From assembly GCA_937921595.1 (NCBI GenBank), contig CAKZTD010000239.1:18797-82796 (forward strand): 64,000 nt of DNA, read 5' to 3'. A program made the position numbers and the translations under genes. The stretch is from an uncultured Saprospiraceae bacterium (lineage in GTDB: Bacteria; Bacteroidota; Bacteroidia; Chitinophagales; Saprospiraceae). This document shows, piece after piece, positions 1 through 64,000 of this stretch (its first letter is position 1; the number at the start of each line of letters is the position of its first letter). Below the pieces are notes generated by a model. The model was not told where the DNA came from, did no database searches, and saw only the letters and a program-made list of their open reading frames with translations.

Positions 1-1
1 T

Positions 2-694
2 TTAGCCTTACCTTTAGCTGCTTTTAATGAATCGCTTATAAAGTCTTTTTGGAAAATCGTGATCATTCCAGTTTTCTTATTTTGTACTTGGCTCAATTTA
101 TTGCAAACCTATCAGCTACATTCAGACAATGGAGGAATGGATCCAGAGTTTATGACCGAAGCCTATTATTGGAGGATTTTTGGAAGAACAAGTGTCAATA
201 ATACGGATCGAAAACTACTAGATACCGATGAAGATTTTATTAAAAAAAGGAATAATGTAAACGTTGTTTTAAAAGAAGATTTCGAATCTTATCGAGATAC
301 CAGTAATGTCAGAACAGGTATGGCTCCAAATAGTAATCGAGCAATATTTTTAAATTTCGACTTTCAAAAATCTCCGGTTTTGGAAATTGATAGAAACCAA
401 ATAAAAGGAAATTGGCTTAGAGTCAAAGGCAAGTTTTATGCACCTTGGAAGGAATGGGATATGTGGAAAATGCCACAATTGAAAATAGCGTTTTATGATG
501 CAGAAGGAAAAGCTGTAAAAGAAAGATTTATCAGAATCTCCCGATTTCTACCAACAGAGGAATGGACAGAGATTTGGATAGATAGCAAAATACCTGAAGA
601 ATCGTTCGAAACCTTCAAGTTTTGGATAGACCAAACGGGTAGTAGGACGCATCTTTCAGCAGATGATTTTATAGTGGAAATTTTTGATGAGTAA
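2..694 (+). CDS. C-terminal part of a membrane glycosyltransferase-like protein (5' end outside the window)
   Basis: The frame is open to the left edge, so only the C-terminal end is present; a GTG at 59 is an internal codon, not a convincing start. The visible part begins with a hydrophobic membrane segment and continues into a soluble region of about 180 residues that ends at a stop at 692-694. Bacteroidota GT39/ArnT-like polyprenyl-linked sugar transferases end in this way, with a last helix followed by a tail containing a 'MTxEAYYWRIFGR'-like stretch, so this family is the best guess. A GT2 gene of the dolichol-phosphate type follows after 33 bp, which fits a polyprenyl-phosphate-sugar donor and user pair. 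The catalytic N-terminus cannot be checked. Confidence 0.6.
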   Translation, partial: LALPLAAFNESLIKSFWKIVIIPVFLFCTWLNLLQTYQLHSDNGGMDPEFMTEAYYWRIFGRTSVNNTDRKLLDTDEDFIKKRNNVNVVLKEDFESYRDTSNVRTGMAPNSNRAIFLNFDFQKSPVLEIDRNQIKGNWLRVKGKFYAPWKEWDMWKMPQLKIAFYDAEGKAVKERFIRISRFLPTEEWTEIWIDSKIPEESFETFKFWIDQTGSRTHLSADDFIVEIFDE

Positions 695-711
695 TTTTAA
701 AGAATCTCTCT

Positions 712-719
712 TATATTTG
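712..719 (+). promoter_or_regulatory. Bacteroidota -7 promoter element TATATTTG before the GT2 gene
   Basis: TATATTTG matches the TAnnTTTG element used by the Bacteroidota primary sigma factor. It lies 8 nt before the ATG at 728, so the expected transcript would have almost no leader. No clear -33 TTTG is seen at the ideal spacing. Confidence 0.5.
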
Positions 720-727
720 CCATCGAA

Positions 728-1447
728 ATGAGTCAAAAATTATCCATCATCATTCCAGCCTATAATGAGGCCAAGACTATCCACTTAATTCTGGACAAGG
801 TCAAAGCTGTTGTACTCCTCAATGATATCCAAAAAGAGATCATCATCGTCAATGATTTTTCCACAGATGGAACGACTCAGGCAATCGAAGAATATCAGGT
901 AGCGCATCCAAATTTAAATATTCAATACTGCAGTCACGAAAAAAATAAAGGTAAAGGAGCGGCCCTTCATACCGGTATTCAAAAGGCAACTGGTGATTTT
1001 TTAATCATCCAGGATGCGGATTTAGAATATGACCCGGAGGAATATAATTTATTATTAAAACCGATGATCCAAGGTAATGCTGATGTGGTCTATGGCTCAA
1101 GATTTATTGGCGGCAAACCACATCGGATTTTATTCTATTGGCATTCGATCGGAAACCGCTGGCTCACCAATCTCTCCAACATGTTTACGGATTTGAACCT
1201 CACAGATATGGAGACTTGTTACAAGCTTTTCAAAACGGAAATTATCCAAAATTTAGCACTAAAAGAAAATCGATTTGGCTTCGAACCGGAGGTCACTGCG
1301 AAAATTTCTAGAATCAAAGATGTGAGAATTTACGAGGTCGGAATCTCCTATTACGGCCGGACTTATGAAGAAGGAAAGAAGATTGGTTGGCGAGATGGCT
1401 TTAGAGCGATTTGGTGTATTTTGAAATATAATCTTTGGGCGAAGTAA
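728..1447 (+). CDS. Glycosyltransferase family 2, polyprenyl/dolichol-phosphate sugar synthase type
   Basis: This 239-residue protein is a single GT-A domain without membrane segments. It has the N-terminal [10 protein letters not shown] strand, [12 protein letters not shown] around residues 38-49, the metal-binding DAD at residues 96-98 and the METCYKLFK segment typical of the DPM1/DPMS-like branch. It would transfer a sugar from a nucleotide donor to a polyprenyl phosphate on the cytoplasmic face. The preceding membrane glycosyltransferase-like gene would be a natural user of the product. Length and motifs agree with the family; the sugar specificity cannot be read from the sequence. Confidence 0.88.
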
Positions 1448-1514
1448 TCATATGGTTATGTAGTGATGTTGTTATATAGTTATGTATAGCTTACTTTTGG
1501 TTTCATCACAGAAA

Positions 1515-1880
1515 TTAGAGACAGGATTTAATTTTAACTCTTGAAACGGACATAACTTTTGATATTTCTAGAGCTTCTTGTTTTATGTTTTTTGGGATAT
1601 TTATTTTAAGATCTGATTCTTCAAAAAGTTCTAACCAATACAATGTTTCATCAGCTTCTTCAACGACAATGCATATTTTAGCAAAACGTTCTTTATAAGA
1701 TCTAGCTATGCATGTAGCTCTAAAATTGGCTCCTGTAGAAGTTACTGATCTCATAAGTTGTCTTCCAATAATTCTTATTGCCTCATTTTTATTAGGGATT
1801 TGGGTATAAAAATTAATGATTAAAATGGCTAACTTTTTTGTTCTTTTTCTAAACGTCTGATTAAAATCCGATTGATTCAT
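1515..1880 (-). CDS. Four-helix-bundle protein, 23S rRNA-intervening-sequence/bAvd-like family (copy 1)
   Basis: The 121-residue protein carries the family pattern: LMRSVTSTGANFRAT in the first half and KICIVVEEADETLYWLELF in the second, both predicted helices. Members were first noticed inside rRNA intervening sequences and are related to the Avd accessory protein of diversity-generating retroelements. No rRNA, reverse transcriptase or variable repeat lies nearby, so this is a stand-alone copy and its role is unknown. A clear paralogue sits at 62273-62647, and both share an upstream box (here 1909-1938). An 8-bp tandem repeat lies just beyond the box at 1973-2063. Confidence 0.85.
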   Translation of the reverse strand: MNQSDFNQTFRKRTKKLAILIINFYTQIPNKNEAIRIIGRQLMRSVTSTGANFRATCIARSYKERFAKICIVVEEADETLYWLELFEESDLKINIPKNIKQEALEISKVMSVSRVKIKSCL

Positions 1881-1908
1881 AAGTGAAATATTTTAGTGTA
1901 TACTTATA

Positions 1909-1938
1909 AGACTCCAAACCACCTCAAATTCCATAAAA
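1909..1938 (-). promoter_or_regulatory. 30-bp upstream box shared with the second four-helix-bundle gene
   Basis: On the plus strand the box begins AGACTCCA and ends CAAATTCCATAAAA. It matches positions 62692-62721 at 25 of 30 bases without gaps, in the same position and orientation relative to the gene (29 nt upstream of the start codon here, 45 nt there). It may be a promoter or operator carried with the gene. Confidence 0.5.
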
Positions 1939-1972
1939 TAAAACCACTTTTTTCAAATTTTAACACTTTTTT

Positions 1973-2063
1973 CCACATAACCACATAACCACATCACCAC
2001 ATCACCACATCACCACATTACCACATCACCACATCACCACATCATCACATCATCATATAACCA
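1973..2063. repeat. 8-bp tandem repeat, about 11 copies
   Basis: Units are variants of CCACATCA, beginning with two CCACATAA copies and decaying to TCACATCA and TCATATAA at the right end. The array lies between two minus-strand genes. A degenerate reverse-complement version (TATGGTTATGTAGTGATG) occurs at 1451-1468 on the other side of the four-helix-bundle gene. This is a microsatellite-like array, not CRISPR: there are no spacers. Confidence 0.9.
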
Positions 2064-2670
2064 CCCTCCCAATTAAGACCATCCCAAAAAGAACCAATGC
2101 CACTCCCGTCACTCGACGTACCCAAATCAAATGATGAACCTCCAAATAATGCCTCAGTTTTTTAGCCAATATAACTTTTAGCGAATCCGTCACCATGATC
2201 GTTCCAAGGATTCCGGCGAAAAATAGAAACGATTGATGTGGCGTAAAATCATTGTCAGCGACAACCGTCGTCATCACCAATACCCAAAAGAAAACGGTAA
2301 ATGGATTTAAAGTATTAATGATGAAACCTTTGATCCATAGAGCGAGATAGGTACCTGTAATTTTTTTACTTTTATTAATATCCGGGGTAGGACTGAGGAG
2401 CGTAAAAAATCCAGTGATTATCAAAATAACTCCTCCAGCGATACCAACTGCCAATTCAAAATGTTCCCATTCTGTTACCGCTTTTACATGACTGAAACCA
2501 TAGTAAACTGCAAGGATGAAAAGCAAGTCACTGACCCAGATTCCAAAGCCAATCATGGTGCCTGCTCGGAAGCCACGTTCCACTCCCGCTTGTATCAATG
2601 CAAAGACCAAGGGCCCGACGAGGATCGTTAGAAAAAGTCCATACTTGATTCCGCTAAGCAATGCGTCCAT
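2053..2670 (-). CDS. LysE/RhtB-family membrane exporter
   Basis: The protein of about 205 residues has six hydrophobic segments and the family features LxGIKYGLFLTILVGPLVFALIQAGVERGFRAG near the N-terminus and a KGFIINTLNPFTVFFW segment in the middle. LysE/RhtB proteins export amino acids or similar small molecules by proton exchange; the substrate is unknown. I start at the ATG at 2670 because the residues encoded upstream of it are polar and aromatic and do not belong to the family. The gene is followed closely by the tandem repeat array, whose last units overlap the final codons. Confidence 0.85.
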   Translation of the reverse strand: MDALLSGIKYGLFLTILVGPLVFALIQAGVERGFRAGTMIGFGIWVSDLLFILAVYYGFSHVKAVTEWEHFELAVGIAGGVILIITGFFTLLSPTPDINKSKKITGTYLALWIKGFIINTLNPFTVFFWVLVMTTVVADNDFTPHQSFLFFAGILGTIMVTDSLKVILAKKLRHYLEVHHLIWVRRVTGVALVLFGMVLIGRVVI

Positions 2671-2693
2671 GCGATAAAGATATATGCTTATAC

Positions 2694-2963
2694 TTAAGTT
2701 CCAAAAATGCCAACGGCAAGTTCTGCCCAAATGAGGAAAAATAATAACAAAAGAGTGATCCCGAGGACAATACGAATGCTTGGTTTATTTACTTTTCTTA
2801 ACATCAGATCAAATATTAGTCCTGTACCAAAAAGTAAAAGACCAGCCACGACAAAATCCATTAAATCCCAATTCACTTCATCTGAAAACTGCATCGCTAT
2901 TAATGGGATTAGCAATATCAATACTACTATTGATCCAATTATAAAAAGTCTTTTATTTTTCAT
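2694..2963 (-). CDS. Small three-helix membrane protein, function unknown
   Basis: The protein has 89 residues and is almost entirely hydrophobic, with three predicted membrane segments (about residues 5-24, 36-54 and 65-86) and a polar SDEVNWDLMD loop between the first two. Small proteins of this kind are widespread in Bacteroidota, but I recognise no named family. It lies 23 bp upstream of the LysE-type gene and 35 bp downstream of the YjbQ gene on the same strand, so the three may be co-transcribed. The opposite strand is also open here but encodes no recognisable protein. Confidence 0.65.
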   Translation of the reverse strand: MKNKRLFIIGSIVVLILLIPLIAMQFSDEVNWDLMDFVVAGLLLFGTGLIFDLMLRKVNKPSIRIVLGITLLLLFFLIWAELAVGIFGT

Positions 2964-2998
2964 GGTTTTAAATCTATACTTCTAAAGTATAATGAACG

Positions 2999-3409
2999 CT
3001 AAGAATAAACCGTCGCAACAACCTTTCGACTTCCGCCACGATTTCTAAATTCGCAAAGAAAAATTCCTTGCCAAGTGCCAAGATTTAATTGGCCGTTTGT
3101 AATCGGGATCGTTATGGAAGAACCCACGAGTGTTGCTTTGATATGAGCAGGCATGTCGTCAGGACCTTCGATGGTGTGCGTAAGGAAAGGCATATTCTCT
3201 GGTACGATTTTATTAAAAATACTTTCATAGTCAACAAGGACATCAGGATCAGCCGCTTCGTTGATGGTCAGGCCTGCAGAAGTATGTTTAATGTAAAGCG
3301 TAAAAATTCCTGTTTCTGGGAAATTTGGAACATTTCCTAGTACTTCGCTTGTTATAATGTGGTAACCTCTGGCGTAAGGGCGTAATGAAAACTCGTATTG
3401 TTGGATCAT
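2999..3409 (-). CDS. yjbQ: YjbQ / UPF0047 family protein
   Basis: The 136-residue protein matches UPF0047 over its length: HTSAGLTINEAADPDV near residue 45, HTIEGPDDMPAHIKATLVGSSITIPI in the middle and the LGTWQGIFLCEFR C-terminal strand. The conserved histidines and acidic residues are present. Family members have weak thiamine-phosphate synthase activity, and YjbQ of Escherichia coli can replace ThiE genetically, but the true role is unsettled. The upstream region 3410-3721 is shared with the divergent vWA gene. Confidence 0.9.
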   Translation of the reverse strand: MIQQYEFSLRPYARGYHIITSEVLGNVPNFPETGIFTLYIKHTSAGLTINEAADPDVLVDYESIFNKIVPENMPFLTHTIEGPDDMPAHIKATLVGSSITIPITNGQLNLGTWQGIFLCEFRNRGGSRKVVATVYS

Positions 3410-3721
3410 ATTGACGTTTAATTTTTAGTAAGTAGACGTAAAGAATTATGTTTAATCTGTTTGATATAAATCAAATTTCGTATAAAAATATGGTCTACTG
3501 ATCGGAATATTCGAGATTTTAATGCCAAAACAATGTATATTTATGTACGAAACAATAAAATTGCATATCAACCTACTTCTATTTTCGCAATTTCACTCGT
3601 CCTCACTAGATTCATTTTATTACAAAAACATACTTCAAGGTATTAACCTTTGAACGCACCAAAATTATGCAAAGCAACATCTTTGAATATAAGCTTTCTT
3701 ATTTAACTAAAATCAACAACA
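3410..3721. other. Divergent intergenic region between yjbQ and the vWA lipoprotein gene
   Basis: This 312-bp AT-rich gap must hold promoters for both genes. It contains one copy of a 34-bp dispersed repeat at 3434-3467 and a CATCTTTG -7-like element about 40 bp before the ATG at 3722. No RNA gene or open frame of note is seen. Confidence 0.5.
3434..3467 (+). repeat. 34-bp dispersed repeat, copy 1
   Basis: The stretch starting AGACGTAAAGAATTATGT and ending CTGTTTGATAT recurs at 29483-29516 with one mismatch in 34. Both copies lie 110-260 bp upstream of a plus-strand gene, in the same orientation. Confidence 0.8.
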
Positions 3722-5332
3722 ATGAAATTTAAAGTTCTTTCACTATTATTTGTAGTTACGTTTATGGCTTGTACAGAACGAAGCCAAACAGATTATAAAG
3801 TGGTTGCTCCAAAACCAAATAAATCAGTTCAAGCTCCACCACCTCCACCAGTAGTTAGTCAGGTTCCTCAAGAAGAAATTGAATTCAATACTGAAGAGTA
3901 TGATCTGATTAGAGAAAATGATTTCCGATCTGCAAAAGACAAACCACTCTCTACTTTCGGTATTGATGTAGACAATGCATCTTACAGTAATACCCGAAGG
4001 TTTTTGACTTCAGGACAGATGCCCCCCAAAGATGCGGTTCGGATTGAAGAGTTTGTAAACTATTTCAATTATGATTATAAAGAGCCAGAAGATGAACATC
4101 CATTTACTGTGGCGACTGAGATTTCAGAATGTCCTTGGAATACAGATCACCGTCTAGTTCATGTAGGACTAAAAGGAAAAGAGGTTTCAAAAGCTGAAAT
4201 GCCACCAAGTAATTTAGTTTTTCTAATTGATGTTTCTGGTTCTATGAATCAGCCTAATAAATTACCATTGTTAAAACAATCTTTGAGAATGTTGATCAAA
4301 GAGATTCGTAATGATGATAGAATGGCGATGGTCGTTTATGCTGGAGCTTCCGGAGTCGTTTTAGAATCGGTACCTGGTTCGCAAAGGCGGGTGATGCGAA
4401 ATGCATTAAGTGAATTGAAAGCTGGAGGAGGAACTGCTGGTGCAGCTGGAATCCAAATGGCTTACGGTATTGCTCAAAAACATTTTATCAAAGGAGGAAA
4501 CAATAGAGTAATCTTAGCAACGGATGGTGATTTCAATGTTGGAGTGAGTAGTAACTCAGAGTTGATTCAGATTATAGAGCGAGAAAGAAGAAAAGGTGTT
4601 TACTTATCTGTTCTTGGATTTGGAACCGGTAATTATAAAGATGCTAAAATGGAGCAGATTGCGAATAACGGAAACGGAAATTATTTCTACATAGATAATA
4701 TCGCCGAAGCTAAAAAAGTATTAGTTGACGAAATGACAAGAACGGTTTATGCGATTGCAAAAGATGTTAAATTGCAAGTAGAATTCAATCCAGCTCATGT
4801 CAAAGAATACCGTTTGATTGGTTATGAAAATCGATTGTTAAAAGATGAAGATTTTAAAAATGATGCAAAAGATTCTGGAGATTTAGGAGCAGGTCATACC
4901 GTGACCGCGATGTATGAAGTAATCCCTGCGGATTCAGATGAAAGCATGGTTGCTGCTGATATTGATGATCTAAAATATCAAGATCGAAATGTAAAATCTT
5001 CTGCGAATAATGATCCTGATTTGATGACGATAAAACTTCGTTACAAACAACCGGATAGCGAAACGAGTATTCCTTTTGAATTAACAGCGAGAGACAATGG
5101 AATGAAACTCAAAGATGCTTCAGACAATTTTAAATTCTCTGCCTCTGTTGCAGGATTTGGAATGTTGCTTCGAGATTCTAAATACAAAGGAGGTGCAAGC
5201 TTTGATAGCATCGAAGAATTAGCGCTCCAAGGAAAAGGGGAAGACGAAAAAGGATATAGAGAAGAATTTATCAGATTGATAGATTTGGCTCGTTCATTCA
5301 GAACAGACACAAGCTTAGAGGCTGATAAATAA
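3722..5332 (+). CDS. von Willebrand factor A lipoprotein, YfbK-like
   Basis: The 536-residue protein begins with a lipoprotein signal (FMAC, Cys17) and a proline-rich linker. A YfbK-type N-terminal region follows (STFGIDVDNASYSNTRRFL at about 77-95, then PPKDAVRIEEFVNYF), then a vWA domain with the MIDAS motif DVSGS (Asp170, Ser172, Ser174), and a C-terminal DUF3520-like region ending in RLIDLARSF. It is probably anchored to a membrane facing the periplasm. Bacteroidota homologues often carry an extra carboxypeptidase-regulatory domain, absent here. The cellular role of YfbK is not known. A strong terminator follows, so it is probably monocistronic. Confidence 0.9.
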   Translation: MKFKVLSLLFVVTFMACTERSQTDYKVVAPKPNKSVQAPPPPPVVSQVPQEEIEFNTEEYDLIRENDFRSAKDKPLSTFGIDVDNASYSNTRRFLTSGQMPPKDAVRIEEFVNYFNYDYKEPEDEHPFTVATEISECPWNTDHRLVHVGLKGKEVSKAEMPPSNLVFLIDVSGSMNQPNKLPLLKQSLRMLIKEIRNDDRMAMVVYAGASGVVLESVPGSQRRVMRNALSELKAGGGTAGAAGIQMAYGIAQKHFIKGGNNRVILATDGDFNVGVSSNSELIQIIERERRKGVYLSVLGFGTGNYKDAKMEQIANNGNGNYFYIDNIAEAKKVLVDEMTRTVYAIAKDVKLQVEFNPAHVKEYRLIGYENRLLKDEDFKNDAKDSGDLGAGHTVTAMYEVIPADSDESMVAADIDDLKYQDRNVKSSANNDPDLMTIKLRYKQPDSETSIPFELTARDNGMKLKDASDNFKFSASVAGFGMLLRDSKYKGGASFDSIEELALQGKGEDEKGYREEFIRLIDLARSFRTDTSLEADK

Positions 5333-5350
5333 TAAGGCTTTTTCAAAAAG

Positions 5351-5394
5351 CAAAAGGTGAATTCCGGACACTCCGAAATTCACCTTTTGTTTTT
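5351..5394 (+). terminator. Rho-independent terminator of the vWA gene
   Basis: The stem CAAAAGGTGAATT (5351-5363) pairs with AATTCACCTTTTG (5377-5389), 13 bp perfect, and is followed by five T. An inner CGG/CCG pair extends the stem. It lies 19 bp after the stop codon. Confidence 0.9.
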
Positions 5395-5400
5395 AAACTG

Positions 5401-5440
5401 ACTCCTCACAAGGCCGCAGGCCCTTCACTTCTCACTCCTG
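5401..5440. repeat. CCTCACT-family intergenic repeat with a GGCC-GCA-GGCC hairpin
   Basis: ACTCCTCAC and TCTCACTCCTG flank a small hairpin, GGCCGCAGGCC. The same words recur at 10696-10756, 34334-34375 and 61148-61178, and a similar GCA-loop hairpin at 34429-34443. It lies between convergent genes. Confidence 0.6.
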
Positions 5441-5441
5441 T

Positions 5442-6254
5442 TTACCTACTATAAGGCGGACACCGAATATCACCAAAGTAATAAACCAATCCAACTCCAA
5501 GGAAAACATAAATATCATTTGCATTAGATCCTCCTCTTTGGCGACCAGTTTGTCCAAGTTTAATTCCTTCAGCCGTAGGGATCGAAGGATCAGCAAGGTC
5601 GACAGCAATTTGACCATGTAAAGATTCTAGATCATCTAAGTCAGGATAAACCGTACTTACATCATCCAAGTAATCGGTAAATAATCTTCGAGAACTTAAT
5701 TCAAAATTCAAACTCCACTCATAACTCAAATCCAATTTCAATCCTACACCATAAGCCATCGCTCCTTGAAGGGTAGAATACTCTTCACCTTTGAATTGTC
5801 CTTCCGTCCCTAATGGTCGCAAGTCAACCCACTCTCCTTGATATTCAGCTTGTGGTTCGAAATTGAAAACAGAAAATCCAGCAAAAAGATAAGGCGTATA
5901 AAATTCATCTTTACTACCATGTGTATATGGCAAAAAGTTAAACTCTATCTGAGCCGCTCCATCAAGAACTCTTGATCGAAAATGTAGATTTCTGGTTTGT
6001 TGAAAAGTGTTTTTAGAATCAGCATCGTCAGCACTGACCATACCGTAATTAGCCGAAAATTTTAAACAAACTCTATTGTTAAAATTGTATCGACCAACCA
6101 ATCCACCTGCGAAAGCCGGTTTTAGATTAAATTCTGTGTTGAGGTCACCAAAGTAAGTTGAAGTACCAAGCCATCCTCCTGCTTCCCATCCCATCTGAGC
6201 CTGAGCCCCCAAAAACATCGATATAAATAGTAAAGTGAATAATCTTTCTTTCAA
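5442..6254 (-). CDS. DUF6089 outer-membrane beta-barrel protein, PorG-like (type IX secretion)
   Basis: The 270-residue precursor has a signal peptide ending near AQAQ and alternating strands typical of a small beta-barrel. Diagnostic segments are GGWLGTSTYFGDLN, RYNFNNRVCLKFSANYG, FLPYTHGSKDEFYTPYLFAG, QAEYQGEWVDLRPLGTEGQ and LFTDYLDDVSTVYPDL, the DUF6089 pattern that includes PorG of the type IX secretion system. PorG is an outer-membrane partner of the PorK/N ring. A T9SS cargo is encoded at 27222-29384, so the organism uses the system. A palindromic element (6271-6434) lies between the probable promoter at 6471-6478 and the start codon. Confidence 0.82.
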   Translation of the reverse strand: MKERLFTLLFISMFLGAQAQMGWEAGGWLGTSTYFGDLNTEFNLKPAFAGGLVGRYNFNNRVCLKFSANYGMVSADDADSKNTFQQTRNLHFRSRVLDGAAQIEFNFLPYTHGSKDEFYTPYLFAGFSVFNFEPQAEYQGEWVDLRPLGTEGQFKGEEYSTLQGAMAYGVGLKLDLSYEWSLNFELSSRRLFTDYLDDVSTVYPDLDDLESLHGQIAVDLADPSIPTAEGIKLGQTGRQRGGSNANDIYVFLGVGLVYYFGDIRCPPYSR

Positions 6255-6270
6255 AACTGTATTTTTTTAT

Positions 6271-6434
6271 AGAAGTTTTTTAAGTATGTGCTCTTAGGTT
6301 ATTTGTGAATGCTTGGTTTTTAAGACGAAACTCATTTTTATTTTCATAGCCATAGCTATGGGAATAAAAATAGCTGAAGTATTAAGAATCAATGATTTAC
6401 AAGTAATCCATAAGTTCATGCTTAAACAACTTTT
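6271..6434. repeat. 164-bp palindromic element, copy 1
   Basis: The element is an imperfect inverted repeat over its whole length, with ends AGAAGTTTTTTAAG and CTTAAACAACTTTT and the centre CATAGCCATAGCTATG. It aligns along its length with 19847-20011 (about 70% identity by eye) and shares the centre and length with 21413-21576. It sits 16 bp upstream of the DUF6089 start codon, probably in the 5' leader. The surrounding gap 6255-6617 otherwise holds a promoter and a short AAGTTAACAA hairpin at 6538-6607. Confidence 0.8.
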
Positions 6435-6470
6435 AAAGACTAATTAATAGCCTTTTCGTTCATGAGACCG

Positions 6471-6478
6471 CAAAGTTA
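6471..6478 (-). promoter_or_regulatory. -7 element TAACTTTG for the DUF6089 gene
   Basis: Read on the minus strand, 6478-6471 is TAACTTTG, a match to TAnnTTTG. It lies 217 bp upstream of the start at 6254, which would put the whole palindromic element into the leader. The -33 element is not clear. Confidence 0.4.
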
Positions 6479-6537
6479 GTATAAAACGGGCAAACTCGCC
6501 ACTTTGGTATGCGTTTTAAAGTTATCAAGCCAATAAC

Positions 6538-6607
6538 AAGACAAGTTAACAATTGACGAAATTTACTTAACAGACAAATGTTCAAATATTGTTTTGCTAA
6601 CTTGTTC
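6538..6607. repeat. AAGTTAGCAA-family inverted repeat
   Basis: GACAAGTTAACAA at the left end and TTGCTAACTTGTTC at the right end (6594-6607) form an imperfect inverted repeat. The words recur at 8351-8425 and 62190-62260. It lies just downstream of the stop of the minus-strand methyltransferase gene. Confidence 0.6.
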
Positions 6608-6617
6608 GTCTATGTTC

Positions 6618-7325
6618 CTATCCTTGAATCAAAAATATAGCCGGAACTTTATGCAATTCAGGAGTTTTACTCATCTTCCAATCTTTTATCGTCTTAGTTT
6701 TTACATATTCTTGAGGAGTAGCAAGATCAGCAGCGATACAAAACCGAGTATTTGGAGCTAATGTTTTCACTGCTTGTTCAATAAGTTTATTGTTACGATA
6801 AGGTGTTTCAATAAAAATCTGAGTTTGCTTATGCTTGATAGAAAGTGATTCTAATCTTTTTAAATCTTTAGTCAATTCAAAAGGTTTTGGAGACAAATAA
6901 CCTTGAAAAGCAAAGGATTGTCCATTCATACCCGAAGCCATCAAAGCCAAAAGAATAGAAGAAGGACCGACCAAAGGAACCACCTGGATACCTTGTTGAT
7001 GAGCAATTTTTACAATATCTGCTCCTGGATCAGCCACTCCAGGGCAACCTGCTTCCGATAAAAGGCCAATATCATGACCTGCTTTCGCTGGTGCTAAAAA
7101 ACTATTTAATTCTTCTGGAAGTGTTCGTTTATTGAGTTCAAAAAATTCAAGCTCACTAAATGCTTTGACAGGAGTAGTTGATTTTATAAAATGACGAGCC
7201 GTTTTAGCTCTTTCAGCGATAAAATAATCCAAACGATGTAATATTTCAATCACATAGGCTGGGATCGTCTGAAGACTATCTTCTCCAAGCGGGGTAGGGA
7301 TGAGGTATAATTTTCCTTTTGACAA
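6618..7325 (-). CDS. RsmI-type tetrapyrrole-methylase-fold SAM-dependent methyltransferase
   Basis: The protein is about 235 residues from the TTG at 7325 (MSKGKLYLIPTPLGE). It has the COG0313 features: N-terminal GKLYLIPTPLG, the catalytic-loop segment LLSEAGCPGVADPGADIV, VVPLVGPSSILLALMASG, and IFIETPYRNNKL. RsmI 2'-O-methylates C1402 of 16S rRNA; this short Bacteroidota form lacks the usual C-terminal extension, so the same target is likely but not proven. A longer frame to 7406 runs into a dispersed hairpin repeat (7384-7443) and has no family support, so I place the start at 7325. Confidence 0.85.
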   Translation of the reverse strand: MSKGKLYLIPTPLGEDSLQTIPAYVIEILHRLDYFIAERAKTARHFIKSTTPVKAFSELEFFELNKRTLPEELNSFLAPAKAGHDIGLLSEAGCPGVADPGADIVKIAHQQGIQVVPLVGPSSILLALMASGMNGQSFAFQGYLSPKPFELTKDLKRLESLSIKHKQTQIFIETPYRNNKLIEQAVKTLAPNTRFCIAADLATPQEYVKTKTIKDWKMSKTPELHKVPAIFLIQG

Positions 7326-7383
7326 GATGTTAGATGTTTTGTGGTGGCAAATTACAAATAAGAATGATGATATCAAAAGAGGG

Positions 7384-7443
7384 AAACGGCATTCAGTATT
7401 CGGCATTAGGAGAGTCCGAATGCCTAATGCTGAATGCCGTTTT
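7384..7443. repeat. GTATTCGG/CATTAGG-family hairpin repeat, copy 1
   Basis: AAACGGCATTCAG plus CATTAGG on the left pair with CCTAATG plus CTGAATGCCGTTT on the right, 20 bp in all, with a 7-nt left bulge TATTCGG that could pair with CCGAATG. Related hairpins lie at 11959-12003, 24454-24514 and 46229-46271. Confidence 0.75.
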
Positions 7444-7527
7444 ATTGTGACAAGGGACAGGTGTATTTAATTTCGTGAATTACTCAATTTATGTTATCCA
7501 TTCTTTAGCTTCTTCATTTCAAAGACT

Positions 7528-7535
7528 TATCTTTG
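7528..7535 (+). promoter_or_regulatory. -7 element TATCTTTG before scpA
   Basis: TATCTTTG ends 6 nt before the ATG at 7542, so the predicted transcript start is at or next to the start codon. This implies a leaderless or near-leaderless scpA mRNA. Confidence 0.55.
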
Positions 7536-7541
7536 CGACAT

Positions 7542-8342
7542 ATGAATGCTGGATATACTATAAAATTAGCGCAATTTGAAGGTCCTTTTGATCTACTTCT
7601 CTTTTTCATTGAAAGAGATGAATTAGATATACACGATATTCCAATATCTGTTATTGCCAATGATTTTTTAGATTATATCAAAGCAATGGAATCTTTGAAT
7701 ATTGACTTGGCCAGTGAATTTATTTTAGTAGCAGCGACCTTGATGAGAATCAAAGCCAAAATGTTGATTCCTCGCAAGCCAATTGATGAGGAAGGAAACG
7801 AAATAGATCCTCGGGATGAATTAGTAAGACGTCTAATAGAATACAAGCGTTACAAAAGTGTTCTGGAGGAAATGAGGCAATTGGAAGAGGACCGTTCTTT
7901 CAGATCTCCAAGAGGAAATACGGTCAGAGAATTAAAGAAGATTGCAGAACGTGCATTAGTGGATGTTGAATTGGAATCTTTGAATCTTTTTAAATTGATG
8001 CAAGCATTCGAACGAGTGTTGGCAAGAGTAGCAGATAAAAAACAAAAAACTGTTCACAAGGTATACGCCTATCGACATACTGTTCCGGGGCAACAGATTT
8101 ATATTTTGACTAGAGTACAGAAAGGAGCGAAGACCGATTTTAAAGCAATTTTTGGAAAATGTGAAGATCGTGTACATGCGATCGTTACCTTCCTTGCGCT
8201 TCTGGAATTACTCAATATGCAAAAGGTAAAATGTTTAACCGGAGGAATGGGAATCAATAATATTTGGTTGACTGTACCTGAAGAAGATGATCGTCCAGAT
8301 GTAGTACATGAGGACTCGATCAAAAAAGAGGAGGAGGAATAG
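7542..8342 (+). CDS. scpA: Segregation and condensation protein A
   Basis: The 266-residue protein starts with YTIKLAQFEGPFDLLLFFIERDELDIHDIPIS, the signature of the kleisin ScpA, which bridges SMC heads in chromosome condensation. The central part is helical and charged (EYKRYKSVLEEMRQLEEDRSF) and the C-terminus has the winged-helix segment AIVTFLALLELLNMQKV, followed by an acidic tail. I start at the ATG at 7542: an in-frame TTG at 7533 lies inside the promoter element. scpB is not adjacent. The gene converges with DUF5682 across an inverted repeat. Confidence 0.95.
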   Translation: MNAGYTIKLAQFEGPFDLLLFFIERDELDIHDIPISVIANDFLDYIKAMESLNIDLASEFILVAATLMRIKAKMLIPRKPIDEEGNEIDPRDELVRRLIEYKRYKSVLEEMRQLEEDRSFRSPRGNTVRELKKIAERALVDVELESLNLFKLMQAFERVLARVADKKQKTVHKVYAYRHTVPGQQIYILTRVQKGAKTDFKAIFGKCEDRVHAIVTFLALLELLNMQKVKCLTGGMGINNIWLTVPEEDDRPDVVHEDSIKKEEEE

Positions 8343-8350
8343 GGCAAGCC

Positions 8351-8425
8351 AACAAGTTGTTAAGTTAATAAGTTAGCAATTCGCTCTATTTATTGTTCAC
8401 TTATTAACTTAATACTTTGCTAACT
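8351..8425. repeat. AAGTTAATAAGT-family inverted repeat between convergent genes
   Basis: TTAAGTTAATAAGT (8360-8373) pairs perfectly with ACTTATTAACTTAA (8399-8412), and GTTAGCAA (8372-8379) can pair with TTGCTAAC (8418-8425). It probably works as a bidirectional terminator for scpA and the DUF5682 gene, although T tracts are weak. Confidence 0.65.
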
Positions 8426-10680
8426 TAATTCAGTCCCAACAACATCTTCGCCGTCGGCAATACCAGCTCAGCTCTTTCCATATTAAAAACTACTTCCATT
8501 TCATTTTCTGATTCTTTTAGTTTTCCGCGTTTGGCAAGGTCCATCATCTTTTGACGTTCCGGACCAGAGAACTCTGAAAAGGTTCTTCTTAATAAAGGCA
8601 GTAATTCTTGAAAAGTTGGAGACATAGATAAATCCTTGATCCATTCATCCAAGATATTCCAAAGAGCAGGTTGGTGAATCAGCAATAATCCGCTACCATA
8701 TAAAAAACCTTCGATCCATTGAGCAGCATCCAGTGATTCATTGGCAGTCGATAAAGCGTAGCGCATTTGTGTTACGGTTTCATTGATGTCAAAATATTCT
8801 TTGTCGAACAAAATTCGGATGGAACCACCACGAAGCATACCACTTACTTTTTTCGTAGTTGAAATTTTGTGAAGGGCTTGATACCAATCTTTTAAATGTT
8901 TTTCTTCGTTTAAAATATTAAGCGATTGATTGACTTCGAGCAGGCGATCAAAAACTTCCTTGCTGGCTTCTTCATTTATTGAGATACAAGCAGTCGGTAA
9001 ACCGATACAAATTCTTGGGATGATATTTTCCAAAACTTGTTCAATCGCCTGAATGTCCATTTGCCGAGTGCTCCCATAACGGATGGCATTCACTAAGGCT
9101 GGCAATGCTTCCATCAAATTGTGAACATCCTTAGTTAAAGCAGAAAGGTTTTTTAAATGTAAAACCAATTCTTTAACCGCATCAGGGAGATCAGCATTTA
9201 AGGTCGATTCGACTAGAGCAGTCAATTCAGGAAGTGTTTTTATTTCTTTGGCTTTCGAAACCACATAATTATTCGCTGCTGAAAAAACCGTGTTTCCCCA
9301 CATCCCCGCTTCAATGACATCAATGGCAAAATCAGGTAACCATTCCAATTTCCAGATTTCTTTAAAACTTCCGGTTACTCTTTTTGAGATTTTCTGTTGA
9401 ATGCCCCAGTGAATATCTAAGATGTTTAATCGGTGGAGCAGGTGACTTGCAAGGAGATGAGTAGGCTTTCGAAGATCTAATTCCTTGTCGATTGCTTCAG
9501 TAGATTTTTTTTCTTTAGAAAGGCGAGCTGACTTGATTGTTTTTTCTAAATCCTGTTGTAATGGAACAACCGGGATCTCTGGCGGAACAGATCCCATGAC
9601 ATCTCCGATGACTAATTTTTTATCAATCAAATCCATTTTTGAGTCATAACCTTCACAAAAAATCGAAACAGCAGCTTCGTACATTTCGTCCATTCCCGGA
9701 ACGGATAAGCCTCGCATGGTTGAAAGTGTTTCTGCTAATCGAACCGCTTCAATGACATGAGCAGAAGAAGCATCTAATTCTTCTTTTCGAAAAAGGCGAG
9801 CAACTTTCGTCATCCAATGAATGACAATATCTTTTCGATGTTGATATAATAATTGATAATAAGCAGGGGAAATCACGCCCGCTCGGTAACCACTTTGAAA
9901 AGACAGGCGATCAAAAGTCCAAGGCACCCAAGTAGATTTTGTATTGACTTTTTTTATGCCTTTTAAAATCGCATTATCTGTTTTCGCAGGAAAGTAATGT
10001 ACATTTTGTAAAACAGGAGCATGCCAGGCACCACAGATTACTGCAACATTTTTAAAGCCCTCTTTCCATGCTTTTCGAATACTGTTGCGCATAAAAGCTT
10101 CTCGCTGTTGTTCTCTTCTAGATTTTGGCGGAAGGTTTTCCCGCATAGATCCGATGAGTTCTATAATCGCAGGAAAGATAGCTTCTGGATTTTCTTCTTG
10201 CTCAAACATCACTTCCCACCATCGTTCGCTATCCGTGTAGCCAGATGCTTTTGCAGCATAAGCCATCGGATCGCGATGCATTAATTTTTCTTCTTCCGAA
10301 AGTTCAGGTTCTTTTTCTACCATCACCTCAATAGACATTTGGATCTTCTCTTTTGCCATGTTGTTCAATCCGAAATGCAAACTCTGAGGTAGATCCATAA
10401 ACTGAACTTGGATATTATTTTTTAAACAATATTTCATTGCCTGCCATTCCGGAGAAAAATCTGCGAAAGGAAAATAAGCAGCCTGCGTCAGATCTTTTGG
10501 ATTGTAAACGAGTAGTGCAACCGGTGGTTCTAGTTTGACATTGCGAACGTACTCAATCAGTTTATCAGCATCTGGTGGCCCTTCGATCAATACGATGTCT
10601 GGCTGAAGAGCCTGCATGGCATTCAACATACTTTTGGTAGATCCTGGTCCGTGATGTCGTATTCCGAAAATTGTTACCAT
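8425..10680 (-). CDS. DUF5682 family protein with TraB/Tiki-like N-terminal motifs
   Basis: This 751-residue soluble protein opens with MVTIFGIRHHGPGSTKS, has VLIEGPPDADKL at residues 30-41 and NVAVICGAWHAPVL at 211-224, preceded by a REAFMRNSIRKA helix. The full protein fits DUF5682. The order GxxH, then a Glu strand, then R..M..I, then G.wH resembles the TraB/PrgY-Tiki-ChaN-EreA fold; that link is my inference. The remaining 500 residues are mostly helical without known domains. It is last in the DUF5691 - MoxR - DUF5682 run, 79 bp after the ATPase. Such clusters elsewhere also carry a vWA gene and a SWIM-finger gene, not seen here. Function unknown. Confidence 0.85.
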   Translation of the reverse strand: MVTIFGIRHHGPGSTKSMLNAMQALQPDIVLIEGPPDADKLIEYVRNVKLEPPVALLVYNPKDLTQAAYFPFADFSPEWQAMKYCLKNNIQVQFMDLPQSLHFGLNNMAKEKIQMSIEVMVEKEPELSEEEKLMHRDPMAYAAKASGYTDSERWWEVMFEQEENPEAIFPAIIELIGSMRENLPPKSRREQQREAFMRNSIRKAWKEGFKNVAVICGAWHAPVLQNVHYFPAKTDNAILKGIKKVNTKSTWVPWTFDRLSFQSGYRAGVISPAYYQLLYQHRKDIVIHWMTKVARLFRKEELDASSAHVIEAVRLAETLSTMRGLSVPGMDEMYEAAVSIFCEGYDSKMDLIDKKLVIGDVMGSVPPEIPVVPLQQDLEKTIKSARLSKEKKSTEAIDKELDLRKPTHLLASHLLHRLNILDIHWGIQQKISKRVTGSFKEIWKLEWLPDFAIDVIEAGMWGNTVFSAANNYVVSKAKEIKTLPELTALVESTLNADLPDAVKELVLHLKNLSALTKDVHNLMEALPALVNAIRYGSTRQMDIQAIEQVLENIIPRICIGLPTACISINEEASKEVFDRLLEVNQSLNILNEEKHLKDWYQALHKISTTKKVSGMLRGGSIRILFDKEYFDINETVTQMRYALSTANESLDAAQWIEGFLYGSGLLLIHQPALWNILDEWIKDLSMSPTFQELLPLLRRTFSEFSGPERQKMMDLAKRGKLKESENEMEVVFNMERAELVLPTAKMLLGLN

Positions 10681-10695
10681 GTATTTACAGTGGTG

Positions 10696-10756
10696 AGAGG
10701 TGAGGAGTGGGGGTGAGGGCTTTTAGTTCACTCTTTACCTCTCACTCCTCACCTCT
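10696..10756. repeat. CCTCACT-family inverted repeat between MoxR and DUF5682 genes
   Basis: AGAGGTGAGGAGTG (10696-10709) and CACTCCTCACCTCT (10743-10756) form a perfect 14-bp stem. It fills most of the gap inside an apparent operon and could attenuate or process the transcript. No T tract follows in the direction of transcription. Confidence 0.75.
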
Positions 10757-10759
10757 GTT

Positions 10760-11860
10760 TTATAGTAATTCCTTACAAGCTCGATATAAATCCTTCCAAT
10801 CCTTCCGCTCTTTCACAATCGTCTCCAAGTATTCCTGCCAAATCATTTTATCTTGAATCGGATCTTTAACAATTGCTCCTGTGATACTCGCTGCCAAATC
10901 ATTCGCTTTTAAAGTACCATCACCAAAGTGAGCAGCTAGAGCTTGTCCACTATTGATTACGGAAATCGCTTCCGCTGTACTCAAGGTAGCGCTTGGTGTT
11001 TTTAATTTTGTTCGACCATCGGTTGTTGCTCCATTCCGTAATTCTCTAAAGATCATGACCAATCTTTGGATCTCTTTTACCGAAGCAGCTTTTGCAGGAA
11101 TATCAAGTGATGCACCAATTTTTGTAACTCTGGTTTGAACTATTTTTACTTCTTCATCTAGTGTTTTTGGAAGTGGCATCACCACGGTATTGAAACGTCG
11201 ACGCAGGGCACTCGATAATTCATTTACCCCTTTGTCTCGATCATTGGCTGTAGCTATAATATTAAAACCTGGTATTGCTTGTACTTCCATGCTCAACTCA
11301 GGAACAGGTAATATTTTTTCAGAAAGAACGGTGATCAAGGTGTCTTGTACATCAGAAGGAATCCGAGTTAATTCTTCCACTCTTGCTATCTTCCCATTTT
11401 GCATTGCTTTTAAAACAGGACTGGAAACAACGGCTTCCATTGAAGGACCTTTGGATAAAAGCTGAGCATAATTCCAACCATATCGTAGCGAGTCTTCATT
11501 CATACCTGCTGACCCTTGAACCAATAATTTAGAGTCGCCACTAATCGCTGCTGCTAAATGTTCCGAGACCCAAGTCTTTGCTGTTCCAGGAATACCGATA
11601 AGCAAAAGTGCTCGATCTGTAACTAAAGTCGCTACAGCAATTTCGATCAGTCTTCTGTTTCCAAAATACTTAGGTTCGATTTCCGTACCATCTTCGAGTG
11701 TTCCACCCATCAAATAAGTAACGACTGCCCAAGGAGATAAATTCCAATTCTTAGGTCGTTGGCGGTCATCAATTTTCTGTAGTTTCTTCAACTCGTCAGC
11801 ATATGCATCTTCCGCATGAGGACGTAATACTTGCGGTGTTTCTTTTTTCTTTTTTGCCAT
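10760..11860 (-). CDS. MoxR-type AAA+ ATPase of the DUF5691/DUF5682 cluster
   Basis: The 366-residue protein has a Walker A motif GIPGTAKT (89-96), a Walker B-like strand IARVEEL (158-164, with Glu162-Glu163), sensor 1 IIATANDRD (201-209) and an arginine-finger region ALRRRF (219-224). Walker B has VEE where most MoxR proteins have a DE pair, so the catalytic Glu is kept but the usual Asp is replaced. MoxR ATPases act as chaperones that remodel or insert metal into partner proteins, often with a vWA adaptor. The lysine-rich N-terminus is probably disordered. Neighbours are DUF5691 upstream and DUF5682 downstream. Confidence 0.88.
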   Translation of the reverse strand: MAKKKKETPQVLRPHAEDAYADELKKLQKIDDRQRPKNWNLSPWAVVTYLMGGTLEDGTEIEPKYFGNRRLIEIAVATLVTDRALLLIGIPGTAKTWVSEHLAAAISGDSKLLVQGSAGMNEDSLRYGWNYAQLLSKGPSMEAVVSSPVLKAMQNGKIARVEELTRIPSDVQDTLITVLSEKILPVPELSMEVQAIPGFNIIATANDRDKGVNELSSALRRRFNTVVMPLPKTLDEEVKIVQTRVTKIGASLDIPAKAASVKEIQRLVMIFRELRNGATTDGRTKLKTPSATLSTAEAISVINSGQALAAHFGDGTLKANDLAASITGAIVKDPIQDKMIWQEYLETIVKERKDWKDLYRACKELL

Positions 11861-11958
11861 GAAGTTTTGTTATATAATCAAGTCAACAAGCTAGTAATTT
11901 ATGCGAATCAGGGTTTAAAATATCGTTGTTTTTTTTGTTCAAAACTAAGAAAAACGAC

Positions 11959-12003
11959 ATTAGGTGTTCGGTGTTTGGGCTCTTCTAATGCCGAACACCT
12001 AAT
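11959..12003. repeat. GTATTCGG/CATTAGG-family hairpin repeat, copy 2
   Basis: ATTAGGTGTTCGG (11959-11971) and CCGAACACCTAAT (11991-12003) form a perfect 13-bp stem with a 19-nt loop that contains TCTTCTAATG. It sits in the 211-bp gap between the DUF5691 and MoxR genes. Confidence 0.8.
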
Positions 12004-12071
12004 ACCGCTAACGTTCAGACTCTAAGCTTATAGACATTTTGTAAATACCTTTCAAACCTAATTCGCATAAC

Positions 12072-13613
12072 TTATTCACTATTGCTTTCTAATTCTTGAA
12101 TGAAGTCTTTTCTAAATTTTAGAATCGATAAAAAAGTATCAATTTCTTTTTCCCAACTATTCCACGCATTGGAATGAGTAGACCAGCCTTTTGACAATTG
12201 ATCAAAAAGTTTTGGATTTGTATGTACTGCTGCTTTTTTTAGAATTGGCCTTAGGTGCCAGCCACTCCAGTAATGAGAAGTCTCTCCTGCAATCCATTTT
12301 TGCATGGCATGAATGAATGCCTTTGATAAAGTTTCTTGCCAAGGTAAATTTACATTTCTTAACAACAAAGACAAAGGAGATTCTTCATCAATTAAACTAT
12401 TTTTTTTATTTATGTGGATGATAGCAATTTTGTTAAAGACTTCTGGACTAATAATATTGAATAGCTGAAGTGGATTGAAATGTTGCCAACGTGCTTTTTG
12501 AAAATTGTCTAACCAAAAGAGTAGAATCTCCTCTGCCCAGCTCATGTTTTTATGCTGTATCGTTGCTTCTGTAACCGCTTGCAACATTAATTCTGACCAT
12601 TCAGATCGTACAAATAATTGTAAGGTTTCTCCGGTTTCTTTATTAAAATGTTTCTCCCAAAAATATGGAGGAACAATAGCTATCATCTGACCTAGGCGGC
12701 TCGCTTTTACACCTCCTTTGAACCAGCGAGTGGAAGGATCAATGCCGTCACGGATCATGTCATCGGTTAATTCCTCAGGAAGTTTAATACTCAGTTTTTC
12801 TTTTTTAGAAGAAGCTTTTGTTTTAAATTCCATCATCTCTACAATTTGTTCAAACATACGTTTACAAAGTCTGGATTGAGGAATACTCGCCAATGCTTTG
12901 GCTGCAGGTTTTCTTATTTCCTTTCGACTATTATCAAGGCACTCTTCTAGAAAGACTTCGTCTTCGTTAGAAGTATTAATTTCTAAAGTTTTAATAAACA
13001 GTGCTTTACTTTGAAGATCATCTTGATCCCAAGTGGATTTCAAAAGTTCAATGACTTCTTTAGAATTTTGACTTCGGAGATATTCTAATAATTGAACGCG
13101 TTGTGCTCTGGTTCCCGTTTCCCAAATGGAAATATCAGGTTGAAAAGAAAGGGTTTGCCATTCTGGATTTTGTTCAATTAGCCAATGACCTCTTTTTCCA
13201 ATTGCAGATTTGAGTATAGACCAAAATGCTGAATTAGTCAAAGACTGATCAAGGAGATTAGGGATGAAATCTAAAGGGATTAGTTTATTGTTTTTCGCAA
13301 GGTGGATAATGAATTCAGGAAGTAGGTCTTCGTATTTGCCTTTTAAAATAAGCTTGAGATGATTTCTGGATTTTTTAGAGCAGGCTATTCCTTTTTCTTT
13401 TGGAGATTTTTCAGGAATTGCTTTGTCCCATGATTTAGGAAAACCTCCGGTTTTTTGCATTAAAGAAAACAAGGCGGCCCCTTGTAATATTAAATGAGCT
13501 GGATCTTTTGAAGTGTCGATGCCAAGGTTTGAAAGTGCTGATTTACTCTCTTCAGAAAGCTTGGAGCGATCTGTTCCGATCAATGCAACTTTTACTAATT
13601 CGTTCCAGGGCAT
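12072..13613 (-). CDS. DUF5691 family protein
   Basis: The protein has about 513 residues from the ATG at 13613, giving MPWNELVKVALIGTDRSKL, which matches DUF5691 starts; eight further residues encoded upstream are probably not translated. It is soluble and helical, with HEAT-like repeats around residues 185-265 (RVQLLEYLRSQNSKEVIELL, FLEECLDNSRKEIRKPAAKAL). Family members are found next to MoxR ATPase and DUF5682 genes, as here. Its biochemical role is unknown; a scaffold or substrate-adaptor role is a guess from the repeats. The stop is followed by a 211-bp gap containing a hairpin repeat, so the operon may be broken there. Confidence 0.8.
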   Translation of the reverse strand: MPWNELVKVALIGTDRSKLSEESKSALSNLGIDTSKDPAHLILQGAALFSLMQKTGGFPKSWDKAIPEKSPKEKGIACSKKSRNHLKLILKGKYEDLLPEFIIHLAKNNKLIPLDFIPNLLDQSLTNSAFWSILKSAIGKRGHWLIEQNPEWQTLSFQPDISIWETGTRAQRVQLLEYLRSQNSKEVIELLKSTWDQDDLQSKALFIKTLEINTSNEDEVFLEECLDNSRKEIRKPAAKALASIPQSRLCKRMFEQIVEMMEFKTKASSKKEKLSIKLPEELTDDMIRDGIDPSTRWFKGGVKASRLGQMIAIVPPYFWEKHFNKETGETLQLFVRSEWSELMLQAVTEATIQHKNMSWAEEILLFWLDNFQKARWQHFNPLQLFNIISPEVFNKIAIIHINKKNSLIDEESPLSLLLRNVNLPWQETLSKAFIHAMQKWIAGETSHYWSGWHLRPILKKAAVHTNPKLFDQLSKGWSTHSNAWNSWEKEIDTFLSILKFRKDFIQELESNSE

Positions 13614-13675
13614 GAATATGATTTTATATTCATGCAAGGTAAAAAACTTAGAATAAAAAAGAGTAGAAAGAACAG

Positions 13676-14935
13676 CTAAGGTTTAATTTCGTAGCGAGTA
13701 GGGCGTGATAGATTTTTTGTTTTGTTATTTGTCGGATTGAATTTATTTTTTAAAAAATCTCTCATCGGTTTTTCAATATAATTATAAGAAAGGTAGGCTG
13801 CGAAAATCGTTGCGATAGTAAAAACAAGTAAACCAGTAATTGCCAACCAAAGAGGAGGTGCAGCAGGTGTGTTTACTGCAAAATCAATCGACGCATTTGC
13901 ATCAGTTAAAATATTTGCGTCAGCAGCTTTCCAATAACCTCTTAATATATAATAGCATAAGATGATGGGAAAATGAATCATATAAATAGAGTAAGAGATG
14001 TCGCCAAGGAATTGAAAACTTTTAAAACTTAACATCTTTTTGCCAAGGCCATTATTGTAAGCGACCATTAGTATGAATGGAGCAAATAGCAATATGGAAA
14101 CAATGTCCGGCATGATATTAAAGCTCCAGGAAACTATAAATAAAAATGCTAATCCAAAGAGAGCACTAGAACGAGAAAACCATGAATGACCCCAGTTTTT
14201 TTCGAAAGCTAGGTAAACGAGCATGCCTAATAGGAAGCCACCAATACAACGCATAAACCCTGAGCCGACCATGACATCTACGGTGTTGAGTAATTCCGAT
14301 CGCAATCCCATATAGCTTACTCTCTCTGCAAATTGTGCAGGTTGGAAATAAAACATAATGGAGAGATAAGCACCAATTATAAAAAGGATAGCACCGTATT
14401 TAAACAGTTGCCTCTTCCTTGTTAATATTAAAATGAAAAGAGGGAATAAAGCGTAAGTCCACCATTCTACACTGATAGACCAAGACGGCGTATTCCAAGT
14501 CGGTTCTGGAAAGAATCCGGTCGTTTGTAATAGAAATACGTTTGCTATAATTGCACTAGAGTCCAGGCTGAGTTGTAAAAAATGGGGGAGTGTATCAAAG
14601 ATCGCTGTATTCTTTATAAATAAAAATAAACCTACCATGATCAGTAGACTAGCCAAGTGTAAGGGATACAATCGCGCAAATCGGGCTAACATAAATTTCT
14701 TAAATGTTGGCCATTGAAAACCATTGCTAAATTTTTTCTGATAAACGTGGGTGATAATAAAACCACTCAACACAAAAAAGAAATCCACCATGATATACCA
14801 TTTGTTAATCAGGAAGCTTTGCTCCGGATCAACGACAGGCGTTATCAGTACTTGATAGTGGTATATAACCACCATAAGTGCTGCTATTCCTCGTAGAGGT
14901 GTAAGAGATGGTATGTAGTTTTGTCTCATGTACAT
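13676..14935 (-). CDS. Acyltransferase family 3 membrane protein (OafA/YrhL-like)
   Basis: The 419-residue protein has about ten membrane segments and the Acyltransferase-3 signatures: YIPSLTPLRGIAALMVVIYHY at the N-terminus (with the catalytic-type His), VDFFFVLSGFIITHVY, LARFARLYPLHLASL and WSISVEWWTYALFPLF. Such enzymes O-acetylate or acylate cell-surface polysaccharides. The true start may be the second ATG at 14929. It is the first of two surface-polysaccharide genes on this strand; the GT2 gene lies 212 bp upstream. Confidence 0.92.
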   Translation of the reverse strand: MYMRQNYIPSLTPLRGIAALMVVIYHYQVLITPVVDPEQSFLINKWYIMVDFFFVLSGFIITHVYQKKFSNGFQWPTFKKFMLARFARLYPLHLASLLIMVGLFLFIKNTAIFDTLPHFLQLSLDSSAIIANVFLLQTTGFFPEPTWNTPSWSISVEWWTYALFPLFILILTRKRQLFKYGAILFIIGAYLSIMFYFQPAQFAERVSYMGLRSELLNTVDVMVGSGFMRCIGGFLLGMLVYLAFEKNWGHSWFSRSSALFGLAFLFIVSWSFNIMPDIVSILLFAPFILMVAYNNGLGKKMLSFKSFQFLGDISYSIYMIHFPIILCYYILRGYWKAADANILTDANASIDFAVNTPAAPPLWLAITGLLVFTIATIFAAYLSYNYIEKPMRDFLKNKFNPTNNKTKNLSRPTRYEIKP

Positions 14936-15147
14936 AACTTGTCAAACAGGATAATACGTAATGTATCATCTGAAAATTAAATGGTGATTGGGACAGATGG
15001 TAATGGGGTTATCTGAACTTTTCGGATGAAATAATCCGAAAGATAGTGGTGTTGTGTAGGTTGTAAACTGATGCTCTAAATAATTAAAAAACAAGGAGCA
15101 TTAAGTTAACTAGTTTATCAAGTAGAAGAGTTATGCTTTGATATTGA

Positions 15148-16155
15148 TCAACAAAATACGAAAAAATCTTTGTTTTTCAATAACTCAAGCGTTTTCAACT
15201 GTTGGTTAATGCTAGTGATTGCTTCCTTCGCAGCTATTGCAATGATTAATTGGAAAGAGGTCGATTCTTGTAGTGAGTTGACTGACTCAATTTTTACATT
15301 ATAAATATCCTTTCCAATCTTCTTGGGATTGTCTGTAATCCAACGAAATGTAATGTTATGTTGATTTAAAATCTTTGCTATTTCTTTTCCTTTTCTCCCT
15401 GTTCCCCAAAGAATAATTTGTTTTTGAGGCGAATAATCAAGTGCTAAAAAGTGCCGTATTTTTAAATCAAAGAAATGTACATCCGCATAATTCGGGTCAT
15501 TTCGAGAGGTGCGAGCTTGATAATCTCTCCAGTGATGGAGAATTTCAGGGATGGTTTTTATTTTTAAATTATTTTTATAAAAACGAAAAACTAAGTCGTA
15601 ATCTTCTGGATATACGTCCAATTCGAAAGCTTCACATCTGTCCAGGTCTTCTCGGAATATCATCCAGCAAGGAGAAGGGATAACACATTCTTTGTAAATA
15701 TCGGAGAAGTTATTTTCCAGGAGACTTAACTCATTCAACCAGTTTTGGTATTTTATATATCCATTACCGAGTGTTTCTGCTGAAAAATAGCGAACCAAAC
15801 CTGTTGTAATATGACCAGGTCCTGCCTCTAATAATTTAGATTTTAATTTTTCTAATTTAGAAGAAGACATAACATCATCAGCGTCCATTCTACTGATCAA
15901 TTGTCCCTTGCTCTCTAGGTATGCTCTTCGTAAAGCGGGAATAATCCCATGTGCATTGTTTTTAAATACTTTAATTCTGCTATCCTTATCAGCGTAACTT
16001 TTTAAAATATTATAGCTCTGATCTGTAGAATAATCATCGATAGCGATCAATTCCCATTGTTTTTCCGACTGACCTAAGATAGAATCAAGGCACTCTTTCA
16101 AATAAGGAACGGCATTTTTGACAGGAAGAAGGACGGAAATAATAGGTTCAGACAT
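15148..16155 (-). CDS. Glycosyltransferase family 2 with a C-terminal Rossmann-like domain
   Basis: The 335-residue protein has an N-terminal GT-A domain (SVLLPVKNAVPYLKECLDSIL, LIAIDDYSTDQS, and the metal-binding region ISRMDADDVM) with the acceptor-side HHWRDY at about residues 205-210. After residue 240 a second domain starts with QIILWGTGRKGKEIAKIL, a dinucleotide-binding-like turn, followed by FRWITDNPKKIGK. This GT2 plus nucleotide-binding arrangement occurs in O-antigen and capsule loci. The donor and acceptor are unknown. The divergent promoter region for atpD lies upstream. Confidence 0.85.
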   Translation of the reverse strand: MSEPIISVLLPVKNAVPYLKECLDSILGQSEKQWELIAIDDYSTDQSYNILKSYADKDSRIKVFKNNAHGIIPALRRAYLESKGQLISRMDADDVMSSSKLEKLKSKLLEAGPGHITTGLVRYFSAETLGNGYIKYQNWLNELSLLENNFSDIYKECVIPSPCWMIFREDLDRCEAFELDVYPEDYDLVFRFYKNNLKIKTIPEILHHWRDYQARTSRNDPNYADVHFFDLKIRHFLALDYSPQKQIILWGTGRKGKEIAKILNQHNITFRWITDNPKKIGKDIYNVKIESVNSLQESTSFQLIIAIAAKEAITSINQQLKTLELLKNKDFFVFC

Positions 16156-16370
16156 AGATTGTATAATCGATGAAGCGATTTTATAGTATTGGAAATCAGG
16201 TTAAAATCAATAAAAACGCATAAAACGCAAGCTTTTGCCAAAGATATACATTTCAATTTTTTTAAAACAATGCCTTCAGAGCAAAACCTCAATTGTTGTT
16301 GATTTGTTTTTAAGATGAAAAAAAGATAATTATAGACCACCTTTTAGTTTTTCTAATAATAAAAAAGGTG

Positions 16371-16378
16371 TATCTTTG
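16371..16378 (+). promoter_or_regulatory. -7 element TATCTTTG of the atpDC operon
   Basis: TATCTTTG is followed by CAGCGTTTTTTAG, and the ATG of atpD is 53 nt downstream. The atpB promoter (56454-56461) has the same CTTTGCAGCG run, so the two ATP synthase operons have matching start regions. Confidence 0.6.
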
Positions 16379-16403
16379 CAGCGTTTTTTAGAAAACCTAT
16401 TAA

Positions 16404-17948
<1,545 letters not shown>

Positions 17949-17986
17949 TCAATTAAAAATAACAATAATTCAATTAAGAATTGATT

Positions 17987-18235
17987 ATGAATATTACTGT
18001 ATTAACACCAGATCAGGAAGTTTATCAAGGAGAAATTACTTCTGTAAAAGTACCTGGAATCGGTGGACAATTTGAAATCCTTAGGAATCACGCACCAATC
18101 GTTTCTGCACTTGCAGAAGGTCCAGTTCGATTGAAAATTAGTGGTGGTCAAGATATGAACTTCTCGATCGAGAAGGGATTTATTGAGGTTCTAAATAATG
18201 AAGTATCTTTATTAGTACAAGGATATAAAGAATAA
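17987..18235 (+). CDS. atpC: F1 ATP synthase subunit epsilon, short form
   Basis: The 82-residue protein starts MNITVLTPDQEVYQGEITSV and corresponds to the N-terminal beta-sandwich only (GIGGQFEILRNHAPIVSAL, IEKGFIEVLNNEVSLLVQ). The C-terminal two-helix domain of longer epsilon subunits (about 130 residues), which inhibits ATP hydrolysis in other bacteria, is absent. The stop codon is followed by the operon terminator, so this is a genuine short form, common in Bacteroidota. I chose ATG at 17987 rather than the in-frame TTG six bases earlier. Confidence 0.95.
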   Translation: MNITVLTPDQEVYQGEITSVKVPGIGGQFEILRNHAPIVSALAEGPVRLKISGGQDMNFSIEKGFIEVLNNEVSLLVQGYKE

Positions 18236-18260
18236 AAACACTTAAGTCATTTTGCTTTTT

Positions 18261-18297
18261 GGGGGATAAAAACGTAGTTTTTTATCCCCCTTTTTTT
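18261..18297 (+). terminator. Strong Rho-independent terminator of atpDC
   Basis: GGGGGATAAAAA (18261-18272) pairs perfectly with TTTTTATCCCCC (18279-18290) around a 6-nt loop and is followed by seven T. It is one of the strongest terminators in the window and isolates atpDC. Confidence 0.95.
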
Positions 18298-18385
18298 ATT
18301 TGTTTTTTTGAGTCTATCGGTCTATGGCAGGTAAACTATTTCCTTCGTTTGATTGGTCTAAGAACTATAAATTACAATGAGAAAA

Positions 18386-18411
18386 GCCCTTTCCGCCGTG
18401 ACAGAAAGGGC
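18386..18411 (-). terminator. Terminator of the aminopeptidase P gene
   Basis: GCCCTTTC (18386-18393) and GAAAGGGC (18404-18411) form an 8-bp stem. Read on the minus strand it is followed by TTTTC, and it lies 44 bp after the stop codon of the minus-strand gene. Confidence 0.8.
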
Positions 18412-18454
18412 CTGATCATATAAAAATGACTAAAGACTATACGAGTTTGACTTT

Positions 18455-19756
18455 TTAACTCAAAACATTCGCATTCATAATCTCTTCAATAGCTTCAGCT
18501 TCTAAGGGGATGTTTTCCATTAAATCATAAGGACCATTATCGGTTACTAAAACATCATTCTCTAATCGAATACCAATATTCTCTTGAGGTATATATATGC
18601 CTGGTTCAACGGTGAAGACCATTCCTGCTTGTATAGGAGCATATCGATTGCTTAGGTCATGCACATCTAAACCAAGGTGGTGAGAAGTGCCATGCATAAA
18701 GTATTTTTTATAAGCGGGATAATCTTTGTTTTGATTTTTAATATCTGTTTTATCAAGGAGTCCTAATTGGAGTAATTCACTTTCCATCATTCTACCGACT
18801 TCCTTATGGTATTCTTCGATCATAGTACCAGGGACTAACATCTGAGTCGCTTCTTTCATGACCGTTAAAACGGAATTGTAAACTGCTTTCTGCCTTGGAG
18901 AAAACTGTCCGTTTACAGGAATAGATCGCGTTAAGTCAGCAGCATAATTTGCATACTCCGCTCCGAAATCCAGCAATAAGATATCACCATCATTACAGAT
19001 TTTATTATTCTCTCCGTAGTGAAGAACACAAGCGTTTTTTCCACTTGCGACTATTGGAGGATAAGCATGTCCACTTGCTCGGTTTCTTACAAATTCATGG
19101 ATGATCTCTGCTTCTACCTCATATTCCATTACACCTGGTCGTACAAATTCCAAAACTCTATGAAATGCTTTTTCTGTAATATTACAGGCTTGTTGGATCA
19201 ATTCAATTTCATGTTTTGATTTGAGCATTGCCATCTTTCTAAGGATGGGTTGTGATCTGTGATATTGATGAGCAGGGTAGCGGTTTTGAAGCTGTTTAGT
19301 GGCTCTTAAATCCCTAGACTGGATCTCCGATACATATCGATCGTTTTCATTATTGTTGACATAAATATTTTCTGCTAAAAGAATCAGCTCATGAAGAATA
19401 TTATCCATTTCATCTAGCCAATATATTTTTTCAATTCCTGAAATGGCGCTAGCTTCTTCCTTGGTAAATTTATGACCTTCCCAAGTTGCAATAAATTGAT
19501 CTGTCTTTTTTATGAAAGCGACTTCTTGAAAACCTTCTTTAATACAATCTGGAAAAAGAATTAAAACCGTTTCTTCTTGGTCAAGACCACAGAGACTAAA
19601 TAAGGAAGAATTTTGTCGAAAAGGATGATATTGATCCCCGTTGCGAGGCATCATATCATTAGATTGGAAAATAGCTATTGAGTCCGATTTTAATTGACTA
19701 GTAAATCGCCTCCTGTTTAACCGGAATAGATCCGGGTTAATCGGTGCATATTTCAT
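18455..19756 (-). CDS. pepP: Xaa-Pro aminopeptidase (aminopeptidase P family, M24B)
   Basis: The 433-residue protein has the AMP_N domain followed by a pita-bread metallopeptidase domain. The two-metal ligands are all visible: Asp263 (LLDFGAEY), Asp274 (AADLTRS), His359 (HGTSHHLGLDVHD), Glu384 (FTVEPGIY) and Glu399 (GIRLENDV). It would release N-terminal residues preceding proline in the cytoplasm. It is monocistronic, bounded by its own terminator. A 165-bp palindromic element lies about 90 bp upstream of the start codon. Confidence 0.95.
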   Translation of the reverse strand: MKYAPINPDLFRLNRRRFTSQLKSDSIAIFQSNDMMPRNGDQYHPFRQNSSLFSLCGLDQEETVLILFPDCIKEGFQEVAFIKKTDQFIATWEGHKFTKEEASAISGIEKIYWLDEMDNILHELILLAENIYVNNNENDRYVSEIQSRDLRATKQLQNRYPAHQYHRSQPILRKMAMLKSKHEIELIQQACNITEKAFHRVLEFVRPGVMEYEVEAEIIHEFVRNRASGHAYPPIVASGKNACVLHYGENNKICNDGDILLLDFGAEYANYAADLTRSIPVNGQFSPRQKAVYNSVLTVMKEATQMLVPGTMIEEYHKEVGRMMESELLQLGLLDKTDIKNQNKDYPAYKKYFMHGTSHHLGLDVHDLSNRYAPIQAGMVFTVEPGIYIPQENIGIRLENDVLVTDNGPYDLMENIPLEAEAIEEIMNANVLS

Positions 19757-19846
19757 GGTGTTGTTTTTTGTTTAGTGTTTGGAGATTTTATTGATAAAAC
19801 CAATTATCGATAATTTCTTCAAACCACTTTGTGTATGTTCAGTGTC

Positions 19847-20011
19847 AGAAGTTGTTCAAGAATATGTTCTGAAATTAGTTGTAAGTGCTTGATTTCTAGA
19901 ACGAAGCTAGTTTTTCTTTTCGTAGCTGTAGCTACGGGAATAAAAACAGCTGAAGTTATTAGGAATCAATGACTTGTAAATAATTCATCAATTTATTTTT
20001 GAACAACTTCT
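19847..20011. repeat. 165-bp palindromic element with perfect 13-bp terminal inverted repeats, copy 2
   Basis: AGAAGTTGTTCAA (19847-19859) and TTGAACAACTTCT (19999-20011) are perfect inverted repeats. Inner arms continue the pairing to the centre CGTAGCTGTAGCTACG. The shared stretch around the centre, including GGGAATAAAAA and AGCTGAAG, is almost identical in copy 1 (6271-6434). No target-site duplication is obvious and no transposase gene is present. Confidence 0.85.
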
Positions 20012-20214
20012 CAATGTAATACGCTCACTCCTAACTGCTCTATTGGTTTGTGTAATAGTAATAAAGAATGACAATAAACAGTCAAGATTTTTATTTAGAT
20101 AACCGGGAGGTATTGTGGTTTTCTCGTGGATAAGCTTATTACAATACTATTAAAAAATGTTTGTATTGGCAAGGGAGTATAGGATTGTATAAATGCATTA
20201 AAATTCAATGTAAT

Positions 20215-20245
20215 AGTCAAAGTATTGATAATCAATATTTTGACT
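20215..20245. repeat. 31-bp palindrome downstream of the YkvA gene
   Basis: AGTCAAAGTATTGAT and ATCAATATTTTGACT flank one central base; 14 of 15 positions pair. It lies 34 bp beyond the stop codon of the minus-strand gene, without a clear T tract, so it could end transcription or bind a protein. Confidence 0.6.
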
Positions 20246-20279
20246 GCTCTCAAGGGGAATGTTAAAGTTTAAAACTTAC

Positions 20280-20666
20280 TTAGAGCTGTTTATCTATTAC
20301 TTTCAAATCGTCTTCATTCAAATCTTTAAACCATTTTTTTAATTGGGCTCGTGCATTTAATCTTACTTCATTATTGACATAACAAGCAATAGTAACTAGT
20401 CCAAAACTCAATACGCCGATATCATCTGTGTATCCGATGATAGGCGTCAAATCGGGTAGTGCGTCGATAGGCGATATAAAATAACCTAGGGTACCGATGA
20501 TCACATTTTTTGCCCAAGAAGGGGTGTCGCTTCTCTTGTAAGCATAGAAAAGTAATAGTACAGTATAAATAGTTTGTTGACCAGCTTTGGTTGCAAACTT
20601 TTTAATCTTATTCCACATACCCAACTCACTAAAGCCCTTTGCATGCTTTTTGAAAGGATTCTTCAT
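20280..20666 (-). CDS. YkvA family (DUF1232) membrane protein
   Basis: The 128-residue protein contains the DUF1232 core WAKNVIIGTLGYFISPIDALPDLTPIIGYTDDIGVLSFGL, which spans two short hydrophobic segments around the conserved SPIDxLPD motif. An amphipathic basic N-terminus and a charged C-terminus flank it. The role of this widespread family is not established. The gene is isolated, divergent from exbD, with about 200 bp between their start codons. Confidence 0.88.
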   Translation of the reverse strand: MKNPFKKHAKGFSELGMWNKIKKFATKAGQQTIYTVLLLFYAYKRSDTPSWAKNVIIGTLGYFISPIDALPDLTPIIGYTDDIGVLSFGLVTIACYVNNEVRLNARAQLKKWFKDLNEDDLKVIDKQL

Positions 20667-20864
20667 TTATCTAATTATTGTTTCATAACCAATTTATAAA
20701 AAAATAAACGCTTGTCAAATATTTTAAGATTTCCGTAGGACAATCTTCGACGAATCAAATATGAAACTCAAGCTATCAATCCACCAAAAATACCTCTTAA
20801 CCACATCTTAGTAGTAATCCGTCGTCGAAAACAGATTTATTCATTTTTTCTAAAAAATAAATTT

Positions 20865-21413
20865 ATGACAAATTCTAGAAAACGACGAAAACACGACCAG
20901 TCTGTAAATGCAGGATCAATGGCAGATATTGCCTTTCTATTGCTTATCTTTTTTTTGGTAACCACGACTATTTTAAATGAAACAGGAATCAGAGTTGTTC
21001 TTCCGGTTTGGGATGAAAATCCAATATCAACTCCTCTTCCTCCTCGAAATGTATTAAACATCTTAGTCAATTCTAGTAATAAATTACTCATCGAGAAAGA
21101 ACTAGCAGAAGTAGGAACGATCAAAGAAAGAACTAAAGAATTTATAATGAATCCTCAGGGCTTGAGTACCTTGCCTGCTAGTCCTAAAAAAGCAGTGGTG
21201 TCTTTACAAAATGACAGAGGTACTTCTTATCAAACTTACATCGAAGTCTATAATGAAGTAAAGGCAGCGTACAATGAATTGTGGGATGTTGCAGCTAAGA
21301 GACGCTTCGGAAAAAGTTATGCAGATTTAAATAGAGAAGATAAACAAGATGTGAGGAAAGATATTCCTTTAGTGATTTCGGAAGCAAATCCTACGGATCA
21401 TCAAATGAAATAA
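20865..21413 (+). CDS. ExbD/TolR-family biopolymer transporter subunit
   Basis: The 182-residue protein has a basic N-terminus, one membrane segment (about 20-38) containing the conserved proton-path aspartate Asp21 in SMADIAFLLLIFFLVTTTI, and a periplasmic domain. ExbD couples the inner-membrane proton gradient to TonB-dependent transport together with ExbB. No exbB or tonB is adjacent, which is unusual since they normally form one operon. The periplasmic domain is longer than the usual 140-residue protein. A 164-bp palindromic element begins at the stop codon. Confidence 0.85.
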   Translation: MTNSRKRRKHDQSVNAGSMADIAFLLLIFFLVTTTILNETGIRVVLPVWDENPISTPLPPRNVLNILVNSSNKLLIEKELAEVGTIKERTKEFIMNPQGLSTLPASPKKAVVSLQNDRGTSYQTYIEVYNEVKAAYNELWDVAAKRRFGKSYADLNREDKQDVRKDIPLVISEANPTDHQMK

Positions 21414-21576
21414 GAGCATTTTGGGTAATTGGTCTTTGAGTCGAAAAGCAGTAATTTTTTGATTAGACGAGGGTTAAAAACCGGAGTTTAGCCGTAGTTA
21501 AATGAGGATTTTTAGAACGAAGTATTATCAAAAAAGTGCGGTTTGCAGACCGATTACTAAACTCCCAACATGCTCT
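21413..21576. repeat. 164-bp palindromic element, copy 3 (diverged arms)
   Basis: AGAGCATTTTGGG (21413-21425) and CCCAACATGCTCT (21564-21576) are the ends; TAATTGGTC pairs with GACCGATTA and TTTTTTGAT with ATCAAAAAA further in. The centre TTTAGCCGTAGTTAAA matches the core of copies 1 and 2, and the length is the same. The arm sequences differ, so membership rests on core, length and architecture. It begins on the last base of the exbD stop codon. Confidence 0.65.
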
Positions 21577-21591
21577 AAAAGAAAGAACAAA

Positions 21592-21629
21592 AAAGAGGCT
21601 GTCATTTATTAAAAATAGACAGCCTCTTT
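21592..21629 (-). terminator. Terminator of the polysaccharide deacetylase gene
   Basis: AAAGAGGCTGTC (21592-21603) and GACAGCCTCTTT (21618-21629) form a perfect 12-bp stem. On the minus strand a run of T follows. It lies 36 bp after the stop codon at 21666. Confidence 0.85.
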
Positions 21630-21665
21630 AAATCGTATAATATATTAAACATTGCCAATTTGAGA

Positions 21666-22319
21666 TCAGGCGGTTTTGCCATAACTGATCTTATGCGCTA
21701 GCGCTTCAGCATCTAACGCTCTAAACTCATATCCCTGTTCCTGAAAATGCTGAAGCACCTTAGGAAGAACATACTGAAGCTTTTCAAAAGACTTAACGCT
21801 ATCATGGAAAACGATGATAGAACCTCCTTTAGCTTTTGAAACTACATTAAATAAACATTGATCTTTCGAAATGGCAGGATCAAAATCTCCACTGAGAATA
21901 TCCCACATGATGATCTTATAATGTCTTTGTAAAAATTGAGCTTGCTTAGGTTTCAATCGACCATATGGTGGTCTGAATAAATCAGACTGAACCAGTCGGG
22001 CACAATTTCGAACATTGTGAAAATACTGAATGTTGTCGCTGCTCCATCCGCTCATGTGATTATTGGTGTGGTTACCAATAGCATGACCTTGGTTAAGAAC
22101 TTGTTGAAAAACATCGGAATGTTTTTTAACATTATCGCCAACACAAAAGAAAGTACCTTTTGCATTATAAGATTCAAGTTGTTCTAAAACCCATGGAGTT
22201 ACTTCTGGAATTGGGCCATCATCGAAAGTCAGGTAAAGTATTTTTTCATTGGTTGGGGCTTTCCAATAGAAGTTTGGAAAGAGATTTTGGATAAACTTTG
22301 GTGTTTTTACTAGATACAT
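21666..22319 (-). CDS. Polysaccharide deacetylase (NodB homology, CE4)
   Basis: The 217-residue protein has all NodB motifs: LTFDDGP near residue 31 (catalytic Asp and metal Asp), GNHTNNHMSGW with two metal-binding His, FRPPYGRLKP, WDILSGDFDP and the C-terminal IIVFHDS. CE4 enzymes remove acetyl groups from N-acetylglucosamine polymers such as peptidoglycan or exopolysaccharide. There is no signal peptide, so its site of action is unclear. The gene is monocistronic with its own terminator and divergent from gltX. Confidence 0.92.
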   Translation of the reverse strand: MYLVKTPKFIQNLFPNFYWKAPTNEKILYLTFDDGPIPEVTPWVLEQLESYNAKGTFFCVGDNVKKHSDVFQQVLNQGHAIGNHTNNHMSGWSSDNIQYFHNVRNCARLVQSDLFRPPYGRLKPKQAQFLQRHYKIIMWDILSGDFDPAISKDQCLFNVVSKAKGGSIIVFHDSVKSFEKLQYVLPKVLQHFQEQGYEFRALDAEALAHKISYGKTA

Positions 22320-22469
22320 CTCTTTGATTAACTAAAACAGATTAAGAAAAATCGGGTGTGAATTTTTGAATCGACTTGAATGTTTTAGTGTAGTTGACCA
22401 GTTTGGGACTTACTTCTTTAAAGTCTTCGCGATATGTTCAAAAATTTTACAACCTGTTCTAAAAAAGCT

Positions 22470-22477
22470 TAACTTTG
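22470..22477 (+). promoter_or_regulatory. -7 element TAACTTTG of gltX
   Basis: TAACTTTG fits TAnnTTTG; a TTTTAC stretch lies about 20 bp upstream. The start codon is 133 nt downstream, leaving a long leader. Confidence 0.45.
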
Positions 22478-22480
22478 TGT

Positions 22481-22513
22481 CCCCTAAATAATAGTGGAAC
22501 TATTTTGAGGGGG
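22481..22513 (+). promoter_or_regulatory. Hairpin at the start of the gltX leader
   Basis: CCCCT at 22481-22485 pairs with AGGGG at 22508-22512, and ATAGT with ACTAT inside it around a GGA loop. It would be at the extreme 5' end of the transcript, where it may stabilise the mRNA. It has no T tract. Confidence 0.45.
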
Positions 22514-22609
22514 ATTATTGTTGGAATCTTAATCTAGTAACGCTGTGACGTTTAAAATCGCTGCTATATAACGATTAAAAAATCAATCAAATTTTAAATA
22601 ACAAAATCA

Positions 22610-24148
22610 ATGAGTTCAGTTCGTGTTCGTTTTGCTCCCAGTCCTACCGGTGCACTTCATATTGGAGGTGTCCGAACAGCTTTGTATAATTATCTTTTAG
22701 CCAAGAAAACTGGCGGTACTTTTATTCTCAGAATAGAAGATACAGATGAGACTAGATACGTTCCGGGAGCGGAAGATTATATTGTTCATGCTTTGAAATG
22801 GTGTGGTATTCTTCCGACAGAAGGTCCTGGCATTGGTGGAGATTATGGCCCTTATCGACAGTCAGAACGGAAAGCTATGTATGGTAAATATGCACAGCAA
22901 TTGATTGACGGTGGAAATGCTTATTACGCTTTTGATACATCAGATGAACTAAATGCGCTTCGTAAAGAATATGAAAGTCGAAAAGAAACTTTTCGTTATG
23001 ATAGTTCAACGAGAGATCAGTTGAAAAATAGTTTGACGCTTTCAGAGTCAGAAGTAAAAGAACGATTAGAAAGTGGTGAGCCTTATACCATTCGATTGAA
23101 AATTCCTCGTGACGAATCCATTCAATTTAATGATCTGGTTCGAGGTTCTGTTACTTTTCAAAGTAATGAAGTTGATGATAAGATCATGTTGAAAGGTGGA
23201 GGTATGCCGACGTATCATTTGGCGAATATTGTTGATGATCATTTTATGAAAATCTCTCATGTTATTCGTGGAGAAGAGTGGCTGTCTAGTACACCTCATC
23301 ATGTCTATTTATATCGTTTTTTAGGATGGGAAGATACCATGCCTGAATTTGCACATTTGCCGTTGATTTTGAAACCAACAGGTAAAGGTAAATTAGGAAA
23401 AAGAGATGGAGCTAAGTTTGGTTTTCCAGTATTCCCATTGTCTTGGGAAGGTGCAACAGAAGAAGATTCTTTTGAAGGTTTTAAAGAGTTTGGTTTTGAT
23501 CCTGCAGCTGTTTTAAATTTCCTAGCGTTTTTAGGATGGAACCCAGGAACAGAACAAGAAATCTTTTCTTTAGATGAATTAGCAGAAGCTTTTTCAGTCG
23601 AAAGAATTGGAAAATCAGGAGCTAAGTTCGATTATGAAAAAGCGAAATGGTATAACCAACAATACCTGATGGCGAAGAATGGCGAAGAGTTAGCAGTAAT
23701 GGTTCGACCTTTTGTAGAAGCAAAAGGCTATGAAGTTTCTGATGATTATTTGGCGAAGGTTTGCGAGATGATGAAAGAACGAGTAAGCTTGATTCCTGAT
23801 TTTGTAGAAAATGGATATTACTTATTTGAAGGCGTAAAAGAGTATGATGAAAAGACCATCAGAAAAAAATGGAAGCCAGAACGTCAAGAATCTTTTGATC
23901 AGTTAGCAATATTGATAAATAACGCAGATCCTTTCAATGCAGAAAAATTAGAAGCAGTAGTCAAAGGTTTTGTCAGCGATACAGGTCTTTCTTTTGGAGA
24001 TGTATTTCCAATCCTAAGAATTGCAATCTCGGGAACTATGAAAGGACCTTCTGTGTTTGACATGGTAGCGCTGCTCGGAAAAGAAGAAGTAGCGAGTCGT
24101 TTGAAAAAAGCCTATGCCTATTTTAATGAAGTAAGTCAAGCTGTTTAG
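22610..24148 (+). CDS. gltX: Glutamyl-tRNA synthetase
   Basis: The 512-residue class I synthetase has the HIGH-type motif in PSPTGALHIGGVRTALYNYL (residues 10-29) and a KMSKS-type motif in KGKLGKRDGAKFGFPV. The anticodon-binding C-terminal domain is complete (FPILRIAISGTMKGPSVFDMVALLGKEEV). It charges tRNA-Glu. Length agrees with bacterial GltX. It has a 130-nt leader with a hairpin, and is followed after 56 bp by a small conserved-looking gene. Confidence 0.98.
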   Translation: MSSVRVRFAPSPTGALHIGGVRTALYNYLLAKKTGGTFILRIEDTDETRYVPGAEDYIVHALKWCGILPTEGPGIGGDYGPYRQSERKAMYGKYAQQLIDGGNAYYAFDTSDELNALRKEYESRKETFRYDSSTRDQLKNSLTLSESEVKERLESGEPYTIRLKIPRDESIQFNDLVRGSVTFQSNEVDDKIMLKGGGMPTYHLANIVDDHFMKISHVIRGEEWLSSTPHHVYLYRFLGWEDTMPEFAHLPLILKPTGKGKLGKRDGAKFGFPVFPLSWEGATEEDSFEGFKEFGFDPAAVLNFLAFLGWNPGTEQEIFSLDELAEAFSVERIGKSGAKFDYEKAKWYNQQYLMAKNGEELAVMVRPFVEAKGYEVSDDYLAKVCEMMKERVSLIPDFVENGYYLFEGVKEYDEKTIRKKWKPERQESFDQLAILINNADPFNAEKLEAVVKGFVSDTGLSFGDVFPILRIAISGTMKGPSVFDMVALLGKEEVASRLKKAYAYFNEVSQAV

Positions 24149-24204
24149 CAAGCGATTGAATTTGTTTATATTTCACTAATTCATACCAGATAAAATTTTT
24201 GATC

Positions 24205-24399
24205 ATGCCAAAGAAAAAACTAAATACAGGGAAGCCAGAGGTTCATAAGGATCTAGAAGGTTTGGACATTAAAATCAATGAATTTGGTGAAATCGTAACA
24301 AACTTCAAAGTCGATAAGATCAATGAGTTTCTTAATGAAAATGTAGAAGATAAAAAATTGAATGGAACGGACAATGAAACTTATCTTGAAGAAGAATAA
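24205..24399 (+). CDS. Small acidic protein, function unknown
   Basis: The 64-residue soluble protein starts MPKKKLNTGKPEVHKDLEGL and continues INEFGEIVTNFKVDKINEFLNENV. It has a basic N-terminus and an acidic tail and no membrane segment. I believe similar small proteins occur near gltX in related bacteria but cannot confirm it here. The ATG at 24205 is preferred over the TTG at 24199. Codon use resembles the neighbours, and a hairpin repeat follows at 24454, so it may be the second gene of a gltX operon. Confidence 0.65.
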   Translation: MPKKKLNTGKPEVHKDLEGLDIKINEFGEIVTNFKVDKINEFLNENVEDKKLNGTDNETYLEEE

Positions 24400-24453
24400 G
24401 TTATGTCCTTAGTCATTTTGGCTAATCCATAGGTTTTGATTTCTACTTTTTGA

Positions 24454-24514
24454 AAAACGGTGTTTGATATTCGAAATTCGGGATTCCTGAAAACCGGATA
24501 GCGAACACCGTTTT
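24454..24514. repeat. GTATTCGG/CATTAGG-family hairpin repeat, copy 3
   Basis: AAAACGGTGTT (24454-24464) and AACACCGTTTT (24504-24514) form an 11-bp perfect stem; TTCGG and CCGGA words lie inside. It probably ends transcription from gltX and the small gene after it. Confidence 0.7.
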
Positions 24515-24638
24515 CTAATTTTAGCGAATGTTGGTAAACGCTCTTTTCTTTCTTTTTATAAAAGAAAACCCCTATTTTCACCTACCATGCAACCCTCTTA
24601 ACATTTACCTGTCTTTCTAATCAAACACTCCTGACTAA

Positions 24639-25196
24639 TTGGAATACAACGAAATACACCGGGAAATAGTCGAAGAGTGCAAAAATGGTTCTCCCAAAGC
24701 CCAATTCGAATTATACCAGCTTTATTCGAAAGCAATGTATAATATCTGCCTGAGAATGGCAAAAAACGAAATGGATGCGGAAGACCTTTTGCAAAACTCT
24801 TTTGTAGACATCTTTACGAAATTGGATTCTTTCCGATTTCAGTCCTCTGTAGGGGCATGGATCAAGCGGATTGTCGTGAACAACTGCATCAACTTTTTAA
24901 AGAAAAAGCGGTTGTACTTTGAAGAGATTGATGATCGGATGGGGAACATTGTAGAAGAATCATCTACGGAAGAGCCTACGCTTAGCGTTGAAACGATAAA
25001 AAGAGCTGTATTTCAATTACCGGATGGATACCGGGTAGTCTTTTCACTTTACTTAATGGAAGGCTATGATCATAAGGAAATAGCAGACATTTTAAATATA
25101 TCTGTAGCGACGTCAAAATCGCAATTTAGCAGAGCGAAGAAAAAGTTAAGAGAATTATTGCTTTCTGAGGAATCTTCCAGTAGAATCAATAATTAG
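24639..25196 (+). CDS. ECF sigma factor (RNA polymerase sigma-70 family)
   Basis: The 185-residue protein has region 2 (YSKAMYNICLRMAKNEMDAEDLLQNSFVDIFTKL, with the -10-binding segment) and region 4 (LPDGYRVVFSLYLMEGYDHKEIADILNISVATSKSQFSRAKKKLRELL, a helix-turn-helix). Regions 1 and 3 are missing, as in extracytoplasmic-function factors. The start is TTG at 24639, giving MEYNEIHREIVEECKNGS, which fits the family; no ATG is nearby. The next gene encodes a one-helix membrane protein of anti-sigma type. Confidence 0.93.
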   Translation: MEYNEIHREIVEECKNGSPKAQFELYQLYSKAMYNICLRMAKNEMDAEDLLQNSFVDIFTKLDSFRFQSSVGAWIKRIVVNNCINFLKKKRLYFEEIDDRMGNIVEESSTEEPTLSVETIKRAVFQLPDGYRVVFSLYLMEGYDHKEIADILNISVATSKSQFSRAKKKLRELLLSEESSSRINN

Positions 25197-25286
25197 CATT
25201 TACAAAGACAGCTTATTTAGAATAATCATTTTGGTAGAAATTCTAAATATTCAATCTGAAGTATTTTTTGTTAGACTAATCAAAAG

Positions 25287-25832
25287 ATGATGAATAAAGA
25301 TAAATTAGAAAAATTTATCATTGAGCGGCGAGATGCCTTCGATGATAAGGAACCCCCGAAGATGGCTTGGGGGAAGATCCAACAAGAACTCCAAAAAGAT
25401 AATAAGACTCCTCGTCGAATTTCTCTTTGGAAGTTTACTAGAATTGCTGCAGCTATCGTTCTTCTCGTCGGTCTTGGTGTCGTCATTGGTAGACAATCTT
25501 CTTCTTCAGAGATTGCTAGTGTCGAAGAAAGTTATCCAGAATTCATAGAAGCAAAATCCTATTACGAATTTGAAGTTAATGAGAAATTAGCTCAGCTAGC
25601 TCGTTACAGTCATGATAGTTCGTTAGATGAGGATATGTCCCAATTGGATTCTTTTATGGAAGAGTTGAAGATGGAATTAGAGGAAGCACCCAAAGGATCA
25701 GAAGAGAAAATCATCAATGCGATGATCACTAACTACCAAACAAAACTAGATATTTTGGAGAAAGTTTTAGACTCCGCAAAATCAGCTAATCAAGTAAACG
25801 AAAACACAAAAGATGATGAAGTTAATATTTAA
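25287..25832 (+). CDS. Putative anti-sigma factor with one membrane helix
   Basis: The 181-residue protein has a cytoplasmic N-terminus of about 45 residues (DAFDDKEPPKMAWGKIQQEL), a single membrane segment at about 50-66 (IAAAIVLLVGLGVVIG) and a periplasmic acidic helical region. The WxKIxxEL stretch near the N-terminus and the position after an ECF sigma gene are typical of Bacteroidota anti-sigma factors; no zinc-binding ASD motif is seen. It overlaps the next gene by 20 bp, so translation of the three is probably coupled. Confidence 0.75.
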   Translation: MMNKDKLEKFIIERRDAFDDKEPPKMAWGKIQQELQKDNKTPRRISLWKFTRIAAAIVLLVGLGVVIGRQSSSSEIASVEESYPEFIEAKSYYEFEVNEKLAQLARYSHDSSLDEDMSQLDSFMEELKMELEEAPKGSEEKIINAMITNYQTKLDILEKVLDSAKSANQVNENTKDDEVNI

Positions 25833-26949
25833 AAACACACTGCTACTTTTCTTGCTTATTGGACTGATAGCAGTAGATGCACAAGGAACTACTGTTTCAA
25901 ACCCTGATAAATCAGAGTTTACAAAGACGATAAAAAAGAATTTTAATATGAAGGCAGACGGTGATGTTACCCTTGTCAATAAGTATGGTGATATCAACTT
26001 GAAAACCTGGAATCGTAATGAAGTAAATATAGAAATAACGATTACAGTAAATGCAAAAAGTGAATCCTATGCGAATGAAACATTCGAACGAATTGATATC
26101 AATTTTTCAGATGGTTCTGACTATGTGAAAGCGGAGACAAACATTGAGTCAGCGAATAAATCTAGTTGGTGGGGGGGTGGAAATGATAGTAAGAGTGATT
26201 TTAGAATTGATTATGTCGTCAGTATGCCGGATGCAGCAAGTTTGAATCTTAATAATAAATACGGAAACTCAAACATTGAAGCTGTTGGAGGAGATGCTAA
26301 TATTATAGTCAAATATGGGGATTTTAATTTGGCATCGGTTGGAGCAGATACTAAAATTAATTTGGGCTACGGCAATGCAAAAATTGGAAAAATCAATGGA
26401 GCTGAAGTTGAAGTCAAGTACAGCAAAATCAAATTGCAAGAAGCTAGGCAGATGACTATCGATAGTAAATACTCTAAGATTTATGTGGAGAAAGCAACCA
26501 AAGTAAAGTGTTCATCGAAATATGATAACTATGATTTTGGTGAATTAACGGAGTTGAGTAATCAGGGTAAATACGATCATTTCGAAATTGAAAAAATTGA
26601 AAAGATTACTGCTTTTTCAAAGTATACAGATTTTGAAATAGATGAGCTGTCTCAAGAAGGAACTTTTGAATTAAAGTATGGAGGTATGAAAGTTGAAAAC
26701 CTTAAAAAAGGATTTGATAAAATACTTTTAGATTGTGAGTATACTGATTGTAAAATTTATATGGATGATGATGTCGATTTTGAGTTAGATGTAGTTACCA
26801 ATTATGCTTCAGTCAGTCATCCTTCAGGCATGGATATTTCATATGAAAAAAAGAAAAGCTCAAGCCATGAAGTTCAAGGTCATCGTGGAAGTAAAAACGG
26901 TGGGAAGATCAAAGTTAGATTGAGTTATGGTGGAATAAAAGTGAGATAG
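25813..26949 (+). CDS. Secreted beta-solenoid-like protein (DUF4097-type), sigma/anti-sigma neighbour
   Basis: The 378-residue precursor has a signal peptide (LLLFLLIGLIAVDAQG). The body is built of short strands with a recurring K-Y-G/S/D motif spaced about 18-22 residues apart (NKYGDINL, NKYGNSNI, VKYGDFNL, VKYSKIKL, SKYSKIYV, SKYDNYDF, GKYDHFEI, SKYTDFEI, LKYGGMKV), as in a right-handed solenoid. An SSWWGGGNDSK loop interrupts it near residue 120. It is probably a periplasmic or surface protein whose expression or state is linked to the sigma factor. A clear terminator follows. Confidence 0.75.
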   Translation: MMKLIFKNTLLLFLLIGLIAVDAQGTTVSNPDKSEFTKTIKKNFNMKADGDVTLVNKYGDINLKTWNRNEVNIEITITVNAKSESYANETFERIDINFSDGSDYVKAETNIESANKSSWWGGGNDSKSDFRIDYVVSMPDAASLNLNNKYGNSNIEAVGGDANIIVKYGDFNLASVGADTKINLGYGNAKIGKINGAEVEVKYSKIKLQEARQMTIDSKYSKIYVEKATKVKCSSKYDNYDFGELTELSNQGKYDHFEIEKIEKITAFSKYTDFEIDELSQEGTFELKYGGMKVENLKKGFDKILLDCEYTDCKIYMDDDVDFELDVVTNYASVSHPSGMDISYEKKKSSSHEVQGHRGSKNGGKIKVRLSYGGIKVR

Positions 26950-26956
26950 ATTATTC

Positions 26957-26992
26957 AAAAAAGGAGCAGGTATTTATATCTGCTCCTTTTTT
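26957..26992 (+). terminator. Terminator of the sigma/anti-sigma/solenoid operon
   Basis: AAAAAAGGAGCAG (26957-26969) pairs perfectly with CTGCTCCTTTTTT (26980-26992) around a 10-nt loop, ending in a T run. Confidence 0.92.
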
Positions 26993-27221
26993 GTGTATTA
27001 AGTACTCCTTTTTTCAAATGTATATTAATATACAAAAGGAAGGTTATTCTACAATCGACAAATAAAATTTTATAAATTTAGTAAATCTTATCTGAAGGAA
27101 TATTGTTGACACATATCTTATTCCTGTTTCTAAAGGCTAATTTCTAGTCCTAAATATTCATATATTTTTCATTTTTTTTGGAACAGGATGAATTCTTTCA
27201 CCTTACAAAACCCTCTTTGCT

Positions 27222-29384
27222 ATGAAAAGAACATTTACATTAAGTACTCTTTTTGCTATTTTATTTACAACAATTTCTTTTGCACAAAATGAATTAAAAG
27301 TAATCAATCCTGATTGGGGTTGGGGAAATTATGGTGTGCAAGGAACAATAGAAGAGGCCGAATTTCAGATTGAACCCAAAGGCCTTTATATGGAAGTGGG
27401 CATGTTTTTGACATTCTCCGCTCAAGGAACATCCCTTGAAGGTCAAGATGGAATCGAGATTGTTTTTGATTTTAACCTTCCCGCTGGATCTATTGTTCAT
27501 GATTCATGGCTCTGGATGAATGATACATTAATTGTTCAAGCCGATATTTTAGATATTTCTCAAGCGACTGCAGTTTATGAAGATATTGTGGACAGAAACC
27601 TTGATCCTTCATTACTTTATAGGAAGGAAAATGGAACATATCAATTACGCATATTTCCATTGCAAGGAGGCGAATCCAGGAAAGTAAAAGTTACCTTTCT
27701 TACACCAACTATTTGGAATGAGGATAAGGTAGAAGCTTGGTTACCATTGGAGTTTTTAGAAAATTCTGAAATTCCTTTGACTACTTTTAATATCATAAGT
27801 ATTGCAGATGATGCCTGGGGAGAACCTACTTTGTCAGGGGCAGAGAATGTTGAATTTGAAAGTGTTACTGATCCTGACGCTGGAGACATTTGGTTTACAA
27901 GTGTCGAAGAATCAAATTTTAGTAAACCTATAAAGTTTGCTCTGGAAAGTCCATTAGGTACTGAAGGAACCTTTGTTAGTAAATTTGAAGATGAAAATGA
28001 AGATAATTTTTATCAGGTTGTATATGTGCCTCCTGTTTTACCTTCGTCTTTGGATCCGAAAAATGTCGCTATCGTTTTTGATCATGATGCTGATAATTCA
28101 AATATTGATAAAGAAGAGATATTTAATTTCGTAAAACAAAGTTTGGAATCTAACTTAAAAGAGGAGGATCATTTAAACCTTTTTTATTCGAACAATTCGC
28201 AAGTAGATATGGCCTCTGACACCTGGGTGTCATGTGATTCAAGTTCTTTAGCTCAACTCTTTTCTAATCTCACAGATCCTATTGGGATTAGCTCAAATTT
28301 TGTTGAAACGGTTACTACTTCAATTGAATTTGTATTACAGAATAACGAAGCAGCAGATATAATTCTTTTAACGAATAGTAGTGAGTCATTCTCTTATAGT
28401 TCACAGGTAGAATCCTGGGTTGAAATGATAGGAGGAGCAGATGTGAAAATACACATTGTTAATTATCAAACGCTAAATTACTGGTGGGATGAAGGGTGGA
28501 ATGCTCCTCCTGAGTTATGGTTTTCGCATAAAAATTTATACGAAGATTTAAGTTTGTCTACAGGTGGAAGTCTGGTTAGTAGTTTGGAGAGTGGAGTGAA
28601 TACTTGGGAGGCTATTTCAAACACAATTGGAACACTGAAAAACTCATCCTATAGTTTTGATTTGGATGTAGATATCGCTTCAGGATTTTCATATGCTCCT
28701 TTTTATCAAACCTACCAAGGTCAATCCTCAAATCTAAATCAACCAATTCTTCAAGTTGGAAAATATCTAGGAGATTTTCCAATGACCTTAGAGTTTTCAG
28801 CTTATAATGATGGAGTCTTTGTTTTTGATTCTGTAACTATTGAATCCGCAAATGTCAATGAATGGGATAGCTTAGGTAGAGAGATATGGACTGGACATTT
28901 AATTCGATCTCTTGAAGGAAGTGCAAGCAATGATATTGATGTTCAAAACATTGTAGATATAAGTTTAGAAGAAAGAGTCTTGTCAAAATATACTGCATTT
29001 CTTGCATTGGAATTAGCGCAAGGAGGAGAGCCTTGTATTGGGTGTTGGCATTTTGATGAACCTATTGTAATCACAACAGAAGAAGTTGAAGAGGAGTTGG
29101 GGGTAGATGTAAGTATATCTCCAAATCCATTTTCTGACTATTGTCAAATTCATTTTGAATTACTTGGAGATGAAAATATAGATGATCTGAAAGCTCACAT
29201 TTTTGACACTTATGGAAACGTGGTGAGTACTTTAAATTTAGATGAACTCATGTATGCTGGAAGTTCGCAATTAAATTGGGAAGGTAAGGATAGTAATGGA
29301 CGAAAACTACCCGCTGGAATTTATCATTTGATTGTACAAACAAAGCAACAAGTAGCTTCATTTAAACTTGTATTAATTAAATAG
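27222..29384 (+). CDS. VIT-domain protein with type IX secretion C-terminal sorting domain
   Basis: The 720-residue precursor has a signal peptide (ending FAQ), an N-terminal VIT domain (EIVFDFNLPAGSIVHDSWLWMNDTLIVQADILDISQATAVYEDIV, then YRKENGTYQLRIFPL), a middle region resembling a degenerate vWA domain with NVAIVFDHDADNS in place of a MIDAS, and a C-terminal type A sorting domain from about residue 630 (VDVSISPNPFSDYCQI ... LPAGIYHLIVQ). It should be exported across the outer membrane by the T9SS. The missing MIDAS serines suggest the vWA no longer binds metal in the usual way. A terminator follows closely. Confidence 0.85.
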   Translation: MKRTFTLSTLFAILFTTISFAQNELKVINPDWGWGNYGVQGTIEEAEFQIEPKGLYMEVGMFLTFSAQGTSLEGQDGIEIVFDFNLPAGSIVHDSWLWMNDTLIVQADILDISQATAVYEDIVDRNLDPSLLYRKENGTYQLRIFPLQGGESRKVKVTFLTPTIWNEDKVEAWLPLEFLENSEIPLTTFNIISIADDAWGEPTLSGAENVEFESVTDPDAGDIWFTSVEESNFSKPIKFALESPLGTEGTFVSKFEDENEDNFYQVVYVPPVLPSSLDPKNVAIVFDHDADNSNIDKEEIFNFVKQSLESNLKEEDHLNLFYSNNSQVDMASDTWVSCDSSSLAQLFSNLTDPIGISSNFVETVTTSIEFVLQNNEAADIILLTNSSESFSYSSQVESWVEMIGGADVKIHIVNYQTLNYWWDEGWNAPPELWFSHKNLYEDLSLSTGGSLVSSLESGVNTWEAISNTIGTLKNSSYSFDLDVDIASGFSYAPFYQTYQGQSSNLNQPILQVGKYLGDFPMTLEFSAYNDGVFVFDSVTIESANVNEWDSLGREIWTGHLIRSLEGSASNDIDVQNIVDISLEERVLSKYTAFLALELAQGGEPCIGCWHFDEPIVITTEEVEEELGVDVSISPNPFSDYCQIHFELLGDENIDDLKAHIFDTYGNVVSTLNLDELMYAGSSQLNWEGKDSNGRKLPAGIYHLIVQTKQQVASFKLVLIK

Positions 29385-29406
29385 CCTTTTTATAAAATTG
29401 GTAATG

Positions 29407-29439
29407 GCCGCACAACCTTTTGGTTGGTGCGGCTTTTTT
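29407..29439 (+). terminator. Terminator of the VIT-domain gene
   Basis: GCCGCACAACC and GGTTGGTGCGGC form a GC-rich stem with one bulged base, followed by six T (29434-29439). Confidence 0.9.
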
Positions 29440-29482
29440 GTATATTCGCAAAGCTTAAAAAATAATTTCAGAGCGAATATGA

Positions 29483-29516
29483 AGACGTAAAGAATTATGT
29501 TCAATCTGTTTGATAT
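29483..29516 (+). repeat. 34-bp dispersed repeat, copy 2
   Basis: This stretch matches 3434-3467 at 33 of 34 bases. It lies 111 bp upstream of the start of the nuclease gene, downstream of the preceding terminator. Confidence 0.8.
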
Positions 29517-29627
29517 TCTGAAGTTTTCATAAACGATTGACTGTAAGGAAATCGTGGTGAAAAATTTGGGATATCTTGAAAAGACAGATTAAACTTAATT
29601 TAGTCCAATAACTTAAACATACAATAA

Positions 29628-31037
29628 ATGAAAGTTAAATTTTGTGGAGCAGCTCAGGTAGTTACAGGATCCAGCCATTTAATCACATTAGATAATGGAT
29701 TTAAGATACTTTTAGATTGCGGACTTTATCAAGGAAGAGCAAAGAACATGGAGAATTTCAATTCCAATTGGTATTTTAACCCAAGGGATATTGATTGCCT
29801 AATCCTTTCTCATGCACACATCGATCATAGTGGTCGTATTCCTAAATTAGTTAAGGATGGATTCAGAGGACATATCATTTGTACCCATGCGACGAGAAGC
29901 CTTTGTGCAATTATGCTTTTGGATAGTGCAAAGATTCAGGAACGTGATGCAGAATATTGGAATCGAAGACAGCTTAAAAAGAAGAAGAAAAGTAAAAGAG
30001 AGAAACAAAGGACGCCTCTTTATACAACGGATGATGTCGCTGAAACGATGAAATTATTTATGGGAGTTTCCTATGAAAAATGGTATCGCCTCAACGAAGA
30101 TGTTGAAGTATTTTTTAGAGATGCTGGACATATTTTAGGGAGTGCTAGTGTGAGTCTTCGGATTCAAGAAGGAGGAGAAACGAAGATGCTTGGTTTTACT
30201 GGAGATATTGGTCGACCTGATCGTCCGATCCTAAGAGATCCGATTCCAATGCCTGAAGTTGATTACCTAATTTGCGAATCTACTTATGGCGCAAAAGATC
30301 ATACTGCTAAACCTGCAGAGACCGAACGATTTTTAGATATTATCAAAAAGACCTGCGTAGAGAAAAGAGGGAAGTTGATCATTCCTGCTTTCAGTGTCGG
30401 AAGAACTCAGGAGATTGTATACATGCTTGATCGACTGGAAACACAGGGCAAGCTTCCTCGGATTCCTGTTTATGTTGATAGTCCTTTAGCAGTAAATGCT
30501 ACGACTGTTTTTGGCTCTCATCCAGAATGTTTTGATGAAAATCTAAATGAATATTTGCTAATAGATGATAACCCTTTTGGTTTCAATAGACTGACCTATG
30601 TTCGTTCCGTAGATCTATCTAAAAAACTAAATGAAACAAAAGATGCTTGTATTATCATAAGTTCTTCTGGAATGATGAACGCTGGTCGAGTAAAACACCA
30701 TCTTTTTAATAATATCGATAATGAGAAAAACACTATTCTTATTGTTGGATATTGCTCTCCAGATACTCCTGGAGGAATGCTTAGAAATGGTATTCAGGAG
30801 ATCAAACTATTTGGAGAAATTAAGGCTGTAAATGCCGAAATCGAAATCATGGATTCCTTTTCAGCTCATGCAGACCGGACGGAAATTTTGACCTTTTTGG
30901 AAAATCAAAAGAAATTGAAACATTTGTTTTTAGTTCATGGAGAATTGAAGAGTCAGGAGGCTTTGAAAAAACTGATGCTGGAAAAGGGGTTTGATAACAT
31001 TCATATTCCACGACTTAAACAGCAGTTTGATTTGTAG
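29628..31037 (+). CDS. Metallo-beta-lactamase/beta-CASP nuclease
   Basis: The 469-residue protein has the metal motif SHAHIDHSGR (His62, His64, Asp66, His67), a further His in FRDAGHILGSASV, Asp in GFTGDIGR, and the beta-CASP motifs in CESTYGAKDHT, IIPAFSVGRTQEIVYML, IISSSGMMNAGRVKHHL and DSFSAHADRTEI. This is the CPSF73/YSH1-like branch, with RNA endo- or exonuclease activity. It is longer than a plain lactamase-fold hydrolase and lacks the RNase J C-terminal domain. It is alone in its transcription unit. Confidence 0.93.
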   Translation: MKVKFCGAAQVVTGSSHLITLDNGFKILLDCGLYQGRAKNMENFNSNWYFNPRDIDCLILSHAHIDHSGRIPKLVKDGFRGHIICTHATRSLCAIMLLDSAKIQERDAEYWNRRQLKKKKKSKREKQRTPLYTTDDVAETMKLFMGVSYEKWYRLNEDVEVFFRDAGHILGSASVSLRIQEGGETKMLGFTGDIGRPDRPILRDPIPMPEVDYLICESTYGAKDHTAKPAETERFLDIIKKTCVEKRGKLIIPAFSVGRTQEIVYMLDRLETQGKLPRIPVYVDSPLAVNATTVFGSHPECFDENLNEYLLIDDNPFGFNRLTYVRSVDLSKKLNETKDACIIISSSGMMNAGRVKHHLFNNIDNEKNTILIVGYCSPDTPGGMLRNGIQEIKLFGEIKAVNAEIEIMDSFSAHADRTEILTFLENQKKLKHLFLVHGELKSQEALKKLMLEKGFDNIHIPRLKQQFDL

Positions 31038-31272
31038 AAGAGCTAGGTGAAACAGAATGACTATTACTTGACACAATCGCATTCATTGTGGATTGTTTTC
31101 AGCGTTTAGCCGATCAATGTCGTTGTATTCGTATGAATGATCTTAGCTTTTGTTAAATTGTAGTTAAACTAAGAGCTATAAAATAGAATCATACTAAATC
31201 GGATGGGAATTGTGTTATATCCCCCGGAATTCAAAAGAACTTTAGAAGGAAACCAAGAAAGAAATTTATCTA

Positions 31273-32796
31273 ATGGAAAAGCAAAATATACTTGTCTATT
31301 TGTTTTCAGGCTTACTACTTGTCTTAATGATCTCGGCGTGTAATAAGTTTGATGAACTCGATAACTTAGAAGTTGTCAATTATGATGCAGAATTTGCGAT
31401 TCCTCTTTTCCAAGGAAAGGCGTCGTTTCAGGATGTCTTAGAAAATTTCGACGAGGAAACTTTCATCACCATCTTACCTGATGGATTGATTCAGCTGAAT
31501 TATAAAGGAAACGTTGTTGCAACTTCCAGTGCAGATATTTTTGGCAACCTACCCGCGTGGCCATTTCCGGTATTCGATACCCTTGTTGGTCTTGAGTTTA
31601 ATAGTACTGAAAACTTAGATGTCGATTTAGCTATTTTAAAATCTGGACTTTTAGATTGGGGATTTCAAACGGAACATGGAGAACCACTAACGGTTACTGT
31701 ATCTATTCCTAATGCAACAAAAGATGGAGAAATATTTCAGCGAAGTAGGAATATTTCAGCAGGAGTTTTAATACATGTTGAGCCACCAATTGACATTACA
31801 GGATACCAAATTACACCAACTAATGATAGTGTTTTTGTAAGATATCAAGCCTTTCGACCTAATGTAGGTTATGCGGATACCTTGACTAATTTCTTTATTC
31901 GATTTACTGAATTCGAAGCATCTTATGTTGAGGGATATTTAGGAACTGATTTATATGAACTTCCAAGAGATACAATTGAGATTGAATTCTTTGAAAACTG
32001 GAAAAGAGGAGATGTTTACTTTACAGAACCCAAAATAAAGATAGGGGTTGAAAATGCTTTTGGTTTTCCAGTAAGATCTAAAACTAATATTCTTTCTATT
32101 ATAACGATCAACGGAGATTCAATTGGTTTAGAAAGCCCTTTTATTCAGGATGGAATTGACTTTGCTTATCCAAGTTTGGATGAGATTGGTGAGGTAAAAA
32201 CGACTAATTTTTTCTTTGATAATGACAATTCAAATATAGCAGAGATTATTGGTGCAGGGCCGGTTTCTGTAGACTACGACATGGATGCAATTCCTAACCC
32301 AGATCAAGATACAGCGATTCGTGGCTTCCTTACGGACTCTAGTTATTTTAGGGTTCAAGTGGAAGTAGAATTGCCAATGTATGGTACGGCTGAAGGTTTC
32401 GAAGCTAGAGATACGTTTAGTATTGATCTTGGTGATCAAGATAAAGTAGATTATGTAGAGTTTAAATTAATCACCGATAATGGAATCCCTGTGGAAGTTG
32501 GAATACAGGCCTATTTTGCTAATGAAGCTGGTGTTATATTAGATTCCTTGTTTGCTCCAGCTCAAGCTGTTTTTGATGCTGCTCCGGTTGATGGAGAGGG
32601 CGAGGTGACCAGCCGTGTTGAAAAAACATCTTTTATAACTTTCGATAGCGAACGTTTTGAAAATATAAAATCCGCCAAAAATGTTTTTCTCAATGCTTCT
32701 TTTTCTTCCACTAATAATGGAACAGAAGAGGTGAAAATCTATTCTGATCAGGATGTAGAGTTTAGAATGGGTATGAAAATTGGTATTAAGGAGTAA
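31273..32796 (+). CDS. Large lipoprotein, function unknown
   Basis: The 507-residue precursor has a lipoprotein signal (LVLMISACNKF, Cys23). The mature part is beta-rich, without membrane segments, and contains repeated short strands with a DYDMDAIPNPDQDTAIRGFL section around residue 335. I recognise no named family. It precedes, by 122 bp, a DUF5723 outer-membrane-type protein; such lipoprotein plus DUF5723 pairs are common in Bacteroidota, which suggests a joint role at the cell envelope. The 235-bp upstream gap shows no clear terminator or promoter. Confidence 0.7.
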   Translation: MEKQNILVYLFSGLLLVLMISACNKFDELDNLEVVNYDAEFAIPLFQGKASFQDVLENFDEETFITILPDGLIQLNYKGNVVATSSADIFGNLPAWPFPVFDTLVGLEFNSTENLDVDLAILKSGLLDWGFQTEHGEPLTVTVSIPNATKDGEIFQRSRNISAGVLIHVEPPIDITGYQITPTNDSVFVRYQAFRPNVGYADTLTNFFIRFTEFEASYVEGYLGTDLYELPRDTIEIEFFENWKRGDVYFTEPKIKIGVENAFGFPVRSKTNILSIITINGDSIGLESPFIQDGIDFAYPSLDEIGEVKTTNFFFDNDNSNIAEIIGAGPVSVDYDMDAIPNPDQDTAIRGFLTDSSYFRVQVEVELPMYGTAEGFEARDTFSIDLGDQDKVDYVEFKLITDNGIPVEVGIQAYFANEAGVILDSLFAPAQAVFDAAPVDGEGEVTSRVEKTSFITFDSERFENIKSAKNVFLNASFSSTNNGTEEVKIYSDQDVEFRMGMKIGIKE

Positions 32797-32918
32797 GTAC
32801 GAGACACAAAATTATTAAAATATTATTTTGATAATTCTGTATAAGTATTTAAAAATGAGAAAACGGGTATTGTATAACAAGTCGCAATACTTTTCAAAAA
32901 AACTAAATAATATTTGCA

Positions 32919-34238
32919 ATGCTGAAAAAGCTAATCTTTGTTTTTTTCTTTGCCACTTCTGTATGTTCGCTATTCGCACAACAAGAATTAAGTCTACATT
33001 TTCTTAGAAATACTTGGCAGTCTAGTAAGACTAATCCTGCTTTTATAACGGAACATAGAGTCCATTATGGAATGCCAAATTTGTATTTCAATATTTCACA
33101 TTCTGGCCCTTCTTATAACGATGTTGTGATCAGTCGAAATGGTGAAAATGTATTAGATATCAGTAGAGTATTAAATTCGCTTTCTGATAATAATCAACTT
33201 TTTACCAATCTGGAATTGGAAACCATGAGTACTTCTTTTGGAATCAAAAATATTCGCTTTAGTGTGAGTCATGCTTTCAAAATGAATACTTATCTTGATT
33301 ATTCAAAAGACATGGTAGAGCTGGCTTGGAATGGAAATTCTCAGTTTATAGGAGAGACCATTCAGATCGGCCCAGACTTTCAAGCTTTCGCATATAATGA
33401 ATTTGCTCTTGGAGCAGCTATGAAAATTTTAAACGTTTCTGCTGGAGCCAAATTAAAAATACTAACGGGTATCGGAGATGTTTCGACAAGTCGTACAGAT
33501 GCAAGTCTTTATACCGATCCTGATATTTATCAATTAACTTTCAATACCGATTATAAAATCAATACTTCTTCTTTTTTAGCTTATGACGGAAATGGTGATT
33601 TTGAATTAGATTTTGGGAAGATTACAGCAGAACGATTGTTTTCCAAAAACCTAGGTTTAGCTGTTGATTTAGGAGCTGCTTTCAAATTGGGCAATGTTGA
33701 AGTTGCAGCTAGTGTTGTTGACTTGGGATATATTTCTTGGAAAAAGAATGCTACAAATTATACGAGTCAAGGATCTCATACTTACGAAGGTTTAGATGTT
33801 TCTGATATCATCAATGATGAATCCATCACTTTCGAAGAAACGATTGATACTTTAGCCGAAGTTTTTAATTTTGATGAGACCTCAGCATCTTATAATACCA
33901 TGCTTCCTACAAAGTTATATCTTAGTGGATCTTATGACATTAATAAGATGTTCAAAGTCGGAGGTTTATTTTATACAGAAGTATACCGAGGCAAATTGTT
34001 TCCTGCTTTCGCAGCAAGCGGAACGGTGAAGCTTGGTAAGATCGCGTCACTTGGAATGGTATATTCTATTAGAAATCAAACCTACGATAATGTAGGATTG
34101 AATGCAACAATCAAGTTAGGTCCTGTGCAAATATTTGCGGTAACTGATAATGTTATTGCGGCGTTTAAACCTTATGATAGCAGAAATGTAAATGCAAGAA
34201 TAGGTATCAATACCATCTTCAATAAAAAGAAAAAATAA
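32919..34238 (+). CDS. DUF5723 family outer-membrane protein
   Basis: The 439-residue precursor has a signal peptide (ending LFAQQ) and the DUF5723 start LHFLRNTWQSSKTNPAFITEHRVHYGMPNLYFNISHSGPSYNDV. Alternating strands and the terminal VNARIGINTIF suggest a beta-barrel resembling the FadL/PorV-type family. The role is unknown; it probably works with the lipoprotein encoded just upstream. A long hairpin terminator follows, so the pair forms a closed unit. Confidence 0.82.
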   Translation: MLKKLIFVFFFATSVCSLFAQQELSLHFLRNTWQSSKTNPAFITEHRVHYGMPNLYFNISHSGPSYNDVVISRNGENVLDISRVLNSLSDNNQLFTNLELETMSTSFGIKNIRFSVSHAFKMNTYLDYSKDMVELAWNGNSQFIGETIQIGPDFQAFAYNEFALGAAMKILNVSAGAKLKILTGIGDVSTSRTDASLYTDPDIYQLTFNTDYKINTSSFLAYDGNGDFELDFGKITAERLFSKNLGLAVDLGAAFKLGNVEVAASVVDLGYISWKKNATNYTSQGSHTYEGLDVSDIINDESITFEETIDTLAEVFNFDETSASYNTMLPTKLYLSGSYDINKMFKVGGLFYTEVYRGKLFPAFAASGTVKLGKIASLGMVYSIRNQTYDNVGLNATIKLGPVQIFAVTDNVIAAFKPYDSRNVNARIGINTIFNKKKK

Positions 34239-34262
34239 AATCCAAATAGGATTTACACCATA

Positions 34263-34325
34263 AAAAAGTCATTGAATATTAGTCATTCCTTTCCGAAGAG
34301 AATCACTAATATCCAATGACTTTTT
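34263..34325 (+). terminator. Long hairpin terminator of the DUF5723 gene
   Basis: AAAAAGTCATTG and CAATGACTTTTT form the outer 12 bp; ATATTAGT and ACTAATAT continue the stem inside after one mismatch. A T run ends it. The stem is symmetrical and could also act in the other direction. Confidence 0.85.
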
Positions 34326-34333
34326 CAATTTAT

Positions 34334-34375
34334 CCTCACTCCTCACTCCTTACTCCTTACTCCTCACTCCTCACT
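34334..34375. repeat. 7-bp tandem repeat CCTCACT/CCTTACT, six copies
   Basis: Six exact 7-bp units: CCTCACT twice, CCTTACT twice, CCTCACT twice. It directly precedes a series of small hairpins and lies between convergent genes. The word recurs in other intergenic hairpins of the window. Confidence 0.9.
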
Positions 34376-34495
34376 ATTCCGAAGGAATCTATCCCTTCAA
34401 ACGAGCGCAGCAAGTTTGAACAACCACTATCGCCGCAGGCGATCTATCCCTATCCCGATTTATCGGGATCTATCCCTATCCCGACTTATCGAAAT
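34376..34495. repeat. Array of five small hairpins joined by CTATCCC linkers
   Basis: ATTCC-gaa-GGAAT (34376), TTCAAAC/GTTTGAA (34396-34420), ATCGCC-gca-GGCGAT (34429-34443), ATCCCG/CGGGAT (34452-34469) and a decayed ATCCCG/CGAAAT (34478-34495). TCTATCCC-like linkers follow several of them. The array abuts the stop codon of the metal ABC ATPase gene at 34496. Confidence 0.85.
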
Positions 34496-35239
34496 CTATT
34501 CCTCCATCATACCCGACTTATGCAATATCGGCAACTGGCCTCCATACGCCTTCGCAATGTTTTCCTGAGTGAAAGTAGTTTTCGTATCCCCATGAGAAAT
34601 CAATCGCTGGTTAAGCAATATGACTTTATCAAAATAACGGTCAACACTAGAAAGATCATGATGGACTACTAATAAAGTTTTTCCTTCTTCTGCCAATTTT
34701 TTTAAAATCTGAATAATCTTTTCTTCTGTAGTCATATCCACTCCAACAAAAGGCTCATCAAAAAGAAATATATCTGCCTTCTGACAAAGTGCTCTAGCTA
34801 AGAACACTCTTTGTTGTTGGCCACCTGAAAGCTCTCCAATTTGACGGTCCTTAAAATGAGTCATTCCAGTTTCTTCTAATGCATACATTGCAATCTCTTT
34901 ATCCTCTTTATTGATTCGACTAAAAACTTTCTTGTGTGGATACCGACCCATTAAGACAATATCGAAAACTGTGGCAGGGAAATTCCAATCCACATCATTT
35001 TTTTGAGGAACATAAACGACCTCTTTTCTTTGCTTCTTGATATCACCTCCATTAACTAGAATGCTTCCAGTATTAATATCAATCAGCCCAAGAATCGATT
35101 TAAACAAAGTAGATTTTCCAGCTCCATTAGGACCAATCACACCGTGAATTTTTCCAGCATCAATGTTCAAAAAGATGTTGGTCAAAACACGTTTCTTCTC
35201 ATAAGAAACTGACAATCCTTTAATTTCTATTGAGTACAT
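34496..35239 (-). CDS. Metal ABC transporter ATPase (Mn/Zn type)
   Basis: The 247-residue protein has Walker A GPNGAGKST near residue 37, a Q-loop VPQKNDVDW, the signature LSGGQQQRV around residue 137, and Walker B IFLFDEPFVGVD. The sequence matches the MntB/ZnuC branch that powers manganese or zinc uptake. It is third in a minus-strand operon after the DtxR-type regulator and the solute-binding protein. The expected permease gene does not follow: the stop codon meets the hairpin array. Confidence 0.92.
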   Translation of the reverse strand: MYSIEIKGLSVSYEKKRVLTNIFLNIDAGKIHGVIGPNGAGKSTLFKSILGLIDINTGSILVNGGDIKKQRKEVVYVPQKNDVDWNFPATVFDIVLMGRYPHKKVFSRINKEDKEIAMYALEETGMTHFKDRQIGELSGGQQQRVFLARALCQKADIFLFDEPFVGVDMTTEEKIIQILKKLAEEGKTLLVVHHDLSSVDRYFDKVILLNQRLISHGDTKTTFTQENIAKAYGGQLPILHKSGMMEE

Positions 35240-35266
35240 AATTCATTTTTTAGTGTTAAAGGGCTC

Positions 35267-35340
35267 TTTCAAGTTTAAATCGACGTAGGAGGTTGTAACT
35301 TGGAAGTTGAGTATAAAGGCAAGTTTGTAACTTGCCAAAG
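35267..35340. repeat. TATAATGGCAAGTTTGTAA-family repeat, copy 1
   Basis: TTCAAGTTTAAAT, then AGGAGGTTGTAACTTGGAAG and GTATAAAGGCAAGTTTGTAA, ending in the palindrome GGCAAGTTTGTAACTTGCC. Copies lie at 49665-49725 and 54833-54909. It lies in the 118-bp gap between the ATPase and binding-protein genes of the operon. Confidence 0.65.
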
Positions 35341-35357
35341 AGGCATTTTTAGAATTT

Positions 35358-36353
35358 CTAATTATCCAGTTTTCGAACAACAATATAGAATCCACCAACA
35401 AATAAAAGTCCAATCAAAGCATAAAGCCAGTAAGTACTTACTGGAGTTTTTTGCTGTTCTGTGACTGCTAGATTTTCCATGAGTAATCCTCGAACAATGG
35501 TATCCGTATTATGCTTCAACATATCGATATAAGTTGGGGCATCACTATCTTTATCTCCAATAGAATCGGCAAATAATTCACCACCGATTGCAACATTATT
35601 ATCGCTTGCAACTTGCTTCAGTAGTTTTGGGTTAATGGTGCTTTCGATAAAAACAGCAGGAACCTTACTTGATTGAATTATTTTATTGAGTCGACTGATA
35701 TCTGAGGTACGAACTTCAGCATCGGTTGAAACGCCCATGATGGCTTCAAGTTGAATTCCGTAATGCCGGCCATAATATTGAAAGGCATCATGGGAGGTAA
35801 TTAAAATTCTTTTATCCTTAGGAATAGTTTTTATTTTATTAAAAATGTATTGATCTAGCTCTTGTAATTGTAAAAGATAGGACGCGTAGTTTTTTTCAAA
35901 AGACTCCCGATGTTCCGGAGCCAACTGAACGAAAGCATCCTTGATGTTTTTAATATAAACGTAAGCATTACTCACGTCCATCCAAGCATGTGGATCGGTT
36001 GCATTTTGGTAGGTTAAACTAGTGATAGGTTTAATGCCTTCAGTTACTAAAACGCTTCTTGCTTTTGTACCTGAGTTTTCAATTAACTCGTTGAGCCAGC
36101 CTTCGAAAGTTAAGCCATTTTTTAAAATCAAATCAGCTCTGGCAACCATTTTAGCATCTGTAGGATTTGGGTCATAAAGATGTGGATCACCTCCAATAGG
36201 AACGATGCATTGAATATCTAAATGATCACCTCCAATGTTTTTTGCCATATCCATAATCATGGATGCAGTTGCTAATACTTTTGGTTTTTCTTGACTATAC
36301 CCAGGAATCGAAAAAAATAAAAATGGGATGATTAATAAAAAAAGTCTCTTCAT
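35358..36353 (-). CDS. Metal ABC transporter solute-binding protein (ZnuA/MntA/TroA type)
   Basis: The 331-residue precursor has a signal peptide (ending YSQ) and the cluster 9 binding fold. Likely metal ligands are His58 (GGDPHLYDP), His122 (TDPHAWMD) and His188 (ITSHDAF), with an acidic fourth ligand in GGELFADSIGD. The last 25 residues form a membrane anchor (WLYALIGLLFVGGFYIVVRK), which replaces the usual lipid anchor. The ligand set cannot tell Mn from Zn or Fe. The start codon lies one base beyond the regulator's stop codon. Confidence 0.93.
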   Translation of the reverse strand: MKRLFLLIIPFLFFSIPGYSQEKPKVLATASMIMDMAKNIGGDHLDIQCIVPIGGDPHLYDPNPTDAKMVARADLILKNGLTFEGWLNELIENSGTKARSVLVTEGIKPITSLTYQNATDPHAWMDVSNAYVYIKNIKDAFVQLAPEHRESFEKNYASYLLQLQELDQYIFNKIKTIPKDKRILITSHDAFQYYGRHYGIQLEAIMGVSTDAEVRTSDISRLNKIIQSSKVPAVFIESTINPKLLKQVASDNNVAIGGELFADSIGDKDSDAPTYIDMLKHNTDTIVRGLLMENLAVTEQQKTPVSTYWLYALIGLLFVGGFYIVVRKLDN

Positions 36354-36354
36354 G

Positions 36355-37014
36355 CTAAGATTTTTGAACTAGAATATTATGACTCACTTTGTAAGATAAA
36401 ATATGAGTATTGGAATTATTTAAAACTGCTTTTGTAGATTTATCGTAATCGAAATGCTCGATAATTTTAATGGTCGATCCCAAAGAAATTCCAATTTTAT
36501 CGAGATACTGTAAAAAAGGAGAAGAGGATTCCTGAACCCCAACAACGGTTCCCGTTTCTTCGACACTTAATTCTGATAAAGGAAAAGAATGACGGAAAGT
36601 GAATTTACCTTCTGCGTCAGGGATAGGATCTCCGTGTGGATCAAACTTAGGATGATCAAGGAAATTGTCGAGGCGATTGATTAATTCTTCAGATTGGATA
36701 TGTTCCATCTCTTCAGCGATGTCATGAATTTCATCCCAGGCAAAATTTAATTTATCAACTAAGAATACTTCCCACAACCGATGTTTTCTGATAAGAGAAG
36801 TCGCAACTTTATTTCCTTTGGATGTTAAAGTGACGCCTTTGTATTTTTCGTAATTGATATATTTCTTTTCAGAAAGTCGTTTCAACATATCTGTTACAGA
36901 AGCAGCGCTAGTACTCATTTTTTTAGAGATACCATTAGTACTTGCTGAAGGTTTTCCTTTTTCAATAAGTTTGAAAATGGCTTTAAGGTAATTTTCTTCC
37001 GTATGAGAAATCAT
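36355..37014 (-). CDS. DtxR/MntR-family metal-dependent transcriptional regulator
   Basis: The 219-residue protein begins MISHTEENYLKAIFKL, the usual DtxR start, so I use the ATG at 37014 and not the one 45 bases upstream. It has the winged helix (MSTSAASVTDMLKRLSEKKYI), the metal-binding and dimerisation domain (HRLWEVFLVDKLNFAWDEIHDIAEEMEHIQSEELINRLDNFLDHPKFDPHGDPIP) and a C-terminal FeoA/SH3-like domain. Bound Mn or Fe would favour repression. A perfect 24-bp palindrome in its own promoter (37079-37102) is the likely operator, so the operon is probably autoregulated. Confidence 0.94.
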   Translation of the reverse strand: MISHTEENYLKAIFKLIEKGKPSASTNGISKKMSTSAASVTDMLKRLSEKKYINYEKYKGVTLTSKGNKVATSLIRKHRLWEVFLVDKLNFAWDEIHDIAEEMEHIQSEELINRLDNFLDHPKFDPHGDPIPDAEGKFTFRHSFPLSELSVEETGTVVGVQESSSPFLQYLDKIGISLGSTIKIIEHFDYDKSTKAVLNNSNTHILSYKVSHNILVQKS

Positions 37015-37068
37015 GTAGGTTCGCTGTTTGTTAAAAGCATAAACTACTTTTTGTAGCATAGCTTAAAA

Positions 37069-37076
37069 CAAAGATA
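37069..37076 (-). promoter_or_regulatory. -7 element TATCTTTG of the metal operon
   Basis: Read on the minus strand 37076-37069 is TATCTTTG. The predicted transcript would start about 45-50 nt before the ATG at 37014. Confidence 0.6.
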
Positions 37077-37078
37077 GT

Positions 37079-37102
37079 AATTTTTAGACTAGTCTAAAAA
37101 TT
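37079..37102 (-). promoter_or_regulatory. Perfect 24-bp palindromic operator for the DtxR-type regulator
   Basis: The core TTTTTAGACTAGTCTAAAAA is its own reverse complement and is flanked by AA and TT that extend the symmetry to 24 bp. It occupies the spacer immediately upstream of the -7 element, where a bound repressor would block RNA polymerase. The TTAGnCnAGnCTAA shape resembles known DtxR-family boxes. Confidence 0.8.
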
Positions 37103-37159
37103 TTATTTTGCTCACAGAAAAAATAATGCTTTTAATCACTCACTCTGCACTTCTGAGTA

Positions 37160-37516
37160 TTAGAGATCCCAAAATCGTCGAGGTCGGTTATATACAATTT
37201 TAGTTTCCTTAGCTGTTTGTAAGAAATACCAAATCAATACACCTGCCACAGGAAGGTAAGCGTAAAGTCCAATAAGTTTGATCCAGATAGGAAGGCTGAT
37301 CAGTAAAACAATCATTGTTTTTAAAAAATGAATCTTCTTAATATGTTGATAAACCATTAGTAAATGTATAGCACTGACTACTTGCCATATGCCCAAAAAT
37401 AATAGTAAAGTGTTCGTCCATTTCAAGCCACTTTCAAAAAGAGCAAGCAAAATAATCGCTGCGATTAAAATCACCTGTCCTAAGAGATCCACTTTCATTC
37501 TTGATAAACTAATCAT
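37160..37516 (-). CDS. Small four-helix membrane protein, tandem copy B
   Basis: The 118-residue protein has four hydrophobic segments and a short basic C-terminus. It shares a pattern with the gene upstream (37539-37985): KVDLxxQ near the N-terminus, LLGIWQVVSAIHLL in the middle and a final WYF segment. The two are therefore probably tandem duplicates, 22 bp apart. Function unknown. The start could be the Met at residue 7 (MKVDLLGQ), which aligns better with the partner. Confidence 0.65.
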   Translation of the reverse strand: MISLSRMKVDLLGQVILIAAIILLALFESGLKWTNTLLLFLGIWQVVSAIHLLMVYQHIKKIHFLKTMIVLLISLPIWIKLIGLYAYLPVAGVLIWYFLQTAKETKIVYNRPRRFWDL

Positions 37517-37538
37517 ACTTTTATTTTTGAATAAATCA

Positions 37539-37985
37539 TTAATATAACTCTTCGCTATCCAATATATCTTCCATTTCTATTTTTAAATCTTCATTCTGAC
37601 TTGGATTTAAAATGGCTTCATTATAATGAATTTGAGTAATTACATAATACCAAATTGCAAAGACCATTGGGACAATGACCAAGCCTACTATGAATAGGAA
37701 TACACTTTCTGGTATTGCTCGGTTTGAAACCAACGCAACTCCGCAAGCTAAGAGAATAAAAAAAGAAACAACAGCTAGAAGGTAAGTTACTCTTCTCTTG
37801 TTTCCTGAAAGAGTAAGAACAAAGGCGCTAATCACTTGCCATATTCCAATTACGATTTGCATCAAAAGAGCAAGAAATAAAAAACTGTGAACAATCATAC
37901 CTAAAAGTCCAACTGTAAAATAAACTCCTAGAATGATGCGCTGTACAATTAGATCTACTTTTAAAAATCGAATGCCTGCATTCAT
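37539..37985 (-). CDS. Small four-helix membrane protein, tandem copy A
   Basis: The 148-residue protein has four membrane segments and an acidic C-terminal tail (NEDLKIEMEDILDSEELY) that the neighbouring copy lacks. Shared features with 37160-37516 are FLKVDLIVQ, IVIGIWQVISAFVL and IWYYV. No named family is recognised. It diverges from the nitroreductase gene, with about 137 bp between the start codons. Confidence 0.65.
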   Translation of the reverse strand: MNAGIRFLKVDLIVQRIILGVYFTVGLLGMIVHSFLFLALLMQIVIGIWQVISAFVLTLSGNKRRVTYLLAVVSFFILLACGVALVSNRAIPESVFLFIVGLVIVPMVFAIWYYVITQIHYNEAILNPSQNEDLKIEMEDILDSEELY

Positions 37986-38122
37986 GATATTAGCTTTTGA
38001 TTCAAATACAAGATAAGCGAAAAAACATTTACTTTCAATATTTTCTGAAAGTTATGAACTGTTTATTTTTGCAAGACTCATTTTGTATATTCGCAGACTA
38101 CAAGAATTTAATAAAAGAAACA

Positions 38123-38695
38123 ATGAATATAGATCAATTAAATAACCTCATTCGAAAACGTCGGTCGATCTTCCCTCCAATGTATGATGGAACGGCTATC
38201 TCCGATGAAACGATTAATACGATTTTAGAAAATGCGAATTGGGCTCCAAATCATAAGCATACGGAACCTTGGAGATTTAAAGTAATGAAGGGAGCATACC
38301 TTGAAAAGCTAAGTAAATTTCAAGGAGATTTTTATAAGACGCACACTCCAGAAGATAAATTTTCTGAAAAAAAATATGAAAAGACGATTAAGAAACCCCT
38401 TCAATGTGCTTGTGTAATTGCAATATGCATGTATCGAGACCCCGCTCAGAGCATCCCCGAATGGGAAGAAATAGCAGCAGTGTCTTGTGCCGTTCAAAAT
38501 ATGTGGCTAAGTGCAACGGCACTTGGAATCGGAGCATATTGGAGTTCTCCGAAATCTATCCATGCTGCACAGGATTTATTGGATTTAAAAGATGGAGAGC
38601 AATGTTTGGGCTTTTTCTATATGGGGAATTATAAAGGGGCTGATTTACCAGGGAAACGAAGTCCTTTGGAAACGAAGGTATCCTGGCTAAAGTAA
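38123..38695 (+). CDS. Nitroreductase family protein
   Basis: The 190-residue protein starts MNIDQLNNLIRKRRSIFPPMYDGTAIS; a longer open frame upstream to 37997 lacks family support and crosses the promoter (a TATATTCG element about 33 bp before the ATG). It has the FMN-binding RKRRS motif, ANWAPNHKHTEPWRF and the C-terminal GIGAYWSSP and LGFFYMGNY segments. These enzymes reduce nitro groups or quinones using NAD(P)H; the natural substrate is unknown. Confidence 0.9.
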   Translation: MNIDQLNNLIRKRRSIFPPMYDGTAISDETINTILENANWAPNHKHTEPWRFKVMKGAYLEKLSKFQGDFYKTHTPEDKFSEKKYEKTIKKPLQCACVIAICMYRDPAQSIPEWEEIAAVSCAVQNMWLSATALGIGAYWSSPKSIHAAQDLLDLKDGEQCLGFFYMGNYKGADLPGKRSPLETKVSWLK

Positions 38696-38868
38696 TTAAT
38701 TTGCATGATAAAAATACTGATTTTGTAAAGTATTGATTTTCAGACGGTTTGGCCTTTTTTTATGGTTTTTCTGTAAAGCATCCTTCTCCTCTGAATACTA
38801 AAATGAAATATCTACCATTCTGAGTTGGTCAAAATGCAAAATTCTCGTACTTTTGGCATCCGTAATTA

Positions 38869-38876
38869 TATATTTG
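38869..38876 (+). promoter_or_regulatory. -7 element TATATTTG of the pyrophosphatase gene
   Basis: TATATTTG fits the consensus and lies 76 nt before the ATG. A TTTTGG stretch at 38851 is closer than the ideal -33 spacing. Confidence 0.45.
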
Positions 38877-38951
38877 CTACATTAGTGGCATTGCAGAATT
38901 TAATTTCATATAAGAATAACTAATATTTTTTAACAAAACGATAATAATCAA

Positions 38952-41162
38952 ATGGGTGAAACAATTACTTATATCATTCCTGTTTTAGGTGTAGTAGCAT
39001 TGCTATTTACCTATTGGAAGTCTGCTTGGGTTTCTAAGCAAGAAGTTGGAACGGAAAAAATGGCCACTATTGCCAAAAATATCTCTGATGGAGCAATGGC
39101 CTTCTTAAGAGCAGAGTATAGAGTACTTGCAATTTTTGTAGTAGTAGTAGCATGCTTAATGGCGTGGAGTGGAACTCAACCAGGATCATCTCCATTAGTT
39201 GCTTTGTCTTTTATTCTTGGAGCTATTTGTTCTGCTTTAGCAGGGTTCATAGGAATGAAAGTAGCGACTAAAGCAAATGTAAGAACAACAAATGCAGCAA
39301 GAACTAGTCTTGGAAAAGCACTTGAAGTTGCTTTTAGCGGTGGAGCTGTTATGGGGATGGGAGTTGTTGGTCTTGGAGTACTTGGATTAGGAACTTTATT
39401 CCTTCTATATAGTAAGATGTTTGTTGACGCTCAAGGAGCGATTGAAGTAGGAAAAGTAATCACTGTTTTAACAGGGTTTTCTTTTGGAGCGTCTTCTATC
39501 GCATTATTTGCGAGAGTAGGTGGAGGTATCTATACCAAAGCAGCAGATGTTGGAGCTGACCTTGTAGGAAAAGTTGAAGCAGGTATCCCTGAGGATCATC
39601 CTTTGAATCCAGCAACTATTGCAGATAATGTTGGAGATAATGTAGGTGATGTTGCCGGTATGGGAGCTGACCTTTTTGAATCATATGTAGGATCTATCAT
39701 TGGTACAATGGTATTGGGTGCAGCATTTATGCTTGTTCCGGGTTGGGCAGATCAATTTAGTGGTATGTCGGCAATTCTTTTACCATTAGTGCTTGCAGGT
39801 ACAGGTATTATTACTTCTATCATTGGTACTTTCTTTGTAAAAGTAAAAGATGGTGGAGATCCTCAAAAAGCTTTAAACCTTGGGGAATTTATCTCTGCAG
39901 GTTTGATGTTGGCAGCTACTTTTGGAATTGTACAATGGATGCTTCCTGAAGCATGGTCGCTTACAGATGCTTTTACTGGAAAGGTTTCCGACTATTCTTC
40001 AATGGGTGTGTTTTGGGCAGTATTGTTTGGTTTAGCAGCTGGCCTTTTGATCGGTATGGTTACTGAGTATTACACAGGTACAGGAGGTAAGCCAGTTCAA
40101 TCTATCGTAGATCAATCTGTAACAGGTGCAGCAACAAATATCATTGCTGGTCTTGGAGTAGGAATGATTTCTACAGCAATTCCAATTCTTATCCTAGCAG
40201 CAGCGATCATTGCAGCACATCACTTTGCTGGCCTCTATGGTATCGCAATTGCAGCAGTTGGAATGCTTTCTAATACAGGTATCCAATTAGCAGTTGATGC
40301 TTACGGACCAATTGCAGATAATGCGGGTGGTATTGCAGAGATGGCTGAGTTACCAAAAGAAGTAAGACAAAAAACAGATAAATTAGATGCAGTAGGAAAT
40401 ACGACAGCAGCAATCGGAAAAGGTTTTGCGATTGGTTCTGCAGCATTGACTACATTGGCATTATTTGCAGCATTTATTACTGCATATAATGTAGCTAATC
40501 CAGATGCACAATTAGCTGGTATCAATATTATGAATCCAAAAGTAATGGCAGCATTATTAGTTGGAGGGATGTTACCATTCTTATTTTCTGCTCTTTCAAT
40601 GAATGCGGTAGGTCGTGCAGCAATGGACATGATCCAGGAAGTTAGACGTCAGTTTAAAGATATTCCTGAATTGAAAGCGGCTCTTGGTGTCATGAAGAAA
40701 AATGACGGTAAAGAAATGAATGAATGGTCTAAAGAAGACAGACAGATTTTCGATGCAGCAGATGGAAAACCAGAATACGATAAATGTGTAGATATTTCAA
40801 CTAAAGCATCTATTCGTGAAATGATGTTACCTGGCTTGATCGCAGTGACTTCTCCAGTAATCGTTGGTTTCGTAGGAGGAGCAGAAATGCTTGGTGGTTT
40901 ATTAGCTGGTGTAACAGTTTGTGGTGTTTTGATGGCGATTTTCCAATCAAACGCTGGTGGAGCTTGGGATAATGCTAAGAAGATGTTTGAGGAAGGTGTG
41001 AAAATCAATGGTGAGATGTATTACAAAGGATCAGATGCTCACAAGGCAACTGTAGTAGGTGATACTGTTGGTGATCCTTTTAAAGATACTTCTGGGCCAT
41101 CATTGAATATCTTATTGAAATTGATGTCTGTAGTTGCATTAGTAATTGCGCCATTTATCTAG
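38952..41162 (+). CDS. hppA: Membrane-bound ion-translocating pyrophosphatase, K+-dependent type
   Basis: The 736-residue protein has about 16 membrane segments and the pyrophosphate-binding motif [47 protein letters not shown]. The cytoplasmic site is completed by [16 protein letters not shown] and [18 protein letters not shown]. The segment [19 protein letters not shown] carries Ala where K+-independent pumps have Lys (GNTTKA), so the enzyme should need K+. K+-dependent members pump Na+, H+ or both; the sequence does not settle which. Its own terminator follows. Confidence 0.96.
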
Positions 41163-41184
41163 TCGATAATATTTAATTGATATT

Positions 41185-41224
41185 CAAAAGAGCCTTGTCA
41201 TTTATTGATAAGGCTCTTTTGTAT
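41185..41224 (+). terminator. Terminator of hppA
   Basis: CAAAAGAGCCTTGTC (41185-41199) pairs along its length with GATAAGGCTCTTTTG (41207-41221), 15 bp with one G-U pair, ending in TTTTG. Confidence 0.88.
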
Positions 41225-41347
41225 TTCAAGCCTTTTTTAAACATAAATTCAATGGATTTTTCAGCAATAGATGAGCCTGAAACGTGTCTTTAAGACGACT
41301 TAAAAGCAATGTTTGACGATACTAAAGCATCGTGGCAAAAAATAAAA

Positions 41348-41380
41348 TTTGCCAATTTTGTCGAACATTAAATATCTTTG
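41348..41380 (+). promoter_or_regulatory. Promoter of the Prc protease gene
   Basis: TTTG at 41348-41351 and TATCTTTG at 41373-41380 are separated by 21 bp, close to the consensus TTTG-N19-TAnnTTTG. Confidence 0.55.
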
Positions 41381-41536
41381 ATCGAAAAGGCGTTATAATT
41401 AAGTTAAAAAGTTAGTTTGGCTTGATTATAGCCGAACAATTAGTATAAAATAAGGTATATTTAAAGGGGAGATTTCTACTAGTTTATTCTCCTCAAAGTT
41501 TATCCTACTTATTTAAAATTAAAAATAGACGATATT

Positions 41537-43657
41537 ATGAAAGTGAGAGGTCCGATTTTCTTTTCCGTGATAGCAGGAGTAGTAGCCCTGGGGATGTACC
41601 TTCCTAGCGTTTTTCCACCAGTAGATAATGCTGAAAAAGAAGCTGTATTGATGCAGACGATGTTAAGTGGCTTAGAGCAACTGCATTTTAGTCCTGTAGT
41701 TTTGGATGATGATTTTTCAAAACGAGCATATGATTTATATGTTGAAAGAATTGATGCTGGTCGTCGATGGTTAACTCAAGAAGATGTTGATATATTATCA
41801 AAATTCAAATTAGAAATTGATAATCAAGCGGAAAAAGGAACTTACGAGTTTTTTGATCTTTCAGAAAAAATACTCAATAGTGGAATAAAAAAAGCAGAAG
41901 GTTTTTATAAAGACCTACTTGCTCAACCATTTGATTTTTCAAAAGATGAGTTAATCGAATTGAAAGGTGATAAAAAAGAATACGCAAAAGATGATGCCCA
42001 ATTAAAAGATTACTGGAGAAAATCTCTAAAGTATGATGTGATGGGACGTTATTTTGATAAAATAAAAGACCAAGAAAAGTTAGAAGAAGGAGAAGAAAAG
42101 AAAACAGAAGAAGTATTGGAAGAAGAAGCAAGAACTGCAGTGCTTGAAATGTATGAAGATGTTTTTGAAAGATTAAGTAAGCTCCGTCGTTCTGATCGTC
42201 TAAGTGATTATCTAAATGCGATTACCAATGTTTATGACCCTCATACTGGATATTTCGCACCAAAGGATAAAGAAAATTTTGACATCTCAATGTCAGGAGC
42301 ATTAGAAGGTATTGGGGCAAGATTGCAAACAGATGGTGACTATACAAAAGTTACAGAGATTGTTCCTGGTGGCCCCGCATGGAAAGGAAAAGAATTAGAG
42401 GCTAATGATTTGATAACTGAAGTTACTCAAGAGGATGAAGATCCAGTAAATGTTACAGGATTTAGAATTGACGATGTTGTAAAACTAATCAGAGGTAAAA
42501 AAGGAACTGTTGTAAAACTTACTGTTAAAAAAGTAGATGGTGCTCTTGAAGTTATTTCTATTACTAGAGACTTAGTAGTGACTTCTGAAAGTTATGCAAA
42601 ATCCGTAATTCTTGATTATCCAGGAACTGCTGAAAATGTAGGTTATATCAATTTGCCAAGATTTTATGCTGACTTCAATAGAAAAGGTGGTCGTAGTTGT
42701 TCAGTTGATGTAGCAAAAGAAATCGAAAAATTAAATGAGCAGAATGTTGAAAGCATCATTTTGGATTTAAGAAATAATGGAGGAGGTTCTTTAAGAGATG
42801 TAGTAAGAATGTCTGGATTGTTTATCGAAGAAGGTCCTATCGTTCAAGTAAAAGGAAGAGAGCGTGCTGCAGAAGTTTTAGAAGATCATGACAACCGAGT
42901 TCAATATGATGGAAAACTAATTGTAATGGTCAATCAGTTTAGTGCTTCAGCATCAGAGATTCTGGCAGCAGCATTACAAGATTATGGTCGTGCAGTGATT
43001 GTAGGTAGTAAGTCTACTTTCGGAAAAGGAACGGTGCAAAGATTTATCGATCTTGATCGTGCGATCAGAGGTTACAATGAAGTGAAGCCATTAGGTAGTA
43101 TCAAATTGACTATTCAAAAATTCTATAGAGTAAACGGAGGTTCTACTCAATTAAAAGGAGTTGAATCAGATATCGTTTTACCAGACAGATATCACTATAT
43201 CGAAGTAGGGGAGAAAGATCACGATTTCCCAATGGAGTGGAATAAAATTGATGAAGTAGATTATTCTCAAAGTGTAGCAAGTTTGGATGGCATGGAAAGC
43301 TGGAAAGAAGCAAGTGCTAAAAGAATTCAAGAAGATAAAACTTTTCAGTTGATTCTTGAAAATGCTCAGCGTTTGAAAGATTCTCGAGAAGATACAGACT
43401 ATAGTTTAAACTACGAGAATTATGCTGCTGAAATGAAGGCGCTAGAAGAAGAAGGTAAAAAGTACGAAGACATGTTTCCAGAGATCGAAGGACTTGAAAT
43501 TAAGAACATGGAAGTAGATATAGAATATATCAACGAAGATGAGTCTCGTGTAGCTAGAAATGAAGAATGGATGAAATCACTCAAAAAAGATGTATACATC
43601 AAAGAGGTGCTTTCTATCTTGAAAGATATGGATGATCCAAAATATGCTAAAGAATAA
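41537..43657 (+). CDS. prc: Carboxy-terminal processing protease (Prc/Tsp, S41A)
   Basis: The 706-residue protein has one N-terminal hydrophobic segment (signal or anchor), a helical N-domain, a PDZ domain (GIGARLQTDGDYTKVTEIVPGGPAWKGKELEANDLI), the S41 catalytic domain and a DUF3340-type C-terminal domain. The Ser-Lys dyad is in NQFSASASEILA and GSKSTFGKGTVQ. Tsp degrades or trims periplasmic proteins from their C-termini. The charged inserts of poly-Glu/Lys between residues 170 and 200 are probably flexible. A strong terminator follows. Confidence 0.95.
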   Translation: MKVRGPIFFSVIAGVVALGMYLPSVFPPVDNAEKEAVLMQTMLSGLEQLHFSPVVLDDDFSKRAYDLYVERIDAGRRWLTQEDVDILSKFKLEIDNQAEKGTYEFFDLSEKILNSGIKKAEGFYKDLLAQPFDFSKDELIELKGDKKEYAKDDAQLKDYWRKSLKYDVMGRYFDKIKDQEKLEEGEEKKTEEVLEEEARTAVLEMYEDVFERLSKLRRSDRLSDYLNAITNVYDPHTGYFAPKDKENFDISMSGALEGIGARLQTDGDYTKVTEIVPGGPAWKGKELEANDLITEVTQEDEDPVNVTGFRIDDVVKLIRGKKGTVVKLTVKKVDGALEVISITRDLVVTSESYAKSVILDYPGTAENVGYINLPRFYADFNRKGGRSCSVDVAKEIEKLNEQNVESIILDLRNNGGGSLRDVVRMSGLFIEEGPIVQVKGRERAAEVLEDHDNRVQYDGKLIVMVNQFSASASEILAAALQDYGRAVIVGSKSTFGKGTVQRFIDLDRAIRGYNEVKPLGSIKLTIQKFYRVNGGSTQLKGVESDIVLPDRYHYIEVGEKDHDFPMEWNKIDEVDYSQSVASLDGMESWKEASAKRIQEDKTFQLILENAQRLKDSREDTDYSLNYENYAAEMKALEEEGKKYEDMFPEIEGLEIKNMEVDIEYINEDESRVARNEEWMKSLKKDVYIKEVLSILKDMDDPKYAKE

Positions 43658-43689
43658 AATCCATATTTAATAAAGCCTGATCAGGTTCT

Positions 43690-43729
43690 TAAAAGACCTT
43701 TCAAAGTACTACCTTTGAAAGGTCTTTTT
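43690..43729 (+). terminator. Terminator of prc
   Basis: AAAAGACCTTTCAAAG (43690-43705) pairs perfectly over 16 bp with CTTTGAAAGGTCTTTT (43712-43727), followed by TT. Confidence 0.95.
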
Positions 43730-43841
43730 TGATGAAACAGATAAGTGGAGAATAGAATTAATTGCAATACTATATCTGTCAAAGGCAAAAAAAATGATTT
43801 AATACTTAATATTCAATACCTTATTTTAATACATAGAACAT

Positions 43842-45704
43842 TTGAATTACCTCACAATAGAAAAGGTTACTAAGACCTACGGCGAAAAAGTACTCTTTCG
43901 GGATATCGACCTCCATATAAACCATGGCGATAAAGTAGCTCTGGTAGCCCAAAATGGTACAGGTAAAACGACCCTGCTTAGATTGATAGCAGGTGAAGAA
44001 AAGGGAGAGGGAGAACAAAGTAGAGTGTTCGTCCATAAAAATATCCGCATTGGATATCTAAGGCAAGAGCCAAATTTCCCAAATGACTGGACTGTGATGG
44101 AAACTATTTTTGAAAGTGAAAACCCAATGATCAATGCGGTTCGTCAATATGAGGAAGCTTTACTCTTTCCCGAAGATGAAACGAAGATGCAGTCAGCCTT
44201 GACCATTATGGAAGATCTCAAAGCCTGGGATTTTGAATCGAAGATCAAAGAGATTCTGTTTAAACTAAATATCACTGAACTTGAAAAGACGGTTGGAACA
44301 TTATCAGGAGGTCAACAAAAACGATTGGCTTTAGCGAAGTTGTTGATCGATGAGCCAGAGTTTCTCATTTTGGATGAGCCTACAAATCATCTGGATTTAG
44401 ATATGATCGAATGGTTAGAGGATTATCTGAGTCAAGCCAATCGAACGCTTTTTATGGTGACGCATGATCGCTATTTTTTAGAAAGAGTTTGTAATGTCAT
44501 TGTTGAATTGGATCAAGGTAATTTGTATAAATATCAAGGTAATTACACAGATTTCTTAGAAAAGAAAGCAACGCGACATGAGAATGAAGGTATAGGTCTG
44601 GAGAAGGCGCAGAAGCTGATGAAAAAGGAGTTGGAATGGATCCGCCGGGCGCCTAAAGCTCGTGGGACTAAAGCTAAATCAAGAATAGATGCATTTGATG
44701 TTATCAAAGAAAAAGCAACCAATAAAGTAGATGATCAAAAAGTCCAAATAGAGATTAAAGGTACTCGATTAGGAAGCAAAATTTTAGAAGTCAATTACAT
44801 TAACAAAGCTTATGATGATAAGGTCTTGGTCAAAGATTTTTTCTACAAGTTTAAAAAGAATGAAAGAGTTGGAATCGTTGGGAAAAACGGCGTTGGAAAA
44901 TCAACATTCCTAAAGTTAATCACCAAAGAAATCCGACCAGATTCCGGAACCGTTGTGATTGGAGGTACTGTTCAGTTTGGGCACTTTACTCAGGATGGTA
45001 TCCAACTGAAACAAGATAAAAGAGTCATTGAAGTAATCACAGACATTGCAGAATTTATTCCTTTGGCCAAAGGTTTGAAATTGAGTGCAAGTAAACTTTT
45101 AGAACGATTTCTTTTCAGTAAAAATCATCAACAAGTTTATGTTAGCCAATTGAGTGGAGGAGAGCGACGGCGATTATACCTTTTGACTGTTTTGATGAAA
45201 AATCCAAACTTTCTGATTCTGGATGAGCCGACAAATGATTTGGATATTCTGACATTAAATGTGCTCGAAAATTTCCTGGCAGACTTTCCTGGTTGCGTGT
45301 TAATTGTAAGTCACGATCGATTTTTTATGGACAAATTAGTTGACCATCTTTTCGTGTTTGAAGGAGATGGAAAAATAAAAGATTACAATGGAAACTATAC
45401 GGAATATAGAGCTAATAAAAAGATCGAAGATCGACAAAAAGAAAAAGCACCTAAAGAGAAAAAAGGAAAAATAAAATCAGATAGTGATAAACCTAAGATG
45501 TCCTATTTAGAAAGAAAAGAATATAACCGTCTCGAAAAAGAAATTGAAAAATTAGAAAAAAAGAAATCGGAAATTACTGAGAAGTTTAATGATCAAAATT
45601 TAAGTTCCGAAGAAATTCAAAAGATGTCAATTGAACTTGGGGAGATAAATAACAGCATAGATGAGAAAGAAATGCGTTGGTTAGAGCTTTCTGAAATTGC
45701 CTGA
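43842..45704 (+). CDS. ABC-F family ATPase (Uup/EttA-like)
   Basis: The 620-residue protein has two ABC domains without membrane segments: Walker A AQNGTGKTT and GKNGVGKST, signatures LSGGQQKRLALAKLL and LSGGERRRLYLLTVL, Walker B FLILDEPTNHLDL and FLILDEPTNDLDI. A C-terminal lysine/glutamate-rich coiled coil (KEYNRLEKEIEKLEKKK) as in Uup follows. ABC-F proteins act on ribosomes; Uup types also affect DNA stability. The start is TTG at 43842, giving MNYLTIEKVTKTYGEK; no ATG exists upstream in frame near it. Confidence 0.93.
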   Translation: MNYLTIEKVTKTYGEKVLFRDIDLHINHGDKVALVAQNGTGKTTLLRLIAGEEKGEGEQSRVFVHKNIRIGYLRQEPNFPNDWTVMETIFESENPMINAVRQYEEALLFPEDETKMQSALTIMEDLKAWDFESKIKEILFKLNITELEKTVGTLSGGQQKRLALAKLLIDEPEFLILDEPTNHLDLDMIEWLEDYLSQANRTLFMVTHDRYFLERVCNVIVELDQGNLYKYQGNYTDFLEKKATRHENEGIGLEKAQKLMKKELEWIRRAPKARGTKAKSRIDAFDVIKEKATNKVDDQKVQIEIKGTRLGSKILEVNYINKAYDDKVLVKDFFYKFKKNERVGIVGKNGVGKSTFLKLITKEIRPDSGTVVIGGTVQFGHFTQDGIQLKQDKRVIEVITDIAEFIPLAKGLKLSASKLLERFLFSKNHQQVYVSQLSGGERRRLYLLTVLMKNPNFLILDEPTNDLDILTLNVLENFLADFPGCVLIVSHDRFFMDKLVDHLFVFEGDGKIKDYNGNYTEYRANKKIEDRQKEKAPKEKKGKIKSDSDKPKMSYLERKEYNRLEKEIEKLEKKKSEITEKFNDQNLSSEEIQKMSIELGEINNSIDEKEMRWLELSEIA

Positions 45705-45729
45705 TTTTTGATGTAAAACAGAATACAGA

Positions 45730-46185
45730 ATGCGTAATTATTTTAGCATTGTGAGATCCATTGGTCTAATCCTATTTGGTGTTGGAGTATTTATCGTTGG
45801 TCTGACTTTGCCGGAATTTATGGATCGATTATATAATGACTATGCTTACAACAGAAGTATTTGGGAAAAAGGTTTAGTCGTGTATTTGTTTACAGGTGTA
45901 GGATATTTGATTGTTGGTTTTTCAGGTTTGTTAAAAACGAAGTGGTTTCCCAAATCAGGGCTATTACTTTTAGCTTTCTCTTTTTTGTTTTTTTCTTGGA
46001 CTTGGTATACCGTATTATTCCCAAATTTAAGAGGAGAAGATTTATATATCGGGCTAGGTATACTCACGATGGGGTACAGCTTTTTGATAATCCTTAGTTT
46101 GTTGCTAAGAAACGAAAACTTTTTAGCGGCCTTGGATAGAGAAGATGTGAAAGGAGATGAAGATGATAGAATTCTAGATGCTTAG
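45730..46185 (+). CDS. Four-helix membrane protein, function unknown
   Basis: The 151-residue protein has four hydrophobic segments (about 7-26, 47-65, 73-93, 107-124) and an acidic tail (DREDVKGDEDDRILDA). No family is recognised. It starts 25 bp after the ABC-F stop and is on the same strand, so it may be in that operon. A hairpin repeat follows its end and separates it from the convergent TlpA-type gene. Confidence 0.65.
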   Translation: MRNYFSIVRSIGLILFGVGVFIVGLTLPEFMDRLYNDYAYNRSIWEKGLVVYLFTGVGYLIVGFSGLLKTKWFPKSGLLLLAFSFLFFSWTWYTVLFPNLRGEDLYIGLGILTMGYSFLIILSLLLRNENFLAALDREDVKGDEDDRILDA

Positions 46186-46228
46186 GAGAAGCGGAAATGT
46201 TGAATAAGGAGAGTGAGTAGAATAGGTT

Positions 46229-46271
46229 TTCGATATTAGGCTTTCCGAAATACTGAAAACCTAATACCGAA
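46229..46271. repeat. GTATTCGG/CATTAGG-family hairpin repeat, copy 4
   Basis: TTCGATATTAGG (46229-46240) pairs with CCTAATACCGAA (46260-46271), 11 of 12. It is between convergent genes and is followed by ACTGTTTTTAT, so it may terminate the upstream unit. Confidence 0.65.
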
Positions 46272-46279
46272 TACTGTTT

Positions 46280-46777
46280 TTATTTCTTAGATAATTTTGC
46301 AATCTCATCTTCCAATTCTTCTTCATCACCAGGTAAGTAACCAGAGTGATTCCAAACAATTTTTCCACTTTTATCAATAATGAATGTTTGAGGAATCGTC
46401 TGAAAGTTAAGCGCATTTTGAGCTTCTTGCTCATTGGCACTTAATACAGTGTACTCCCAACCTTTAGTCTCAACAATGCCAGGAACTTTAGCCAATGCTC
46501 GACGCGTATCGATCGTAACTGCGATTAATTCAACATCATATTCGTCTTTCCACTCTGGATATAAATCAGCGATAGCATCCAATTCTTTTTTACAAGGAGA
46601 GCACCAAGTTGCCCAAAAACTAACCACCGTAATTTTGCCATCAGTGCCATAGTCTTCTAAATTGACTGTTTTGCCATCCAATGTTTTTAAACTTAAATTT
46701 GGAACTGCATTCTGAGCAAACATTGAAGTAGCGATCATTAGACACAAGACAGAGGTAAATAACTTTGCAATTTTCAT
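46280..46777 (-). CDS. TlpA/ResA-like periplasmic thioredoxin
   Basis: The 165-residue precursor has a signal peptide (ending FAQ) and a thioredoxin fold with the redox motif WCSPC in VVSFWATWCSPCKKE around residues 52-66, and the cis-Pro region QTIPQTFIIDKSG. This is the TlpA/AhpC-TSA branch, which reduces disulfides in the periplasm. It diverges from a DUF6029 gene followed by an Omp28-type lipoprotein that also has a CxxC motif, which makes a shared redox role plausible. Confidence 0.9.
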   Translation of the reverse strand: MKIAKLFTSVLCLMIATSMFAQNAVPNLSLKTLDGKTVNLEDYGTDGKITVVSFWATWCSPCKKELDAIADLYPEWKDEYDVELIAVTIDTRRALAKVPGIVETKGWEYTVLSANEQEAQNALNFQTIPQTFIIDKSGKIVWNHSGYLPGDEEELEDEIAKLSKK

Positions 46778-46994
46778 ATATTATTAGATTTTTTTTAAAA
46801 AGGATATTATAATTTTAATTAGTTTAAATCTGCTATTTCAGGACTTTTGGGAAGATTCAATTCAATTCTCTTCAAAGTCTGGAAAAAACGCTCTAATTTT
46901 AGAAATCGGGAGGAAGTGTATACGTAATTTAGACGATTTTAAGATTTCATGGTCACTTTTCCCCTACGTTTAACTTAGTTTTAACTCAATATAG

Positions 46995-48662
46995 ATGAAA
47001 AGAATAATAACGACTTTTTTCAGCCTGCTATTTTTAACGCTTTGTCAAATTTCTTACGGGCAAGATGTCGCGAGAGTGTCAGGAAGTCTTCAAGCTCAAG
47101 GAAATTTCTTTTTTAGAGATTCTCTGATTGGAGCAGCTAACACTCCACAGTATGACCATCAGCTTTATGGAGCAGATACTTGGTTACAATTAAATTATGC
47201 ATATAAAGGCTTTGATGTAGGAGTTCGATTTGATGTTTTTCAAAATTCTAATCTATTAGATCCTTCTAGTTCTTACACAGCTCAAGGCATTGGTCGATGG
47301 TATGCTAAAAAGACAATTAATAAGCTTGGGATCTCTGGAGGGTATCTATATGATCAAATCGGTTCTGGTCTCATCTTTCGAGCATTCGAACAAAGGCCGC
47401 TATTGATAGACAATGCTTTGTACGGAATTCGCTTGACTTATGATTTTAATGAAGATTGGATCATGAAAGTTTTCTCGGGAAAACAAAAACAACAGTTCAG
47501 TACTTATGGGACGATCATCAAAGGAATAAATTTTGAAGGATTTATTGCATCTGAAAAAGAAGGCCAGAATTGGACCTTGTCTCCTGGAGTTGGAGTCGTT
47601 GCCAAGACTTTAGATGATGATGTCATGCGGACTGTTGTTGGAACGATCAATAGTTATAATGTTGCGGATAGTATTGGGGCGAAATACAACTCTTATGCAA
47701 TGACGGCTTACAATACGTTGTCTGCCGGAAAATTCAACTGGTATGTAGAAGCAGCTTATAAAACGGACGAAAATTTTTTCAATCCTAGAGCCATTCGAAC
47801 CATCAACGATACGACTAGTTCACCAGGAAAATTAGTACTTGAAAACGGAACCGTTTTTTACACATCCATGAGTTATGCAGATAAAGGATTTGGAATAACC
47901 TTAGAAGCAAAACGTACCCAGAATTTTTCATTTAGAACGAATCCTTTTGTAACACTTAATCAAGGAGCAATAAACTTCTTACCTCCTATGACTCGGTTCA
48001 ATACTTACCGATTGACCACTCGATATCAGGCAGCTACTCAGGAGTTAGGAGAAAATGCTATTCAAGCTGATATCAAATATGCTTTTAGTAGAAAATTTCA
48101 GATTGGAGTAAATGGATCTTATATCACAGACCTTGACAATGAACTTTTATATAACGAAATTTATACGAATGTAACTTATAAGTATAAGCGAAAATGGCAA
48201 ATTACTGGAGGGGTTCAATACCAGGAGTATAACCAAGCCTTGTACGAAGAAAAACCAGGAAAACCCAATGTAAAAGCAATTACACCTTATGCGGATTTCC
48301 TTTATAAATTCTCTAGGAAAAAAGCAATCCGAGTCGAAGGTCAGTATATGAATACTAAAGAAGATTTTGGAAGCTGGATATTTGGCTTAGTAGAATTTAC
48401 CATGGCCCCGCATTGGACCTTTACCGTTTCGGATATGTATAACGTAAGTCCAAACCCTAAGAAAGAAGAAATTCCGACAGCATCGAATGGTGAAAAAATG
48501 AAAATACATTATCCTCGATTTGATGTTTTCTATACTTATAAATCTAACCGGTTTTCAATCAGTTATGTAAAACAGGTTGAGGGGATTGTTTGTACAGGAG
48601 GTATCTGCCGACTAGAGCCTGCATTTAGTGGTGTGAAAGTTGGTGTTAATTCTACATTTTAA
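46995..48662 (+). CDS. DUF6029 family outer-membrane protein
   Basis: The 555-residue precursor has a signal peptide (ending SYGQD) and a long series of amphipathic strands that suggests a large beta-barrel. Segments such as GADTWLQLNYAYKGFDVGVRFDVFQNSNLLDPSSSYTAQGIG and YDQIGSGLIFRAFEQRPLLIDNALYGIRL fit DUF6029. The function is not known. It is followed after 14 bp by an Omp28-type gene, an arrangement common in Bacteroidota, so the two proteins probably work together. Confidence 0.85.
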   Translation: MKRIITTFFSLLFLTLCQISYGQDVARVSGSLQAQGNFFFRDSLIGAANTPQYDHQLYGADTWLQLNYAYKGFDVGVRFDVFQNSNLLDPSSSYTAQGIGRWYAKKTINKLGISGGYLYDQIGSGLIFRAFEQRPLLIDNALYGIRLTYDFNEDWIMKVFSGKQKQQFSTYGTIIKGINFEGFIASEKEGQNWTLSPGVGVVAKTLDDDVMRTVVGTINSYNVADSIGAKYNSYAMTAYNTLSAGKFNWYVEAAYKTDENFFNPRAIRTINDTTSSPGKLVLENGTVFYTSMSYADKGFGITLEAKRTQNFSFRTNPFVTLNQGAINFLPPMTRFNTYRLTTRYQAATQELGENAIQADIKYAFSRKFQIGVNGSYITDLDNELLYNEIYTNVTYKYKRKWQITGGVQYQEYNQALYEEKPGKPNVKAITPYADFLYKFSRKKAIRVEGQYMNTKEDFGSWIFGLVEFTMAPHWTFTVSDMYNVSPNPKKEEIPTASNGEKMKIHYPRFDVFYTYKSNRFSISYVKQVEGIVCTGGICRLEPAFSGVKVGVNSTF

Positions 48663-48676
48663 AAAAAATATAAATC

Positions 48677-49564
48677 ATGAAAAATCAATTAAGATCTCAA
48701 ATGCTTTTTGGAAAGAAATATATTTTTCTACTCTTAGCTCTATCAGGATTCTTCTTGGCTTGTAATGAAAACATGCCAGTGATTGATTGTTTGAGTTGCG
48801 AAGATAATGGAGGGGGAGGAGGTCCAACAGGCCCTCAAGTGAAAAATGTTTTGATCGAAGAATTTACAGGAGTACGTTGTATCGGTTGTCCTGCAGGAAG
48901 TACAGAAATTCAAAATCTAATCAGCCAAAGCAATGGCCGTTTAGTTGCCGTGTCTATTCATGCAGGTTTCTTTTCATTACCTTATCCAGAAAATGATTAT
49001 GATTTTCGTACAGACGGAGGGACTTCTATTTTGAATTTCCTAGGTCAACCTGAAGCAAACCCTGCAGCAGTTGTTGATCGGAAACAGTTTCCAGGAGAAG
49101 CGGATCTTCAGTTTGTAAATACCTCTGCATGGGCCGGAATTATTTCTCAACAGTATGATGAAATGGCGAAGTTAAGTATGACCCTAGAGAATACTTATAA
49201 TGAGAATAATAGAACTTTGACGATGAAGGTAAGCGGCGAATCTCAAGAGTTAATCACTGAAGAGGTTAAATTGACTATCATGATTACTGAATCTGGAATT
49301 GTTGATAACCAGCTAACACCAGAATCTTCACCAGATAGCAATCCTGATTATGTTCACAACCATGTTCTTAGAAAAGTTATAACTGCTTTTGAAGGAGATG
49401 TAATTGCTAGTACATTAGGTGAAGGAGCTACTTTTGAAGAAACTTATACTTTTATAATCCCTAATGATTGGGTAGTAGCAGACTGTGAAGTAATTGCTTT
49501 TACACATCTTTCTGAAAGTAACAAAGAGGTTTTACAGGCAGTGCAAGAGCATTTAGCGGACTAA
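48677..49564 (+). CDS. Omp28-related lipoprotein with thioredoxin-like motif
   Basis: The 295-residue precursor has a lipoprotein signal (FFLACNEN, Cys29) and a glycine-rich linker. The mature part starts with VLIEEFTGVRCIGCPAGS, the Omp28 family motif with a CxxC, and continues with a thioredoxin-like region (LVAVSIHAGFF) and C-terminal beta domain. Omp28 of Porphyromonas is an outer-membrane protein of unclear role. The CxxC suggests disulfide chemistry, and a TlpA-type gene is close by on the other strand. A terminator follows. Confidence 0.88.
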   Translation: MKNQLRSQMLFGKKYIFLLLALSGFFLACNENMPVIDCLSCEDNGGGGGPTGPQVKNVLIEEFTGVRCIGCPAGSTEIQNLISQSNGRLVAVSIHAGFFSLPYPENDYDFRTDGGTSILNFLGQPEANPAAVVDRKQFPGEADLQFVNTSAWAGIISQQYDEMAKLSMTLENTYNENNRTLTMKVSGESQELITEEVKLTIMITESGIVDNQLTPESSPDSNPDYVHNHVLRKVITAFEGDVIASTLGEGATFEETYTFIIPNDWVVADCEVIAFTHLSESNKEVLQAVQEHLAD

Positions 49565-49583
49565 ATCAAATCTTGATAAAAAT

Positions 49584-49622
49584 AAAGAGGTCAGGCGACA
49601 AGTTTCGTTTGGCCTCTTTGTT
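49584..49622 (+). terminator. Terminator of the DUF6029-Omp28 operon
   Basis: AAAGAGGTC (49584-49592) pairs with GGCCTCTTT (49611-49619) with one G-U pair, followed by GTTT. Confidence 0.7.
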
Positions 49623-49664
49623 TGTATGGTCACTCTGTTAAGTTTTAAATAAGCTTGTTCTGAG

Positions 49665-49725
49665 TTTTATCGAAGGGGCAAGAGTAAGTTATAAATGGAA
49701 GTCAGTATAATGGCAAGTTTGTAAA
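49665..49725. repeat. TATAATGGCAAGTTTGTAA-family repeat, copy 2
   Basis: GGGGCAAGAGTAAGTTATAA is followed by TGGAAGTCAGTATAATGGCA and AGTTTGTAAATGCAT. It shares the order and spacing of words with copies at 35267-35340 and 54833-54909. Confidence 0.6.
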
Positions 49726-49790
49726 TGCATATCTAGGGAAGATAAATCCTTGCTAGATTTCCTCTCCCTCCCATTTCTTTAAAAAAAAAT

Positions 49791-49798
49791 TATCTTTG
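49791..49798 (+). promoter_or_regulatory. -7 element TATCTTTG of the pheT operon
   Basis: TATCTTTG is followed by CAGC, as in the atp promoters, and lies 90 nt before the ATG of pheT. Confidence 0.55.
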
Positions 49799-49887
49799 CA
49801 GCTTGAAAACCGCCTGATATGGAATCTAATTCGATTAAATGGCGTTTGTAGGGAAAGAAAATAAAGTAGCAATAAAAATATCATAGA

Positions 49888-52329
49888 ATGAATGTTTCTT
49901 TAAATTGGTTAAAAGACTATCTGGACATCAACCTCAATGTAGAGGAGACCTCGGAATTATTGACCGCAATAGGATTAGAGGTAGAAGGACAAGAAGAGAT
50001 TGAAAGTATCAAAGGAGGACTACGTGGTCTTGTGGTTGGATTTGTAAAAGAATGTGGAAAACACCCTGGTGCAGATAAATTATCATTAACAAAAGTAGAT
50101 GTTGGTGGCGAAGAAGATTTACAAATTGTTTGCGGAGCACCCAATGTTGCTGCCGGACAAAAAGTAATCGTTGCAACCATCGGTACGGTTTTATACGATG
50201 CAGAAGGCCGAGATTTTAAAATTAAAAAAGGAAAAATCAGAGGTGAAGTTTCCGAAGGGATGATCTGTGCTGAAGATGAATTAGGAATTGGAAATGATCA
50301 TAGCGGAATTATTGTCCTTCCAGAGAATACTAAAGTTGGAATGTTGGCCAGTGAGTATTATAATATTGAAAATGATGTAGTGTATGAAATTGGTTTGACA
50401 CCAAATCGTTCAGATGCGACCTCTCATTTAGGTGTTGCAAAAGATTTAGCTGCAGCTTTGAAAATCAATCACGGTCATAATGGAAGTGTAAAAGCACCAG
50501 ATGTATCTGCTTTTAAAGCACAAAGCAATGAAATGCCAATCGACGTGGTGGTAGAAAACGCAGAAGCTTGTCCAAGATATTCTGGCCTTACCATTAAAGG
50601 TGTCACTGTTAAAGAATCTCCAGATTGGCTTAAGAACAGACTGAATTCTATTGGAGTACGTCCAATCAATAACATCGTTGATATCACCAATTTTGTTTTA
50701 CACGAATTAGGTCAACCACTTCACGCATTTGATGCGGACAAGATTCAAGGATCTAAAATTATTGTGAAAACACTTGCGGATGGTTCTATTTTCAAATCAC
50801 TTGATGAAGTAGATCGGAAATTAACAGCAACGGATTTAATGATCTGTGATGGAGAATCCAATGGAATGTGTATCGCTGGAGTTTTTGGAGGCATCAACTC
50901 AGGGGTTACAGACTCAACAACAAATATCTTCCTTGAGTCAGCACATTTCAATGCAAAATGGGTTAGAAAATCTAGTATGCATCATATCTTAAGAACAGAT
51001 GCTGCTCAATGTTTTGAAAAAGGTAGCGATCCAAATATTACGCTTTACGCTTTGAAACGTGCAGCCTTATTATTCCAAGAATTAGCAGGAGGAGAGATTG
51101 CGTCTGATGTGATCGATTTGTATCCTAGTAAAATTGAAAAGAAAGAGATCGTTGTTCGATATAATCAAATCAATCGCTTGATTGGTGTGGAAATTCCTGT
51201 GGATAAGGTGAAAGAAATCTTCGCAGCACTAGAGATGGATATCCTCAAAGAAAGCGCTGAAGAATTAACTATTAGTATTCCGACGAACAAGGCAGATGTG
51301 CTTCGAGAAGTAGATGTCATAGAAGAAGTTTTGCGGATTTATGGTTTTAACAAAGTCCCTTTTACTGATCAGTTGAGCAGTACAATTGTAGTCGGTGCTA
51401 AGCCCGATCAGCATAAATTGCGGAATACCGTGAGTGATTTTTTAGCCTCTTCTGGATTCAATGAAATCATGGCGGTTTCTTTGACTGAGTCTAAATATTT
51501 TGAAGAGATTTTTCCTGTAGATAAAGAAAAACTAGTTTTTGTAAACAATACCTCAAATAGTCATTTGGATGTGATGCGTCCGACGATGTTGTTTAGTGGA
51601 ATGGAAGCGATTGTCCGAAATCAAAACCGCCAAAATGCGGACTTAAAGCTATTTGAATACGGTAGAACTTACGAAAAAACAGAAGAAGGTTTCAATGAGC
51701 GTTCACATTATAGCTTGTTTGTAACAGGTGGGAAATATAACGAAAGCTGGCTGACCGATGATAAAAGCCAGGTTGATTACTATTCTTTAAAAGCTTATGT
51801 TCAAAATGTGTTGAGCCGATTAGGTGTGGCACGTTTCCAACAAAGTGCTATCCAGGATGATTTATTCGTTTATGGCTTGAAATATCATAGAGGACCAAAA
51901 GAATTAGTTAGCTTTGGAATGGTACAAAAAGGTATCTTGCGGAAGATGGACATTAAGAGACCTGTGTTTTACGCAGAATTCCAGTGGGATAACATTGTCC
52001 AGAGCTTGAAAAAGCATAAAGTCCAGTTTAAAGAATTAACCAAATATCCTTCAGTTCGAAGAGATTTAGCTCTAGTTATTGATAATTCGGTTAATTTTCA
52101 GGATATTGCAGATGTCGCTCATAAGACTGGCAAGAGTATTTTGAAAGAAGTCAATCTTTTTGATGTTTATGAAAACAAAGAGCAATTAGGAGAAAATAAA
52201 AAATCTTACGCAATAAGCTTTGTTTTTGAGGATGAATCCAAGACATTAAAGGATAAAGACGTAGAAAAAGTGATGAGCAAACTAATTGAAACGTACGAAG
52301 GGAAACTTGGCGCGGTAATTCGACGTTAA
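49888..52329 (+). CDS. pheT: Phenylalanyl-tRNA synthetase beta subunit
   Basis: The 813-residue protein has the expected domain order: B1 and tRNA-binding EMAP-like domain (GLVVGFVKECGKHPGADKLSLTKVDVG), B3/B4 editing domain, B5, the catalytic-like core and the C-terminal FDX-ACB anticodon-binding domain (LTKYPSVRRDLALVIDNSVNFQDI). Length is typical. The alpha subunit gene pheS is not adjacent, which is usual in this phylum. The downstream gene starts 26 bp after the stop, and zapA follows, as often seen in Bacteroidota. Confidence 0.98.
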   Translation: MNVSLNWLKDYLDINLNVEETSELLTAIGLEVEGQEEIESIKGGLRGLVVGFVKECGKHPGADKLSLTKVDVGGEEDLQIVCGAPNVAAGQKVIVATIGTVLYDAEGRDFKIKKGKIRGEVSEGMICAEDELGIGNDHSGIIVLPENTKVGMLASEYYNIENDVVYEIGLTPNRSDATSHLGVAKDLAAALKINHGHNGSVKAPDVSAFKAQSNEMPIDVVVENAEACPRYSGLTIKGVTVKESPDWLKNRLNSIGVRPINNIVDITNFVLHELGQPLHAFDADKIQGSKIIVKTLADGSIFKSLDEVDRKLTATDLMICDGESNGMCIAGVFGGINSGVTDSTTNIFLESAHFNAKWVRKSSMHHILRTDAAQCFEKGSDPNITLYALKRAALLFQELAGGEIASDVIDLYPSKIEKKEIVVRYNQINRLIGVEIPVDKVKEIFAALEMDILKESAEELTISIPTNKADVLREVDVIEEVLRIYGFNKVPFTDQLSSTIVVGAKPDQHKLRNTVSDFLASSGFNEIMAVSLTESKYFEEIFPVDKEKLVFVNNTSNSHLDVMRPTMLFSGMEAIVRNQNRQNADLKLFEYGRTYEKTEEGFNERSHYSLFVTGGKYNESWLTDDKSQVDYYSLKAYVQNVLSRLGVARFQQSAIQDDLFVYGLKYHRGPKELVSFGMVQKGILRKMDIKRPVFYAEFQWDNIVQSLKKHKVQFKELTKYPSVRRDLALVIDNSVNFQDIADVAHKTGKSILKEVNLFDVYENKEQLGENKKSYAISFVFEDESKTLKDKDVEKVMSKLIETYEGKLGAVIRR

Positions 52330-52354
52330 ACCCTACAAAAGCGCCTAAATTATA

Positions 52355-52663
52355 ATGGCAATACAATCAGTAACAGATAAATTAAGTAATATAGAACTCA
52401 AGGTCAGACAACTAGCCTTAAAGCTGGAGCGTCTGAACAATGAAAATAGTACGCTTTTATTAGAAAATAAAAGATTAAAGTCTGAGCTTTTGCAAAATTC
52501 GAATAAGCTCGGACAAATGGAAGAAAAAGTGGTGCGGTCAAAAGTAGCTCTTGATACAACTAAAGGAGACAAGGACCCGGAATATTCTAGAAAGCTGAGG
52601 AACGAGATCGAACAATACATTGGCGAAATTGATAAATGTATTGAATGGTTGCAAAATAATTGA
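52355..52663 (+). CDS. Coiled-coil protein upstream of zapA (ZapB-like position)
   Basis: The 102-residue protein is almost all helix with heptads (LSNIELKVRQLALKLERLNNENSTLLLENKRLKSEL) and a short conserved C-terminal EIEQYIGEIDKCIEWL. Its stop codon overlaps the region of the zapA start, suggesting coupled translation. Position and coiled-coil form suggest a divisome partner similar in role to ZapB, but there is no clear sequence match, so this is inference. Confidence 0.75.
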   Translation: MAIQSVTDKLSNIELKVRQLALKLERLNNENSTLLLENKRLKSELLQNSNKLGQMEEKVVRSKVALDTTKGDKDPEYSRKLRNEIEQYIGEIDKCIEWLQNN

Positions 52664-52665
52664 TC

Positions 52666-52977
52666 ATGGAGGAGAAAGACATGACAAATATAACGGTATT
52701 AATAGCTGGACGACCTTATCCATTAAAGGTAAAGGTAGGAGATGAGGATGCTATCAGAAAGATCGTTAAAGATGTCAACGAAAAAGTCAACCGTTTTCAA
52801 CTCACGTATAACAAAAAAGACAAACAAGATTGCTTGTCGATGGCACTGTTAACCTATGCAGTAGATTTACACAAATCTAAAACAGGTGGCAGTGGCGAAA
52901 ATACTCCCAGTTTTGATCCGGTAATCTCTGAAAAGATAAATCAACTTGACGAGTTACTAAACCACCTGCTGAAGTAA
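52666..52977 (+). CDS. zapA: Cell division protein ZapA
   Basis: The protein of about 103 residues has the ZapA pattern: NITVLIAGRPYPLKV, then DEDAIRKIVKDVNEKVNRFQ and a C-terminal coiled coil (ISEKINQLDELLNHLL). ZapA binds FtsZ and promotes protofilament bundling. Two ATG codons are possible, at 52666 and 52681; the second is preceded by GGAGGAG at 52668-52674, a Shine-Dalgarno-like sequence that is rare in this window. The upstream gene is the coiled-coil protein and downstream is a candidate structured RNA before rny. Confidence 0.88.
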   Translation: MEEKDMTNITVLIAGRPYPLKVKVGDEDAIRKIVKDVNEKVNRFQLTYNKKDKQDCLSMALLTYAVDLHKSKTGGSGENTPSFDPVISEKINQLDELLNHLLK

Positions 52978-53016
52978 TTTCTTACTCAGTTTAACTTTTT
53001 CTATTCCATTACTTTT

Positions 53017-53118
53017 GGGCTATTTTGCCCTAGCTTTTTTCGTGATTTTCGAAATTCATGTTTTCTTTTTTATGAAATCATGTCTTTTCAAACGAAGCCG
53101 AGAAAAGCTCATAAACCC
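53017..53118 (+). ncRNA. Candidate structured RNA between zapA and rny
   Basis: AGCTTTTTTCG (53032-53042) pairs over 11 bp with CGAGAAAAGCT (53099-53109, one G-U). Inside, TTCG (53048-53051) pairs with CGAA (53093-53096) and TTCAT with ATGAA at the tip. Outside, an asymmetric bubble is closed by GGG/CCC (53017-53019, 53116-53118), and CCCTTTTT follows. A TACTTTTG -7 element lies at 53010-53017. A long rod with a bubble resembles 6S-type RNAs, which are found next to zapA in other bacteria, but an rny leader structure is equally possible. Confidence 0.35.
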
Positions 53119-53146
53119 TTTTTATTCATGTGTTAAATAAAATGAT

Positions 53147-54826
53147 ATGGAAATTGGAATCGGAATCGCAGGACTAGTGGTCGGTGCTATCATCAGTTAT
53201 CTGTTTTTGCAGATGGGAGGCAAAAAAGCCCAGCAAGCAAAAATTGATGAGATGAATAGCAAAGCAGATTTGGTTGTCAAAGAAGCTAGACTAACTGCCA
53301 GCAGAATTACAGATGAAGCTCAAACTAAAGCAGATCGGATTGTTTCGAAAGCAGACAGCAAAAACGAATCAATCAAGCAAAAGAAAATTTCTGAAGCAAA
53401 AGAAAGGTTTGCTGGTTTGAAATCAGATTTTGAAAGTTACAAATCTACACACAAGGTAGAAATCAAAGAGAGAGAAATGGAGATCGTAAAATTAGAAAAC
53501 GATCTTAAAGACAAGCAATCAAAATTTCAATCACGAGAAGACAAACTAAAGAATCGTCTTGAAGATATTGAAACAAGAGAAGTGGAGATTAAAACAATCC
53601 GCGAAAACTTAGACACCCAAATTCGAGTAATTAATAAAAAGAAAGAGGAATTAGAAACAGCCAATGAAAAACACATTAAAGCATTGGAGGTAGTTTCTAA
53701 ATTGTCAGAAGCCGAAGCGAAAGAACAATTACTTGAAGCAGTAAAAGCAAAAGCAGAGACAGACTCAATGGCCTTGATTAAAAATACCATCGAGCAAGCT
53801 AAAATTACCGCAAACAAAGAATCTAAAAAAATCGTAATCCAAACCATTCAAAGGATGTGTGCAGAGTATACGATTGAGAACACGGTTTCTGTTTTCAATT
53901 TGGATTCTGATGATCTTAAAGGACAAATTATCGGTCGTGAAGGTCGTAACATTCGAGCATTAGAAGCAGCGACAGGAGCAGAGATCGTAGTAGATGATAC
54001 GCCGGAAGCAATTGTAATTTCTAGTTTCGATCCAATCCGAAGAGAGGTTTGTCGATTGTCTTTAAAACGTTTAGTAGCGGATGGTCGTATCCACCCAGCT
54101 CGAATTGAAGAAGTAGTGGCGAAGACACGTAAAGAACTGGATGAACAGATTATCGAAATTGGAGAACGTACCGTTATCGAATTAGATATTCATGGCTTAG
54201 ATGCCTATTTAGTGAAAATGGTTGGACGTATGCGTTTCCGATCTTCTTATGGTCAAAACTTATTAAAGCACTCTATTGAAACTGCTCACCTTTGTGCAGC
54301 TATGGCTGCAGAATTAGGATTGACGCCTAAGCAAGTCAAAATGGCTAAGCGTGGTGGATTGCTTCACGATATTGGAAAAGTATCTGAAGAGGATACAGAA
54401 TTATCACACGCAATCTTAGGTATGAAACTTTGTGAAAAACACAAAGAACATGCAGTAATTTGTAATGCGGTAGGAGCACACCACGATGAAGTAGAAATGA
54501 ATAATATTATTTCTCCGATCGTTCAGGCATGTGATGCCATCTCTGGTGCACGACCAGGAGCAAGACGTGAAATCTTGGAAAGTTACCTTAAACGTATTGG
54601 TGATCTTGAAGAGTTGGCAATGGCACACGAAGGTGTTCAGAAAGCTTACGCAATGCAAGCCGGTAGAGAGCTAAGAGTAATTGTTGAGAGTGATAAAGTA
54701 AGCGATCAGTTTGCTGATGATCTTTCTTTCATGATCTCTCAAAAGATCCAAGATGAGATGCAGTATCCAGGTCAGGTAAAAGTTACCGTGATCCGTGAGA
54801 AACGCGCAGTATCATTTGCGAGATAA
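53147..54826 (+). CDS. rny: Ribonuclease Y
   Basis: The 559-residue protein has an N-terminal membrane anchor ([19 protein letters not shown]), a long charged coiled coil to about residue 240, a KH domain ([26 protein letters not shown]) and an HD domain with [17 protein letters not shown] and [12 protein letters not shown], where the HD pair is visible. RNase Y is a membrane-anchored endonuclease that starts mRNA decay. Length matches the family. It ends in a strong terminator with a GAAA tetraloop. Confidence 0.97.
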
Positions 54827-54832
54827 ATTTTT

Positions 54833-54909
54833 TCAAGTTTAAGGAGGTACTCATAGAAAGTAACCTTAACTTGAATTCAGATATAATGGCAAGTTTGTAA
54901 CATTGCCTT
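54833..54909. repeat. TATAATGGCAAGTTTGTAA-family repeat, copy 3
   Basis: TTCAAGTTTAAGGAGGTAC, GTAACCTTAACTTG and ATATAATGGCAAGTTTGTAA, ending in CATTGCC. The word order is the same as in copy 1 (35267-35340). It lies between the rny stop codon and its terminator. Confidence 0.65.
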
Positions 54910-54922
54910 AATGTAAAAATAC

Positions 54923-54957
54923 AAAAAGCGTAGATCGAAAGGTCTACGCTTTTTTTT
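54923..54957 (+). terminator. Terminator of rny with GAAA tetraloop
   Basis: AAAAAGCGTAGATC (54923-54936) pairs with GGTCTACGCTTTTT (54941-54954, one T-G pair) around a GAAA loop; further T follow. Confidence 0.95.
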
Positions 54958-55113
54958 ATCCCCTTTTATTTTAAATTCCTAATCGTATCAAAAAAAAACA
55001 ATTCCCAAACTTGCATCCAACAGACTCAAACCCATTCACTTTTTCAAAATCATACCCATGCTGGTGTATTTATATTCTAAGTAATTTTTACCTTTAAAGG
55101 ACAAGACATATAG

Positions 55114-56070
55114 ATGTCTTTTCTGTTTAATCAAAAAAATATGAACGAAAACGAAAAGAATAAAATAGAACAGCTAACCCAGAAAGTGTTTGAACTTTTA
55201 GAAGCTGATTTTAAAACGGGAGAGCAATCTGAAAACAACTCATCACAAAAAGAAAACGGACCAAATGATTATAGTTCCGTTCATATTGTTCATACAGCTA
55301 AAAACATATCGCTTGAAGAAATTATTCTGCTAGAGAAAGCAGCCCTTCAAAGAGAAGAAGCATTGACAGAACTTCGGAAAAATGAGTTTGAAGAAGGACG
55401 TAAAAAATTAGAAGAAACCCGAGAGATGGTGGCGGAGGCTAGTCTTTGTAGAGAAGCTTTTCTAATTGCAGCTACTTACCAAGCGTCTGCGGATGGGTTT
55501 GTTTTTCTTAAAAATAGAGATTACTCTAAAGCAGTAGATGCAATGTTTAAAGCAATCGATACAAATCAAGAATTACATGAGGATTATGGTCATCGGGTCG
55601 AACAAAGGAGGATTCATCTTGGTCGAAATATAGCGAAGGTGTTTTATTTAGAAGGTAAAAAAGAGGAATCATTTAAAATAGCTTTGGATTTGGTCAAGTA
55701 CACTGTCGTAGATTCTGTAAAATGGCCTTTGGGAAAAGGGAAGACAGGTCAGGTTGATGTGATTGATCAAGAAATGAAATTGTTTGTCCTTGATCAATTA
55801 GTCAGTCAGTTGGGAGAAATTTTAGTTATTGAGATACCAGCCTCATCTGCCATACTTGATAATTTGAAAAATATAATAGAAGAATTAGAAAAAAGTATTT
55901 TACCAGAGTATGGAGTGATTTTAAGTTGGTGTAAGTCTTTTTTCGAAATTCACAACGACAACCAAAGCCAGTTTCTGGAAAATGTGATTCTCTTTTTGAA
56001 GAGCCATAAAGGTACATTGCCAAAAACTTATAATAGATTACTTCAGGTTTTAAAAACCTCCCTTACCTAA
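55114..56070 (+). CDS. Helical protein of unknown function upstream of atpB
   Basis: The 318-residue protein is soluble and predicted to be almost all helix, with an acidic, low-complexity N-terminus and TPR-like stretches (AFLIAATYQASADGFVFLKNRDYSKAVDAMFKAIDTNQEL, then AKVFYLEGKKEESFKIALDLVKY). No family is recognised. The start may be the ATG at 55141 (MNENEKNKIEQLTQKV). It is flanked by a terminator and by a 439-bp gap and promoter, so it is a separate unit and not an atpI/atpZ homologue of the ATP synthase operon. Confidence 0.65.
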   Translation: MSFLFNQKNMNENEKNKIEQLTQKVFELLEADFKTGEQSENNSSQKENGPNDYSSVHIVHTAKNISLEEIILLEKAALQREEALTELRKNEFEEGRKKLEETREMVAEASLCREAFLIAATYQASADGFVFLKNRDYSKAVDAMFKAIDTNQELHEDYGHRVEQRRIHLGRNIAKVFYLEGKKEESFKIALDLVKYTVVDSVKWPLGKGKTGQVDVIDQEMKLFVLDQLVSQLGEILVIEIPASSAILDNLKNIIEELEKSILPEYGVILSWCKSFFEIHNDNQSQFLENVILFLKSHKGTLPKTYNRLLQVLKTSLT

Positions 56071-56509
56071 GAATGAGCAGGACTACACGTTCGAATTTAT
56101 TGAAAACTCCTCCTATAATGTAAGTTTCCAAACTTACATTGAGCTAAGCTCCTTAACTTTTTTCAAATTTTGTATAAAACAAAAAGCCATAATTAGGAAA
56201 TAACGCAAGAAAAAAATCAAGCCCAAAATTAATTTTTATACAAAAATCAAAGAATTAAGAAGAACATCAACCCCTCTCAAATGTTCTAATTACAAGGAAT
56301 CCAAAGAATATTCTGATTTTACACTATTAATTTAGCAATACAGAAGTATGTTTTGTGTAGGCCAAATATGGCTATTATTAACTTAACTGAAAAAAAGTAC
56401 AAATTCATTGCAAAAAAAATATTATTTGGCTTTCAAAAACTACCTATTATAACTACCTTTGCAGCGATTTTGACGTAACACGTACTTTCAGCCTTAAAAT
56501 TAGGTATCA
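56071..56509. other. 439-bp upstream region of the atpBEFHAG operon
   Basis: The gap holds a perfect 11-bp palindrome AATGTAAGTTT/AAACTTACATT at 56117-56140 (2-nt loop), which resembles the end of the GGCAAGTTTGTAA repeat family, then about 270 bp of AT-rich DNA without any reading frame, and the atpB promoter at its right end. No atpI or atpZ gene is present here. Confidence 0.6.
56431..56461 (+). promoter_or_regulatory. Promoter of the atpBEFHAG operon
   Basis: TTTC at 56431-56434 and TACCTTTG at 56454-56461 have exactly 19 bp between them, matching TTTG-N19-TAnnTTTG except for one -33 base. CAGCGATTTT follows, like the CAGCGTTTTT of atpD. Confidence 0.65.
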
Positions 56510-57844
56510 ATGCGTAAGATTTTAATAAGTTTTTTATCTGTATTCTGCTTCGCTTTCTTAGCGACTGCTCAGAACGACCATAGTGGCCACGATCACTCTG
56601 CTCACGACCATAGTTCACATGCTGAAGGCGCTCATGGCGACGATGCTCATGGAGATGGACATAGTAGTCATGACCACACCAACGAATGTGGTTACACACA
56701 TCAAGATGTGTTCGAACCGGGAGCGGTAGCTTTCCATCACATATCTGACCAAAATGTTTACAGCATTGGGCCAATCAACATTCCATTACCTTGTATCATG
56801 TATGTTCCAGGAGAAGGATTTGATTTTTTCTCTTCAGGGAATTTTAAAGCAGATGCACACGGAAATGGTTTCTACGCTTATGACCGATGGGTGATCTATG
56901 AAGGATCAGTTAGACGGATCATGGATGAGAGCTTCCCAATGGGGAAAGTTGAAATAGGTGATGTAGCAAGTGGACACATGTATAATCTTTTTTCTAAAAC
57001 TAAAGAGGTTGATGGAAAAGATAAAACAACCGTTTACTTATGTCATAATGGAGATGCAATACCATGTGATAGTAAAAGTTATGCAGACGGCGGATTTCTT
57101 GGAGGAGGAATGAGTTCTTACTATGACTTTTCAATTACCAAGAATGTATTTACGATGCTATTGATGTTTATTTTGTTAGCTTGGTTATTTATCGCAATGG
57201 CTAGAAAATATGCAAACAACATAGGGAAAGCACCAAGTGGAGCACAGAACTTGATGGAAACGATGTTCGTTTTTATTCAAGATGAAGTTGCAAAACCTTT
57301 CCTTGGTAACAAATGGGAAAAATACACACCATTCTTAATGGCTTTATTCTTTTTCATTCTTGCATTAAATCTATTTGGCCAGGTTCCATTTTTTGGAGGA
57401 TCAAATGTTACAGGGAATCTTTCTTTTACTGTAGTGATTGCAGTAATAGCCTTTTTTGTGGTTACTTTCAGTGGTAACAAACATTACTGGGAGCACATCC
57501 TTTGGATGCCAGGATTGCCAGCATGGGTAAAAGTAATTATCACACCAGTAGAGATTATGGGAATGTTCATCAAGCCTTTGACTTTGACACTACGTCTTTT
57601 TGGAAATATCACTGCAGGTCACATGGTTATCGTGATCTTCGTAGGTTTGATTTTTATCTTCGGACAAAATGGAATGAATCCAGCAGCAGGATATGGGACT
57701 ATAATTGCTTCTACAGTCTTGACAATGTTTATGATGGCGATTGAGTTGTTGGTAGCATTTTTACAAGCATTTGTGTTTACGATCTTGACTGCATCTTATA
57801 TCGGTGCAGCAGTTGAAGAACACCACCATGCTGAAGAACACTAG
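56510..57844 (+). CDS. atpB: F0 ATP synthase subunit a with a His-rich N-terminal extension
   Basis: At 444 residues it is much longer than the 250-290 of typical subunit a. A signal peptide (ending FLATAQ) is followed by a His/Asp-rich segment with 11 His between residues 24 and 56 (HDH and SH repeats) and a periplasmic domain with Cys in GYTHQ and LPCIMYVPG. The membrane part begins near residue 205; the essential Arg lies in TLTLRLFGNITAGHMV and the last helices are intact. The C-terminus is again His-rich (EEHHHAEEH). Extended subunit a forms are known in Bacteroidota; the histidines could bind metal, which is inference. Confidence 0.95.
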   Translation: MRKILISFLSVFCFAFLATAQNDHSGHDHSAHDHSSHAEGAHGDDAHGDGHSSHDHTNECGYTHQDVFEPGAVAFHHISDQNVYSIGPINIPLPCIMYVPGEGFDFFSSGNFKADAHGNGFYAYDRWVIYEGSVRRIMDESFPMGKVEIGDVASGHMYNLFSKTKEVDGKDKTTVYLCHNGDAIPCDSKSYADGGFLGGGMSSYYDFSITKNVFTMLLMFILLAWLFIAMARKYANNIGKAPSGAQNLMETMFVFIQDEVAKPFLGNKWEKYTPFLMALFFFILALNLFGQVPFFGGSNVTGNLSFTVVIAVIAFFVVTFSGNKHYWEHILWMPGLPAWVKVIITPVEIMGMFIKPLTLTLRLFGNITAGHMVIVIFVGLIFIFGQNGMNPAAGYGTIIASTVLTMFMMAIELLVAFLQAFVFTILTASYIGAAVEEHHHAEEH

Positions 57845-57887
57845 AAAATAAATAGCCTTTAGTAATAGAACTGAAGACTTTTAATAG

Positions 57888-58121
<234 letters not shown>

Positions 58122-58140
58122 TTCGAAGGATCAAAAAACT

Positions 58141-58177
58141 GGAGTATCCGGCAACGGTTGGTTCGATCGGGTACTCC
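58141..58177 (+). promoter_or_regulatory. Hairpin directly downstream of atpE
   Basis: GGAGTATCCG (58141-58150) pairs with CGGGTACTCC (58168-58177) over all 10 bp with one T-G pair; the loop is 17 nt. There is no T tract, so it may be an RNA-processing or stability element that lets atpE be made in excess. Confidence 0.6.
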
Positions 58178-58205
58178 TACTTATTTAAAACATTATAATT
58201 AACCC

Positions 58206-58318
58206 AAGTTGTGAGGAATGAGCAGTTGTAAGGAAGCTTTTGAAAGAAATTGTGCTTCCAAGCTTATTTCGTATCAAATAGCTGACGCATAACTGCTCTT
58301 GATAATGAAGCGCAACTT
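58206..58318. repeat. 113-bp long hairpin between atpE and atpF
   Basis: AAGTTG (58206-58211) with CAACTT (58313-58318), GAGCAGTT (58220-58227) with AACTGCTC (58291-58298) and GGAAGC (58232-58237) with GCTTCC (58254-58259) form a nested structure. The 215-bp gap is unusually long for the atpE-atpF junction. The left arm contains GTGAGGAATGAG, similar to the CCTCACT-family words. Confidence 0.6.
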
Positions 58319-58336
58319 GTATTAAAAAATATAGAG

Positions 58337-58849
58337 ATGATTTATTTAGCAGAATTTTCAGTGATACGCCCAGAATGGGGATTACTACTTTGGTCTACTG
58401 TTATTTTTCTATTGTTTTGGGCTTTAGTCGGAAAGTTTGCTTTCGGACCAATCCGAGATGCATTAAAGAAAAGAGAAGGTGATATTCAAGATGCTTTAGA
58501 TGAGGCAAAAAATGCTAGAGAAGAAATGGCAAACCTAAAAGCAGAGAACGAGCAAATTCTTGCACAAGCAAGAGAGGAACGTTCTAATATCCTTAAAGAA
58601 GCTAAAGCTGCAAAAGACTCAATCGTTAACGAAGCGAAGACAAAGGCAAAAGAAGAGTCACAACGTATTGTTGCTAATGCAAAAGCTGAGATCGAAACTC
58701 AGAAAACAGCTGCTATACTTGAAGTTAAAAATCAAGCAGGAATGATGGCTTTATCTATTGCAGAAAAAATCATCAAGAAGCAATTGACTGGAGATAGCGA
58801 GCAAGAGAAATTTGCGAACAGCTTAGTCGACGAAATTAAATTAAACTAA
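58337..58849 (+). CDS. atpF: F0 ATP synthase subunit b
   Basis: The 170-residue protein has one N-terminal membrane segment (WGLLLWSTVIFLLFWALVGKFAFGPI) and a long charged coiled coil (DALDEAKNAREEMANLKAENEQIL...) that forms the peripheral stalk. The C-terminal part contacts delta. The sequence lies in the order atpB-E-F-H-A-G. Only one b gene is present, so the stalk is a homodimer. Confidence 0.97.
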   Translation: MIYLAEFSVIRPEWGLLLWSTVIFLLFWALVGKFAFGPIRDALKKREGDIQDALDEAKNAREEMANLKAENEQILAQAREERSNILKEAKAAKDSIVNEAKTKAKEESQRIVANAKAEIETQKTAAILEVKNQAGMMALSIAEKIIKKQLTGDSEQEKFANSLVDEIKLN

Positions 58850-58911
58850 CATCAGATTTGAAATCAAGTTTCCTTTGAAATTTTGATTTTGATTTTAATT
58901 TTGATTGAAAT

Positions 58912-59451
58912 ATGTCAGTAATAAGAATTGCATCACGATACGCTAAGTCTATAATTGATCTTGCTGTAGAGACGAATCAATTAGAAGAGGTTTTGGCAGA
59001 CATGAAGTCTTTTAAAAAGGCAACTGAAAATCGCGACTTATATCTTTTGATAAAAAGTCCGATTGTCAATGTGACCAAAAAACAGCAGGTTTTTACTGCC
59101 TTGTTTGATGGAAAACAAACCGAGTTGACCTCTAAGTTTTTCAAAATCGTTTTGACGAAAGGAAGAGAAATGTATTTGCCAGAAATTGCTGATGAATTTA
59201 TGGTTCAATACAAGAAGTTCAAACACATCTCTTCTGTAAAATTGATTACCGCTTCTGCATTGACTGCGGAAACCGTTTCAAAAATTAAACAGAAGCTTGT
59301 TGGTAGTGAAGTGACAGATGATAACGTAGAGTTACAAACGGAAGTAAATCCAGATATCCTTGGTGGATTCGTATTGGATTTTGGAGACAGATTATATGAT
59401 GCAAGTGTCGCACATAAATTAGAAGAACTCAAAAAAGAGTTTACTAAATAA
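58912..59451 (+). CDS. atpH: F1 ATP synthase subunit delta (OSCP)
   Basis: The 179-residue protein has the helical N-domain starting MSVIRIASRYAKSIIDLAVE and the C-terminal segment VNPDILGGFVLDFGDRLYDASVAHKLEELKKEF, which are the family's conserved ends. It joins the alpha-beta crown to the b stalk. It starts 62 bp after atpF. Confidence 0.97.
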   Translation: MSVIRIASRYAKSIIDLAVETNQLEEVLADMKSFKKATENRDLYLLIKSPIVNVTKKQQVFTALFDGKQTELTSKFFKIVLTKGREMYLPEIADEFMVQYKKFKHISSVKLITASALTAETVSKIKQKLVGSEVTDDNVELQTEVNPDILGGFVLDFGDRLYDASVAHKLEELKKEFTK

Positions 59452-59536
59452 ATAATAGATTAAACAGGCCTAAGCGAAAGCGATTAGAACTGTTCTTATA
59501 CAACAATATTTTTTGTACAAATAAAATTTCAAAGAC

Positions 59537-61120
59537 ATGGTTGATGTAAAACCTGATGAAATATCAGCAATCTTAAAACAACAGCTCTCTGGTTTCAAAA
59601 CGACAACTGAACTTGAAGAAGTAGGTACAGTACTTCAGGTCGGTGATGGTATTGCTCGTGTTTACGGATTGACTAAAGCACAAGCTGGTGAGTTAGTAGA
59701 ATTCGAAACTGGCGTTCAAGCTATCGTATTGAACCTTGAGGAAGACAACGTTGGTGTTGTACTTTTGGGACAAGGTGATGGTATCAAAGAAGGTTCGACC
59801 GTTCGTCGTACAGGTGTAATTGCATCTATTGATGTTGGAGAAGAGATGATTGGTCGAGTGGTGAATCCTTTAGGTGTACCTATTGATGGAAAAGGTCCAA
59901 TCGGTGGAACAAAATACAATATGCCTTTAGAGCGTAAAGCTCCTGGTGTAATTTATAGACAACCAGTATCTGAGCCACTTCAGACAGGTATCAAGGCGAT
60001 CGATGCGATGATTCCAATTGGTCGTGGACAACGGGAGTTAATCATTGGTGACCGTCAGACTGGAAAGACTGCGATTGCGATTGATACGATCATAAATCAG
60101 AAAGAATTTTACGATAGAGGAGAGACGGTATACTGTATTTATGTAGCATCAGGTCAGAAAGCATCAACAGTTGCTCAGGTAGCAAAAGTATTAGAAGAAA
60201 ACGGAGCAATGGCTTATACCACGATCGTTTCTTCTTCTGCATCTGATCCTGCACCGCTTCAGTATTATGCTCCATTCGCCGGTGCATCCATTGGAGAATT
60301 TTTCAGAGATACTGGACGTCCAGCATTGATCGTATATGATGACTTGTCTAAGCAAGCAGTAGCATACCGTGAGGTTTCTTTATTACTTCGTCGTCCTCCA
60401 GGAAGAGAGGCATATCCTGGTGATGTATTCTACCTTCACTCTCGTTTATTAGAGCGTGCTGCAAAAATCATCAACGATGATGGAATCGCAAATGATATGA
60501 ACGATCTTCCGGAGTCTTTGAAAAAAGCGGGTATTGTAAAAGGTGGTGGATCATTAACAGCGCTTCCAATTATTGAAACTCAGGCAGGTGACGTTTCTGC
60601 ATATATTCCAACCAACGTAATCTCGATTACAGATGGTCAGATTTTCTTAGAGTCTAACCTTTTCAACGCTGGTGTACGTCCTGCAATTAATGTAGGTATC
60701 TCTGTATCACGGGTAGGTGGAAATGCACAGATCAAATCAATGAAAAAAGTATCTGGTACTTTGAAATTAGACCAGGCACAATATAGAGAATTAGAAGCAT
60801 TCTCAAAATTCGGTTCTGATTTAGATGCAGCGACGACGTCTATCCTTGAAAAAGGAAAACGTAACGTGGAAATCTTAAAGCAACCTCAGTATTCTCCAAT
60901 GTCAGTTGAGAAGCAAGTTGCGATGGTATACATCGGAACCAAAGGTTTGGCAAGAACAGTACCTGTAGAGAAGATGAAAGAATTTGAGGAAGTGTTATTG
61001 ACAACTTTGGAAGCTAAACACCCAGAAGTTTTAGCGAGTTTCAAAGCTGGTAAATTAACACCTGAAGCAACGGGGGCATTAACTAGCCTTGCTGCAGAAA
61101 TTTCTGGTCAGTATAAATAA
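59537..61120 (+). CDS. atpA: F1 ATP synthase subunit alpha
   Basis: The 527-residue protein starts [20 protein letters not shown] and has the P-loop [15 protein letters not shown] near residue 172, [48 protein letters not shown] and the C-terminal helical bundle. It is the non-catalytic nucleotide-binding partner of beta. Length is usual for the phylum. The gap after atpH is 85 bp and the gap before atpG holds a CCTCACT-family hairpin. Confidence 0.99.
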
Positions 61121-61147
61121 TTAATCATCTTGTGAGGAATGAGAGGT

Positions 61148-61178
61148 GAGGAGTGAGTGGATAAAACCCTCACTCCTC
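61148..61178. repeat. CCTCACT-family inverted repeat between atpA and atpG
   Basis: GAGGAGTGAG (61148-61157) and CTCACTCCTC (61169-61178) form a perfect 10-bp stem. The frame of atpG stays open through it, giving a false N-terminal extension from 61157. Confidence 0.75.
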
Positions 61179-61207
61179 GCAGATCACAACTCACCAAATG
61201 TATAAAC

Positions 61208-62104
61208 ATGGGTGCTAATTTAAAAGAGGTCCGAGAAAGAATTCAATCTGTAAAATCTACGCAGCAGATTACCAAAGCCATGAAAATGGTTTCGGCTGCT
61301 AAGCTTAGAAGAGCGCAACAAGCGATCACACAGATGCGTCCTTATGCGAACAAACTAAATGCTATGTTGGTTAATATTCTTTCCAATTTGGAAGGAGATG
61401 CCAGCACTGTTTTTGGTCAGCACAGAGAGGTGAAGAAAGCAATGATCGTAGTAGTAACTTCTAATAGAGGTCTTTGTGGAGCTTTCAATACCAATGTGAT
61501 CAAAGAGGTGAACAAAGCGATTGAAGGAAAGTATGCGGCATTAAAAGAATCAGGAGATTTAACCATTCTTTGTATTGGAAAAAAAGGATACGATTTTTAT
61601 AAAAAACGTTTCCCTGCTGAAAATATAATTGCTGACTACGTAGAAATTTTTAGTGATTTGAGTTTCGATAACGTTGCGCAGGTTTCTCAAAAATTAATGG
61701 ATCTTTTCGAATCTGGAGAGTATGACGCAATAGATGCAGCTTACGGAAGATTCAAAAATGCAGCAATGCAATTTCCTGAGTTCGTAGCTTTTCTTCCTGT
61801 TGAAAAATTAGAAGTTAAAGAAGGTGCAAGCAAAGCTAAAGCTGATTACATCTTCGAACCAGATAAGGAATCTTTGTTAAAGCACTTAGTTCCTAGTATT
61901 CTTCAAACGCAGTTTCAAAAATTCTTGCTCGATACTCACGCTTCAGAACACGGAGCTCGTATGACTGCAATGGATGCTGCAACAGAAAATGCAGAGGACT
62001 TAATGAAAGACTTGAAAATTACCTACAATAAAGCTCGTCAAGAAGCGATCACCAGAGAACTTTCTGAGATTGTTGGTGGTGCTGCAGCTTTGGAAGGTAG
62101 TTAA
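61208..62104 (+). CDS. atpG: F1 ATP synthase subunit gamma
   Basis: From the ATG at 61208 the protein has about 298 residues and begins MGANLKEVRERIQSVKSTQQITKAMKMVSAAKLRRAQQ, the conserved N-terminal helix of the central shaft. The C-terminal helix (ASEHGARMTAMDAATENAEDLMKDLKITYNKARQEAITRELSEIVGGAAAL) is also complete. An upstream in-frame ATG at 61157 lies in the repeat hairpin and is rejected. It is the last gene of the operon. Confidence 0.98.
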   Translation: MGANLKEVRERIQSVKSTQQITKAMKMVSAAKLRRAQQAITQMRPYANKLNAMLVNILSNLEGDASTVFGQHREVKKAMIVVVTSNRGLCGAFNTNVIKEVNKAIEGKYAALKESGDLTILCIGKKGYDFYKKRFPAENIIADYVEIFSDLSFDNVAQVSQKLMDLFESGEYDAIDAAYGRFKNAAMQFPEFVAFLPVEKLEVKEGASKAKADYIFEPDKESLLKHLVPSILQTQFQKFLLDTHASEHGARMTAMDAATENAEDLMKDLKITYNKARQEAITRELSEIVGGAAALEGS

Positions 62105-62123
62105 TAAATAAATAAATAAATAA
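62104..62123. repeat. AAAT microsatellite after atpG
   Basis: Five AATA units begin at the stop codon of atpG and run on into AAGTTAATAAATGAGCAATA, which pairs with TATTGCTTATTTGTT at 62156-62170 to form a hairpin that probably ends the operon. Confidence 0.7.
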
Positions 62124-62189
62124 GTTAATAAATGAGCAATAGAGCCGTAAGGTTTTATTGCTTATTTGTTTTTAGAGCAAGCTAAGTAA

Positions 62190-62260
62190 CAAGTTAGCAA
62201 TAGCTTCTGAGTCCCATTGCTAACTTATTCCTCTATTGACTTATTCCCTTGCTAACTTGT
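62190..62260. repeat. TTGCTAACTTGTTCC-family repeats beside the second four-helix-bundle gene
   Basis: ACAAGTTAGCAATAG is followed by TTGCTAACTTATTCCTC, TTGACTTATTCCC and TTGCTAACTTGTTCCTC, so one left arm faces two or three right arms. The words recur at 6538-6607 and 8351-8425. It is immediately downstream of the minus-strand gene at 62273. Confidence 0.7.
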
Positions 62261-62272
62261 TCCTCTGTTCTT

Positions 62273-62647
62273 CTACTTATACTTCCCAATCTTTCTTCCC
62301 AAACCTCTTTTACAAGCTGACATCACTTTTACAATTTCATTGGCTTCGGTGAGTACCTTTTCTGGCACTTTAATATCGAGGTGGCATTTATTGAAGAGTT
62401 CTAACCAGTAGATCGTTTCATCTGCTTCTTCGACTACAATGCAAAATTTAGAAAACTTTTCATTTAAAGAACGAGATAATCCAGCAGTTCTAAAATTGGC
62501 TCCAACGGAAGTTGTAGATCTTATTAATTGCTTCCCCATTATTCTAACTGCATCATTTTTCTTTAAAATGGAATAAAATTTCATGATGTCTAAAGCGAGT
62601 TGCATTGTACGATTTTTGAAATGGCTATTAAATTCTTTGTTGTCCAT
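62273..62647 (-). CDS. Four-helix-bundle protein, 23S rRNA-intervening-sequence/bAvd-like family (copy 2)
   Basis: The 124-residue protein shares with copy 1 (1515-1880) LIRSTTSVGANFRTAGLSRS and KFCIVVEEADETIYWLELF and aligns along its whole length. A basic C-terminal tail (CKRGLGRKIGKYK) is specific to this copy. It is isolated between the atp operon and a sugar-nucleotide gene, with dispersed repeats on both sides. The 30-bp box at 62692-62721 is shared with copy 1. No retroelement or rRNA is near; function unknown. Confidence 0.85.
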   Translation of the reverse strand: MDNKEFNSHFKNRTMQLALDIMKFYSILKKNDAVRIMGKQLIRSTTSVGANFRTAGLSRSLNEKFSKFCIVVEEADETIYWLELFNKCHLDIKVPEKVLTEANEIVKVMSACKRGLGRKIGKYK

Positions 62648-62691
62648 TTTGTATGGTGTTTAAAGTTAAAAATTAGTGCTTTCATTAATAT

Positions 62692-62721
62692 AGACTCCAT
62701 AACCCGGCAAATTCCATAAAA
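62692..62721 (-). promoter_or_regulatory. 30-bp upstream box shared with the first four-helix-bundle gene
   Basis: Plus-strand ends AGACTCCA and CAAATTCCATAAAA are identical to those at 1909-1938; five central bases differ. It lies 45 nt upstream of the start codon at 62647. Confidence 0.5.
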
Positions 62722-62780
62722 AATGAGACTGAATCCGATAATTTTTTAAATCATATATTAATCAATTGCGAGTAATTGTT

Positions 62781-62801
62781 AACTTATTACTTTAATAAGT
62801 T
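62781..62801. repeat. AACTTATTA/TAATAAGTT hairpin
   Basis: AACTTATTA (62781-62789) and TAATAAGTT (62793-62801) pair perfectly around a 3-nt loop, with further GTTAAC words outside. Same word family as 8351-8425. It lies between the two divergent genes. Confidence 0.65.
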
Positions 62802-62884
62802 GTTAACTTAACCTCTGGCAATATTTCGAATTTGATTCTTCTTTAAAAAAATCCTTATCTTACCAGCCTAAATTCTTCCAATCA

Positions 62885-63886
62885 ATGAAAGCCATCATCC
62901 CAGTAGCAGGTGCCGGAACTAGACTAAGGCCCCATACTTATACTCAACCTAAACCATTGATCCCGGTTGCAGGGAAAACCATTATTTCATTTATAATAGA
63001 TGAGCTAGTAGAAGTAGGCATCACCGACTTTGTATTTATCATCGGTTACCTTGGAGAAAAAATTCAAAATTATCTTGAAAAAAAATACCCAAACCTCAAC
63101 AAAGAATTTGTCCAACAAACCTCTAGAGAAGGAATTGCACATGCCCTTTGGATTGCAAAAGAAACCTTCAAAGATGCTGAAGAAATAATCATTGTTTTTG
63201 GAGATACAATTATAGATCTAGATTTGAAAAATGTTTTAGAAGCACCAAACTCTTGTCTTTGTGTCAAGCAAGTCAAAGATCCAAGAGAATTCGGAGTTGT
63301 AGAGTTCGATGAAAATGGGATTGTAAAAAAAGTAGTAGAAAAACCCAATATCCCTAAGTCAAATATGGCAATGGTTGGTTTTTATAAAATAAAAGAAGTA
63401 TCAACGCTCATTGAAGTCATAGAGCATAATATTAAAAATAATATCAAAACCCATGGCGAATTTCAATTCACAGATGCACTTATGGGAATGATCGAAAGAG
63501 GCGTGAAATTCAGTACCATCACTGTTGATAACTGGTTTGATTGTGGAAAAAGAGAAATTCTTTTAGAAACCAATGCGATGTTACTCGATAAAGAAGGTTA
63601 CGCTTCAGATTATCTTGACCTCCCCGCATTTGAAAATACAATCATCATCCATCCGGTAAGTATTGGCAAGGATTGTGAGATCTCCAATTCTATCATCGGA
63701 CCACATGTCACCATCGGGCCGAATGTCAAAATAGAATATTCAATCGTCAAAGAATCCATCATCGGGAGCTATGCTTCCATCTCCGAAGTAGTGCTTCACA
63801 ATTCCCTTGTAGGTAGCGATGCGGCCATCAAAGGACTTTCTCAAAGTCTGAACATTGGAGATAATACGGAGATTGATTTTAGTTAG
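62885..63886 (+). CDS. Nucleotidyltransferase with left-handed beta-helix tail (sugar-1-phosphate type)
   Basis: The 333-residue protein starts MKAIIPVAGAGTRLRPHTYTQPKPLIPVAGK, the signature of NTP:sugar-1-phosphate transferases, and has the metal Asp in IVFGDTIIDL and GFYKIKE and WFDCGKRE in the active site. After residue 240 hexapeptide repeats (IGKDCEISNSIIGPHVTIGPNVKIEYSIVKESIIGSYASI) form a short left-handed helix. It probably makes an activated sugar (glucose- or mannose-type) for surface polymers. The remaining 114 bp of the window hold nothing I can name. Confidence 0.93.
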   Translation: MKAIIPVAGAGTRLRPHTYTQPKPLIPVAGKTIISFIIDELVEVGITDFVFIIGYLGEKIQNYLEKKYPNLNKEFVQQTSREGIAHALWIAKETFKDAEEIIIVFGDTIIDLDLKNVLEAPNSCLCVKQVKDPREFGVVEFDENGIVKKVVEKPNIPKSNMAMVGFYKIKEVSTLIEVIEHNIKNNIKTHGEFQFTDALMGMIERGVKFSTITVDNWFDCGKREILLETNAMLLDKEGYASDYLDLPAFENTIIIHPVSIGKDCEISNSIIGPHVTIGPNVKIEYSIVKESIIGSYASISEVVLHNSLVGSDAAIKGLSQSLNIGDNTEIDFS

Positions 63887-64000
63887 AATTTTTAAGTAGG
63901 TATATTTCTTTTGATTTAATAGCAAGGGCACAAATAGCGATTTAAGATGTTGAGCCTTGTTTAGAATACTATTAATAAACCAAAAAGGATTGTACCGTAG

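Follow-up and report, generated by a model that had tools for sequence, protein, structure and literature searches.

The window analysed here, a stretch of 64,000 nucleotides from an uncultured Saprospiraceae bacterium, contains three intergenic palindromes, which an earlier note took to be either MITE-like mobile elements or structured RNAs. The question is whether such elements are mobile, and what keeps them palindromic. As the earlier note had claimed, all three are inverted repeats along their whole length. They fold end to end with minimum free energies of -62 kcal/mol for copy 1 (z -10.0), -66.2 kcal/mol for copy 2 (z -9.56) and -54.3 kcal/mol for copy 3 (z -5.78; 9 flanking bases included on each side), and in each case 0 of 200 shuffles were as good. 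The arms of copy 3 might have paired no better than shuffled sequence, but they pair far better. The boundaries given before were right to within 1-2 bases, the elements proper being those of Table 1, and the near-identical lengths stand. The G+C content of the three copies is 28-35% over the modelled stretch. The central core said to be common to the three copies was recovered: exact matches to TAGCYRTAGYTA number three in the window, each in one of the elements, and with at most one mismatch there are 8 window matches against 1.24 expected (0/100 shuffles). This 12-mer is the apical stem-loop, and conservation is just as strong in the regions of two internal loops further down the stem; the alignment columns of the second loop (14, 15, 111 and 112) have a weighted identity of 0.87-0.93.

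Table 1. Positions of the three elements, their parts and their flanking duplications in the window.
Feature	Position	Strand	Details
Copy 1, family F1	6272..6433	+	162 bp, canonical orientation +; covariance model R1, 107 bits
Copy 2, family F1	19848..20010	+	163 bp; covariance model R1, 112.6 bits
Terminal inverted repeat, copy 2			12 bp, perfect; GAAGTTGTTCAA / TTGAACAACTTC
Copy 3, sister family F2	21414..21575	+	162 bp; ends GAGCATTTTGGG / CCCAACATGCTC; R1, 24.9 bits, E 0.011
Left target duplication, copy 2	19845..19847		TCA
Right target duplication, copy 2	20011..20013		TCA
Left target duplication, copy 3	21411..21413		TAA
Right target duplication, copy 3	21576..21578		TAA
Apical stem-loop core, copy 1	6347..6358	+	Core pattern search of window
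Apical stem-loop core, copy 2	19923..19934	+	Core pattern search of window
Apical stem-loop core, copy 3	21489..21500	+	Core pattern search of window
2x3 internal loop, copy 1	6327..6378	+	GA (6327-6328) vs GAA (6376-6378); read off sequence and loop statistics
2x3 internal loop, copy 2	19903..19954	+	GA (19903-19904) vs GAA (19952-19954); read off sequence and loop statistics
2x3 internal loop, copy 3	21469..21521	+	GA (21469-21470) vs GAA (21519-21521); 22 nt from apex (cluster F2_L030)
Second conserved internal loop, copy 1	6311..6394	+	GC (6311-6312) vs TG (6393-6394); read off sequence
Second conserved internal loop, copy 2	19887..19971	+	GC (19887-19888) vs TG (19970-19971), within GCTTG...CAATG

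Copies 1 and 2, which align end to end as noticed earlier (77% identity), belong to a family, F1, of 162-163 bp with the ends GAAGTTGTTYAA, present in 22 full-length copies in its own genome (77-100% identity). Copy 3 belongs to a second family, F2, of 162 bp with the ends GAGCATGTT and 8 full-length copies in the same genome, 7 of them obtained by search and one (L039) located by reading. As expected of MITEs, both families are short, dispersed and multicopy, carry no transposase ORF and end in terminal inverted repeats. The repeat of copy 2 is perfect over 12 bp and not over 13, as had been reported, the 13th pair being a flanking base of the TCA / TCA duplication. Among 190 copies, 188 are not contained within an ORF. 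A genome search without further copies and without covariation would have spoken against the family; instead, many further copies were found and covariation was present. Matches to the covariance model occur in 75 of 199 Saprospiraceae genomes and, outside the Saprospiraceae, in 2 genomes of a phylum sample of 395, where a stricter cut-off was applied. Pattern matches in Algoriphagus, Bernardetia and Flexibacter were rejected, as they lacked the left end (L129 and L147, whose folds are also unlike the element) or both ends (L151 and L153). When model R1 was given 11 F2 loci, it reached copy 3 and, at 18.9 bits (E 0.23), L033, and found no further F2 element at E ≤5. Since bridging elements of genome G122 join F1 and F2, and both have the 2x3 loop, we place copies 1 and 2 (F1) and copy 3 (F2) in sister families of one superfamily. 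This refines the earlier description of copy 3, of which the shared core, length and pairing hold.

Insertion has left its mark at the flanks. Exact 3-bp direct flanks were found in 12 of 23 copies of a first set (shuffle mean 2.1) and in 17 of 41 copies of a second set (shuffle mean 2.2), and in neither case did any of 5000 shuffles do as well. The second set comprised 59 loci minus 14 without a recognisable end and 4 with too little flank; some of the 41 have misplaced ends (giving lengths of, e.g., -903, 211 and 215), which should mostly dilute the duplication signal. The two sets overlap by one, because L045 in the first and L142 in the second appear to be one insertion. The duplication has a fixed length, k = 2 being not above shuffles and none being seen at k ≥4. 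To our knowledge, fixed 3-bp target duplications are not expected of REPIN/RAYT- or IS200/IS605-type elements. Counting against mobility by this route, 11 copies of the 23 in the first set and 24 of the 41 in the second show no exact duplication; copy 1 (flanks ATA / TAA) is one of those lacking it. The left TAA duplication of copy 3 doubles as the stop codon of ORF 20865-21413. Sites without the element were also observed. At the copy 2 locus, all three congeners that keep both flanking genes lack it (gaps of 290, 275 and 325 bp, vs 523 bp), and at the copy 3 locus the single testable congener (G004) has 87 bp vs 252 bp, a difference of 165 bp, or 162 + 3; model R1 had no match in these four congener loci. 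We conclude that the elements in the window are MITEs, and mobile.

A candidate partner is present in the same genome. An intact IS5-type transposase of 274 aa lies at G000:C379, within an IS whose ends, GAAGTTGTTTAAAAAT / ATTTTAAAACAACTTC, are matched by the F1 tips. It is the only intact IS with F1 ends found in that genome, the second protein match (C277) being a short piece with stops, and when framed like the MITEs it is flanked by AAT / ATA, without an exact 3-bp duplication. A related IS in genome G169 has a 3-bp duplication, the length found for the MITEs, in 8 of the 10 copies read. In the 8 genomes compared, IS and MITE tips agree within genomes (permutation fraction 0.0016 for best identity and 0.0007 for mean identity), and elements are carried by 10 of 13 IS-positive vs 65 of 186 IS-negative genomes (Fisher p 0.0036). 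Against this partnership, transposases of this kind were found in only 13 of 199 genomes, whereas the elements occur in 75. At 20 further places with lone F1-like ends, read by eye and C379 aside, no ORF was taken for a transposase. Reading 20 stretches, part of 72 places, for an autonomous IS with F2 ends revealed none, so that copy 3 has as yet no tip-matched IS. The MITE body does not appear to be an internal deletion of the IS, similarity stopping, by eye, ~20 bp from the tip; derivation of the body from an IS is not required of all MITEs.

The pairing itself has been kept as the elements diverged. Compensated cells numbered 40 vs 4.5 expected in 21 F1 copies, and 33 vs 5.1 expected in 8 F2 copies. 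In an alignment of 82 rows, 90.7% of cells are paired, with 414 double-change cells vs 106 ± 9 in shuffles and at most 52.3% paired in slid controls; the paired cells lean towards the tested fold, because the structure is the fold of one row (L133) and the model to which the rows were aligned derives from 43 like sequences. The hairpin is thus conserved as a structure across many Saprospiraceae genera, though most of the sequence has changed; the earlier note had suggested selection on structure from copy 3, and the covariation within each family and across the 82 elements bears out that the structure is conserved. The 2x3 internal loop, 22-24 nt from the apex, was seen in 10 of 18 lineage clusters; it was not found in the other 8 and is rare in one G142 cluster (1/16). 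Loops of 2x3 make-up number 14 inside the core zone but also 7 outside it.

Palindromes with compensatory changes could also arise by hairpin-templated (quasipalindrome) mutation, one arm correcting the other with no selection on the fold. Many of the compensated changes do occur in a single copy only (13 of the 21 event types in F1, 10 of the 19 in F2), and the copies occupy intergenic positions where they have no evident function for the host. Also in its favour, recent minority changes in six families comprise 97 G.T vs 77 A.C (p = 0.15), without significant strand asymmetry. However, template correction should erase mismatched loops first, and the internal loops GC/UG and RA/GNN are kept in many lineages, where an adjoining pair is exchanged (C-G to U-A). 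Strand-neutral correction does not predict an excess of G.U over A.C mispairs either, and such an excess was observed in 14 of 16 untied clusters (18 in total; sign p 0.004), although these are not fully independent since clusters share ancestry. One G142 cluster (2.3 vs 3.4) and F2_L032 (6 vs 8) show the opposite. Strand asymmetry by cluster means was 97.5 vs 55.7; the raw counts in 118 elements, 676 G.T vs 278 A.C, are inflated by shared ancestry. We regard mutation alone as an unlikely source of the palindrome; hairpin-templated changes may account for part of the fold.

Folded RNA typically shows conserved internal loops and more G.U than A.C mispairs, and ERIC and NEMIS/Correia transcripts are reported, in the parts of the literature drawn on here, to affect adjoining mRNAs (PMC2229807, PMC10969869). 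A structured RNA that serves the host, by stabilising 3′ UTRs, as an RNase III site or in regulation, and merely spreads by means of IS tips is nonetheless improbable. The sites of copies 2 and 3 are without the element in the congeners tested, and 51 divergent vs 16 convergent gaps indicate no preference for 3′ ends. A strand-specific role, suggested by the orientation between tandem genes at 109 F1-like loci (38 '--' vs 15 '++'), was dropped when the 190 loci gave 58 vs 40 (p = 0.085). With Rfam 15 there was no match at gathering score in the window or in 7 loci, and 7 weak matches all fell off the elements. HEARO was likewise rejected for a nested insert: no Rfam family matched it at gathering score, and in 3 loci nothing matched HEARO at E ≤1. 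A transposon that moves as single-stranded DNA, like REPIN/RAYT or IS200/IS605 elements, with the hairpin itself as substrate, would account for the full-length hairpin, strand-specific loops and compensatory changes, which resemble those of REPINs as partly described (PMC3116915), but it is very improbable given exact 3-bp duplications and F1 tips that match a DDE-type IS. The observation in the earlier note is confirmed and its interpretation supported. The MITE side is established by the 3-bp duplications, the number of copies, the sites without the element and the ends that match an IS; as to a host function as RNA, neither orientation bias nor strand asymmetry was significant.

The elements are probably non-autonomous, IS5-moved MITEs with a ~162-nt hairpin kept in the lineages that spread. 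An IS5-family DDE transposase of the NF033580 type presumably does the work: it would recognise the 12-16 bp terminal inverted repeats and move the element by a DNA route, leaving the 3-bp target duplication, and a related transposase would serve F2. In contrast to a plain deletion derivative, the element has as its body a single hairpin that stays paired wherever a lineage spreads, with two conserved internal loops, GC vs UG in F1-type lineages and RA vs GNN ~22 nt from the apex. Ends vary by lineage and tend to match the IS of the genome concerned, whereas the folded core is retained. The fold may be needed for propagation, for instance by joining the ends in single-stranded DNA, or as RNA, and individual insertions would afterwards degenerate, showing little evidence of selection by the host. 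A bolder version, which we offer tentatively, makes the folded core the true unit of heredity: hairpin, loops and near-fixed length would have been kept across ~50 genera, and ends exchanged to fit different transposases, because the element could spread only if one strand, as RNA or single-stranded DNA, folds.

In our view of the field, bacterial MITEs are usually regarded as relics with the right tips. Here, one fold can be tracked by a covariance model through a whole bacterial family while tips and arms turn over, which provides a candidate structured family that matches nothing in Rfam and a natural data set on whether selection for mobility or for harmlessness keeps a palindromic MITE hairpin, or mutation alone makes it. 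Several known elements are similar in part. YPAL / RU-2 of Yersinia, as far as described in the portions used of PMC2229807 and PMC2267715, is also an intergenic palindromic mobile repeat (~168 bp) predicted to fold, but it is not A+T-rich, its repeats are internal and its duplications range from 3 to 26 bp; here the repeats are terminal, the three copies have the low G+C content given above and the duplication is 3 bp. We claim no relationship in sequence. ERIC / IRU of enterobacteria are short intergenic hairpin MITEs with mRNA effects reported in part of PMC2229807; at 127 bp with TA termini they differ from the present elements, which have GAAG or GAGC termini and do not qualify as ERIC. 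REPINs of Pseudomonas and others, in the sections cited of PMC3116915, are miniature mobile hairpins with compensatory changes, but they consist of two REPs and are associated with RAYT tyrosine transposases, whereas our elements have IS5-type tips and 3-bp duplications. BrickBuilt and MITEPgRS of Porphyromonas gingivalis are likewise Bacteroidota MITEs, with terminal inverted repeats that match those of IS5-family elements in their own genome; BrickBuilt differs in carrying tandem repeats of 23 nt and in having duplications that are not of one length, and none of these IS5-tipped MITEs is described, in the portion of PMC4596501 drawn on here, with a core hairpin conserved across genera, which the Saprospiraceae elements have.

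The three intergenic elements that the earlier note had described as inverted repeats over their whole length were folded individually, and each was indeed paired over that length.

Palindromic elements of the window
Element	Position in window	Fold
Copy 1	6272-6433	folds end to end
Copy 2	19848-20010	folds end to end
Copy 3	21414-21575	folds end to end

The own genome (8.04 Mb, 465 contigs) was searched by BLAST. Copy 2, of family F1, gave 57 rows and 22 distinct full-length places at 77-100% identity; copy 3, of the sister family F2, gave 15 rows, 7 of them full-length, and an eighth full-length F2 copy (L039) was spotted on reading the flanks. Among the loci read, eight internally shortened hairpins of 46-90 bp had matching tips (terminal inverted repeats; at most 2 mismatches per tip). 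A 67-bp palindrome in the window (34261-34327, minus strand), matched by R1, the covariance model of the F1-type element (31.5 bits, E 0.0004), may be a shortened relative or a chance occurrence. At L114 (own genome, contig C90), an F2-like right tip follows an F1 left tip at ∼50 bp or less, possibly making it an F1/F2 mosaic.

Evidence of mobility came first from the flanks: an exact 3-bp direct repeat bordered 12 of 23 F1 elements (22 from the own genome and one from a congener), where 2.1 were expected and none of 5000 shuffles with re-paired flanks reached 12. In these 23, repeats of 2 bp showed no excess over the shuffles, and none of 4 bp or more was present. In a second set, located by pattern scan in public MAGs, 17 of 41 elements had a 3-bp duplication (shuffle mean 2.2; 0 of 5000 as high). 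TAA lay on both sides of 6 of 7 F2 elements, and TTA on both sides of L039; the shuffle test is uninformative for this family, whose flanks are TAA in nearly every case. Copy 3 is inserted precisely at the stop codon (TAA) of the ORF upstream of it, and the duplication keeps the stop.

The genes beside the elements were located in four congeners (57-81% protein identity). At the copy 2 site, the three genomes retaining both genes have gaps of 290, 275 and 325 bp, versus 523 bp in the window; R1 found no element at these three loci, and BLAST of the gaps gave only pieces of up to 14, 23 and 15 bp. One piece, at L391, falls within an arm motif and could be an element relic. At the copy 3 site, the sole testable genome has a gap of 87 bp versus 252 bp, a difference of 165, and this 87-bp gap also contains partial matches of 20 and 30 bp.

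Compensated double changes occupied 40 cells in 21 own-genome F1 copies (4.5 expected) and 33 cells in 8 F2 copies (5.1 expected), and included transversions, e.g., T-A to A-T. When the fold of one element (L133) was imposed on 82 elements, aligned with R1, itself derived from 43 such sequences, 90.7% of cells were paired and 414 were double changes, versus 106 ± 9 after shuffling; pairing fell to 40-52% when the partner was slid. Hairpin-templated mutation, which would itself produce pairing, is a serious rival here, but less so for the internal loops. With 16 clusters weighted, the best conserved positions include unpaired ones, namely GC opposite UG and, in the RA/GNN loop, the A, as well as paired positions beside those loops and within the apical stem. 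Ten of 18 clusters, with copy 3 among their members, have a 2x3 loop at 22-24 nt from the apex, though some members lack it; where at most three members of each cluster were scanned, 14 such loops fell inside the core zone and 7 outside it. The closing pair of this loop (29-94) alternates between C-G (59 of 82 rows) and U-A (18 of 82).

In 14 of the 16 clusters without a tie, G.U mispairs outnumbered A.C, an indication that one strand alone folds; the strand excess in recent changes was not significant. By simple ORF calling, 188 of 190 elements were not contained in an ORF of at least 270 bases. Divergent gaps (51) exceeded convergent ones (16), and no significant orientation bias was observed in tandem gaps (58 vs 40, p = 0.085). 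We read the structure as maintained in the lineages where the element spreads; in single copies it would be kept at most loosely.

R1 detected copy 3 weakly (E 0.011). In genome G122, it found L330 (46.7 bits) and L334 (44.7 bits), which match the F2 element L031 at 73-79% in both arms and have the F1-type core GACAAAGCTCATTT. Because they join F2-like arms to an F1-type core, F1 and F2 are taken as putative extremes of a single range. G142 holds a third form (L275, L277, L281), in which the same core is combined with different arms and with tips GAGCCTGTAAAA; duplications TGA and TCA were seen by eye at L275 and L277.

At E of 0.001 or less, R1 matched 75 of 199 sampled Saprospiraceae genomes, in 52 of 112 genera. 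A phylum sample of 395 genomes, whose Saprospiraceae share is established only in part, gave four matches under a tighter cut-off of 0.0001, of which two are within Saprospiraceae. The others (L349 in G435, L350 in G576) each occur as one copy, in a second family of the class to which Saprospiraceae belongs, and have tips of GAAGT- or GGAGT-type; they look like real elements, and suggest rare occurrence or transfer outside Saprospiraceae. R1 also picked up a lone strong hairpin (L247, G169 contig C2; -103 kcal/mol) with quite different ends and arms, which may be unrelated.

The sole intact insertion sequence (IS) found with F1 tips, a candidate partner of the elements, lies at 83-1022 of own-genome contig C379 and encodes a 274-aa transposase that matches the IS5-family type NF033580 (136.6 bits; cut-off 110) and Pfam DUF4096, DDE_Tnp_4 and DDE_Tnp_1. 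No other NF033580 match was detected in the own genome. Relatives of this IS are present in 13 of 199 Saprospiraceae genomes; taking both samples of 199 as identical (the listed handles agree), the element is carried by 10 of the 13 IS-positive and 65 of the 186 IS-negative genomes (Fisher p 0.0036). G169 has 12 IS matches; the IS is 930 bp, and 8 of the 10 copies that were read show a duplication of 3 bp. In 8 genomes that have an IS and the element, their 16-bp tips agreed better within than between genomes (permutation fraction 0.0016 for best identity, 0.0007 for mean identity), as in G076 (AAAGTT), G112 (IS GTTTTTAAATGACTTC, element GTTTTTAAATCACTTC) and G120 (AATAAT). Tips were entered by hand, one type per genome, leaving out further types of G109 and G122, and also G017 and G169, where elements do not match their own IS.

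Published accounts describe hairpin MITEs, ERIC, YPAL and NEMIS among them (PMC2229807, PMC2267715, PMC10969869), a MITE with IS982 tips in Cardinium (PMC9769881), MITEs with IS5 tips in Porphyromonas (PMC4596501), and compensatory changes in REPINs (PMC3116915). Among the matches listed from the open-licence PMC literature, no title or abstract opening described this hairpin family or Saprospiraceae MITEs.

Some F1 elements contain inserts of ∼75-80 nt, located after GAAATGA (L022 on own-genome contig C247, L136, L137, L145, L178), after AAAATGA (L141) or elsewhere (L149). Several have a common 3′ end resembling GAACCGCGAAAGCGGATGGGT, and an Rfam search of the inserts gave no match. The ATGA site recalls what we take to be IscB/HEARO targets. 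Small palindromic repeats are nested in other F1 copies (L123, L148, L019, L021, L167, L176), either at the conserved internal loop or close by.
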